Positions 1-64,000 of a DNA stretch of 64,000 bases are shown here, piece after piece; within the stretch, counting starts at the first letter, position 1, and each line of letters opens with the position of its first letter. The notes below the pieces were generated by a model that was not told the origin of the DNA, did no database searches, and was given only the letters and a program-made list of their open reading frames with translations. Where the stretch lies: NCBI GenBank assembly GCA_014773175.1, contig VXCM01001318.1, positions 124,001 to 188,000 on the forward strand, in the 5' to 3' direction. Position numbers and translations under genes: made by a program. This stretch comes from Lucifuga dentata. Its lineage: Eukaryota; Chordata; Actinopteri; Ophidiiformes; Bythitidae.

Positions 1-1331
1 ATTAGCTGTAAATTTAATCAACTACCAAAGTAAACACAGTGTCAAGAACAGCTGAATTTAGTTTTACTTAATTTTGTATTTCCAATTTCAGGGATTTAAT
101 GCTTTCATCAATTGAAGAAGGAAATGTGTTGTGCATGCTGACTTGCTGTGCATCTAAAGGGGATGAAGCCATTGCTAATGTTAATGACACCTGTACTTCC
201 ACTATTATTACAAGTCAAAACATCACCTGTGAGACTTACCTGCTGGTGTTGCTGTGGGCTGTTAGTCAATCTGTATTTGTCCTGTGACAGACTGGCGATC
301 TCTCCATGGTATGCAGTGCCTCTCATCCAATTCATGCTGGGACTTGATTATGAGAACTTGAACAGGGTAAGTGATACTGAAAATGTAGATGAAGATGTAC
401 AAATGACAGGAGCTCCATTTACAAAACAATTTAACTTTGATAATGACATTTGTTTTCTCCAAGTTGCTTTTGGTTATCTCATAAATTATGTGTTAAATAA
501 GGCAATCTTAATTATTGAAATTCAACAACATATGACATAACAGTCAAAAATACAAGACTTAAGACATTAGACATTGTGACATGCAACACAGCACTCAGGG
601 ATTCAATTTAACTTTTTCTAAATATCACAGTAAGTATTTTATTTGAATTGCAACAAAAAGTAAATTACTCAGCCTGTTATTTTGTAAGTGCTTTCCAACA
701 CAGGAGAAAGAAAAATGAACCATGTAAACATGAACATTTTAACACAATAACAATCAAAACAGACTACATAACTTTTACAAAATGTCATTATGTAGACTAG
801 AGAGAACATTCTCTTCAGGGCATTCACATTCAAGAAATAAGAACAATTCAATAACTTAAACAGTATGATGAAAATGTTTGGCAAATTGATAATTACACTA
901 AATGAAAACTTTTCAGTTTGAGACCACTGCTTTGAAAAAGTATCTATTTCTGTCTAACACAGAAACAAACATTCAGTGTCTAAGGAATTGCTCCTTTCAC
1001 CAATTAACAGAATAACAGAAGAACTGTGCATGTATTATAACTGTAAGTGTAATGTACAAAACATTTTGTGCAAATTTTGCATAAATATCAATGACTTGAT
1101 TTCTAAGAAATCACAACAGAACTCTACCAACATAGGATCAGGCATGACATTTTTTTTTTTCTAGAAAGTTTTGAAGAATATATTATTTACTTGTGTAATG
1201 TGCAGACTTTAAGTCAGAAACAGGAAGGAAAAGATCAAAACAGGAAAAACAAACCACGGCTCTCCACATCTCAGTCTTTTATGTGGTGTTTACATTGTGC
1301 TAATCCATTCTAAGGACAATGTGCAGCTCCA
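1..1331. other. 3' flank of scaper, no gene recognised
   Basis: AT-rich sequence downstream of the scaper stop codon, probably 3' UTR and intergenic DNA. I recognise no protein in any frame. The only gene-like signal is a 42-base segment at 240-281 on the minus strand, bracketed by good acceptor and donor sequences (see findings). Confidence 0.5.
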
Positions 1332-4300
1332 TCATTCCTCTTGATTCTTGAGAAAAAACTGCAGTGCAGAGTCCCACTGATCTCTTGGAAAGCGGTTAGA
1401 AAACTCACAATAATCCACTGGCTGGGAAACTTTGTAAGAGAGACAGTAAAGAACAAGTATACTCAGTGTACAGCAAGAATCTTTAATACTTTTAAAACAA
1501 AATTCACAGTTTCACCAAACCAAGCACATTGTTTGCAATGACAAAACTGATCACAGCTACTATAATCAGTAATTCATCAGGTTTGAAGAGCCTTCTTGTC
1601 TAATATGAAAATTATACTCATATTCTCTCATATATTCTTCTATATAAAAAAAACTGCTCCATGTAACATTCCATGTAATATGGAATGACTGGTTTATTTT
1701 TTGGTAATATTAGCATGGCTAAAGGGGGTAAGAAAAAAANAAAAAAAAAAAAAAAACTCCTAGGTGAGGTACAACACCTTTTCAACTCAAAGCAATAATA
1801 CATCCAATTTTTGTTACGTATTTGATAAACTTGATAAACTAACTTACCTGGTTGCTTTGCTTTGTCTGATTCCTTCTTATTTGAGGCACAGTCCTGGAGG
1901 AATTAAAAGCACTTGCTACATTATACATGGTATGTAAAAAGTCTGTACACCATTATTGAAGCTACAGGTTTTTAATGATGTAAAGGCCTGAAATTAAGAC
2001 AATTAAAGTTGGACCTTTAATTGTCCTTTTATTGACCTTTAATTGTAACGTTTCCTTGAATATGACATTACAACCTCCAACCTCCTTTACAATCTCCTTT
2101 TCTTAAGGAAAAGAACTGAAAATAACCGTAAACTAGCTAACTTGTTGCAGGGATTTTTTTCCTTTATTACTGCAGAGAGCCAACTGTGAATTGTTAATCA
2201 AGTCACTGCAGAGGTGTTCCTTACTTTACAGTAAGTTTTACAGATATTTCCAGTGTTTATATGCGGTAAATTGCTTAATTGCTCAGTTATGGCAGGTATC
2301 TGTGTAATAACAATGCATTGCACTGTATGTGTAATCGTGTTCAAAGTTTACCTGAATGAATGTGGTTAGCATCACACAGCTCATGTCCTGCTGCAGGATG
2401 ACCTTGTTCTGAGAGTTGTTGTAGCAGGCAGAGATGAGGGAGGGGAACAGCACTCTGATGAGGCGTGGGTCGCTGAAGTACCGGAAGGGCAGCTGACACA
2501 GTTTCTGCAGCACGCTGGGCTGACGGCCAGACTGCACTATCACCTGGAACACACACGGAGCAGAACCAGTCAGTCACTCAGCCGGCCAGGCAGCCAGTCA
2601 GTGGCCCTGCTGGTTATAAATCACCAACCTGTGCCCCTCCCACATGTAAATCTGCACACAAACAGCCATTAGGAGGAGAACTGAGGGGGCATGGCCTTCC
2701 ACTACACAATTACAGGATATAAAACATAATGACGTGCAATGAGGTATAATCTGAAACAGCATAATTAGCCTACATACATGAAGAGCCAGCACTGGCAGAT
2801 GAGGCAGATTTCAGATCTAATTCAAAGACATTTTATTGTGTTTCAAAAACCTTAAAAATAAAATATTAGAATTAATAAAAAATTAAAAAATATATATATA
2901 GAATTAGCATGTCCACAGAAGAAACAATCTTGAATGTGTAGGAAAATGCATATTCATTCTTGGGTCAAGACAGCCCAAGCAGGAACCAGCATCAGTGGAA
3001 GTAAGGCTACATACTGTATATCTGACAGTTGAATCCACAATATAAAAAAGATCTGTCACATTCAAATTGCCTTAGTGATAAGCCAAGCACAGGACAGCCG
3101 AACATAAAACAGTCCACAGACAGCAAAGCTGGTCAAATAACTTAGAATTTAAAAAATATAATAATAAAAATATATTACTGGGTTGTTTCAACTAAAACAA
3201 GATGGTTGTGGTAATTTTGAAATGCAAAATTTCTTAAATTTCTGCTGGAAGTGCAGTTTCAAGATGGTTTACCTGGTTGTCAGGGTGGTTAACGGTAAAA
3301 TAGCCCACACAGATGATGACTTCATTCAACAATTCTTCAGAGGAATGCTGGGTACAGTACCATAGCAGGGAGCTGACAATGTGACGGAAAGCTAGAGACA
3401 GGCCCTCCGCTCCTAAGACAGTCTTAACACAACACAGACAAAACACTTCAGTATGTACCAAAGTAAATTAGGTCTCAGTACACTAACAATTCAAAGAAAC
3501 AAAACACAGTTTCAAAATGGACAGCGCTGAATTTGAAGTAAAACATTTTAACAGTTTTGAGGAGCATAAATATGCTGCAGCTTCTTCTACCATAATCCTA
3601 TAAACACTGGAAAACCTAGTTAATTATATTGCATTTTACTGCTCTAAACTCTGATCTGAAAGTATTATTGGTAGCTGATGCTGCAGCCGAGGCCTGAATT
3701 CTGATCACCTCACACTCCATCATAAGGTACTGTGAAACACAAGGCGACTTGCAGCCAAAAAGAAACATCATTTAAAATGTCCATAAAATTCAGGCAGTGA
3801 AATGCTTTCATGTCCAGCTGTTTTGAATCACCTGAATGCATCGGGTCAGTGAGAGCAGGCTGCTTCAAAGCAATCACCATGAGACATTTCAAATAATTAA
3901 CAACATTCTTACTTGTTCTCTTGCCTTTCCGTCTAAGCGACAACACAGTGAAGTTGTTATCCTCATCTCTACAGGGGGATAATATACAGCCCTGGATACA
4001 GTGCTAATCACTGAAGGTCCATTCTTCTTGATGAGCCCACCAGATTCTGTTCAACCCTAACAACTGACCTGGGGTCAGAGGGCACCTATATTTATGTTAA
4101 CAGGCTCCGTTTTGTCCTGAGGAGAATAACTCCTCTTCTAATAGTTCTTAACAAAAAAAAAAAAAAAANAAAAAAAAAAAAAAACCAGCATCTATCGGAG
4201 CATATGCACAGATTTTTAAAGTTTTTATTAAAAAAAAAAGACAAATGTGCTGGATCTCTAGTTTCTTTCTATATAATAGAAAATAAAAATTAAAAAATTA

Positions 4301-7300
4301 CACGTTGAATTACGGATACCTGGAAGGCAGACAAGTCAAGCAGGGCAAAGCTGTTGAGGAAGCGGATGCCTTGCAAAGCCACCTGGATGACTCCAGAGCT
4401 GTACGGTTCTTGACTTTGAGATGCCAAATCTGGCGAAAAACTATGCAACAGGATACAGTACAGGGTGTGCACAACTCCAACCAGGTCTGTGGTCTGCAGC
4501 AATGCTGTTAGGCCAGTTGGGTCCTGACGCTTATTGTCAAATATACTGGGAGCACTGGAAAGAGAGAAATGTAAGGTCACTGGAGGAAACGACCTGCTGG
4601 CTGATTACAGAGGAATGACAGTCATTGTTTGAGTAACCATGAGCCTCTTTTTTATGGATCCATCTGACATTGAAAAACTGTGTGTATGTATGTCTCTACA
4701 GAGTAACAAACATACTTACCGTCCAGTCACGACAAAGCACAGCTTACATGTGCTGTACAGCAGAGCTGAGGCTTGATGGAGGAAAGCAGACATCTTGGGG
4801 TATTCATCTACTGGACTTTGGATGGACAGAAAGCAACCGTAGAGCTTGTCAACCAATCCCATGTTTACTATGTAGCTGAAAGAAAAACAACAAATAACAA
4901 AAACGTGAGGTGATTATTATGTTCTATGGTATCTTGTCATATGTGGACATACAAAAGGAGCATTTGTGATGATGTTAAGGGAGTGCACGCACTGAAAAAT
5001 GAACTGAGAAACTGTTATTGAGACAAAAAGAAATGGTGGTGTCCTCTATATTATGTATGGTTTGGGATAATTGGAGACAGTGCTGCAAAAGGTAAAATAT
5101 TCTATCTTGTGTCTTTCATCATGAGTATGTATAGGGGCATTTGAGGTAAATCTTCTGCTCCTTCTAGGGATTTTCAGTCTGACACCATTTTTCTCAGGCC
5201 CTCCGCTGTTTCCAGGCTTACAACTAGGTCAGTGAATGAGAATGGGGGCCTGTGGATCTGCTCTGACCAGATGAATTATGGCCCATGGGAGGCATAGTGG
5301 AAAAACTGCACTCTTCCTAAAGGCTTCATCAGCTAGGCCTGCTTTTCATCACATTACCCCAACAATTCAACTCCTACAGCCGAGACAGACACAGCCAGTT
5401 CAAACAGCAGGTTCAAGGAGACCTCTGAGTTTGGGAGCTCTCTTTGTTAATGTGTTTTGAGGACCCCCAGAAACAGATTTGACTTAAAATGCCAAATGTG
5501 AGTAGATACTGAATGTGTGAAAAGACTACAAGCTGGTAGGATGCCAGAATACTTCCTCATTCTCACGCTACTCCCATTCAAGAGACCAAGGCTCCATTTT
5601 TGAAAAGCATCTTAAGGCTGAGATGGTCTTAGCCGAAAGACTTAAAATGGGATGAAGTCTCTTCTTTAATTAAGGCATGCTGCTGAAAGAAACCATCTAT
5701 CCATCTTCCAGCTTATCAGGGTCTGGGTCAAGGAGGCAGCATACTAAGCAAACTAGGCCAGGTGTGCCTCTCCCTAGCCACATCCTCCAACACTTCCTGG
5801 GGGATGTCAAGACATTTCCAGACCAAACGCGATATATAATGCCTCCAACCTTCTCCAACATGTAGACTGGATGGGAAAACTTCCATGACCCCTTCAGTAT
5901 CCCTGAAACAGTAAAGAACTGGTCCACTATTCCATGAAAGGACAGCATCTGCATTGCTCCTCTTGAATCTGAAGTTCAGCAGTCAGCTGGACCCTCCTTT
6001 CCAGCACCCTGGCATAGGTTTTCCCAGGAAGGCTGAGCTTTGTCAATCCCCTGAAACACATTATCCAATCCCCCTTTGTAAAATGAGGACCACCACAATC
6101 TGCAAATTCCTGGGCACTGTCCAGGACCTCCATGCGACTTGAAAAGGCATGTCAGCCAAAACAGCCCAACAATATCCAGAGCTTTCAGCAGGTGAGGGCA
6201 AATCTCATCCACCTCTGGCACCTTGCCACTGAGGAGCTTTTTTTTTTACTACCTCAGTGCCAGAGAGATGGACAAGCCTTTCCCAAGTCCATCGTAAATG
6301 GTGGTGAAGAAACCAGGGGTTGACAAACTCTCAAATCAGTGAAGAGCAATACAGGAGAGATACTAAAGGAGGTAAAAAGGTGATGAAATTAATAAAGTAC
6401 CTGATTAGGTCCTGTGCACGACTGTTAAAAGATTCTGTGGCAGAGCTCTTGACGGGGGAGAGTCCATGCTCTGGGACATGGGTCCCAAGGGACCCCAGGA
6501 TAGAGGCAATAGTCTGCAGCAGGCCTGTGGTCAAACCTTCAAACACCTGTTTGTTCACGCTACGCCCAAAGATGGACTTGTCTTCATCTGGGACATAAAG
6601 CTGTGTGAATGAGAGGAACAAAAGACTGTGAGACTTGGTTAATGTCACATTAAATGTGCTGTTTTTAAACAAGGTAGCCAACTAGAATACTAAATAATAC
6701 ACTACTTATCCTGTGTCCTATCTTTTACCAAGTTCAAATATGCTCTACACATAATATGAAATTGTGTATGTACTTGACAGGAGCTAAAATAAAGAGACAT
6801 TAGATTGCATAAATAGAGGAACAATTTCCTCAAATCAATTTCTGGTCAAATTACATGAAAAGGAACAAGAAGGTCCAGGTTTAAGACTGACAGATGCCAA
6901 AGTTTAATAAGAGAAACCTTACACTGGTTATAATTATAATAATAATTATAATAATTATTATAATAATTGTTAAGCTCATTTCTTTATCAGCATCTAACTC
7001 ATGGAGAGAAGTGAGTTTGTCTCCTGCGGTGCTGCTGGATACATCAGTCATCAGAGCAGCTGCTGGGATATGTTTTATATAAACTGAAGCATACAGGCTA
7101 AACTTTTCCTGTGCCCTAAGGAAATATGACTGCTTTAGATTGGAACTCAGCACTAGAGAAGGAACCCCCAGTAGAGTTCATATATGTACCACAATCCTGT
7201 ATCTGTGCCTTGTTCTGTCTGTGTTGTGAGTGTAGGCGGCCTCGGCTAGCCACCACCATTAGATGTTTGGAGTGGGCTGATGTTTGCAGCCCCTCTTACA

Positions 7301-10299
7301 GAGTGCTGAAGGATATGAGCCAACATATTCACCACCATGCTGCCTGTTTTCCAGCCTGTTTGACTGACTGACTATAATCTCACATTCCTGAGTCAAGAGG
7401 CATCTGTACAGTCTTTCGGCAATAATTCATTACTCTCCAACAGACAGACCCCAGAAAAAGGCAGGGCCTTCTCAGTGCTCTAGCACTGTGTATCAACAGA
7501 TGAATTTATAGCAAAACAAGAAAGTGCTATTTCAACAGGTACATTATGTGTGGGTGGTTTAGAGGTACTTCAGTTAATGTAATTCTGCTTTTGATAGTTT
7601 CAGATGTATCATAACACATACAGCATCTCCTTCACCTACATTTAAATTTATAAAAAAAGAAATACACATTTAAAATACAAATTACACAACTATTATTTCT
7701 CATTGCATTTATGAGATTTTGTTTGTGGTCGTAAATTAGGTTTCGGTCATGTTCTGGGGTGCATGGACTTACTGTTAGCTGATGCAGTAGCAGGTCCATG
7801 AGGAGAGCTATCTTGTTGCTGAACAGTACATAGGAACAGTTTGGGGGGCACTGGGAACATGCCAAGTAGTAGGTATGTACAGCAGCACAGAGGGATCTGA
7901 CACAGAAACATGACAAACCATAATGAATTGCAAATACCTAATCCAATCCTGACACTCAACTTAAATTTACAATTACAGCTAGTCAACAGGAATCACACTT
8001 AGGTTATTACTAACCTCACCATTGAGAACCATGGTGAGATTAGTAGTTTAATGAGTGGCGCGTAGATGATCATCAACTGAGGGGCTTAGTGACTGATTTG
8101 GTGAGTTGAGTTAAATAAAAGGATACATAAGCACATCAGCCACTTATTCAAAGGTATTGTATGCATCAAGTAATGCAATGAATAAATATTTTGATTTAAC
8201 AGTGCTCACTTGAGAGGAATGCGTGGAACTGCAGTGGGTGTGGAGGCAGCGGTGACAACCTGCAGAATTTGTTCCAGAGCAGACAGACCACCACCCACTT
8301 GAAAGGCCACCTGGTCTGCATTGTTCTGTTGAGAAAACAACAGAGAAAGAAAAGCAAGTGGTGGCGTGATGAGGCAGAAGGAGAAAGCCATTCAGTTACC
8401 CTTGGACTCATTCTGCAGGGCAGGTTTCTCGGATATTGTCTAGGGCTTGGGGAGCCTGGGGATCCTGAAAGTGAAAGAAAGGCATACCACGGCCTGGGCA
8501 TAAATTTGGTGTTGAACTACAGGGGTGGGTGATTGATATCAAATAATATATAAATTATTTGTTAAAATGCAAAAATATATATCCATCACAGAGCTAAAAC
8601 TGATGTCTAATGCTTGATTTAAAGTGAAGAAAAGCAAACAAATCCAAACAACTACCAATATTCTAAGGTAGAAAATAACAGTAGGAGAGATGCATTTGAA
8701 AAGTTGATGTTGATTATCATCATTGGCCCATGTCAAACCATTTCTATACAACAGCCGTATTCACACACATCCACTGCATCAATTTGCATTTTTAGATAGT
8801 TTTTAATGTATTTTTCTATTTTTTTTTTTTTTGTTATGTATTCTCTAAATGTATGAAGGATTGTAAATGTTTGTGTTCTGTTTCTTGGGTGTAGCAATGT
8901 TAAGTCCAAAACAAATTTTCCCATGGGGACAATAAAGCATACAGTCTTATCATTTTCTAAAGCCACTTTCTAAAATCAGCAATCTACAATATAGTAATAC
9001 TCAGTTTAATTCTGGTGAACCAGATGAACACATTTACTCACTAAAATGTTAGCATGAAATGTTTCTAAGGAAAACTGAAAACTTGCTGTAATCACTTTTG
9101 CTGTCCTTGAAAAAGCACTGACAGGGCTGATCTAGGCTGGAGGCCTAAGCTAGAAACACTTTTACGTATTGAACTTCACCAACCACCATACCCTCCTTCC
9201 AATTCCATTGGCTGGCCCAACCAGCCTGACAGCTGGCAAATGAAAACATAAATACAGTCTCACAGCACTATATTTTTTACAATTCCTTACCTGTCATAAA
9301 TGTTGTTCTTTACTGGATAGCTTCTATTTGAAAGACTTTGGGAAACATATAAATATGAGTACTTAATAAGAAGTCAAGTGTGTAGTTAAATAAAAGGGGA
9401 GCACATTGGGAAAAGTACTCTGTTCAATTACCCAGTAGTACAGAAAAATCTAGTTTGACACAAAATAAACCATCAGCAGTCACAGAGGGAGAAGCACTCT
9501 GGGGTCAGAGACTAGACATAGCCCAGAAAGAAGACGAGGGGGTGAGGTGCAGAAGGGGGAGAGTCATGTATTGTCTAAGGAATTAGCGCGGAAAGTGGAG
9601 ACTGAATCAGATATGGAGGAGAAAAACAAATCTCTAGGTGAGGCAATGACATGAGAGATGCTTGTTAAGTCAAATAAAGTTGTGCTGACAGAGAGTATAT
9701 TTATTTGACTTTGTCCAGGGATTAGAGAAAAAAGCACTCCCCAGGCTGCCTCACTAGCCAATCACACCGTACCGTGGTTACACACACGTCTAGATGGATG
9801 TTTTTCTAAGTAGCTGGATAAGTAATATATGGCAATGCAGTTTAATAATATGCTTTAAACTGAGGTAAAACAAAGCAAAACACTTGGACAGCTTTGATCT
9901 GCCTCTGTGACAGCAACACTGGAGTTGAAAGGAGCACACTAACCTTTGACCTCTCACTGGGGGCATGTGGAATAAGAGGAGAAAACCTGGTGTAATGACA
10001 GCTTGTGTGCTACTGACATTGCATCACCTCCTCTCCCCTTATGTGAAGCTGTGCCACCTACCTCAGCCACCTCTCCAGGGAAATTCAATAATAGCCTCTG
10101 CAACCCCCCACCCTACATCTCTTCAGTGATGGGACACAATAATTAATCTCCATCATCACACTCATAGGAGTACACAAAGGAATGTTAAGATAGCTTGAAC
10201 CACAATTTGGCAGGAAATTTATGGCTCATTAGGGGAAGAAGGCTGTAAATTCTCCTCATTACAATCATGGTGACTGGTATTGTAAGACTTAATTTTTAC

Positions 10300-10330
<31 letters not shown>

Positions 10331-13300
10331 GGCCATGCAACAAAATCTCTAGGCCTAATATGTTTCAAATCAATGAAAATTATAAATTTCTGCCATTATA
10401 TCTGAGCACTACGTATACATATTTTGGACTAATTGATTTTCATCTGCAAAACCAATTTAGCAATTTAGCATCATCTAAACCAGACATGCAAGCCACATAG
10501 TCACAGGACAGTATTTGTTCTTGTGCAAGGAAGCTCTTCTATTGGTACCATGTGCACCATGAAAACATACAGTAGTTAATCTGCTCTTCATTAGCCTATA
10601 ACCAAAGGCAAGTCTCTTTGGAGCTAAACATAAATCATTGCTGAAGGGCTGGCTTGACCTGTACGCTGCTGCAGACTGTTAAGATGAGCAACATACATAA
10701 TGCAACATACATAATGATCTTAAGTATTGCATGACACTTTCTGCAGAGTAGAATTTTATGCAACTCAGAGGACGTGAGGTAGTTACAGTCTGTTTTCATA
10801 CATAGTGACAGACATCTACTTAAAAAAAAAAAAAAAAGNAAAAAAAAAAAAAAAAAGGAAGGGAAAGTAAGGGAAGGGAAGGGGCATGTATAACATTTTG
10901 ACAAAGACTAATGTGTCCAGTATCCAGTGGTCCAGTTATTACCTGTTTCTCTAAGATGCGTGATATCTCTCCTAAGGTTCTGTCAAGAGCAGACACTTTG
11001 CTGTTGGACCACTGTCCACTGTCTTGGCCTTGCAGCTGCTTCAACAGCTCTTTCACAAGGCGCTGAAGCCTGAAAAAAACAGAAGAAAAAAAAATCACTA
11101 TAAATCTGCTACCAAACACCTGTTGTTAAAGCATATCTCCACCCACAGCCAACTTGTACCCACTATGCTTTATAATCATTACAGTAAAATTTGGGTGGTG
11201 GGTGGGTGCAAAAGACCATGCAAAAGACCATTTAGAAACTTACTTGGCTTTGTATGTGGAGTCAGGGACCTGTGTCTTTGACTCTATTGACATTTCATAT
11301 TCCCTTGCCCTGTAGAGGGAGAAACATCAACAAGTTTTAGAATCCTATAATAAGTACTTTGGCTGCAAGTAAAGAATACAATGAATGAAAAGTGTAAAGA
11401 GACAGAAAAAACTGAAGTTGAGCCTGTTTCCACTTCAGTCAGCCCTTTGGCACCTACGACACTGTATCTACATGAACAAAAATAGGACATATTGAGGCCA
11501 TGACCTCAATGTCTTTATGCCAGCACTACCACTGGCTGGTTATTGTGGTTGCATTGTAAAAATAAAGGCATGTGTCTTTGTGTGAGAAAGAAAAAGACTG
11601 TACATGGATTTTTTTTAAACAATGTACATCCTGCACTCTGAGGCTCCAGATCTGGCAATGGCATTGCAGCAATTTCAAAGAAAGCTCAGGGTGAAACCCA
11701 GACTCCTAAGATCAATTGGTAATTTTGCTCCCCAATCAAAGAAAGAGGTTAAGCTCATTAGTGTTACTTTATAGGCAGCCAGATTGCGCATAATATCCGC
11801 TTTCAGCTCAGGGAGGTTGGTGAGGGAGAAGACAAACTGAAACACTGAGAGTTTCTCTGTGTGTGAGTGAAACTGAGCATATGGATAAATGACCTGGAGT
11901 TCATCCTGGCGCGGAGCTTCTTTGCCTTCTTCCGTGCCTTCTGCCTCTCTTCTGTGTCCATCACACCCTCAGAAGTAACAGAGCTGTCCACCACAATATC
12001 CACTATATACTTCCTCAAGGAAAGATGTTCCTGGAGTTTGACAGAGTCCATACAGCAGAGATATGAATGGCAAATTACTGCATTATTACTCATTCCATGC
12101 TGTTGAAATAAATATACAAATATAACCAAGCAAATAATAGGGAAATAGGAATAATAGGAAAAATACTCCAATAACTACATTATCTTAGAAAGAACAATAT
12201 CAACATTATTATTGATACAATATTACTAACTAAGAATTGTTATGTTCCTGTTAATGAGAGGAAGTTAACAGTCTTCAAAAATTAAAACGAACTTTAATGG
12301 AACATTAATTAAACAAATATGGCATCACCTTTGGATCTTTCTTTTAACAGAATAGTTGCCCTGCATGATATCAGCAGCTTCATCCTAGAACTAGATGACC
12401 GACAGTTTGCACAACAGGGATGAAGAAGCATGCTTCAGCAGACAGTCTTGATTTTCCATGAGTTCACAATTTGGCTATTTGAGTGGTTTCAACAGTAAAA
12501 TGGGGATACATTGAGAGTGAATTTGAAGCAGTGTTTATATATGTGTTATACTAGTGAGTCGCTTCTTTTCATTGCCTTGTTTATCATACTGTCAAAAACA
12601 AAAACTGACCAGCATTTGGAAAGGAAATGATTTACAAGACGGGAAGGAAGGGGTATCAATTATTCCTCACTGAAATAAACTTTGACTAAGAAGGTTCTGG
12701 GGCCAAAGGTGCTGTATATAGCACCAACCTTGTCAGCCTCACAAAGAACACTGTTGAAAAGCCAATCTCACATTGCAGTCTGAGAGGCTACCTTGCCTTA
12801 ATGAGCTACCTTCCCATGGAAAGTACTCCATGACAAAACAGCCTGGAGACAAGGAGGTGATGTCACCCCTCCATGGAACCACTGAGCCCTGACTGTGTAC
12901 ATTTCAAGGTCCATTTATAATCTCACAAAGCCAGTAACACAGCCATGACAATATATAGATAATAAAATGACCATATAATAAAAGACAATCATGGTGTCTC
13001 TGTCTTTTTACATGACACAAGTAGCATGAGTGCTCTTTATCAGGGTGAGTGGGTGTTGGTGCTTGGCAGGGTGTGGGTTATACGCACCACTTCCTCATCA
13101 GAAAGCTCCCGTCCCTGTATGCTGCTACTATCTCGCACAGCCTGTTGGTGCCCCTTGCCCTTGATGTGGCTGAACAGGTGAACCTCTGAGGTGATCTACA
13201 AATACAAACACTGAGGTCAGAGGTCACTGCTGTGGACACAATGGAGACAGAGACAGGAAAGTGTCACCAGCGCCCAATGACAGGCTGGTGAAACTATATA

Positions 13301-16300
13301 CCACATTGCCTTTTTAGTGGGACATGACCTGTCTCTACTAAACCTCTGTTAAAGTGATGACTGAGCAAAGGAAATGAGATTTGTGGGTCATGAAAGTAAT
13401 TGAGCCTTTAGCAACAACACACTATAAATCTTCCCTCTTGACTACTTCACCACTTACCACTGTAAATCTTCTGGGATTGTAACAGTAAACAAAAGAGTTA
13501 GATATTAAAAAAGCAATGTCAGAATGCTTATAAGGCATTTTAGAAGAAGCAGCAGCTATCTGAGGATGCAGAGAACCCAAAAGAGACAGAAAGAAATTTC
13601 CCAAACTAAAACAAGGATGAATGATGGTTTCTGAAGATTATGCACGTTGGAAATGTTTAAAAGAAACAGGATACAGCGTTATGTCATGTTCTAGCTAATA
13701 ATGAAATGTGAGGTTAACAAACATGGGACAAATTATCCTATAATATGTAATAGAGTGCTTAACAGTCGTATTAGCAAGCAAAGGGCACCAGTGGACCTTA
13801 CTTTATCAGTTCTTCAAAACCCACCATCCCTCAGACTGATGGTATAAAATTGTACGTACCACAACATTGCACAGTGAGCACTGCTTCTTGCGCTCATACG
13901 GTGTCAGTTTGGGGGCGTAGTCCGTGTTAGCATGTCTACCACTGCTGAACTCAGCAGCTTTCTCCTTCCTCTGTTCAATTTGCTCCATATGCCTACGGCT
14001 GCTTTCATCATGCTATGGAAGAAATCAGCCAAGAGGTTATATGAAATGTACGGATTCTTGTTTGGAGATAGCAGAGAAATTAGGTGATTTGGTGTAAACC
14101 TACTTTCATCTGAATTTTTTTCTGCAGTTCCTCCATGGCCTCCTGTTGAGCAGCACTAAGGGCAGCCAGGCGCTCTTCTCTATCTCTGTATATATAGAGT
14201 ACAAGCAAGAACAATGTAAAGCCATTGTAAATCAAATTTCACAAACTATCTTAAACTATAAGTCGGAATTAAATGACTGCTTAAGAACTGCTGCATGTAC
14301 ATCTCATACTGAGGGGAATCAAGGCTACAAACCTGGCCCTCTCACGTGCTGCATCTTCTCTAGCCTTCTCTTTTTCCTGCCTCTGCTGTTCAATGCGAGC
14401 CTCCTGCTCCTTCCTCCTCATCATCAGCTCCTCCACCCTTGCCTGTCGCTCTGCTTCGAGAACCCGCTTACGCTCCTAGGGTAGCATTCAGAGTTAAAAG
14501 GTGTAGCAACTGCTGATACTGCAGAAGAAAATGACCCACATTGTAAATACGCTATTAACAATTGGTCGTATAGCCTTCAACCTGCTCAATTGGGAAAACA
14601 CACAACAGCCTAGAGTAAGCCTAAACTATTTAAAATTTTACTTTTAATTACTATTTCTTATGTCTTATGACATATAAAGTACATAATAAATTAAATGTGA
14701 AGCAAAGAGGCAAGATAGTATTGTTTGTAGGACCTGCACAGCCTCGTCTCTGGCCTGCTTCTCCTCCTGTCTTCTCTGTCTCTCCTCCTGTAGTTCGTTG
14801 AGACGTTGTTCGTACTCATTTAATTTGGCCAGGACATCGTGTCTTTTATTTTGGGCTTCCAAAGTGTTGATGAATGCGATTTCATTCACCTGCACAGACA
14901 CATATTCTTTGTATGAATAATATTCACACATATACAGTACACTAACTATATAATGTGCATATGGATATGTCCCTTTAGGACATATCCATATCCCCTACTC
15001 TACCTTGGCCTCTTCTTCTTGGGCTTTTTTAATGATGGCCTGAAGCTGCAACTCCCGCTTAAACTCTGCATGCAACAGCTTTTCCTCCATCATCCTTCGA
15101 CGCTGCTCCAACAACTCCTCCTTCCATTTACGTACCTCCTTCTCCTGCAGAGAGGGAGGAACAGAAGGGTATAATGAATGTGTAAAAACAGAAACATACA
15201 ATCTCTAAAAAAACAAAAAAAAAAAAGACAACAGATTTTTGATCCATCTGATGCTACTCTCTCCAGGATTTCCAGAAGGGCATTAAAGGAATACACATCA
15301 TGTATTTGTGTGGTTAATCCTGATTTAGGTCTCACTTCTCTCACATTGACCTCTCTCACAAGTGTCTGTTGCCAGCTGGCTTGGATGACAGGACTGTAAT
15401 ATTCAACAATTCTACAGGATACTGTGATGACAGAACTTCTTAGACCCTCAACTTGTAAGCCAGGTTGAGCTTTGTTTCTTTGGGGTGCCTTCACTCAACT
15501 CACTCTCTCTAAAAGCTTTTGCAGTTTGAGTGTCTTTTCCTCTCTGAGTTTGTCCCTCAGCTGCTGGGCCTTCAGCTGCTTTTCCTCATGTTTCTTCTTT
15601 GACTCAGCAATAGTTCTGGCAAAACAAAAAAAAAAGGAAACAAATCATTAATCTTCTTCTATAACCTTTGTTCTAACCAACAATGTACAATGCAACTGTT
15701 ATCCATGATAGGCACTAATGCCTGTTTAGACTTTCTGGGCAATAGCATAAAGGTTGCAGGTCAGATAAGTGGACCTTTGCCAACAGGCTGCCAGTTTCAA
15801 CCCAAAATATGGCTAACAAAATAACATGAGTGAATGACTATAGATGCTGTTGAGCACTTAACAGTGTACAGCAGCAATGGGTTGTGCTGTGTACATGTAA
15901 TTATCCATGTGGGTTATAAGTTGGATGTGAAGTAGTCTTGAGAGCAAATGTGCTTAATCAACAATCTTTGTATAAAAAGTCACACCTTTTTCGCGATGGT
16001 GAGGATAATTTCTCATGCATGTGGATGCCATGTCCAGGAGGTCGAGCAGGTTCCTCCTCTACCATGTCTCCCCATGAAGTATTCTGGCGCCATGGCTCCC
16101 GAGCTAAAGAAAAAAATGGAAAATTAAATGTTAAACAGGCTTAAATGAAACACGTCATTACAAATAATTAAAGATAGACAGAAATATACATGGTGTCCTG
16201 CATACCATCATAATCTGCCAGCATATCACTCCAATCCATACTGAGACCACAACCTCCATTTCCAATGCTGGCCTGTAGTAAATAGTTGAATTTTTATGTC

Positions 16301-19300
16301 AATTCACCTAAAAAAAAAAAAAAATNCTAAAAAAAAAAAAAAATCTAACCAACCCACTTTAAATTGCTGGCCAACTAAAGGTCAGACATTTATAAATGAG
16401 TAAAAGTATAATCTTACAGAGAAATCACTTTCAGTGTCAGTCTCCAGGTCATTGTTCTCAGCCTGAATCTCTCTGGTCAGTTGCTCTTCCTCTGCAATAG
16501 CACTGGCAATTGCCTCCTCATTGGCCTTTTCCAGACGGTCTGCAAGCTCTTCTTTCTTAGCAAGGACTTCTGCCATGGACTGGGGCTAAACACATTCAAA
16601 GATACCATACATGTATACTGTACAGTATTTCACACTTAAATTAACAAATGTTGAGCTGTTCAAATATCCATTATGGAATATTTAAACAAGAAATTGAGTA
16701 AATAGGTCCAACTAAAAGAAAAATATTCAGTGCAGTGTGTTTGCAGTTGTTTGGACTTATTGTAGTTAGGTGAAAGGTTTTAAGTTCAAAGGAAAACAAA
16801 CACCAAATCAACCCAATCACAGTTTGTACCACACAATCACAGGTATCACAAGTGAGGAAGCATTCAAAAGTCATGCAGGGCATGTATACTGTGAGGATGA
16901 AGAGATGGTGGAAGGAGGCAAGTGATGAAAATTTTGTTCACATCCTTAAAAAAAAAAAGCTTGATAAAAACCTGGCAGTTTACTTCATGTATCTTTGGGG
17001 TGGGATATTTACAGGAGATGGCGACAAATGGCAATACAGAAAGATTACTCCAAGAGAGCCAGTATTTTTTTAGCCACTATCAATCTAAGAAAGTAAATGC
17101 AGGGGGCATTATCAACATGAGTCTGTAAACTAGTCTGAAAAATGCTGGGCTTAAATCTGAACCACAAATACTCTGGTAAGGGTATTAAGATTTATGTTAA
17201 ATTTGAAGCCAGATAATATTCACTGCAGAGATTTTATTCTTCAAGATTTTGTTAAACTTCAAAATCTGCCAGTATCCTATCTGATAATGATACCTGATAC
17301 AGGCAAAAAAAAAAAAAAAAANAAAAAAAAAAAAAAAAGAAGTCTGACGCTGGAATCTGTGGACACCAAAAGTGACCAGAGTAAAAAACACAAGCTGGGA
17401 AATTATTTTAAAAGCCATCTACTCACAGCTATTCTTCACAGTGATTGGTACTGTGACAACAACGCACATAGCTATGCAGCTGGCCCGCACATTTGGTCTG
17501 GCGGTTTTTCAAGACTGACTTTGTTTAGGCGAGGAAGGACCCTGAGGAATCCCTGAACCTCCACCCTCCCCTCCCCTCCCCTCCCTCTGCTCCTCCATCT
17601 CTCAGCACTCACAGTAGAAAGGTCTGTGGGGTCCAGTACATTCTCCAGTTTCACCGCTGCCACGGGAGTCTCAGCCTGTCCTGGAGCAGATCTGGCCATG
17701 CCCTGCAACACACCCCCAACAGACCCACTGTCCCCCAAAGCCAGAAGCACACCATGTCCATCCGTCTGAGGCTGGTCTGGGGATGGGGAGAGGACCATAG
17801 CAGGGACCCGGACTGATAAGGTATTGGCTGTAAGTGGGACTGGAGCTGGGGATGGGGATGGGGTGGGCTCTAGGGCTTGAGAAGGAGTGAGAGCTGATAT
17901 GGGGGGAGGCACGTCTTCACAGGATGCGTCGACACAGTGCCCCGAGTCTTGTACGCTCTCTGTTGGGGTCTACACCAACAGTCACACACAAACACACGCA
18001 AACTCAATTAAAGACATGCATATTTCAAGCATTTATAAGAGCAAATCACAAAAATCGAACCAATCAACACTCACGCAGTTGAAAACATAAATCATGCAGG
18101 AAAGCTAGCTCTGACATGCCCTGAACATTCAATTATGATCAAAATAAGCAGAAAGACTGAAAATACAGATACGAATTTCAAAATCAACCAATGCCACTAA
18201 CACACCCTTACCAAGTGTATTTTGAGGAAGGAATAGAGTATTTATTTCACGAGACTGAAATGATGTTTCTGCCTCTGAAATGCCAGTGTACAATGAAATG
18301 CCTTAAAGCTTATACGTATCAATGTCTGGATACCTTATCTATGAATACAATGGAGCCCAAAACAAAATCATTTGACCAGTTTAATGAATAATTATGAGTA
18401 ACTGTTATCCTGGACTGCTGGGTGAAACAACTTCACAAGGTATTAAACCACAGTACCTCCATCATGTGTCCATTCTCCAAATCTCCAGGTTTGTCCAGGG
18501 AGGTAGCATCCACAGGGACTTGCTGTTTGGAGTTCTTCTGGGCACCATCATTGTCAGGATGATACTGAGTATGGAGTTGTTGCTCTTCCCGTGGTGTCAC
18601 ATGTGACTGGGTAACCTTGGCGCTATCCTGCTTAGGAGTCACATGACCCAAGACAGGACTGATATTGGCAGCAATAGTGGCAGAGCGAGGCTTAGCAGTT
18701 CGTCCACGCTGGACAGTCTCCCAGCCCTCAGCATCCTTTTTACCTATAAGCACACAGACACTGCGTGAGTCAAGGAGAAGGTGCTGTGCTACTGTGCTCT
18801 CTATGTTGGAAGAACACATTCTCTCAAAGTGCTTGTGCAGTCTGGGTTTTGCGCATAAGGAAACATGCTTACCAGGTTTATCTACCAAGGAGGTTGTCAG
18901 CTGACTGGTAGTGGGGAGGGATTGAGTGCATTTCACCCGGTCGGCCCAGCTGGGGCCTGTGTGGGAGAGCCGGCCTGTGGCCAGTGTAGGTGGAGGACCA
19001 CTATAGAAGACACACACATAACAGAGTGTGGAAGCAAGCAAGCAACAAATACTACAGTGAAGTCTATACTGTCACGGAGGTAACAGTTCCAGTATTATTG
19101 TGCCATTGTAACAACCAAACAAGGCATCTTGTCTCTGAGGAGCTACTATTGTACTGCTTCTCCAAGGCAGTTCAGCAGTCTGAAGTCTGTCTAAACACCA
19201 GCACTCTCCATTCAAAGACACCATGGGTCTGTACAGGACAACAGCCCTCTATCATAATCAATATCCATTTCCTGCAGCATCTGATTACAGAGCACTGTAC

Positions 19301-19555
19301 ATATTGATGCTTCAGCAGTTTTAAAATGACATATATATATATATATATATATATCACTGATTCTGTGGCCATTAACTATGAGACTCAACAAATTGCATTA
19401 AACAAATACTTCACCATCAGCAAATAATGGCCTAATTGCCAGATAGCCTAGTCTGCATTTTCTAAACACTTCAGAACAAGCAGGGCCTGTCTAATGGTGA
19501 TGGAACATTAAACATGGGGCTGCAGCAGGTATCAGTGCATGATAAAAAAAAACGT

Positions 19556-19595
<40 letters not shown>

Positions 19596-22500
19596 TTACC
19601 CAAAAGCAAGGACACGCCGTGTGCCTGCAGAAGGAACCATTCTGTCTGCTGAGGGGCTGGGCATCACATGACGTCCCGGAGACATCTTACGTACCTCCCA
19701 GGCTAAAGAGGTTGGCCTATGTGAAGTGAGAGTAGCAAACATCAGTTCACTAACACAACAATTTTTAAGTAGCCAACATCCAAACACACATGTATGTGGC
19801 ACACAACTTTGTAAAAGTAATTTGCAGCAATTTATCCAGTAAATGAGGCATGTAAAACTTTCCGGTAGTCTTGCTGATTAACAGTAAATGTTACAGTAAA
19901 TTTTAAATTTGGAGGTAGCACTGAGAGGTAGCATTTATTTTTCTTCCACAAGAGACATAAATGTGCTACCTCACAGTAATGTAGTGGTTGCTGTGTTAAA
20001 GAGAGGCCAGTAAACTGATGCATTGCTTTGAATTAAAACCAAGGCTACTGACAGAAACCAACACTAGTTTCACCTCAGGGAGAAACTGAAAGTGGGGAGA
20101 GAATGAGAGTGTACTACAAAGAGAGGGAGTAAAAAAGGGGAAGTATAGATCACCTGTTCTGGGCATCCGTTTTCTCCAATTTCTCCTGAAGCTGGATCCA
20201 GTCTATGAGAGCTTTGAAATCCCGCACATAGTTGTCCATCATCATCAGTGCCTCCTAAAATAGAAATAACAAATCGATACAGACCGATTACACAGTTTTA
20301 ATGCCACATTCAACTTGCACTCTGAACTTGGAATTTCCCACCTACAACTAGGAAAGAACCCCCCCCCCCCNAAAAAAAAAAAAAAAAAAAAACTTGGAAA
20401 TTCCTACTCAGATATTCAGGCAAGGCTCCTCAACCTTGACTTTAGTATTACCATGGGCAGTAAGAGTCAGTTGTCTATACACAGAAACAGGAATGAACTG
20501 GTTCTACCCTTGGGTAAGAGTTATTTAATTTAAATGAAAGATTCATAAGAATGACAAGCACCTTTTTGCCTATTCTGTGTTCTTTCTCTACTAAATCACA
20601 CAAGAACAAATACTGTAGTTGATTAGAACTAATAAGGCCTGGGGGCTGTGGAATAAAAGGAATTTTATTATTAATAACCAAACATGAATCAAATCATAAT
20701 TATATGTGTAAACAATTTCCCTTAGTGGAGAAACAATGAATTACATGATAAATCCTCATTCAAGGTTCTCATTCAAAACAACACAAATGATTTGGCATTA
20801 CAGTAAGCTAACCTTAGCAGAGATTTAGGCACTGATAATGCTTGTTTTTATTCACAGGTCTCTCAATGAAAAATGGAGACCTGTTGGCGTGTGAGCACAA
20901 AAGCAGACTGTGCACAGCTCCACAAGAGGATAGTGGTTGGTAATATTGGGGCACTCTGCTTCCCCTCCATGTCTCCATCATCTATCAGTGTCCATTAGGC
21001 CCAAACTGGGTGGGATGGGGATTATTAACAGGAACTAGCTCCACTGCCATTGGACTGCATTAGAGTGTGGGGTACGAGAAAAACACCTAGCAGCCAGATG
21101 TCTGATACAGGCCAACCGGCAACAAGCTGATTGTACTGAGGGGAGCCTGGCATTAACACTGACAACACGCTAACCACATCACAGGCACTGAACTATGGTA
21201 ATGACCGCAGAACCGTGCTCAACATAATGCAGCATGGCAGAAAATCAATATAACACAGGCCCATAAACATCATGCTAGTATAAGACCTGGAACAACATTA
21301 CAGCATCAACTCTGCCGATAAAAGGCCGCACCAAAACAAAGCAAATCATTTTTTAAAAAAGCAGAGAGGAAGGGAATTGTGTCAAATGTGCTTATGCGCT
21401 CTCCAAAACAACTAAGGCAACGCATATGCACAAACATTTTGTTTACAGTCTGTGATCTTGGGCCCAAGAGAGTCATGTGACAATTCTCTCACCAGTAAGC
21501 CACCTGCAAGAGAGCCCTTTGGCATAAAGCAGAAATCAAGAGTAATGTGAGCTGGTATGGAGAAGCTGCGTAATGCTCTCAATGCCCCCTCTAGTGTTCA
21601 TAAATAATAAGTACTGTAAGTACTGGGGGGGGGNGGGGGGGGGGGGGTGAATAGTTGGTGTTATTATAGGTGTTTTTATTTTTGAGAAATTATTTTGTTT
21701 TGGGCATTTCCACTCCGAAATATGGAAGCACTTTTCGCTATTACGTAGTACAGCACACTTGTGTACCTAGTTTGGGTGTTGCTGGGTGGTGGGAGGTACA
21801 TTTTTTCTTACGAACTCAAACAAGGTGCAAGCGAGAGGAAATTCAGCAACTGCAAAGAGTGCTAGAATTCATCCTTACCAGGTCTGTGTTTGTGAGGCGA
21901 GGCAATGTTTAATCATTATTTGTTTAAGATCATTATACTTACCTACTTATTGCAGTGTACTGTGTGTATATGGGGGTACTTGTGGGGGGTACATGTGTAC
22001 CCCCACATGCCTACTACTTCCCACTAGACAACATCATTTGGGTCAGACAATGAACCTACTGACAAAACTAGAATTAGCATTCCTAAGTTTTGTCCATAGA
22101 AACACTAACCTTGCATTCTACAACACTCTGATCAGATTCACAGGTGACATAAATCTCATCCACAGCCCGACGAAGATTGTCAAACAGGAACGCCCAGTAG
22201 CGTGCTCGCAGGTCCACCTTGCGGGGCTGTCTGGCTTTTGTTGGGCTCTTCTCTGGCCCCTTATCCAACAAGGCACCACATTTGTTTTCCCCACCAGCAT
22301 TCTGTGCAGACAAATTATTCAAAAAATTACAGATAATGTCATATCATACATATCAGGGTGTCTTTGGTATCTATATTGTGGCAGCTTCAGTCACTTTTCT
22401 TTTATCATCTATGAGTTATCATATGGCTTATTTTTTTTTTAAAGAGGAGAATGAGTTAGTTTATGGTGTGCAGCCCTCTGCTGGAAAGATGTAATACCAA

Positions 22501-25500
22501 CCTGTTTCTTATTCCTCTGCAGCCCAGAATTGATCCTCTGACCCCTGGAAGTGATGCTGGTGTTGTTTTTGGACTTTGCTATGTGGAGAAAAGGAAAAAG
22601 GGCTTAAATAAAGACATTATCTGGACCATGAATTAGCAATCAGCATGCCTAATAATTTTTCGCTTCGGAGCCAGTCCATTATTGAACTAGTTTCTCAAGT
22701 ACGTATGTTGATTTTACATTGGCAGATGTGAAGTCACAAACAGAAATAAACAAGTACATTAATTTCAGTATTCATAACATGAGGAACTGACTATTCAACT
22801 GCAGAAAATGCATGTAAACAGAACAAAAGACATAATCACATGATGTAATCGTAGGAACTGCCCAAACAATTAATATCTTATTGTGTTTGCTTATTGATGT
22901 GTACAAAGCCTGTTGTGTGTGAAAGCCACCTACCTTCCTCCTCTTTGTTCTCTAGAGGTACGTTCCAGGTAATGAGGTTTCGAGCAGCACGGCCCTCTGC
23001 GGCTACAATCTTTCTCACCTTGTCATGGCTGTTGGACCGCTGAAAAGATGCCTGCAGGAATAACAGAAAAAAATTAAATTCTCCCCAGTAATTAATTCTG
23101 TACTTTATTGAAAAGCGTACATGTTTCATCAGTGAGTTACCTGGGAATATATAGTGAAACATAAGTACTGCTATGGTCTCCTGTAGTGTAATATGCCTTG
23201 TGCACTAATTTAGACAGTTGATTAGAACTAGTTTTAGTGGACATTTGTCAGTCATACAGTCACATACATACATATATATATATACATATATAAATCAAAG
23301 AGAGACAATCACATCACAGTTTGGTCTGCATGGTTCATGCATTAATGTAACGAGCAAATCTGCCTCATCCAATAAGCAATAGTAAGTCCAGCTCAACTTT
23401 ACAGTTCAATGAAACAAAAAAACCTCTGTGTAACCCAATACTGTAATTGGTTTTATTTGCATTTTTAGTCTTACATATCTAATTAGTCTTACTTCTGGCA
23501 TCTGGTTCCAAAAAAAAAAAGAAAAAAAAAAAGAAACTAATATGACGAGGCTTACCATATTGGATCTTCCACTCACTGTGTTTCCTTTACTAGCAGAAAA
23601 GCCTGTACCACTTGTGTGCTGAAACAATAAGGACTAAAATCCATACCTCACTTGTCTATTTTGGGTGGATAGCAATTAAACTTGGTTTCAAAATTAAAAT
23701 ATGATTATTACCTTAATAAATAATAAATAAAAAAAGACCTCTCTCTTTAATGACAAACTGTCAAGGAGCACTCATGAAACAAACTGTTGTTGTCTCTCTT
23801 TTTCTAGCTAGCTCACCAGCACCACAATTCAGGCAAGAGGCATAATTATTTCTCTGTCAATGCTGTAAACATTAAGAATGGTGCTACAACAGCAAAGCAT
23901 TTAATATCTTATCCAGCACAAAGCAGGTGCATAATAGGAAGTGATAATCAGGCCAAGGTCTATGAAAGATAACATTGAAAAATCTTTTTAAATTAGCCTC
24001 ATAGGCTAATAGAATAATGTCAATATGGTTCATTAGGTTTTACGCGTGCAGAAATAGCATGCAGCCATGGTATTGGTCTGCTACTACTAAATGTCCCTAA
24101 GGGAGATATCCAGCTGACCTACTTTCGGTAAGCAAAATTCTTTACATGTCAAGTAGCATAGACATTATTCTTGCAAGTTAAAAAAGACTACAAAGAGATA
24201 ACAGAGATACACAACATCAGACAAGCTAGGTTACCATCATATCAACATTTCTCAATTGCAGACTACACATATTGACTGTTTTTCCTGTGTTTGACAGCCA
24301 ACAGATGACAGATGAATGTTGTGAGAATACTTTAACTACTCACATCTGATGGCAGCAGCCTGTGGCAAAAAAAGCATACAGCAAGGCTCACCTCAATCCA
24401 CTTAATCAGTTGTAAATAACATGTCATCTGTGCTGCACCACAGAAGAGTAAGAAACATCTTGGAGCATAAGTTCTGCTGCATTCTCTTCCCTATGCACAG
24501 GGAAGAGCTTAATTTTCTACATTTTGCTGAGTAAGGGCAAGTGTAAAGTTTCTCTTTGCCAAGGTCTATAAACAGACATATGCAAGATAGTGGTTGAGAT
24601 CTAGCCCATTAGGAGACAGACAGAGAAGAGGTTAAAGATTAGAGGATACATACAGAAAAGAAGTACAGCCTGTAAGCAGGTTCCTCGTCCTTATCCAATC
24701 CTGACATACTTTTTCAACTCACTTCAGGCAACCTGTTCCTCCTCACCAGCACTGCCTTTTGCAAGGTGAAATCGTAGTCTGATGACAGGACCAAAATAGA
24801 CTCTTCTGTGTCGTCCACACTGTTATAGTAACTTGCCCAGCTGTGTCGATTCCTCTCCAGTAGCGACTGAGAGAGACAAGTGTTTATTAGCACCACCAGT
24901 CCTGCCTTTCGTGTAAGTATTCTGTCTGTAACACCGTCTGTAATCCAGCCTGAGCCCTCAGCGCTGTGCTGAGTTAGCAGCCACCTCTTAGCCCTGACAC
25001 ACAGCCTGCTGCTGTCTATCTGCCTGCTCTCCACTGCATGCAGCTTCCTATGTTTACAGCTTCTCTCCTCTCTCTGTCTGCATCAGAGCCCCCACTCTCT
25101 TTCTCACACAACATTGTCCTGCCATGTGTACACAACAAGGCTGCCACTCTGCTACCCCCGTCCATTATTCCCCCATGATAAGAGTGTAGCTGCAGGCTCA
25201 AAGTGTGTGTGTACTAATGCAAACCTGGCCACAGCCTGACGCTTTGGGTCTGACTGAATGAATTATATAGCTCTGGAGGATGAAACACACAAGCCCACAT
25301 CGTTTGTCTGCCTTCAAATGACACTTCCTCCAGCAACAAATTAAGAATCATACTACTGTACTTTTTATTACGAAAAATTTACACACATACACACATACAC
25401 GCACTATATACACACTCAACAGCTGCTGCATAGCTTGCATTAGATTAGAAACTTGACTGAAAATTCAAAATTTAGGCTTACTTTAGAAATTAATGTTAGA

Positions 25501-26162
25501 GTGCACCTGTCTGTCTCTGTTTATGGGAATTATTACTGCTACTGTTAATAATACAACTGCTGCTTCTACTAGTAGCACTGTTACTATTACTATTACTATT
25601 ACTGCTATTGCTGGTGCTACTACTACCCCCACTAGTACCTGACTACTACCATCATTACTAAATGGTGGCCACTGATACTACCACCACTACCATCACCATC
25701 AGTACCTCTGTGATTGCTACCACCATCATCGTTAGTGTCACCTGTGTGACTACTACTGCTACCTCTAGTTGTTGCCTTTTTCGTTCCCCTTGACCCCTGT
25801 CCCACATAATCATACCCACAGAGGGCAGGTCACCCAAATGCTCCTCTTGTGGTGGAACTGTAAGCTAGGTAAGCCATTCTCTTCAAACAACGACACTTAG
25901 CTCAAGCTAGCAGGGTTAGCTGGTGCTAGGTGCGCTAAATTTTTATTGAGTACTTTATCTCTAATATTTCGGCTATCAGCAATGAGCTACATACCTTTAA
26001 AGCGGTGACAGACGTATTCTTGTTTTTGCCTCCTCCGTGTGAGGAGCCTGAACTGTTGCTACCAGACCTCTCCCTCCCGTCCACACCTTGGCTAACCCTC
26101 GGGCCAAGACGGTGTTGTCCAGCGCCCCGCCGTCGTCCATCATGGCGACTGTCTTTGGACAT
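1332..26162 (-). CDS. scaper: SCAPER, S-phase cyclin A-associated protein in the ER
   Basis: Family knowledge: SCAPER is an ER-associated protein that binds cyclin A/CDK2 and is linked to cilia and retinal disease. Exons in coding order: 26162-25995, 24866-24747, 23618-23556, 23051-22934, 22578-22502, 22301-22110, 20254-20154, 19716-19600, 19000-18873, 18743-18457, 17969-17613, 16585-16418, 16272-16206, 16103-15986, 15615-15504, 15144-15004, 14889-14734, 14475-14333, 14185-14104, 14012-13860, 13195-13088, 12030-11894, 11309-11244, 11069-10943, 8325-8210, 7896-7773, 6600-6401, 4875-4720, 4554-4320, 3422-3273, 2543-2352, 1893-1848, 1417-1332. All are GT-AG and phases add up, giving about 1536 residues. 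Landmarks: ASFQRSNSHDKVRKIV (from residue 118), LRARYWAFLFDNLRRAVDEI (exon 6), a charged coiled coil (about 700-930), a C2H2-type finger starting CSLC (about 950-972), and a helical C-terminal half. The first three exons encode a 117-residue N-terminal extension. Confidence 0.97.
5691..6320 (-). mobile_element. Decayed non-LTR retrotransposon fragment in a scaper intron
   Basis: On the minus strand, broken frames spell reverse-transcriptase motifs typical of a common teleost non-LTR element: PEVDEICPHLLKALDIVG, LSLPGKTYARVLERRVQ and IQEEQC. These are followed, after an apparent internal deletion near 5860, by the element's 3' end (DPDPDKLEDG, then GATGGATAG). Frameshifts and stops show that it is dead. 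It lies in the scaper intron between 4875 and 6401, in the same orientation as scaper. The exact clade (Rex- or RTE-like) was not determined. Confidence 0.85.
6928..6969. repeat. AT-rich trinucleotide microsatellite (ATT/AAT type)
   Basis: Alternating ATT and AAT units about 40 bases long in a scaper intron. It yields spurious poly-isoleucine frames on both strands. Confidence 0.85.
8326..10942. other. Long scaper intron with repeat remnants
   Basis: This 2.6-kb intron holds no recognisable exon. At about 8905-8942 it has a sequence resembling the 3' end of fish LINEs (a cccatgggg...caataaag tail). Poly-A runs lie at about 10303-10330 and 10822-10856; the second contains a single N. Confidence 0.45.
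14959..14991. repeat. 14-bp perfect inverted repeat with 5-base loop
   Basis: The arm ATATGGATATGTCC (14959-14972) is followed by a 5-base loop and its exact reverse complement (14978-14991). It sits in the scaper intron just upstream (in gene direction) of the exon ending at 15004. It may be a remnant of a small foldback element. Confidence 0.7.
19331..19354. repeat. (AT)n microsatellite
   Basis: About 12 AT units in a scaper intron. Confidence 0.85.
19559..19593. repeat. (AG)n microsatellite next to a scaper 5' splice site
   Basis: About 17 AG units. In gene orientation this is a (CT)n tract starting a few bases inside the intron after the exon 19716-19600, immediately behind the donor GTAAGTT. 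Confidence 0.9.
20255..22109. other. Scaper intron, no gene recognised
   Basis: A 1.85-kb intron. It contains a C-run/N/A-run junction at 20361-20391 and a G-homopolymer with one N at 21625-21647. Open frames here show no protein similarity I can recognise. Confidence 0.45.
25526..25765. repeat. Degenerate (ACT)n-type trinucleotide tract
   Basis: About 240 bases of interrupted TAC/ACT/ACC triplets (for example tattactattactattact) in the first scaper intron, between the exons at 24866 and 25995. This is a decaying microsatellite. Confidence 0.75.
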
Positions 26163-26670
26163 CGACTTACAGTATCTTCAGCGCTGAGCTGTTGAAAAAT
26201 TAAAGTCTGCAGATAACGGTCAAAACTGTAGTGTTTTAGAGCTGATAGAGAAACATGTCAGATTGTGCATGACTGAGAGGACAACCTAACAGTACAAAGT
26301 GGATGGGTTGACCTTTTTGATGCACAGGTTTATCCAATACTGTCACAGTAAGGTGGAAACAAACTGAACAATAACCAATCACACACGGTACAATTTGGGT
26401 CAAAGGGTGGGACTTCTTTTTGTAGGGTGGGGCTTAAACTGTCTACCATGGCAACCATGAAGGTTGGGCGAGATGGTCTGTTGTTGTGTAGCGCCACCCG
26501 GAAGAAGACCAGAAGAGGTGAACTTTCCTTCAAAATAAAACTATTTGGGAGCAAAATAATATATATCTAGAGTCGTATTATATGATGACTAGGATTGCTA
26601 GAATTTACGTAGAACATTTCAAACAACAAAAAAGACAATGACTTATGAGACTTAAGAGACATCTTCTAAG

Positions 26671-27292
26671 CAGTGACAGAGCCAGGGGTGGCCCATGGCC
26701 ACCATAGATGGACACCTGGCCACCCCAGTGGCCACCACACAGTATCGACTCTCACATCACTCATTTTTTAATTTATTTGAATATTTATTATTGCACTGAA
26801 CCATTTCTGCCCGCAGTAGCTGAGCTGGAGCTTCATGTGTGCTCACGGCTTTAGACCAGTTTTTACAAGTTTAAGAGGAGACATGACAGTTTTGCGGTGC
26901 ACAGCGCCAACATAATATATGTTCCGAAATTCCCATTTTCTTTTTTGCTTAAAGTTTTTCTTATGTTTCTTTCAGAGGATAATCAATTACCGTTATTTCT
27001 GCTGACCAGACTATTTTGAGATGATATACCCTGATTTTAGCTAAAAGCAAGCATCCTCTAAACTCTGCCAAATTGTCTAAACACAGCCCTTTTTATATGG
27101 GCCAAATGGTGTATTGGCACTCATTACGCAGTCACTGATGTCTGACTGAGTGACTGAAAAAGGTAATATTTGGCCTACAACACTGCAACACGCAGAAAAA
27201 ACTTGAACAAAACACCAGTTAAGGTGCCACCCCAAAGAGAACACTGGTCTCAGCCTGGCCACCCCTAAGAAAATTGTCTGGCTTCGCCACTG
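26671..27292. mobile_element. Non-autonomous hAT-like DNA transposon
   Basis: A 622-bp element with ends CAGTGACAGAGCC (left) and, on the opposite strand, CAGTGGCGAAGCC (right). It is flanked on both sides by the 8-bp direct repeat CTTCTAAG (26663-26670 and 27293-27300). CAGTGGCG-type termini with 8-bp duplications are characteristic of hAT transposons. No transposase frame is present. Confidence 0.85.
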
Positions 27293-28233
27293 CTTCTAAG
27301 TATCCTGTTGAGGACAGAATAGTCAATAGAACAACTGCAATAATGACAAATAAGTCCTGCTGGAAGATGAAGTTGTTTAACCTCCTTTTGAATAACTTTA
27401 CTTTTTTTTAGTCTACTTTTCCTAAGTCCTTAGTCTACTTTTCCCTTCCAGAGGTGGCCACACTTATTCCTGCTTGGAATCAATCTGAAATGTACATATA
27501 GGAAAGGCCAAAATACACTGGTAATAATCACAGCTTTGAATCAATGTGACTGCATCTTATCACACCAAACACACTGGGGAATATTACAACACTCACAGAT
27601 ACTATAAGTTTCCACATGTTTAAATTAATACACTAAATTATTGATGAAATGTATTATTTGGTAATCAGAAAAAATATATATCTATAATAAATTTTGTTTT
27701 GTAAATGAAAAGGTTGACCTTGACCTTTTGTATAGTGGCAACGTCAAAATAATGTGTTTCTCTGTTTCCTCACCGTGTTTTGGGAATTAACTTTCAGTCT
27801 GTCTAAAGAGTCTATCATAGGGCTTTATCTGCGTTATGGCATGTTTCCTTCATAATAAGGCTTTTACTTTGAAGTCTAAGTACACAAAGTGAGGAAGAGA
27901 CTGGCATAGGCAAAGTTCGGAGAAATTTTCACGGTATTAGAACTATATCTTATTTGTAGAGTTTATCGCATTGACACGAAGTAGTTTGTTTAGTTTGTGT
28001 TTTATTTGACTGAGCGTGTTCGTTGTCTTTTTTAGGCTGTCGTTATAGCTTTGTCTGCGTCTGTCTCATTCACACACACAAACAGAGAGACAGAGACTGA
28101 ATGCGCTTTTTAATACTTCAGCATGAAGGTTTTTCTGTTGGAACTCTTAATTGCATTTGCACAGCTCTGTTTGTCTTGCTCATTTGAGTTTTGAAGATCC
28201 TCTGTTAAGTAGCCAAGTAGCTCCTATAATTAA

Positions 28234-28566
28234 AGGATCATACCGTGATTTTGCATGTTTGAGCATCCCATAATCTTTGAAGATCAAATGTTCATAACCC
28301 ACCTTGAAATTCAGTGTTTCAGCTGCTACACTTACACACAATCGTAGAAGGCATGGTAGTACATTCTCGGCAAAAACTGGCATCTCCTCGGACTTTATTC
28401 GCTAGCAGAGACATTCATTTTTTTTAATTTTTTTTTCTGTGTAGCTCAGTGTTGAAACGCTGAAGGGATTTATGGCTCCAGAAGTATATTTTGGAAAATG
28501 GTTGGCAATGGGTTGTGTATGTGGGTTATATTTATTGGGCTCAAACATGCAAAATCACTAGATCCT
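28234..28566. mobile_element. TTAA-flanked MITE, copy 1, upstream of rcn2
   Basis: A 333-bp element bounded by TTAA at 28230-28233 and 28567-28570. The left end reads AGGATCATACCGTGATTTTG; the right end, on the opposite strand, reads AGGATCTAGTGATTTTGC. Both continue into GCATGTTTGAGC. It shares termini with the elements at 54446 and 61454. It ends 62 bp before the rcn2 ATG, so it forms part of that gene's proximal promoter or 5' UTR/intron. Confidence 0.8.
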
Positions 28567-28628
28567 TTAATATGGTTTTTCAGTGTTCTGTATTTAATTG
28601 CCTGTTTTTTCTAATGTCTGTTCCACAG

Positions 28629-30330
28629 ATGGCATCCTCTGTGCTGATGACCTTGGTCCTGTTAGTGTTACAGTTTGGTTGCGGGCAAAGCTCTCATAAA
28701 CATCATCATGAAGATCATTATCTTGGCCAACAGCACAACTCTGAACATGATCTGAATGTCCTGCTGGGAGAAGAGGTTCACAAAAATCTTTACTTGTTCT
28801 TTTTTTTTTTCTAACAATTTCTGTCTAATTCATACTATTTTTTTCATTGCCCCTTACTCTTCTCCCCTCTTATCATTACTAGGATACAGATGAGATAAAG
28901 AAACTCAGCCCAGCAGAACAGAGGAAAAAGATGATGCAGATTGTAAAGAAGATTGATACAAATTCTGACAATCTGCTAACAGCTGGTACCATGTTTTTCT
29001 AGTATCCTTGCTCGTTTAAACCAGTGCATGGGCAGGAAGAAATAATGGGAAAGATGAGCAGAGACAAATGTGATTAAAAGCACTTTGCTGATACTCTTCT
29101 CTCTATTTTATTGGCAGAGGAGATCACTCTGTGGATTCAGCAGGTATACAGACAGTATGCTTTGGATGATGCAGAGGAGAGATTCTCTGAGTTTAACATA
29201 GACAAAGATGGTGTTGTAACATGGGAGGAGTACAACATGGTGGCACATGAGCAACTTATTAGTTTTGATGACAGCACTGTTCTAGAAGATCCAGAGCAAG
29301 AGTCTCTCAGACATGTAGGTGTGTTTTTACTGATTCATCTAAAAGTAAAATTAGGCCACAGCCTATTGTATTTGTTTTAACTTAACATAGACTTTTATCT
29401 CCATTAGCTCCATCTAAAAGAGAGGAGGCGCTTTGATTTTGCTGATGTGGATGGCACCCCAGGCCTTAATGTTACAGAGTTTCTTGCCTTCACTCACCCA
29501 TCAGAAGTGGACCACATGTCTGTAAGACAAGTTTAGCTACTAGTAATAATATAATAAACTTTAGTAGTTAATAGTAGTCATGAAAAACCTGAACTGGTAG
29601 TACACAGTTTCATGCATTATAAGAGTGCCCTTTGTATTTTGTTCCAAACAGTTTACTTTTCTCTCATAGGACTTTGCCATTGAAGATGTGTTGAGTGAAT
29701 ATGACATGGATAAAGATGGATTCATCAGTCTAAGTGAATTTGTTGGAGATGTTCGTGGTGATGGTAGGACTACAGAAGTTATTTTTAAAAACACATTGTC
29801 TGAATGATCTATTGTAAGATCTTTCTCTTGTGTCGAGCAGCATCACCTATCCATTGCTAACACGTTTTATTTTTTGTAAGGGGATGCCCCATCACAGTGG
29901 GAGGTAGAAGAAACAGTGCGGTTTAAAGACCTCTATGATCAAGATAAGGATGGCAAGTTGAACAGAGAGGAGCAACTCCGCTGGATTGCACCTAATAGTT
30001 ATGGTTCAGCTAGAGAAGAGGTACTGCATAACTATTCCAGCATGAACGCAGACTATATAGTATCTAAATAATATATCAAATCACATAAAATTCTTGAGTT
30101 ATATTTTACAACAACTACAGAATACAACTGATTTCTTTCAATGATATTATGGCACCATGATTATGTTGCTCTGATGTCATCAACAGGCCCTTCATCTCAT
30201 CAAGGAAATGGACCATGATGGTGACGGGCAAATTTCAGAGGCCGAGGTCTTAAAAAATCAAGACACGTTCATGAACAGTGAAGTGACAGACTACGGAAGA
30301 CAGCTGCATGTCTCACATGATGAATTATAA
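28629..30330 (+). CDS. rcn2: Reticulocalbin-2, ER-lumen EF-hand calcium-binding protein
   Basis: A CREC-family protein of the secretory pathway that binds calcium at low affinity. Exons: 28629-28775, 28883-28985, 29118-29314, 29408-29521, 29670-29763, 29881-30020, 30187-30330; phases agree, 312 residues. It has an N-terminal signal peptide ([19 protein letters not shown]) followed by a His-rich stretch. The EF-hand loops include [48 protein letters not shown] and [12 protein letters not shown]; a further degenerate loop ([12 protein letters not shown]) lies third. The C-terminus is HDEL, the ER-retrieval signal. The exon 1 donor (GAG|GTTCAC) is weak, but it is the position that joins in frame to DTDEIKK. 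The gene lies head-to-head with scaper and in tandem with pstpip1, as in human 15q24. Confidence 0.96.
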
Positions 30331-31078
30331 TAGTGTCATCTTGTATATTTTATAGTTTTCTTATGTGTGTCCATGTAGATTTAATGTAACCTATTTTCTA
30401 TAAATTGTACCTTGACAATTTGTCGTGGATTTACCACTGTCCCTGGAGTTTGCCTTATTCTTAGTGAATTAATTACAGATACCAAGTACGTGGTGTGGCC
30501 AAAATACAATTTATAATATAATACAATGCAACAACGTCACAAGCTACAGCCTCAAAAGTGAAAAGTTGATTCAACATCTCAATGACCATACAAAAAACCT
30601 CTAAGCTTCACAAAGATTATATGTTTTACACGGCAGTTGTATTGGACTGCATTATATTGTACACCCNCCCCACCCACACACACACACATGCACATACATT
30701 GAAGAGTAAGGAAAATTAGAGATTATTACCATACACAGATTATTATAAATAGAAAATGTATATGTGTAGTTGTGTTCTGTTCTTATACAATCTAATGTAA
30801 AACAGAATAGACCAAGTCAATGAATTTTAGTTGTCAGTCTGTCGTTACACATTTATCAAATTTAAGTGTCATGAAAAGGAGTCTGTGGTTACTGGGGATG
30901 TGTTGCGGCTCTTCCTCATTTAAGTCAAATGAGTGAGTGTTGCTGTTTAAAAGCTGGTTTCCTGGATGTGTCATCATAAGTTTCACTTGCATCGACCAAC
31001 AGCCAGTTATCCTGCGGGACTGAGTAGAGCAGTTTCAAGTGAGAGCTTCAACAGGCACTATTTGTACCCACTGCCAAG
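30331..31078. other. rcn2 3' flank and pstpip1 upstream region
   Basis: Contains the rcn2 3' UTR, a short (CA)n tract with one N at 30667, and the pstpip1 5' region. No other gene is seen. Confidence 0.5.
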
Positions 31079-34000
31079 ATGACATTACAGTTTAAAAATG
31101 CCTTTTGGGTGAGTTACTAATGCTTATGGTCATGTGTTGGGGCAGAAGCCTAAGTTGACTCAGTTTTGAATGGACTCACTTCTGTTGGGCTATGAATTAA
31201 GTGGTGGTGTGTTCAGAGGAAAATTTATATTTTTTTGAATATTTCCCACTTCCAATGTGTTTATGCTGAATAATGCTTAATATGTTGTTAACGTATTCAG
31301 CAAGCCTGTCTTTGAGTGGACTTATGTTCTTTTCATTTGTTTATAGTCACTTTAAAAAGCCACTTTTACTATGATAAAAGTGTGAACTACTGTACTATGT
31401 TTATGTCTGCCGTCTTTATTTTTTTTTAAAGTGTTTTGTTAGTTTACTGTAACCTGCATTTAATAGTGCATGAAAGCAAAACTAGCATCATTTTCAGCAC
31501 AGTGATGTCACGGTGTTAACCATCTTCCATATCACCACTGAATGTTTCCTGTTAACTTATTGTCAACTGCATTTTTTTTTTTCTTTTTACTTTTGATCTT
31601 TTGACTGTGGCACCTTGTTGGAACTGTAATCTACAATACAGCAGGCAGTTTGTGGGCTGATTTGCATGGGAGGTTATGCACTATGATCCTCTACAAATGT
31701 TTGAAAACTAATTCAGAATGTACAGTATGAGTGACTTCATTTGAATTAAGCTGAATAATATTTGGTATATTTTAGTTAAAATAGACTCTGTAATTATCAT
31801 CATATAATCAAAATCCCAAGATGTATATCTAAAAAGAAATCAACATTGCTAATACTCTATTCTCTTGTATGAACTTATACTAGGATTTCCATCCTGAATA
31901 ATAATGATGTTAAGCAACCCTAAATGCTTTACTAGACCAATTTAAGCTACATATTCATGCTGAAATGTAAAGCAAAACAACCTTTTATCATTAATGAGAT
32001 AAATTTGTCAATTTCATGTCATTTTCCACTTAACATTTTAGACTCCTTTTAGAATTTAAGTCTAACTCCGAACTTTATAGCATAAGCTTGTGATATAAGA
32101 ATAAATGACCCTGAAACTCCTTCCTGATTTCCAGTTACATTCACTCAGAAGGAGTGAATGTAACTGGAAATCAGATCTGAATATTGCTAAATGTTTGTTG
32201 ATTAAACTGAACTAGTCAAGTTTAACCATTTTTTATATATTCATAAACCAAATTTCAGCTAAGTAAGACTGCTTTTACTTGAGTTGGACATGTTTGCACC
32301 TTTTGCATGCAGGCTTGTACCTGCTTATTCAGACTAACCAATGACTTTCTTTTTCCATCTGAAACAAGATACCACAAAAATTATACTGATTGTAGCCATC
32401 AAAGCAAAATGTGAGCATACTGAAAATACCGTCTACTTCCAGGAGGTTAAGAGTCTAATCATTTGGGTATTTTAAGCACTGAGATATAATGAAAGTTATA
32501 TATTGTCAAAAAAATGAACATACACAGCATTTTGGATTATAACCTTTATGACAAAAAAAAAAAAAAAATNAAAAAAAAAAAAAAAATGAGATGAGATTAT
32601 CTTTGTATTATTAGCAGGCTATCTGATAAAGGTGTTTATGTTTCTAGGGAAATGAGTTCATCAGCAATGTGGGGTATGACACCGTAGTTCAAAGACTAAG
32701 TGACGGTCGGCGAACATGCAAAGACATGGAAGAGCTCTTGAAGATGAGGTTGTCTCAGAATTTTCTGGTAAACTTTACATGTATGAGTGATGTATCCTCA
32801 TTGTGCTATGATTTAGTTGTATCATGATGTGTTCCACACAGGGCATCAGCAGAGGAGAAATACGGCAAGGAATTGGTCACAATTGCTCACAAGGCTGGGG
32901 GATTATATGAGATCTGGTAGGTGCATGTGGATGAATTTGAGCATTAACACACTCATAGCCACTGTTTGTGTGAGCCTGCCTGTATGAGGTCTACAATTAT
33001 TCTGCAGTCTATACAGAAAGTGTAGTTTAAAACATGAGATTTTAATTTAGCCACTTCTAAAATACTCTGTCTGTTTTATTTATTTATTTGTTTATTTTTG
33101 CAGCACTTTGAGAGCGTCTTTTGACGAAATGAAAACACGTGAGCACAAATCATATTTCAGGCATTATTTTGCTGGCTGTGGATTTTTAATAAGTATGTAT
33201 TTTTCAAGCATTCATACATTTTCATTCAAATACTTGTTTTAATTGCATGTTTTGTATTTTCAGAACTTGAGAACATAGGAAACCTGCACATTAAGCTGTC
33301 TGGACTACTAAAGGAGGAGCTGAAGAGAATGGAGCAGTTCAGAGAGAGACAAAAAGAACAGAGGAAAAAAGTAACCATTAAAAGTTTTTCTTTTTTTTCT
33401 GTATTTTAAATTTGCATATAGAGGAAATCCAAGAACAGCTGCACCTCCAAATGAACTTTCAATATCATTTTTGTTATGTTTTTATGTTTCCTATTTCTCA
33501 GTTTGAAGGCATCATGGAGAAGGTCCAGAAGACAAAAGTATCCCTCTATAAGAAAACAACTGAAGTAAGCAATCTGTTTTATTCATTAGTAATCATTGTT
33601 ATATTACTCTTCATTATTATTGTTATCTCCACCATGACACCGTTCATCATCACATTATTGTATGTTTAAGAAGAATGCATGAGGCCCAAGAAGAAATAGA
33701 GAAACTATTTAAAACATGTAAGAGGAAGATGGTTTTCCAATATAACAAGTACATGTTCATACATGGTCATAACTTATCAAACAGAGGAAGTGATGTTTTA
33801 CTTGCTTTGTTTAATCTGCAGCATGACACCTCTGTCTCTACTGAATGTGCTTCTCTTCTTTCTGTCAGAGATTTGTTGATGATTCTTATAAAGTATGTAT
33901 TTACTGGTTTTGTATGGGTTCTGTTCAATTTCACTCCTAGTCTAAAAGATGCTATGAGCATCGCTGCAGAGAAGCTGATGAGGCAGAGCAAGCTGTGATT

Positions 34001-37000
34001 AACGGTGCTGCCACAGCTACTCCTAAACAAACTGAGAAGGTAAACCACACCACAGTTTACACACTTTTACATACTCAACCCAGATAACCTGCCTCCCCAG
34101 AGTCCTGTGCAATTATTTCATTTTAGAAGTGATATGCTTTGTTTGGGTATTTCCGCTTCTGATTTACAGTCCTTCCTCTTTGCTCAGCACAGTTTTTAAC
34201 ACCCAGATTTTACTCTATGACTCTCAAAAGTAAATTCATATATTCATTCAGTCATATTCACGATAACAAGAGCAGTACTCAACAGCGTCATTTCAGACCA
34301 TAGATCAGCCATCAAGGCTGTCTCATCTCTTTCCTCTTTCTTCCTATCATATTGTTTGATTAGCTGCTGATACTTGTTTTCATCCATGTCAATATTATCC
34401 CTGATACTGTTTAAATTAATGCATGTTCAACATAATTTTCACCGCTGTGTAGACTGGATGTGTAATATGGATTGCTTTTGTTGGCAACCAGGAGGAAAGT
34501 TTCTCAAACAATACTGACAGTTATTCCACAGTTACTCCACAACATTGCTAGAGGTTGAGAAATGTGATTCTCTTTGCCCTGGACCCTTTTTTTTTTTAAA
34601 TTGAGTTTCTTGAAGGCAGTGCTCAATTTCAAACTAGTTCGAGAGTAATACTGTTTCAGAATTCTAAAGATTATGTAACTTAAATATTTCTATGTATCTT
34701 CCAAAATGTAAAATTGCACATTTACATACAGTATATAGAGGCAATGTATAATTTTGTACTTTCACTTTTCTTTTGCAGTTACAAAACAAATCCAAACAGT
34801 GCAGAGAAGCTGCAGTAGAAGCTGGTAAGGACAAATGAAAAGCCACACTATGAATATACACTACTGGAAACCAAGTTAAAGAAACACTCTTTGTGGATTG
34901 TGGTCACATTTACTTCCCTTTAATTGAGGATTTTTTCATAAAAACAGTTAGCTAATATTTGTAAATGGTACAGCATGCCTCCAATTTTTGATGTATGTTA
35001 TGGAAGATCTTGATTTTTTTCCATCCCAGTATATTTTTCCTATTTTTCTTCAGAGAAACAGTACATATCAAACACTGAACAGCTGGACAAGATCCGTCAA
35101 GAGTGGGAGTCCACACACATCAACACATGTGAGGTAATAAGAGGCAATAAAAGCTAGATTTTAATTCTCTCTTTAATCACATTTTAATCAAGTATGCTCA
35201 CTGTAGATTGATATATTAAAAACCCTCTGGAGTCTAAAATCACCTTGACACATTGTTTGCTGATTTTTGGGGACTTTCCTTCATTTTTGAGAATATCCAG
35301 TTTTCGAGAATCAAGTACAAAATTGACAACATTTTATAATTTATTTTAGACCTTTTTGCTCAATTATTTCAGATTGGATTTTTTTTTTTTTTTTCCAAGA
35401 ATGAAGAATGTTCTAGAAAAATATTTCAGACTCAAGAGGGTTAACTGTATAGACTTAGATCAGTTTGTTAATACCCTAGATCATTTTAGTCAGTGAGGAT
35501 GTGCAACACTTCCTAAGAGCAGGCTGTAACATGAGTCACAAATACACAAAAATCTTTCCAGGAAACAACCTCTTCCTATATGTAACAAAAACAACAAAGC
35601 TGAAGCACATTTGTTGAGCATTTTTACCCAAAGTTGCACAAGAGGTTCCCAGTTGATTACGTAACATCCTGCAGTCCTGCACAAAGCATTGCCCTGTCCT
35701 AATAAAATCTAAGTGCAACCAGCTATACAGCGAATGTGTTGTGATTCCTAAATGATCTAACAATTTCTCCAATTGCAATGTAATATGAATACACAATGTG
35801 TGGTGTGCAGATTTTTCAGCAGCAGGAAGAAGACCGCCTCAACGTGCTAAGGAATGCTTTGTGGGTGCACTGTAACCAGTTGTCAATGCAGTGTGTAAAA
35901 GATGATGAGGTGGGTCCAGTTGTTCTCACATATCTGATTATCAAATATGGGTCTGACATTCAATAATCTTCAAATAAACTTTAATTCTTCACAAAATACT
36001 TTTTTTCCCCCAGTGTTATGAGGATGTGAGGAAAGTATTGGAAAAGTGTGACGTCATCACAGACAACAACTGCTTTGCAGAGATGAAAACCACTGGCTCA
36101 ACTCCCCCAGGTAGGCGCCCATGCTGTGGCCTTCCTGATTTGGATTTGAATATGTTCCTGGCTGGAAATTTTAATATTATTATCAACAGAATGTTTAGTA
36201 ACTTTATAACAATTTTAACTTTGTATTTGGCCTGTGTTGAGAAGAGTTGTGGATACCAGAGTCTTACACTAGGAGAATTCAAATTTTAGTGAATTTAAAT
36301 TGTTCTTTCACAGCTCCAATTGTATACCAAAATTACTATGAGAATGATGCTGCTGCAGACAGAAATGGAGGTGCTGGATTTGTGGGAGGAGTCATGAAAA
36401 GGTCAGAATTGCACATTAGAAAAGCACTAATATTAAAAGAATGTCATTATTATTAGTAGTAGTAGTAGTTGTTTTATTCTCTCTAAATAACTCGTGTATG
36501 TTTTACTGACTACTGTTCCCAATTTCTAGATTTTCAAATCTCCTACAGGGGAACAGTTCAAGTGGGTCCAAATTAAGCATCAATGCAGCACAAGCCAATG
36601 GTACAGTCCAAATATCTGTAAATTAACATTTGCAGTCTTTGAGTTTCATTGTGAAAGCCACTGGATTCTTCCAACATAAAGTATGGAGCACCTGTTCTGT
36701 CAGGTTATATTATTATTTCTTATACCACCACAAGGAGGAAGACAAATATAACTAATCATATCTTCAACTGCCCCTGCTTTGAAAACCAAGTGGCTTGACA
36801 CACTAGCTAATGCTAACTGTATCTCCAATCCTGTAAAACTCCACAGTGGAAACATCTGATGGAGTTTATGCTGCCATTCCTGGATCTCAAGATTCCCAGC
36901 AGAGCAGTGAGGAGTACAAAGTTGTGTATGAATATGAGGCTCAGGTTAGATTCTCAGCTCTGGTGTCCCTACATATATTTCATTCAATATATTAAAATAT

Positions 37001-37180
37001 TTTTAGTTATGTTAAGGAAATCTCGACTGTCTCTGTGCTTGTTTTAAGGGGGACGATGAGCTCTCTGTGTCTGCTGGGGACATTGTGGTTGTCATAGATC
37101 AAGGTGAGGACGGGTGGTGGACAGTGCAGAGGAACAGCCTTACCGGATTGGTTCCGGGCTCTTACCTTGCTAAAGAATAA
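31079..37180 (+). CDS. pstpip1: PSTPIP1, F-BAR and SH3 cytoskeletal adaptor
   Basis: In mammals PSTPIP1 links PTP-PEST phosphatases, WASP and pyrin in leukocytes. Exons: 31079-31108, 32648-32748, 32842-32916, 33104-33138, 33264-33370, 33502-33564, 33941-34039, 34779-34824, 35054-35133, 35811-35909, 36014-36110, 36314-36401, 36530-36600, 36847-36944, 37049-37180; phases agree, about 406 residues. The F-BAR domain fills roughly residues 1-270 ([51 protein letters not shown]). A linker ([20 protein letters not shown]) leads to a C-terminal SH3 (about 352-406: [38 protein letters not shown]). Exon 1 encodes only [10 protein letters not shown] and is followed by a 1.5-kb intron. The gene converges on tspan3. 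Confidence 0.96.
32124..32174. repeat. Perfect 23-bp hairpin in pstpip1 intron 1
   Basis: The arm at 32124-32146 (starts CTGATTTCC) is followed by loop AGAAG and the exact reverse complement at 32152-32174. It may be a minimal foldback repeat or a transcribed hairpin; at 51 nt it is short for a miRNA precursor. Confidence 0.85.
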
Positions 37181-39021
37181 GTTCATCTGTCAGTCATGTG
37201 TGACTATAGTGTTTCCTCATGTAATATTCTGTAAATGCTGTTACCTTAAAGGTCCTTTTTGTCTGGTGTCATAGCATGATCTAGAGTTGACGGATAAATT
37301 GTATTTATTAATATGAGTAAAATGGAATATTTGGTATTTTGCTTTGTTCTTACTGCTGGTGTCATACTGGTAGACAGGTAGGAAATTTACTTATCTGTCA
37401 CATATAGTTACTGCACTAAGGTTATTCAGATACTGTTGTATTTTTACAGTGTTTAATTTTGAATGAGGTTCTAAATGTTGGTCAATAATGATATATGTTG
37501 TTGGACTGTATATATTTTGTCTGAGTGAACTGTGTAATGATTAAACCTTTAAATGTTAAAAAATGAGTTAGTCGAGATGAAACTACACTTTCATTCTTGT
37601 GCTTTCACTGTATGATCCATTTATTGTAATGAAGGCTGTGCTTAAGTGCCCCTTAGGAACATCTGACGTGGGCATACGTAGCAGCTGAAATGTATCCAGG
37701 AACTATTCTTGGGTCATGTGGCTGAGAAGTCTGATCTCTTTGCTTTGAAAGGTCAGGTTACTCTAAAAGAGGCAATGCGTTACCAACTCAAGTCCAATCA
37801 CTGAAACCAGTCTTTTCTTTTGCTTTAAATGTGTATTAAACTCCACAATGGTTACTCTGTGGTTATGTTACAGCTTCAGCTACAACTGACCCAGGCCAGA
37901 AATACCACCGGAGGTAAAATATAGCCTTTATTGAGGACTTGAAAACAAAATTTGTCCCAATGCAAAAAAACGATTATAAACAAAGTAATAAAATCAATAG
38001 ACTAAAACATCTGACTCCCCATGTGAAGCCCTTGGACCCCTCATGGGAAACAACTGAACTTTGACCTTTCTCTTTAGAGACCACACTGACTTGTTCTTAA
38101 AGTGACAGCTTCATCTGGAGGCGGGAAAAAAAATCATTATTTTTTTTTTTTTTTACCAAAGCAGTCATCTCTTTTGAAAGAAAAATGCACATAAACACGT
38201 CATTTTCAATTTCCCCCCACATTTTATTTACATTCTTGAGTCTTGTTGCTACATATCAATAAATCAAAAAAAAAAAAAAAAANAAAAAAAAAAAAAAAAA
38301 CATATATACTATATTACTGAGACAAAAGCACAAAATACAGCTACAGGACAAACATATATCTGAAGTTAAGAATGTAAAATAACTTGAAAATCTCACACAC
38401 TAGATTGAAAGGCTTTAGTCTTAACAAAAAGATCAGATAAACAAATCCAGCTAACTATAAGGTACACATAAAATCCTATTCGGTCACTGACTTGATCTAT
38501 ATTGTCCTCAAGAACTTCTCCTGATAGAATACCACTGCTCAGAAGTAATATTTTAACCAAATTTAAGTTTAGTAGCTGTATTAGTAGTAATAGCCACTAG
38601 TAGTAGTAGTGGAGGTACAGGCTAAAACTGTACACAGCAAGTCTTTCAAGTACACAAGAAATTTAAATATTTATGAAATATTTCAAAGCATAAACATAGT
38701 GGAATCTAACATATGAGAAAATTACCATCTACATTTTATTCCACACAATACATAAAATGCAGTTGCCTCATTGCTGCCAATCTCAAACAAAACCTCGGTA
38801 ATCAGAGCAAACCAACGCATAAAACCTCTCATTCTCAGTGATCACTCAAGACTTTGAGCAATAGATTTGTGAAAAAAAGTCAAATAAGATACCCACAATG
38901 TGATTCATCATCCAGTTAGCATGTGAAGTTAGTGTGAAAATAGATTTTTATGTCCTTACCATACAATGAATATAATGATGTAATGAAATTCTGTGTGTTA
39001 TGTTGAGAACGGTCTCCTCCT
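37181..39021. other. Convergent 3' region of pstpip1 and tspan3
   Basis: Holds both 3' UTRs. A candidate AATAAA for tspan3 lies on the minus strand at 38735-38740, 282 bp beyond its stop codon. A poly-A run with one N lies at 38268-38300. No further gene is seen. Confidence 0.45.
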
Positions 39022-43327
<4,306 letters not shown>

Positions 43328-44076
43328 CGTTAGCGCCGGGTATGAAGCGATACGTGTTGGAAAAGTCTGCAGGTTTCTACGTAAACATGTCCCAGCCAGC
43401 TCCTGCACTCCTACCAAACCCCGATTCCCTGTCAGACTGGATTTTTTTTCGCCGCCGGCGGCGCAAACACCACCACAACAAAACCCAAATGAATACTTCA
43501 AAGTTAGCAGACACTTACTGCAAAGTATCTATGCAACTCCAAGTCTGTCTGTGTATTATCCAGTGAAAAATTCAAATAAAAATGTTATATGTAAAAGGCA
43601 AATAAGTGCTTGTTGACATCTAGTGGCCACCAAATTCGAAGGAATACGTAATTAGCCATTAATTAAGTCCCTTATGCATAAACAATAGCTTTAGCGTATC
43701 AGTAGAGGTAAGCTACTTATCTGAGATCACTGATCAGATTACATGAGTTCAAGACGTAAACTGATCTCAGAATAGAAATCCTGATAATTCGTAATTTATG
43801 ACTGACGCATCAAAAAAATTAAGGGAAAATAATCCCGAGTGAAAGCCACATTATGTGCACTTCCTTTGATGTGATTCATATATTTTGTTGAGTATGTATT
43901 GGAACTGAATAACTGAACCGAAATCAAATCAAATGAAACACGGAACTGTAAGTACAGTGTTCAAATAATGTATTATTTACATCAGGAAGAATGTAAATTT
44001 AAGCCATGTCTGAAGTTCAGGATCACATTCAAAGCACAAAAGCTCCATGATTTATACAGTCCTCCTGTCTAGTCCC

Positions 44077-44111
44077 TCTTCTTCTTCTTCTTCTTCTTCT
44101 TCTTCTTCTTC
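44077..44111. repeat. (CTT)n microsatellite
   Basis: About 11 CTT units in the intergenic region between tspan3 and the ch25h-like gene. Confidence 0.9.
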
Positions 44112-44494
44112 AAATTTTGGCCTGCTTAGTCCCAAACCATTTCTCTCAGCGCGCATACATCAGAATGTGAGACATAGCAACAGCATATTCATTACAACAA
44201 TCACCTAGACCCTAGTAACCACCCTGAATCACAGCAACCATCTAGAAACCACCCTGCAACAACAGCCTAGCAACAACTAAGAAACCTGTCAATTAACATC
44301 CTGGCAGCTGCACAGACCACAGTGATAGCACATGTACATTTTATTCATAAAACATAGACTTGTCTAGTTGCGTGTATCTTGCTGTTTTTCCTCAAATATG
44401 TAAGAGTCGTGTTTTATCATGTTAAGAAAATAGTTTAGAATTTATAAGATTTGATGTTGTCTTATAAATTTCCACCCTCTCACATTGTAATATG

Positions 44495-44500
44495 TTTATT
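44495..44500 (-). promoter_or_regulatory. Candidate poly(A) signal of the minus-strand ch25h-like gene
   Basis: AATAAA on the minus strand, 79 bp beyond the stop codon. Confidence 0.5.
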
Positions 44501-44578
44501 CATGTCCACATATAAATAGTGCATTACACTTACAGACACAAGCACACACTTAAAATACATCTAAAATGTAACAATCTG

Positions 44579-45406
44579 CTATTTCATAGCAGACAAAAAG
44601 CTGAAATCAGCATGTGTGCCAAATATTTTGTCCCAGTGCGTAAAGTGGGGTGCGAAGTTGGTGTTTGGTTTCTGATGGTGCACATCATGCTTGCTGGGTC
44701 CGCCGTAGATCCCAAATGGTATCAGACGTGATGTTGACCAGGGGAAATCATAGCCACAGTGATCCTCTATAGAAACATATACATGCAATACCATGAAGGC
44801 CCATGTGGTGAGTAGGTGGCATCTCAGGATCACAGGATTCAGAGTGGTCCAAAACCCCACTGTGGCCATTTCCCAGCCCCCAAGACACTGAGTGGTTAGG
44901 GCAAAGGGAGATGAGTAATTATGATGAATGGCATGAAAAGTGACATACAGCCAGCGAATCCTGTGATGGAGCAGGTGCCAGATGTAGTACTGGAAATCAA
45001 AAAGCAGGAGGTTGCCTGTCACTCCAGCCATCAACTCCAGCAGGGATGGTGCACGGTCAGGTAAGTCCGCAGGTGGTCGCCATGCCCACTGTGCCACTGA
45101 TGCTGGCAGCACAAGGAAGACATGGTTGTACAGGGTGACACCTGCACAATGGAGCAGTGTAGAAGCTGTTGGCTGATGGCTGGGTTGGATTTTGAATTGC
45201 TGGACCCATGGCCATCTGTCCCCCATGATGTCACAGATGAGGAAAGGAAGGCAAAAAATAAAGTAGGAAGACACAGTCAAAATAACGGAGAAAAGTGGAG
45301 ATCTCAAACAGTCTGTATAGTTGAGCCTCAGGGTGTCCCACAGAGGCTGCAGCAAAGAGTCATTTCCTAAGCACCTTCTCAAAAGAAAGATATCTGCAAG
45401 ATCCAT
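44579..45406 (-). CDS. Cholesterol 25-hydroxylase-like protein (paralogue 1)
   Basis: A membrane-bound di-iron sterol hydroxylase of the fatty-acid hydroxylase superfamily. CH25H makes 25-hydroxycholesterol in the ER; fish carry several paralogues. It is a single uninterrupted frame of 275 residues, as expected for this intronless family. Hydrophobic segments lie at about 38-62, 90-108 and 125-142. The histidine boxes are intact: HLLHH (144-148), HAIHH (158-162) and HDVHH (240-244), the last followed by NFAPHFTHWDKIFGT. The start is the ATG at 45406 (MDLADIF); the frame stays open upstream only from a TTG. CAACAG directly precedes the ATG, so a 5' UTR intron is possible. It is clearly related to the plus-strand copy at 51377 (shared LLQPLWD, KIQP, LYNH). 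Which named fish paralogue it is (ch25h or a ch25hl) cannot be decided here. Confidence 0.9.
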   Translation of the reverse strand: MDLADIFLLRRCLGNDSLLQPLWDTLRLNYTDCLRSPLFSVILTVSSYFIFCLPFLICDIMGDRWPWVQQFKIQPSHQPTASTLLHCAGVTLYNHVFLVLPASVAQWAWRPPADLPDRAPSLLELMAGVTGNLLLFDFQYYIWHLLHHRIRWLYVTFHAIHHNYSSPFALTTQCLGGWEMATVGFWTTLNPVILRCHLLTTWAFMVLHVYVSIEDHCGYDFPWSTSRLIPFGIYGGPSKHDVHHQKPNTNFAPHFTHWDKIFGTHADFSFLSAMK

Positions 45407-46542
45407 CCTGTTGTGAAAAATACAAAATGAATAACTTATGAATGAAAATGTAAGTGCCCTAACTAGAAACAGCCGCAAAGGAAGAGAATTTCCCTAGTGT
45501 CTGTTCAAGCTCTCCTGTCTATGTGGTATAAAGTGACACCTGTGTGCAACAAATTATTCATACAATTGGAGTAACCTAAAGCAGGAAACACTCCAGATAA
45601 TACACTCCTCATTCTGTTGATTTACACTAAGTGACCAGTTCAATAGGTGTGCAGGTGTATAATATACTACACTCTGAAACAATAGCCCTGTAATTAATCA
45701 TATGGATTATATTATGTTAAGAGGTTTTTTTTTGTTTGGTTTTTTTTAGTTAAAATTATAAACTTTGCAGAGGCAGGATTTGTTGCAGAGCTAATTGGAC
45801 TGCATTGGATTGTTTAGGAGCACCTAAAATGAAATGGGGAAATCAGTGTATTTTCATATTTTATTCAATATAAATTGGATATATTGGATATATAAATTGG
45901 ATATATTTATCCAATTTTTTCATTATCTTTATGTATTGAACTGAAAACTCACTAATAAGTTTGTAGGAATGGAAGAGTAAAAGAGATAGAAATTTAAAAG
46001 ATAATATAGGAAAAAAAAATATCACAAGTTTAAAAATTTCATGATTAACAACAAGAATCGAAAATACTATGGCAGGTAGGCTGTACTCCCTAACGACAGG
46101 GGGCGATAAAACAAACTGCTCCCCAGTATACAAAAGAAGACACTTTCTAAACCGGAAACTAAAGTGTCTCCAACCTTTACTCACATATGTACATATATTA
46201 ATTGCTTCCGATCCTGCAGTAACACGGATCAGATTGTTCCCCAACTCTTTTCCGTCGCTTTTAAAAACGCAACATCACTTCTGCCCCATTTTTTTTTTTT
46301 TTTTTTTTTAGCTGCCGTCAGCAGAGAGCTGTACAACTTCAGAAAGTCATTTAACCACAAACATAAATTCCCGGAATAAACTTTTACATAGACGCTGGTG
46401 TGTATATGAGGTAATGTTACCATTCAACAGCACCTTCTCGAATTCAAACGAAATGATACGTATTAGGAAAAATACCTATTTGTGATTTTATTGAGTTTTA
46501 TAATGAATGTAACTGTATTCACGCATGCAGGTGTACATAACG
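45407..46542. other. Divergent intergenic region, ch25h-like / CCCH-CHY gene
   Basis: Probably holds both promoters. At about 45628-45665 it contains aagtgaccagttcaatagg, resembling a repeat very common in fish genomes (…gtggccactttattaggtacacctg). A poly-T run lies at about 46290-46309. Confidence 0.4.
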
Positions 46543-49500
46543 ATGGAGAACAGCGAGGAGGAGAAGCCAGCTGAGACAGAGTCAGTCCCTCACACACAGC
46601 AGCAGCTGTGTCGATATTTCGCTCAAGGAAGACACTGTAATTTTGGGAAAAAGTGCAAATTTCTACATGTAAGAGATGATGCCTTCAAAGCAAACAGGAG
46701 ACCACAGGAGATTACACCAGCCCACTCAGAGGGCTCTGGAGGTCATGTGGACCACAGATCTCTAAACACCGACTCCAGGTCTGCTCCAGTGACCAGCCGT
46801 CGCCCCTGTCGCTACTTTATCTCTGGCTTCTGCTCCATGGAGGACAGATGTCGTTTCTGGCATCCACCACAGCTCCCCCTGCTAGATGAGAAGCCTATGC
46901 CTGAGACTTACACACGACCCACACCGAGGATGCCTCCAGCCCCTGGTCCCTGCATCCTTCAGGAGGTCAAGCTGTGTGACCTAACAGAGGATATTGCTAA
47001 GCAGCTTCGAGAGACAGAGATCAGGCAGATGAAAAAGCGTTTTCCCAAAGACCGGCTGATTATTCAGGAACGAAGTGATGGCCAAGTGACTTATTACCGA
47101 GCCACTGTAGAGTCCACTGATCCAGACTGGGTAAACACTTCACTCTAAAAGTTCCCTGAGAGGAAAATTCACAGTCGATGCAATTCATGTAATTTCTTTT
47201 TACATTGCTCAGCTCTGTTTGAATCTGTGAACTTATATCTTTGTGAACTGACATGCTAAGTTGTATCTGGATCCATGCTGACTCATGTTTATAACTCACA
47301 GCCTTTTGATCTGAAAGAAATTGATATCATGGTGAGCTTCCCAGACAAATACCCTCAGGAGGTAAAGATTACTACTTCCATTTACACTCTTAAAACCAGC
47401 CAGTTGGTGTGAACTTAACCACTTTTCATCAGCTTTTTAACTCTTTTCCTCAGATTTTCACATTGGACATACCACTGGACCAGGATCTGCCACCAGTAAT
47501 GGCAAGGTAACTAAGCATTTGCAATTTTGTTTTAATGTAAGCTATTTAGAAGAATTGACAACTGTTGCAGTCATTTTTTAAAAATAATTTATCTGCACGC
47601 ATAGATATGTACAACAAGCATCATTAAACTGGCTTCAGGCCAAACATGCCACCAATCAACTCTGTGGAAAAGTAGAGCTGCTTTTCCGACCCTTTCTTCG
47701 TTGGCTAGATCGTAGTATGGAGAGACTGTTCACCGAAGGAGCCAGGCAGGTAAGACAGCCTGCTGAAACAATAAATGATTATCATTAATTACACCAAAAT
47801 ATGCAAAATAATCAATGTAACATTATTTTCTGTTTTGAATGCTTCTACAGTTGAAAAAAGAAATAGATGTAGAAAAAGCAGGATTGCAGTTTATACCATA
47901 CCAGAAACTCCAGGAAACTGTGGGTGAAAAAGGTGGGAGCAGTCAGTCATTTGACCCTGCCTCTGATGCTGCCGCTGCAGAGGATGCCAGTGATGAAGGA
48001 AAAGAAGAAAGGGAGGGGACAATGGAGGGAGGGAAACTTCTACAGCAGGATGGTCAAAGTTGTGGTGAAGAGGAGGAGGAGGAGGAGGAGGAGGAGGAGG
48101 TGACAGCCAGTCATCTAGTGGAGAACATTAAGATCAGTGATCCCCGCAGAGGCACAGAGGTGAAGCTGTTGGGACTGACGCTGGGAGAAAACACAGCCAC
48201 TGTAGTGGCCCGACAGATCACAGTTTGTCTTCAGTGTAATAGGTAAAAAATCCTCAAAAAAAAAATCAGTCAAACCACTATTTAGAGGTGTTTTATTGGC
48301 ATGGGATCTGACAGTTGATGCCAAGTTTGAGTGTGTTATGTGCTTTCTGCAGGTGTAAAGTAACAGCAGACCTGATGCTGACTGGTAAGACACCCTGCAC
48401 AGCTCATTGTGAAAAGTGCAGCGCTAGCATCAATGCTGCATTTCGACCCTGCATGCTGCACCATTACAGTGACATCTTGGGATACTTGGACCTCCACAAT
48501 GCCACTCCCGCTGATCTTGTGCTTCAGGACTGTGATTTCACTGTGGGCTGCCTCAGCTGCTCCCAGGAAGGCCCTGTGGAGGTGAAGAAACATGCCACGT
48601 CACTGCACATCTGTTTTGTGAAAAATTAGAGTTACCAGTTTGAAGTGACAGCAGAAGTACCGTAAATGAAATGTTAGCCTTTCTGCTGATAGTCTCTGCT
48701 GAAATTGCATTTTTTTTATTATTACTTTTTTTTCCCTTTAGAATCTTTCCTATGGCCAAACGAAGGAGTTTAACTGTGATCACTGCCACAACAAGCTCAG
48801 TATCCTGGCTGACAGCACAAGATTCCAGTATATTCAGCCACGCACTAATAAAACAGGTGAGACCTTTGCTAACACAGGAATCAGCAAATGTGAACCACTA
48901 TTGACTTTTTCCTCCTATGCCCAGGAAATAAAACAACACCATACAAAAAGAAACTGTCACACAGTGTAATACTGTTGATACAGCTCCCTGGTCAATGCTG
49001 CCTTATATTGTTATTCTCAAAGCAAAAGAGTTCATTAAAGCTTTTAAATATGAACATTCATACACACATAAACCTAAAACTCTGTAACTTACATTTATGC
49101 CTCTGCATGATACATACATTCACAACAAAATGCCCATACAGGTCAATAAAATGCAATAAATCACTGTTTAAAGGTTTGTGTTGTTAGGACAGAAAGGATA
49201 CTGAAAATGTTTTAGTGGATTTTTTTTTTTTTTTTCCATGCAGGTACAAGTGCTTGTGCCCCTAATTCTAAGACTATAAGAGATCCTGCTGTGCAAAAAG
49301 GGAAACCGTTGCCAGAAAAAGGAACATGCAAACATTTCAGGCACAGCCATCGCTGGCTAAGGTAATTCCTTCAGTGAATCCTTAAATAATTTCATATGTA
49401 CATATTTATTACAGTGAGATCTGTGTAATGCCTATTAGAAGTTAGTAAAATGTTTATGACCGCAGGTTTCCCTGCTGTGGCCGGGCTTACCCCTGTGATG

Positions 49501-50156
49501 TGTGCCATGATGAGGACCAGGATCACCCCATGGAACTGGCCACTAGGATGATCTGCGGCTACTGTGCCAAAGAGCAGGTGAATTAAGCACACATGACATC
49601 ACACTAACACTGTTGTCCAGTTATGCATCCATGAAAAATAAAGCCCTAACAACACTGACAACAGGTAGGATTTCATCAAAAAAAGAAAAAGTTTAAAAAA
49701 AAAAAAAAAAANTTAAAAAAAAAAAAAAAAGGCTACCATGAATTAATCTGTGCTGTAAGCAATGCTCTTAAACATGACTCCTAAATTTCACAGCAAGAAC
49801 AAATTATCAAGGTGGATATTAGACATTCTCTTTAAATTTGAACATTTTCATAATATAGTCCCTAATGTTTGTTGTTGCAGCCATACAGCAATGGGAAACC
49901 TTGTATTAGCTGTGGAAGCATGATGACAAGAGGAGCCCAAACCAGCCACTGGGAGGGAGGACTGGGCTGCAGAAACAAAATCAAAATGAGCAGGTACCCA
50001 CACTTATTAGGGTTCACATTTTTATCACTATTATTGGCATTGAAGAAGTGATAAAAATATTTAAGAATGTTCAATTTTCTTTTTAGAAATGATCGACAAA
50101 AATATGCCAACGCCAACAAGACAGTTTCGCGGAAGGCGGCCAGTGAGAAGAAGTAG
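46543..50156 (+). CDS. CCCH- and CHY-type zinc-finger protein with RWD-like segment
   Basis: Exons: 46543-47130, 47302-47361, 47454-47506, 47605-47749, 47851-48242, 48353-48581, 48742-48856, 49244-49361, 49466-49577, 49881-49993, 50087-50156; phases agree, about 664 residues. An in-frame ATG at 46525 would add six residues; MENSEEEK at 46543 was preferred because the upstream ATG sits in an acceptor-like gcatgcag. There are two CCCH fingers: C-x8-C-x5-C-x3-H (CRYFAQGRHCNFGKKCKFLH) and C-x7-C-x5-C-x3-H (CRYFISGFCSMEDRCRFWH), typical of RNA binding. An RWD-like region follows (IDIMVSFPDKYPQEIFTLDI, LFRPFLRWLDRSMERLF), then a Glu tract from (GAG)n. A CHY zinc finger lies near the C-terminus (CKHFRHSHRW, CCGRAYPCDVCHDE, CGYCAKEQ, CISCGS) with a basic tail. 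I recognise the domains but not a named orthologue. Confidence 0.88.
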
Positions 50157-50222
50157 TTGGTGGATGAGAGTCCTAAGTGGTCTTCCTTTGCTTTCGTTCA
50201 ATGGTATCATTCATAGTTTTCC

Positions 50223-50228
50223 AATAAA
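50223..50228 (+). promoter_or_regulatory. Candidate poly(A) signal of the CCCH-CHY gene
   Basis: AATAAA 67 bp downstream of the TAG stop. Confidence 0.55.
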
Positions 50229-51320
50229 TCATCTGTTAGTAGAGTGGGGAACTTTTCTTCTATACCCTTTAATTCTGAAAAATCTGCTTTATGTCTTAGG
50301 TACATGTAACAGCACTTAATTTATTACATATAATAATAAGACAAATGAGTACAAAATGCATACAGGCAATTTGATTAGAATCACATTACTGCATTTAGCA
50401 GACTGCCAATGCAAGTAGTCAGCATTCCATCCAGTATAATCCTCTTAAAATAAAACTGTGTAATGAATGGGCAAATACTGCATTATACATAGACTGTCTG
50501 TGAATACATTTCTAACTTCTGAAAAATTGCTCCCTTGAAAAATGTAGAATGAAAAGTAGTTATTTCAGATTAAGTGTCCTTAAAATGTGCTGGACCACAC
50601 TGAATGCCATGGGAAGAATTTCACACTGAACACTGAAATAAATGTTTTTCGATTTGATTTTCATGTGTTGAGAAATTTCTGTAGGACAAAAGGAGAAGCT
50701 ATTCTGTAACTCTTTGATTAGCAAAGAAATAGTTTTTCGGCACAGCTTTTAGAGTGTCGGGTTGATCTATAGTTGTGTCTGTGTGCTGCTGAATAGTTTT
50801 GTTGGAGCCTATGATTAGATTAATCATTTGAAATAATGATAATTATTTGTATTTTCGCTTTATTTGATTGGTTATTTATACTGCATGTTTGCTTACTCTG
50901 TCAGCAATCATCTAGATTACATAACTACCCCCTGCTGCGTATACTGGTCACCATACACAGAATGGAGGTTATAGGCAGTACCTCAGGTGTTCTGGCAGGT
51001 ACACAACCGCAGCATGTAATGCAATATGGACATGATCATGTCAAGTTTTGTTTTTTGAGCTGAGATATCAGTATATAAGACTTTACGTTTGACCGGCATG
51101 AACTACACGAAAATAAAGGACATTATTTGCAACATAACTGTAAGCGTGTTGGAAACTTCTTTTTCCTGTGAGGAACCTGGTGGCCACAAGCCATCCCAAG
51201 TTTTGTTAATCTTCTCGTGCAAGTTTTTTTTTTTTTTTTTTNTTTTTTTTTTTTTTTTTGTCGACATTGAGTCATTGCTGGCTCGTTCTTTCCGAACCCC
51301 CTCCTTTGACCCGCACTAGC

Positions 51321-51328
51321 TATATAAA
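51321..51328 (+). promoter_or_regulatory. TATA box of the plus-strand ch25h gene
   Basis: TATATAAA, 56 bp upstream of the ATG, implying a very short 5' leader. A TATA box suits an inducible intronless gene. Confidence 0.7.
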
Positions 51329-51376
51329 GGCAGAGCTTTGTCTTAATCCTGCAGATTGCAGTGTTACTGCACTGAG

Positions 51377-52198
51377 ATGGTGAACATTAGTGAGCTGCCC
51401 GTGCAGCTTCAGACCTCCGACCGGCTCCTGCAGCCTCTCTGGGACTATTTGCTTTGTCATCATCTGCCTCTCATCTCGTCTCCTTTTTTCCCAGTCCTAC
51501 TTGCTTTTTCCAGTTACTTCTTCTTTAGCGTACCTTTTACTGCACTGGACCTGTTGGGAGAGAGGATGCCTTTATTCCATCAGTACAAGATCCAACCAGA
51601 CAGGCAGCCAACACTGAGAATGATGCTTAAGAGCTTTATGAGAGCTCTGTATAACCATTTATTTTTTGTTCTTCCAGCCATAATGTTTAGCACATTCATA
51701 CTGCCTGCACCAGCACTTCCACAGGACGCACCCACTGTCTATGAGGTATTCATTGATGGACTGGCTGTGCTTCTCCTCTTTGACACCCAGTACTATATTT
51801 GGCATTTCATACACCACAAGCATCCTCAGCTTTATCAGTTGATCCATGCCATCCACCATGAATACATTGCACTCTTCTCTTGGTCTACTGAGCAACTCAG
51901 CATCCCAGAACTGATGACTGTAGGGTTCTGGAGCAACCAGGCCCCATTGCTTTTAAAGTGTCACCCATTGACAATATGGTGTGTGACAGTTTTCAGTATT
52001 TGGATGTCTGTAGAGGATCACATCAGCTATGACCTACCATGGTCCCTCAACCACCTGGTGCCATTTGGTCTGTTGGGGGGTGCACCGGCTCATGACATGC
52101 ACCACCAGAAGCCGAGCAGTAACTATGCTCCTTTCTTTAGCCACTGGGACAGAATCTTTGGCACTGCTGTCCCCCTGAAGAAGACTGTAAAGACGTAA
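51377..52198 (+). CDS. ch25h: Cholesterol 25-hydroxylase-like protein (paralogue 2)
   Basis: Same di-iron sterol hydroxylase family; the product, 25-hydroxycholesterol, restrains SREBP processing and acts in innate immunity in vertebrates. It is a single exon of 273 residues. Hydrophobic segments lie at about 36-60, 88-108 and 125-142. The histidine boxes HFIHH (143-147), HAIHH (157-161) and HDMHH (239-243) are complete, and the C-terminal NYAPFFSHWDRIFGT motif is present. The start ATG (MVNISELP) lies just below a TATA box. It is convincingly homologous to the minus-strand copy 6 kb away but has diverged substantially along its length, so the duplication is not recent. The symbol is a family-level assignment; it could equally be one of the fish ch25hl genes. 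Confidence 0.9.
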   Translation: MVNISELPVQLQTSDRLLQPLWDYLLCHHLPLISSPFFPVLLAFSSYFFFSVPFTALDLLGERMPLFHQYKIQPDRQPTLRMMLKSFMRALYNHLFFVLPAIMFSTFILPAPALPQDAPTVYEVFIDGLAVLLLFDTQYYIWHFIHHKHPQLYQLIHAIHHEYIALFSWSTEQLSIPELMTVGFWSNQAPLLLKCHPLTIWCVTVFSIWMSVEDHISYDLPWSLNHLVPFGLLGGAPAHDMHHQKPSSNYAPFFSHWDRIFGTAVPLKKTVKT

Positions 52199-52455
52199 TA
52201 GAACAAGTGAATGAATGTAATTTGTAAATATGGCATGTATAGTGTCCTTATTTGTCTTTGGCTTTGTATTGTATATTTTTAGCACTGTCATTTTCACACA
52301 CTCCCTTTCATTAGACTACTTTTTATGTCTTGACCTTTTCTTACTGTTCTCTTTGTTTTGCTGCTCTCGTTGCCTCCTGGCCAGATTATTTGCAGAGTTT
52401 ATATCTCATCAGGAATAACCTGGTTAATTGAAGGTTATAAGGAATAACAACGTTT

Positions 52456-52461
52456 AATAAA
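52456..52461 (+). promoter_or_regulatory. Candidate poly(A) signal of ch25h
   Basis: AATAAA 258 bp downstream of the TAA stop. Confidence 0.5.
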
Positions 52462-53893
52462 ATGTATTTATATTTCTATGAAGATTCACAATCATCCAGT
52501 TCATTTGATATGTAGCAGTAGTTCAAGGTATTTGGACAGAGAAGACAGATGATTTGAGAGGATGTAAGGAAGCTATCTGTGTCAAACATCCCTGATCAGA
52601 GGAGATGTATGTTAAAGGCACATTAACAAGATGAATCTGAGGAATTCAGTACAGTTACATTATCATATTGTTGTTCATTGTATACACCAATGAAGCAAAC
52701 CAAACACGAATTAGAAATATTTGCAAGCAAAGCTGGTAACTTTACCTCCCCATGTTAACAGCAAAGCACATTCCAACAAGTGTAAAAACTTTCAATTCTT
52801 GTTTCTCTCCCAATCTGCTTACATAAAATAAATTCGTTAAAAGAACATTTCCAAGTCACATTTGTTCAAATTCCACCCAAGGATAAGGAGCTTTTAAGCA
52901 AACTCAGTACAGTTTGTTGGGCTTGTTAAGTTCAACACAAGGGTACACACAGTTAACACACACACTGAGTGCTCAGTTTGGACTCAACATGCTAAAAACA
53001 GGACATGGAATTCATCAAGATATAGTGATACATACAAGAGGAAGATAGCAGCAAAATGATGGGAATACTCGAGTCTTAACCCTTGAAAGGTTATCAGGTC
53101 TGTGGGACCCATTTTCAATGTTTACTAAAAGAAAAATGATACAATTAATTATTATTTTAACCTGCGATTCATTGGCCTTGGCTCATTTTCTGTGAAGAAC
53201 AGGTAAATGAATGAATTTTCATTTCTCTCGATTGCAGACCACACTCTTTATTCTTGCGACATGGGAAGCAATGTCATGGACAGTTCCATACAGCCTTCAA
53301 AATCTGAGCGCTTCTGCTCCTCTTAATGTACTGCTAGCGAATGTGTTCTCTTGTCAGAGGGACACCCTTTCCTCTCACAGTTTTGGCTGGCATCGTACTC
53401 ATGGAGCCAGTGGTGCCACCTGCAAGGTCACGGTGTTGGTCTAACATTTGTTTTCCACACATGCTGAGAATCGTTATCTCTTAAGAGGAGGTCACAAACA
53501 CCTCCTCCACCTCCTCTGGGTCAGTGTGAACAGTTCATGATCCCTTTATTGGTCAAACATGATTTACACTTCCTGTTTAATACAAGAAGTCTCTCCAACC
53601 TTGCAGGGCATCTAAACATGACTCAGCATTCTTGTAAGGGACCTGTTTAAGGCTTCTTATGATTCAGCATGACTTACCCAAATAAGGCACACAGGGGTTC
53701 ACAAGAGAGAGACAATGACAGCCTGGAACATATGACTTACAATGAATACAATGATTATATGGGTGATTACATAAATAAATTATACTTTCACAATGTGTGT
53801 GTGCGTTTGTGTGACTGTGCGTGCACGTTGTCCACAGACAAACTGGGAGGTGATTTCTGATTTTGAAGAGAAATAAGAATTATTATAGACTTG

Positions 53894-53896
<3 letters not shown>

Positions 53897-53928
<32 letters not shown>

Positions 53929-53980
53929 NNNNNNNNNNNNNNNNNNNNNNNNNNNNNNNNNNNNNNNNNNNNNNNNNNNN

Positions 53981-54034
<54 letters not shown>
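53897..54034. repeat. (TG)n - 52-base N gap - (AC)n
   Basis: (GT)n runs to 53928, Ns occupy 53929-53980, and (AC)n runs from 53981 to 54034. The repeat strand flips across the gap. Confidence 0.95.
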
Positions 54035-54037
<3 letters not shown>

Positions 54038-54445
54038 GCCTAGGTAGGAGTACCTGCCTACTCCCGCACTCTTCCTCTGTAGTGCGGGAAACTTGGCACA
54101 CAGATGATGTTGGAACATTGTTCCAGCTCAGAGAACAGTGCTGCTTCATTTTCTCACACATCACACCTGCTGTGGTGTTTTTTTTTTTCTTAAGGAAACC
54201 TGAGCAATATTTTTAAAACACTGTAAGCATTCAGTGTTTTCTCACACTGTATCCCAGCTCCAAATTGGGGAACACATCCATGCTTTAACTATAGCCTCAT
54301 TTTTTGTTTTTTTTTCTTCAAAACTCACATTCTATCACAAAAAATGAATAGCGCTTTTAATCATAAATGTGTTCAAACAGAGGTAAATGGAAAATATTAA
54401 CCATATAAATGTAATGACTGAATGAAAAATACCACCTCTTCTTAA

Positions 54446-54803
54446 AGGATCATACTAGTGGTTTTAAAATCCAACCTGTATGGTCATTTTAATTTCTCTG
54501 TAAAAGCAGTCTTCTTCTGGGATTATATTCTGTGGTGGAGACATACATTTTCTTCTGTGTGCTTTGTGTTAGATTGGTTAAATTAAGTAACTGTGATGGA
54601 TACCTATCTCAAGCATGCTTAAAGTCTCTACAAACTGATTTTAGTAGTGTACTGGAATGAACTCCAATGGCAGTCTGGAAGGTAGGAACAACAATTCTAA
54701 TATTTACCACTCCAGTAGTATGTTTTGAAAAATGGTTGGCAGTAATGTAACATGTATGTGAGTTATATTAGGCTCAAACATGCAAAATCATTGGTATTGT
54801 CCT
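54446..54803. mobile_element. TTAA-flanked MITE, copy 2
   Basis: A 358-bp element flanked by TTAA (54442-54445 and 54804-54807). The left end is AGGATCATACTAGTGGTTTT; the right end, on the opposite strand, is AGGACAATACCAATGATTTTG, continuing into GCATGTTTGAGCC as in the copies at 28234 and 61454. The two arms are not strongly complementary internally. Confidence 0.8.
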
Positions 54804-54930
54804 TTAATTGTCAGGTGATTTTGCACCTATAGGCTTAAGGTTTTATACATGATAAATTTTAAGTAGCACAAATACACTTATTTCAATACATTTTAATCAC
54901 AGAAAATATAAAACAATGAAACAAAAGTTT

Positions 54931-57900
54931 TCAGCGAAGACTCTTATTTAAATATTGCACAAACATGTTGGAAATTTGTCCCGTGTTCTCTGTTGGGTGC
55001 ATCTTGGTGTAGCTGATGAACTGGCGCCGTAATTTCCGTAGCTCTGCCATGTTAATGCTCCTGGTCAGCTCGATGTTTAATATCAGGTTAAGGATGTCAG
55101 AGCACAAATCTTTAACTCCTTTCTCACACAGGAACCGGTAATTTGCCTAAAGTAGATGTACAGCCCTTTCAAACACAGGAGTAACTGATAACATTAATAT
55201 CAGCTGCTTTCCATGGGCCCTGGTGCTATTCAAATGCTGACTCATTCGCTGACACACCTTTACGGAAAATAGCAAACCTTATTACTTCCACCTGTGCTGC
55301 TCCCACTATGATAAGTCAAAAGTCCACAATGAGAAATGTCTGTCAGGTCCATGACAAAGAGAACATTATGATGAAACAACACAAGTACTGAACTTTACTG
55401 AGTAACTGAGTAATCTAAATGATGCGCCTGGCTCTGAAAGTTTACCTGTCAATAATGGACTAACTTTTAATTTCGTTTTGCCTGGGCCAACATGTTCAAA
55501 GGAGGAAAATCTAAGTGTTTGCTTCTGAGAATGTCTGACAAAGTGTTTCCTCCAGTAAAGTTCACTAACAAATCACAAGCCACAGTGTGTTATTACAGGT
55601 AAGACCTTTGAGGTTCATCGGTTGCTGTGCCTGCAATTTATATCCTTTGAAGTTCAACCACTTTCCACCTTTTAACAAGTCTCGTCATTTGATATGGGAA
55701 TACCCTGCCTCCCTGTGGTCTGGGATTATCACTTTCTTTAAGAAGGGACAGTTTAAAAAAAAAAAAAAAAAAAAAAAAAGGGAAACAGCATAAATAAACA
55801 CAGGACCGGGAACATAATAGAAAAACCTATTAAATCTGTTTCACATGAATGTGTTGAAGTAACATTTTAAATAATGATTTGTACATTTTCATTATGTAAA
55901 AAGGATATCTTTTCTGTAGTTCCTGGTACTGAAATGAGATCCCCAGGGACACTTGTCTTCTGCGCATTAAAAATTGCCTGAAAAACACGTGAGATTCCTA
56001 CTTTTGACACAGCGTACTATAAATCTAAGCAGACGGGTATGAACAAAGTGATACGCTAGAAGCAAAGTATGCAAAAGCAAAATTTAGAATTCAAGAGAAT
56101 AAATGTCTCAGACAAACCATTAACACATCTTGTGTGATCTTGTCCAGCTCGTACAGGAAGTTTGCAGATGACAACGGTTGCTGCAAAGGTAAATAAGAAC
56201 GCCACTATTACCACCAACGACTCCAAAAAAGACACCGTGACAATTAAAGCATAAATTCAGACATAATAAACAGTACCTAAACTCTATGCATGCAAAACAG
56301 CACGTCACTTACACTCTGTGTAGACTGGTTAGGTGGTGGTGCTTTTCGTTTGAATATTGCATCAGAGATTGCTTCAAACGGCAAAGTGTCGTCTTTCAGG
56401 ATGGTGAACAGAGGACTGTCCCATCGGTTTCTGGAGTCTGGTGCTTCAAACCTCAACACTAAAGCATCAAAGCTACAAAAGCATATTACATGCTGTATGG
56501 TTTTAATGCTGACAGGCATAAAGCATTTTCAATCCCATCCAAAGATGAAAGGTAGAGACTAACAAACATCTCTACAAGTTTCACACTTACATGTCCTGGG
56601 TGTACTGCTCTGTGGGATCTCTACTACTGTTCCATGCTGAGCTCACTGCATCTGAAGTCAGACAGTACACCTTCAGAAAAAGATAGCAGATTTAAGATTA
56701 CTAGTGACTGTTTGGGGAAATTTTCTGGCTTTTATTTTTTTTCAGATACTAAAAGTCCAGTAGTTGCAGCTCTAGTATACTTACCAGGCAGTGTGGTGTC
56801 TGTGCATGTTTGATGAGACAGTACAGTTCATACCGGTAGCCTGTAAGGTATTTAAACTTCAAATGTAAGAGCATAATCATAATGTCTCAAAAGAGAAACT
56901 TCATGCTACCGTTAGGAAGATTTACCTTTTATGTAATTTAAAGAATCCACAATTACAATATCATCCTTGCTGACTTTTCTGAATGACAAAGAAACAAGCA
57001 TTAAAAAGGATTGTGAGAATATCAATACATGATCAAATTCTGGGATTATTCTGAACAACCTACCTCTCAACTTCAGCTTTCAGAGAAGCTCTTACATTTT
57101 TTTCCTTTTGGGAATCTGCAATATAACCAACAATCATAAAACAGAATAAAACAGTCTTCTTTATGAACATGATGAATCAAACAACAAAATCTGTGCAGCT
57201 AATCCACAAAACTAGTTTAATTCAGCCTGTTACTTCATCTAGGGATTGTGGGTTATTTACATGTGTTCATCATGTGGCAATTTAAAGATTAAATCATTAT
57301 TATTTCGCACAAAAATAAACAGTCAGAAAAAAATTTTGTTGCAAGTGTTTCTCAAAAAAAAAAAAAAAAANAAAAAAAAAAAAAAAAAAAGAGTGGAAAT
57401 CACCTGTTATTGCTGGTTCTGTCTTCTCACAAGTGAGAATTTGCTGCTTTTCTCAGTTTCGTATAATTGTAAATTTAATTTTCTTGTGCTTTTTTTAAAA
57501 ACTGTTCTAAGACAAAATAAGAAATCTAAAAACATCACTGTGGCTCTGGGAACGTGTGATAGAAATTTTTACAATTTTTAGCATAATAATCGAAAAAAAC
57601 GTGAGGGGGCGACACGCACCAAACTCCATTCAAAACTCTGCTCATTTAACAAGCAAGCGCACATTCCATCAGGACTGACAAAACCTTTTCAGGCTTTTCA
57701 GTTAAACTAGAACTTACTTACTAGAACTTAATTTACAGCTGTTTGTGAATAAATAGCATGCATAGGGATTTCCGGCATAACTCTGCCTCTTCTAAAGGCC
57801 ATAAGACATATAAAACACATCATAGCCGAATGAAGTTAGGCATGGCGAGCTCAACTTGCCTGCGTAAACAGAGTTCTTCTCAACACCCATGGCTTCATCT

Positions 57901-58010
57901 CCCACAACGTGAACCTTTCGCTCTGTATTCTTTTCGAAATACACCTTCAGTTGCTCCGTCCTCCGTGTTTTACCACTACAAGGGTAACCACACATCACTA
58001 TAAGAGGCAT
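54931..58010 (-). CDS. kti12: KTI12 homologue, Elongator-associated P-loop protein
   Basis: Kti12 is a P-loop protein that works with Elongator in wobble-uridine modification of tRNA. Exons in coding order: 58010-57860, 57115-57064, 56978-56926, 56840-56785, 56670-56591, 56472-56313, 56180-56118, 55977-55909, 55074-54931; phases agree, 275 residues. The Walker A motif GYPCSGKT is at residues 8-15. Further landmarks: DDIVIVDSLNYIKGYRYELY, LRFEAPDSRNRWDSPLFT, APPPNQSTQSQPLSS, SVPGDLISVPGTTEK and MAELRKLRRQFISYTKMHP. All match human KTI12, which is longer because of an insert this protein lacks. Intron 1 uses a GC donor (GCAG|GCAAGT) and intron 8 uses AT-AC splice sites (see findings). The human gene, to my knowledge, has no introns. 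Confidence 0.95.
55075..55908 (-). other. U12-type AT-AC intron of kti12 (intron 8)
   Basis: The intron begins ATATCCTTTTT, an exact match to the U12 AT-AC 5' splice-site consensus. It carries a branch-point match TCCTTAAC at 55094-55087, and ends TTAAAC with a terminal AC at 55076-55075. Joining GAAAAG to ATCGAG gives TTEK|IELTRSINMAE, equal in length to human TTEHLRFTRPLTMAE. Confidence 0.88.
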
Positions 58011-58308
58011 AGCGGCTCCGTATTTACGAAATAAATCAGACTTAAAGGGATAGATGTTAGCGGAACATCTTTAGTTTAACCCGGAAATGATAGCAAGTGT
58101 ACGGAACTAGAGTCCATGTTAATTGGTGACATGAATGCTCATTATGCTGTTGTAGTACCTCATGGCTACGATTTAATTATCTCGTTCGCACACATTAGTA
58201 ATTTACGACGGCGTATTAAGGCCATATAAGACGAAAAAAAAAAAAATCGCAAATGCCACCGCCCAGGCTCCCTAGAAAACTTGATGCAAATCAGAAACGT
58301 ATGGTTCT

Positions 58309-58373
58309 GTCAGGATTTAAAACAAAAGGTTTGCTTAACAAATCCAGTGTTGTACCAGTTGAGCTAACCTGAC
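58309..58373 (-). pseudogene. tRNA-like sequence, probably a decayed tRNA or tRNA-derived repeat
   Basis: On the minus strand, 65 nt begin GTCAGG and end CCTGAC, which could pair as an acceptor stem. TTAGCTCAACTGG resembles a tRNA A box, but the expected B box is degenerate (TTGTTTTAAATCC). The length is short for a tRNA, so a functional gene is unlikely. Confidence 0.35.
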
Positions 58374-58792
58374 ACAGAACCAACAAGAATTTCTACTAAT
58401 CTGCAGGAAAAATGGATTGATAGACTTTTAGAAAATATTACAGGCGCATTCATATATGCATTTAGTAAAATTTTACGTCCTTGTGCTTTAACGACACCTA
58501 GGAAACGTTCAAGTAATAAAAAGGGTAATAAGGTTTTTATTTGATGTTAATACCATACTAATGATAGTATCTTTTTCGTTAATGTCGGTACATTCAGGTT
58601 AAAGTCACCAGTTAACATGGAATCTACTTATTCCGGAACACCAGAAACCTTTTTATGACGTCCAGCAGGAGGCGCCATGATCCTAAAAATAAATCAGAAA
58701 TGTGATGGAAATGAATTACCAGTTCATTGGCTCTCACATCAGTTATTTTTTTGTGCAACACAGTTTCATTTATACAAAAGAAACAAATCATC

Positions 58793-58919
58793 CATCCATC
58801 CATCCATCCATCCATCCATCCATCCATCCATCCATTTTCTAAACCCGTTTGTCCTNCATCCATCCATCCATCCATCCATCCATCCATCCATCCATCCATT
58901 TTCTAAACCCGTTTGTCCT
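58793..58919. repeat. (CATC)n next to a fish interspersed-repeat end, duplicated around a single N
   Basis: (CATC)n followed by cattttctaaacccgtttg occurs twice, left and right of the N at 58856. The right copy continues into GGGTCACGGGGGGGCTGGAGC, the familiar end of a dispersed fish retroelement. The duplication probably reflects unmerged contig ends. Confidence 0.75.
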
Positions 58920-59069
58920 GTTTAGGGTCACGGGGGGGCTGGAGCCTATCCCAGCGGTCATATTTTACATCTATTGGTTCATACTGTAAACCACTTAATT
59001 AAAACTGCATAAGATGACAAACAGAAAATAATCAGAAACGTTTGAGACTGATGTAGCTTTCAGCACTAG

Positions 59070-59075
59070 TTTATT
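59070..59075 (-). promoter_or_regulatory. Candidate poly(A) signal of nmb
   Basis: AATAAA on the minus strand, about 200 bp beyond the nmb stop codon. Confidence 0.45.
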
Positions 59076-59276
59076 AGCAGGTAACTTTTACATAAACTTT
59101 ATGTTCAAATAACTGGACCTCAGAACATTTGAGTAGTTCAGACTGAAATCACTGATAGATAGCATGCCACATTTTTTTTTTTTTTAATGTAAAGCAAATA
59201 GGCTTATACTACATTGTTACAAGGAGATTTATAAACTCTTCTGTGGGATAATCACAATTGATGGTAGAAATGGTCC

Positions 59277-59826
59277 TCAAGCAGGATCCCCTCCTCTAAA
59301 TAGATGGAAAAAAAAAAATTATCAGGATTTAAAAGAAATTCACAGTATAACCCCATGCAACCTATAATGATAACTTTACAATAATAATATAAACTAACAT
59401 GTCCAAATCCTTTTTTTGTGGCGCTTGGTGGGTATTCAGCATATGATGGAGCAGCTCCTTCAGATCCTCCGCTGTGTGCAGAGGGCTCACAGCTCTGTCT
59501 CCAGTGGGAACCCTTACATCTCCAAAAGCAGACTCCATAAAGGAACTATCCACAACACTTTTCTTGCCCATGAAATGGCCTTATTGAACAAACACACAAT
59601 CTCAAACAGTTAAAAGAAAAAAAATGTGCAAAAAAAAAAAAAAAAAAAAGTAACTAGTCTTACCTGTTGCCCATAGATTCCCTCTTGGATTCACCTTAAT
59701 CTTTGAAATTTTATTTCTTAGCTCAGTTAGATCAAGAGTCATTGAAGATGTCATTGTAATGAATGACATTAGGATGAAAGAAGCCAGGAATCCTGCTCGA
59801 TAGATCTTTGCCAACCTGCCTCTCAT
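59277..59826 (-). CDS. nmb: Neuromedin B prepropeptide
   Basis: A secreted bombesin-family neuropeptide acting on the G-protein-coupled receptor NMBR. Exons in coding order: 59826-59664, 59579-59399, 59295-59277; phases agree, 120 residues. A basic N-terminus and hydrophobic signal sequence (residues about 10-28, AGFLASFILMSFITMTSS) precede the peptide. Mature neuromedin B is unmistakable: GNLWATGHFM at residues 49-58, preceded by Arg (single-basic cleavage) and followed by Gly-Lys-Lys (amidation donor plus dibasic cleavage). The intron splits the codon for Gly55 inside the active peptide. The C-terminal flank (VVDSSFMESAFGD…) is variable, as usual in this family. The start is the ATG at 59826; the frame runs on upstream only through a TTG. 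Confidence 0.95.
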
Positions 59827-60861
59827 TCCTCTGATGTGTTCCACACAATACAATGCCAGTTAAACTGTCTTTGCTGTTACTTTGGGGACAAACAGTTATA
59901 CTGAGAGAGAGAGGGTGGGCTAAATATTCTGATGGTCTGAAGTCATTAATTGGTGGTCGATCCCTTACTTAATCCATGATACACACTGGACTGTACCATT
60001 CTGCTCCTCTGTTACCATTGTGAAGAATGTGACGTCAATACAAAACAGTTGACACCATCCTTTCAGCATGCAGCAGGTTAATACAAAAGCCAGTCTGTAA
60101 GACCTGTGACAAAGGACAAAGCGAATACATAATTAAAAGCACCAATTTATTTGTAAGTAATTAAAGTAAACATAACAGCAAGGCACATGTGCCACTGCAT
60201 GCTGAATAGATGTAATGGCTTCAGAAATGCTGCAGAACAAAGGTTTGTTGGCTACTGTATGTACACAGGTTACTTTCTTGTACAAGTCCTTATTGTACAC
60301 AGTATCAAAAGTACAAATATCTTTCAATAAACATTACAAAAAACACATCGTGAAAGATACATTTTCTTTTTAGACTCTGCAGGTTAACCACCACAGTGTG
60401 GTGATTTAAGGACTGATGCTTAAAATTAAGAGCTCATATAGCACTTGCAAAGAAAGTTCCCTTGCCAATTACGTCAATATGACTATATGGCATTAATGTC
60501 ACTCCCAAAATAATTTATAAAATTTAACAATGTGGGATAACACATTTTATAAACTAATTTTTACATTGCACTGAGATTACCTGCAACTCTTCAAACCTTT
60601 CAATATTTAACAATCACTGCCATTTACCATGGAGGTAGGAACTTTCATGTATTCAATACAAAACATGATGCTTTACAAATCAGGATCTTTGCACAAGAAA
60701 TATCCTTCAATTTGAGCTCTAATCTAAGTCTTTTAGACCCTCTGAAATTATTGTGAATTTAACACCAAACCTGGCCAGTGTTATCTTTTATACTATTTAT
60801 TTCCTGTGAACAGGGCCTGATTTGTAAAACATGAACTCCAATATTCCATCAAACTTCACTT

Positions 60862-61010
60862 TCACACCTGCTCCGGATTCCTTCTGAAACAGTGTACCCT
60901 GATTTCAACATCGACCATTCGCTTGCCTGAAAAATACAAATCTGGCAAGTTGAGGTATTTGCAATACTGCAGCACCACACATCTAATACCTCCGTCTCTC
61001 CATGTGTCCT
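60862..61010 (-). CDS. Unassigned candidate terminal exon
   Basis: On the minus strand an open frame encodes EDTWRDGGIRCVVLQYCK, then YLNLPDLYFSGKRMVDVEIR and VHCFRRNPEQV, followed by TGA. A pyrimidine-rich stretch and an AG precede it (acceptor at 61011-61012), and AATAAA lies 61 bp beyond the stop (60796-60801). The composition looks coding and the frame has normal codon choice. I do not recognise the protein, and no upstream exon could be joined to it with confidence. It could be an orphan exon of an overlapping gene, an alternative 3' exon, or a remnant. Confidence 0.35.
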
Positions 61011-61453
61011 CTGAACATCCATTCAAGAAAAAGAAAAAATATAAAATAATTTCAGGCAAAGTCTGACAGCCAACATGCAACACATTTACAGTAAACATAA
61101 AAGACACAAAGCATCTGTGAATGCTTACATAGTCAAAAGCAAATCTTGTTCTCTTGTAAAGCCAAACCTTAGAAGGCTTTACTTATCAAGGCAACTCCAC
61201 ACCTGTATTTGATGTGGTGGAAGAATACTTTTGTGATTAACAGGAATTTAAATGCTGAAGTACTAGTTTTAAAAGGATACACTGAACTATAAAATGATTT
61301 GTAATAAATGATGATAAACTAAATGAGAAATATAAAAAAGAATTGCAGCAATCATTTATATTTATAGACTATATCTATACACTGCATCTACCAACCTGAA
61401 TCTTATTCAGGTAAGAGTGTGGAGCTCTATACAATCCTTCAAAATAACTTTAA

Positions 61454-62129
61454 AGGACCATACCGGCCGTTTTGCATGTTTGAGCCTAATATATTCAATT
61501 TTCATACACGTAAGGTTACTGACAATCATTTCCCAAAGCATACTACTGGAACGGTGAATTAAATTTTTTTTTTTTTCCTGCCTTCCATACCGCCATTGGT
61601 TTCAGTTCATTCTGCTACACTATTAACATCAACTTGTTGTTACTTGAAACATTCTTGGGATAAGTAATCCATCATCGCAAACAAGATGTGTATTCAATTT
61701 TTTTTTTCAAGGTTACGTAATTTTAGCGTTTAAGCGCAATAAAAAGCGCGGAGTGATCTGAAAATGCTTCCTAGTGGTGCAGTCAAGTGCTGTAGTGAAG
61801 AACTGACAACAGGAAGCATTTTCAGATCACTCCGCGCTTTTTATTGCGCTTAAACGCTAAAATTACGTAACCTTGAAAAAAAAAATTGAATACACATCTT
61901 GTTTGCGATGATGGATTACTTATCCCAAGAATGTTTCAAGTAACAACAAGTTGATGTTAATAGTGTAGCAGAATGAACTGAAACCAATGGCGGTATGGAA
62001 GGCAGGAAAAAAAAAAAAATTTAATTCACCGTTCCAGTAGTATGCTTTGGGAAATGATTGTCAGTAACCTTACGTGTATGAAAATTGAATATATTAGGCT
62101 CAAACATGCAAAACGGCCGGTATGGTCCT
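61454..62129. mobile_element. TTAA-flanked foldback MITE, copy 3, palindromic
   Basis: Flanked by TTAA (61450-61453 and 62130-62133). Two 319-bp arms (61454-61772 and 61811-62129) read as exact reverse complements around a 38-bp centre (61773-61810). The ends are AGGACCATACCGGCCGTTTT, continuing into GCATGTTTGAGCC, as in copies 1 and 2. No coding capacity. Perfect arms suggest a recent insertion or homogenisation. Confidence 0.88.
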
Positions 62130-62446
62130 TTAAGCAATTCAGATAGTTATTAATAACAAAAATCAATGCCTGTTCTTTGAGATTAGTCAATAGCAGGCAT
62201 AAAAGCTGATACATTCCTGAGTGGCTCCACTTTTAATACTAATTTGTCTTCCAGCTTATGAAAATACTGATTAATAAACGTAAAGGATCTGTGTGAAATT
62301 ACTGCACCGACTCTGCATGACTTCACAGAAAATTCAAAAAATGAAATTGTGCCACCGCAACGCAGGCTATCAACCATCCCTCGTTACATTCACATGAAAC
62401 AGAAGATATTAAAGCAGCTTTAAAGAGACTGGAAGGTGAATGTGTC

Positions 62447-63944
62447 TTAATGGAGAGAGGCTGCTTGTGTCCGGGTGCCGAGATTTACGGTGCAGTCCAA
62501 AGTATGCTCACAGAGCAGACTCGCTGCCTCTTCTGCCTGCGAGAGCTCCGTTTCCTTCAACTCCATTTCCCAGTCATTCACCTCAGTCTTTGTTGATTTA
62601 AGTGACTGATTATCCTGCTCTTTCTCTCTAACCTCTGCTGTCGCCTCTTCCTCATCCTCCGCCTTGTCCTTCTCCTCAGAAGTTTTGACTTTGTGCACGA
62701 TGAAAAGGTGTCTGTTGAGGGACAGCGCAGATGTGAAACACAGCCCACAGTGGAGACACTGAGGAGTGTTTTCATGGGCTTTATGCTGAGGTATATGCTG
62801 CTGGAACTGTGCGCGATCCTCAGTGGTGAAGCCGCACTTTGAGCAACGAAATTGAGATTTCAGACGCTTCGCCGAGGGAGTATCTAGGCTACCGGTGTGA
62901 TCCTGTCCCTCCTCCTGTGTGCCCATAGCAGCTCGTTTTGAAATAAGCCCCTGCAAATCAAGAAAATCACAACTTAGAATAATTAGGAGTAAGATTAAGA
63001 AAATGCGTATGTGTGTCTGCTGTGAATGTTTTGTTTTTGTGTTGAGAGACAATAAAAGACTACCTTTCCCAAAGACTTTTTAGATTCCTGTATGTGTGTT
63101 TTTGGCATCAGGCCTAGATCAGGATTTTTGATTCCATGCATCAGACTGATGTGATTCTTCAGCATCACACTTGTTGCACATGTTGTCCTCATGTCCGTGC
63201 AATACCTGAAGAAGAAAAAATTGCAGATAAAGTGTTAGATTTTGAATGTTTACCAGCTTAATTTGACTAAATGTTCCAACAGTTTTAAAAAAATAATCCT
63301 TACCAACAAGTGTAAGTTTTCTTTTTTCCATCATGGTCAGTGCGGATATGTCTTCTCAAACTGGTAGTAGATTTAAAAGACTGCTCACAATGCTGACATG
63401 GATACCTCTTCACTGACTGCTGAGGGAAAGAGTCACATCAAAAAAAAAAAAGTTGAAAAAGTTCAATAACTTCTCAAATATCCATAAAGAATCACATTTG
63501 TTTTGTCAGGGTTCACATTAATCAACACTTCTGTAAATGTGCCTCAAAGGGCAATTTTAATTTGTATTTCCTGGCCAGATGTTGCTCAAGATGTTAAATC
63601 AGAAAATATACTTTGGATTTGAGCAGCCATTATTGTTTTGGTGTGACATGCACACTGAGGCATACGGAACCGACACTCACTTGTCTGTGGTTGGTCTTCA
63701 TATGAGACACGTAAAATTCTCGTTCAGGGAACCACTGGAGACACTCCCCACACGTCCAGCCGGTGGACTTCACATGAGGCTTGCTGTCCTGTTCAGCCTT
63801 CTTCCTGGGATTATCTGTGTGTTTAACAGGGCTGCAACCCTGCTGCTGCTGTTGGACCGAAGTAGCATCCTGGTAGCAATCAATCTTGTCTATTTGTTTA
63901 CCGATCTTCTCTTTGCTTGCTGCCATGTTTCCTCCATGCAAACT
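62447..63944 (-). CDS. znf592: C-terminal part of a C2H2 zinc-finger protein, probably ZNF592
   Basis: Exons in coding order: 63944-63681, 63419-63304, 63205-63064, 62950-62447; phases agree. The frame is open from an acceptor (GTAG at 63948-63945), so the 5' part of the gene lies outside the window. C2H2 fingers, in order: [20 protein letters not shown]…[21 protein letters not shown]…H, YTCWYCTDM…[21 protein letters not shown]…H and [20 protein letters not shown]…H. The CLQWFP…SHM and CLHCGLCF…HLFIVHKV patterns characterise the end of the ZNF592/ZNF687/ZNF532 family, nuclear proteins of the ZMYND8-associated Z3 complex. An acidic tail follows, ending at residue 168 of the last exon. ZNF592 is preferred over ZNF687 because nmb is adjacent; this is inference. 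Confidence 0.75.
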
Positions 63945-64000
63945 CTACAAAAAAAAACAAAAAAAAACAAAAAAAAACAAAACAAGATTCAGGTGCGATG
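63945..64000. other. Intron of the C2H2 gene at the window edge
   Basis: A-rich tract of (CAAAAAAA)n type, which in gene orientation forms the T-rich stretch before the acceptor at 63945. Confidence 0.6.

Follow-up and report, generated by a model that had tools for sequence, protein, structure and literature searches.

Evidence for a U12-type AT-AC intron in the kti12 gene of Lucifuga dentata and other fishes

Introduction

KTI12 is a partner of Elongator in the wobble modification of tRNA, and introns excised by the minor spliceosome are a rare kind. The kti12 gene of Lucifuga dentata raises the question of how its last two coding exons are joined and which spliceosome would join them: the public gene model runs on past exon 8 to a stop codon, and an initial annotation of the sequence proposed that a U12-type AT-AC intron, which standard gene finders would miss, lies between exons 8 and 9. 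Here, we examine this junction in the window (the whole 64,000-nucleotide stretch of DNA analysed), in the rest of the genome, and in related proteins.

Results

Structure of the gene. The window contains one complete kti12 gene on the minus strand, whose spliced translation is a single open frame (Table 1). The KTI12 domain of Pfam (PF08433) extends over residues 1 to 271 of the 275, with a score of 343.5 bits (cut-off, 22), and in a search of the L. dentata genome (598 Mb) with the kti12 protein, which scores the best candidates only, all seven matches fell on the same contig. Introns 2 to 7 have GT-AG ends and intron 8 has AT-AC ends. Intron 1 likewise departs from a GT donor, with a GC-AG pair.

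Table 1. Positions in the window of kti12 and of the elements around its eighth intron
Feature	Position	Strand	Description
kti12 coding region	54931..58010	minus	9 exons, ATG at 58010, stop codon ends at 54931, 275 aa
kti12 exon 8, 69 nt	55909..55977	minus	last codon AAG (K228) adjoins the AT-AC donor
kti12 intron 8, U12-type AT-AC (very probable class)	55075..55908	minus	834 nt, phase 0
Intron 8 5' splice site ATATCCTTTTT	55898..55908	minus	
Intron 8 branch site TCCTTAAC	55087..55094	minus	
Intron 8 terminal AC	55075..55076	minus	
kti12 exon 9, 144 nt	54931..55074	minus	47 codons + stop, protein IELTRSINMAELRK...NKSLR
kti12 intron 1, GC-AG	57116..57859	minus	CAG/GCAAGT

Splice signals of intron 8. 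The initial annotation had located the intron exactly to the base. Read on the minus strand, exon 8 ends with ...ACTACAGAAAAG, the intron begins with ATATCCTTTTTACAT and ends with GACATCCTTAACCTGATATTAAAC, and exon 9 starts with ATCGAGCTGACC..., which places the intron between AAG (K228) and ATC (I229). Both sites claimed at the outset are present: the donor directly after exon 8 is ATATCCTTTTT, which contains the extended donor ATATCCTT at positions +1 to +8 of the intron, and the branch motif TCCTTRAC occurs as TCCTTAAC. From the end of this motif to the end of the intron there are 12 nt, in agreement with the 10 to 12 bases given earlier for the terminal AC, with no AG in between, and CTGATATTAAAC, which separates the motif from exon 9, forms no pyrimidine tract. 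In U12-type introns, the distance from branch site to acceptor is usually about 10 to 20 nt, and the lack of a pyrimidine tract before the acceptor serves as a criterion for the class. A ATATCCTT donor, a TCCTTAAC branch site and an AC acceptor make up the classical U12-type AT-AC consensus as given in PMC2831892. No noncoding RNA was found in intron 8, with no Rfam match at gathering score anywhere in the window.

A first-order Markov model of the window gives a chance of 6.6e-6 for ATATCCTTT at one given position and of 2.5e-4 for TCCTTRAC with its A 10 to 16 nt from one given acceptor. The abundance of the motifs was also considered as evidence and was dropped, as the counts in the window and in the genome were not clearly above chance: on both strands of the window, ATATCCTTT occurs twice (0.84 expected), ATATCCTTTTT once (0.09 expected) and TCCTTRAC five times (4.6 expected), and the donor 11-mer has 744 copies genome-wide, compared with 803 for a reversed control. 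Since the motifs are about as common as chance predicts, the weight lies on their position, and the case draws its strength from the presence of both at the single join that recovers the conserved protein, and from the persistence of the donor reading among other fishes (see below).

Minor-spliceosome RNAs and the major-spliceosome alternative. Matches above the cut-off were found in the L. dentata genome for U11 (117.5 bits), U12 (134.8 bits) and U6atac (best of three, 123.3 bits). The U11 match starts with AAAAAGG, which is complementary to donor positions +5 to +11 (CCTTTTT), the U12 match has GTAAGGA, which pairs with TCCTTAAC and leaves one A bulged, and the U6atac match contains AAGGAGAGAA.

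Introns with AT-AC ends can also be removed by the major spliceosome, and the ends of intron 8 could be right while its class is U2-type. Such introns share its terminal dinucleotides; however, they have an ATAAGT-like donor consensus and lack a U12 donor or branch site, whereas the donor of intron 8 is ATATCCTTTTT (ATATCC) and a full TCCTTAAC branch site stands 12 nt before its end with no pyrimidine tract. Table 2 of PMC7367187 lists U2-type AT-AC introns in 11 of 13 vertebrates, where they account for 0.01 to 0.03% of U2-type introns, and we consider it very improbable that intron 8 is one of them.

Joins between exons 8 and 9. All GT-AG, GC-AG and AT-AC joins between base 20 of exon 8 and the stop codon were enumerated for introns of at least 70 nt, with the requirement that VPGDL, MAELRKLRRQF and the C-terminal end be kept. 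This gave 32 frame-keeping joins, 26 of them AT-AC, 6 GT-AG and none GC-AG, and among these 32, of which the 19 nearest in length were inspected, only the 55908/55075 join produced the 275-residue protein. The earlier statement that no GT donor gives a plausible protein was therefore too broad, in that six GT-AG joins do preserve the frame, but each of them alters the protein, and the one nearest in length, which would give 281 amino acids, has weak splice sites on both sides. This last join would run from the donor GAAAAT/GTACAA at 55884 to the acceptor ATCGAG/CTG ending at 55069 and would exchange IE for ISFLHNEN.

Colinearity of related proteins. Searching some 5.8 billion proteins with the spliced kti12 translation returned 1733 matches, the best 120 of which were inspected; the named ones were from fishes. 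In 110 of these best 120 of 1733, the alignment is colinear over the exon 8/9 junction with nothing inserted, so the extra exon between TTEK and IELTR that, by the initial annotation, would have refuted the proposed join is absent from them. Seven proteins in this unbiased list of 120 run on past the lysine with the residues I-S-F, and the remaining differences in it are an insertion of SVLN in P0036 and the skipping of part of exon 8 in P0099 and P0104. Annotation of the colinear proteins may itself have been guided by homology. The 110 also include 12 records with 'lgn' as their only source label, whose longest contigs measure 902 to 1014 nt and which carry the spliced frame colinearly across the junction. 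As contigs of this length are too short for a 3-kb gene, we take these records to be assembled transcripts, and processed retrocopies are possible too.

The donor footprint in other fishes. The run-on end of the protein, with its ISF, was used as a query in deliberately biased searches, from which the best 120 of 213 and the best 120 of 375 matches were taken; the share of run-ons among all 196 proteins fetched is thus enriched by ISF-containing queries. Each of the 196 was aligned to the translation of exons 1 to 8, and the residues that followed were read with no demand for a motif. By this reading, which includes P0172, 142 proteins are colinear, 51 depart directly after the lysine and 3 (P0099, P0104 and P0194) skip part of exon 8. 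Six proteins that are colinear by length but read ISF (P0071, P0072, P0125, P0128, P0160 and P0177) were counted as run-ons, and P0090 (ISL) and P0112 (ISI), which are colinear, were left out of them.

The 51 departing models begin with I-S-F in 47 cases and with I-S-L in 2, the other two being P0036, with SVL(N), and P0139, with TLS. Judging from the listed names, the 49 I-S-F/L models represent 42 fish species, and their residues diverge from position 4 on. ATATCCTTT translates to I-S-F, whereas a GT donor (GTATCC) would give V first, and V directly after the exon 8 lysine was found in none of the 51 departing models among the 196 listed proteins. We read I-S-F/L followed by divergence as the footprint, at the protein level, of a conserved ATATCCTT donor, and by this reading the position and class of the intron are conserved in orthologues. 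The run-on species include Acipenser, Amia, Paramormyrops, Megalops, Albula, salmonids, carps and many percomorphs, and conservation of the donor across ray-finned fishes appears well supported by these predicted proteins. Among the run-ons there is also one shark, Cetorhinus, with a partial model that ends in ...NVKISF. The origin of the donor may go back to early jawed vertebrates, with that one partial model as the evidence from sharks.

A few models differ in other ways. P0036 (Xyrichtys) has SVLN and then exon 9, P0139 (Doryrhamphus) has TLS and then ends; these departures may reflect a further exon or a shift of the acceptor. The KTI12 models P0124 (Nibea) and P0179 (Albula) also list Pfam PF02044, and in these the gene model may be fused with a neighbouring gene.

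The GT-AG alternative. Use of the GT-AG join described above would preserve both the frame and the C terminus, and public fish models with comparable joins exist, such as EKISFSHLTRS in Sparus and EKISFGNLNMAEL in Amia. However, its donor has no G at -1 or +5 and no A at +4, and its acceptor lacks a pyrimidine tract. The residues after ISF vary between species, and the colinear relatives carry no insert at this point, both of which count against the join, and it would additionally make the U12 donor and branch site a coincidence. We regard this join as having very little chance of being the one used, and the AT-AC join at 55908/55075 as very probably the one that connects exons 8 and 9.

The public gene model. 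The deposited L. dentata model, LDENG_00270800 (P0117, hypothetical protein), is identical to the spliced kti12 protein over residues 1 to 228 (228/228). For this member of the Ophidiiformes, PMC7826195 gives genome and transcriptome accessions, including the Transcriptome Shotgun Assembly GIAU01000000. After TTEK it reads ISFLHNENVQIII, which is intron 8 translated in frame to the first stop, and the model ends at 241 amino acids, its last 47 residues (exon 9) being replaced by 13 wrong ones. The prediction that gene finders would miss the AT-AC join has thus come true in this model, which reads through the donor and loses the true C terminus. That intron retention is the normal product and the 241-residue protein is real, as its deposition might suggest, is the least credible reading of the locus, as that form lacks the residues kept in 110 of the best 120 relatives, the run-on residues past ISF are not conserved across species, and the full spliced frame is present on short contigs in other fishes. 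Retention could nevertheless yield a minor product of kti12.

Discussion

On the basis of the donor, the branch site, the distance between branch site and intron end, the terminal AC, the colinearity of the protein, the snRNA genes for U11, U12 and U6atac, and the reading of the donor across species, we conclude that intron 8 of kti12 very probably belongs to the U12-type AT-AC class and is spliced out by the minor spliceosome, as had been proposed. It would be an ordinary, textbook case of a known class: its donor, branch site and AC acceptor are the same as in vertebrate U12-type AT-AC introns. It differs from these in its phase 0 and in that the human copy of the gene is described as a retrogene. 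AT-AC introns make up 22% of the zebrafish U12 introns in Table 2 of PMC7367187. Phase 0 goes against the bias of minor introns, which are biased away from this phase according to PMC10639083.

By the established pathway, U11 and U12 would recognise the donor and the branch site of intron 8 together, U6atac would then replace U11 at the donor, and the branch-site A would attack the donor, after which exons 8 and 9 would be joined. Were the intron kept, the frame would run 13 codons into it and stop, giving 241 amino acids and losing the 47 residues of exon 9. Since retention loses the C terminus, fishes with this intron would need the minor spliceosome to make full-length KTI12. The AT-AC intron corrects a kti12 gene model that is wrong in the public annotation of L. 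dentata and of other fishes. It also points to a connection of KTI12 with minor splicing that would be testable in fish, while the general picture of minor splicing stays the same.

The relatives point to an old intron, shared by ray-finned fishes and perhaps by sharks, which would have been lost where an intronless retrocopy replaced kti12, as in human. Human KTI12 is described in PMC5408686 as a retrogene within an intron of TXNDC12. U12 introns are presented in PMC2831892 as very stable in vertebrates, with three of eight losses attributed to retroposition, and section 14 of that paper reports that the U12 introns of CCDC16 were lost by retrocopy replacement in one event in early mammals and two events in fishes. 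CCDC16 would resemble KTI12 in that an intronless retrocopy took the place of an intron-bearing gene; KTI12 is absent by name from section 14, and the connection between the two is our own. We somewhat favour the view that the AT-AC intron of kti12 was once general to jawed vertebrates and that the human lineage lost it when an intronless retrocopy replaced the gene. On this view, KTI12 would be under minor-spliceosome control in fish but not in human, and the intron would be missed by human-anchored catalogues and by many gene models.

According to PMC7367187, the entries of U12DB are mainly orthologues of reference U12 introns. With a retrogene in human and a database built on reference introns, we infer that human-anchored lists would not include KTI12, and such catalogues may therefore miss intron 8, making kti12 a case of an old minor intron that human-anchored U12 lists would overlook. 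Among the papers searched, none described kti12 as a gene with a minor (U12-type) intron; the intron may well be listed for zebrafish or pufferfish in catalogue tables such as those of U12DB, IAOD and MIDB.

Neighbouring frames. Ten open reading frames of the window were scanned with Pfam and four of them matched, with no bearing on intron 8. Two long, uninterrupted fatty acid hydroxylase frames face apart, at 45493-44582 on the minus strand (85.8 bits) and at 51347-52195 on the plus strand (75 bits), and presumably resemble cholesterol 25-hydroxylase-like genes. A CCCH zinc-finger frame lies at 46513-47145 on the plus strand (40.6 bits); the Glu-rich frame that comes after it, at 47839-48243, has no Pfam match. 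A C2H2 zinc-finger frame (zf-C2H2_11, 62.6 bits) is found at 62450-63079 on the minus strand.
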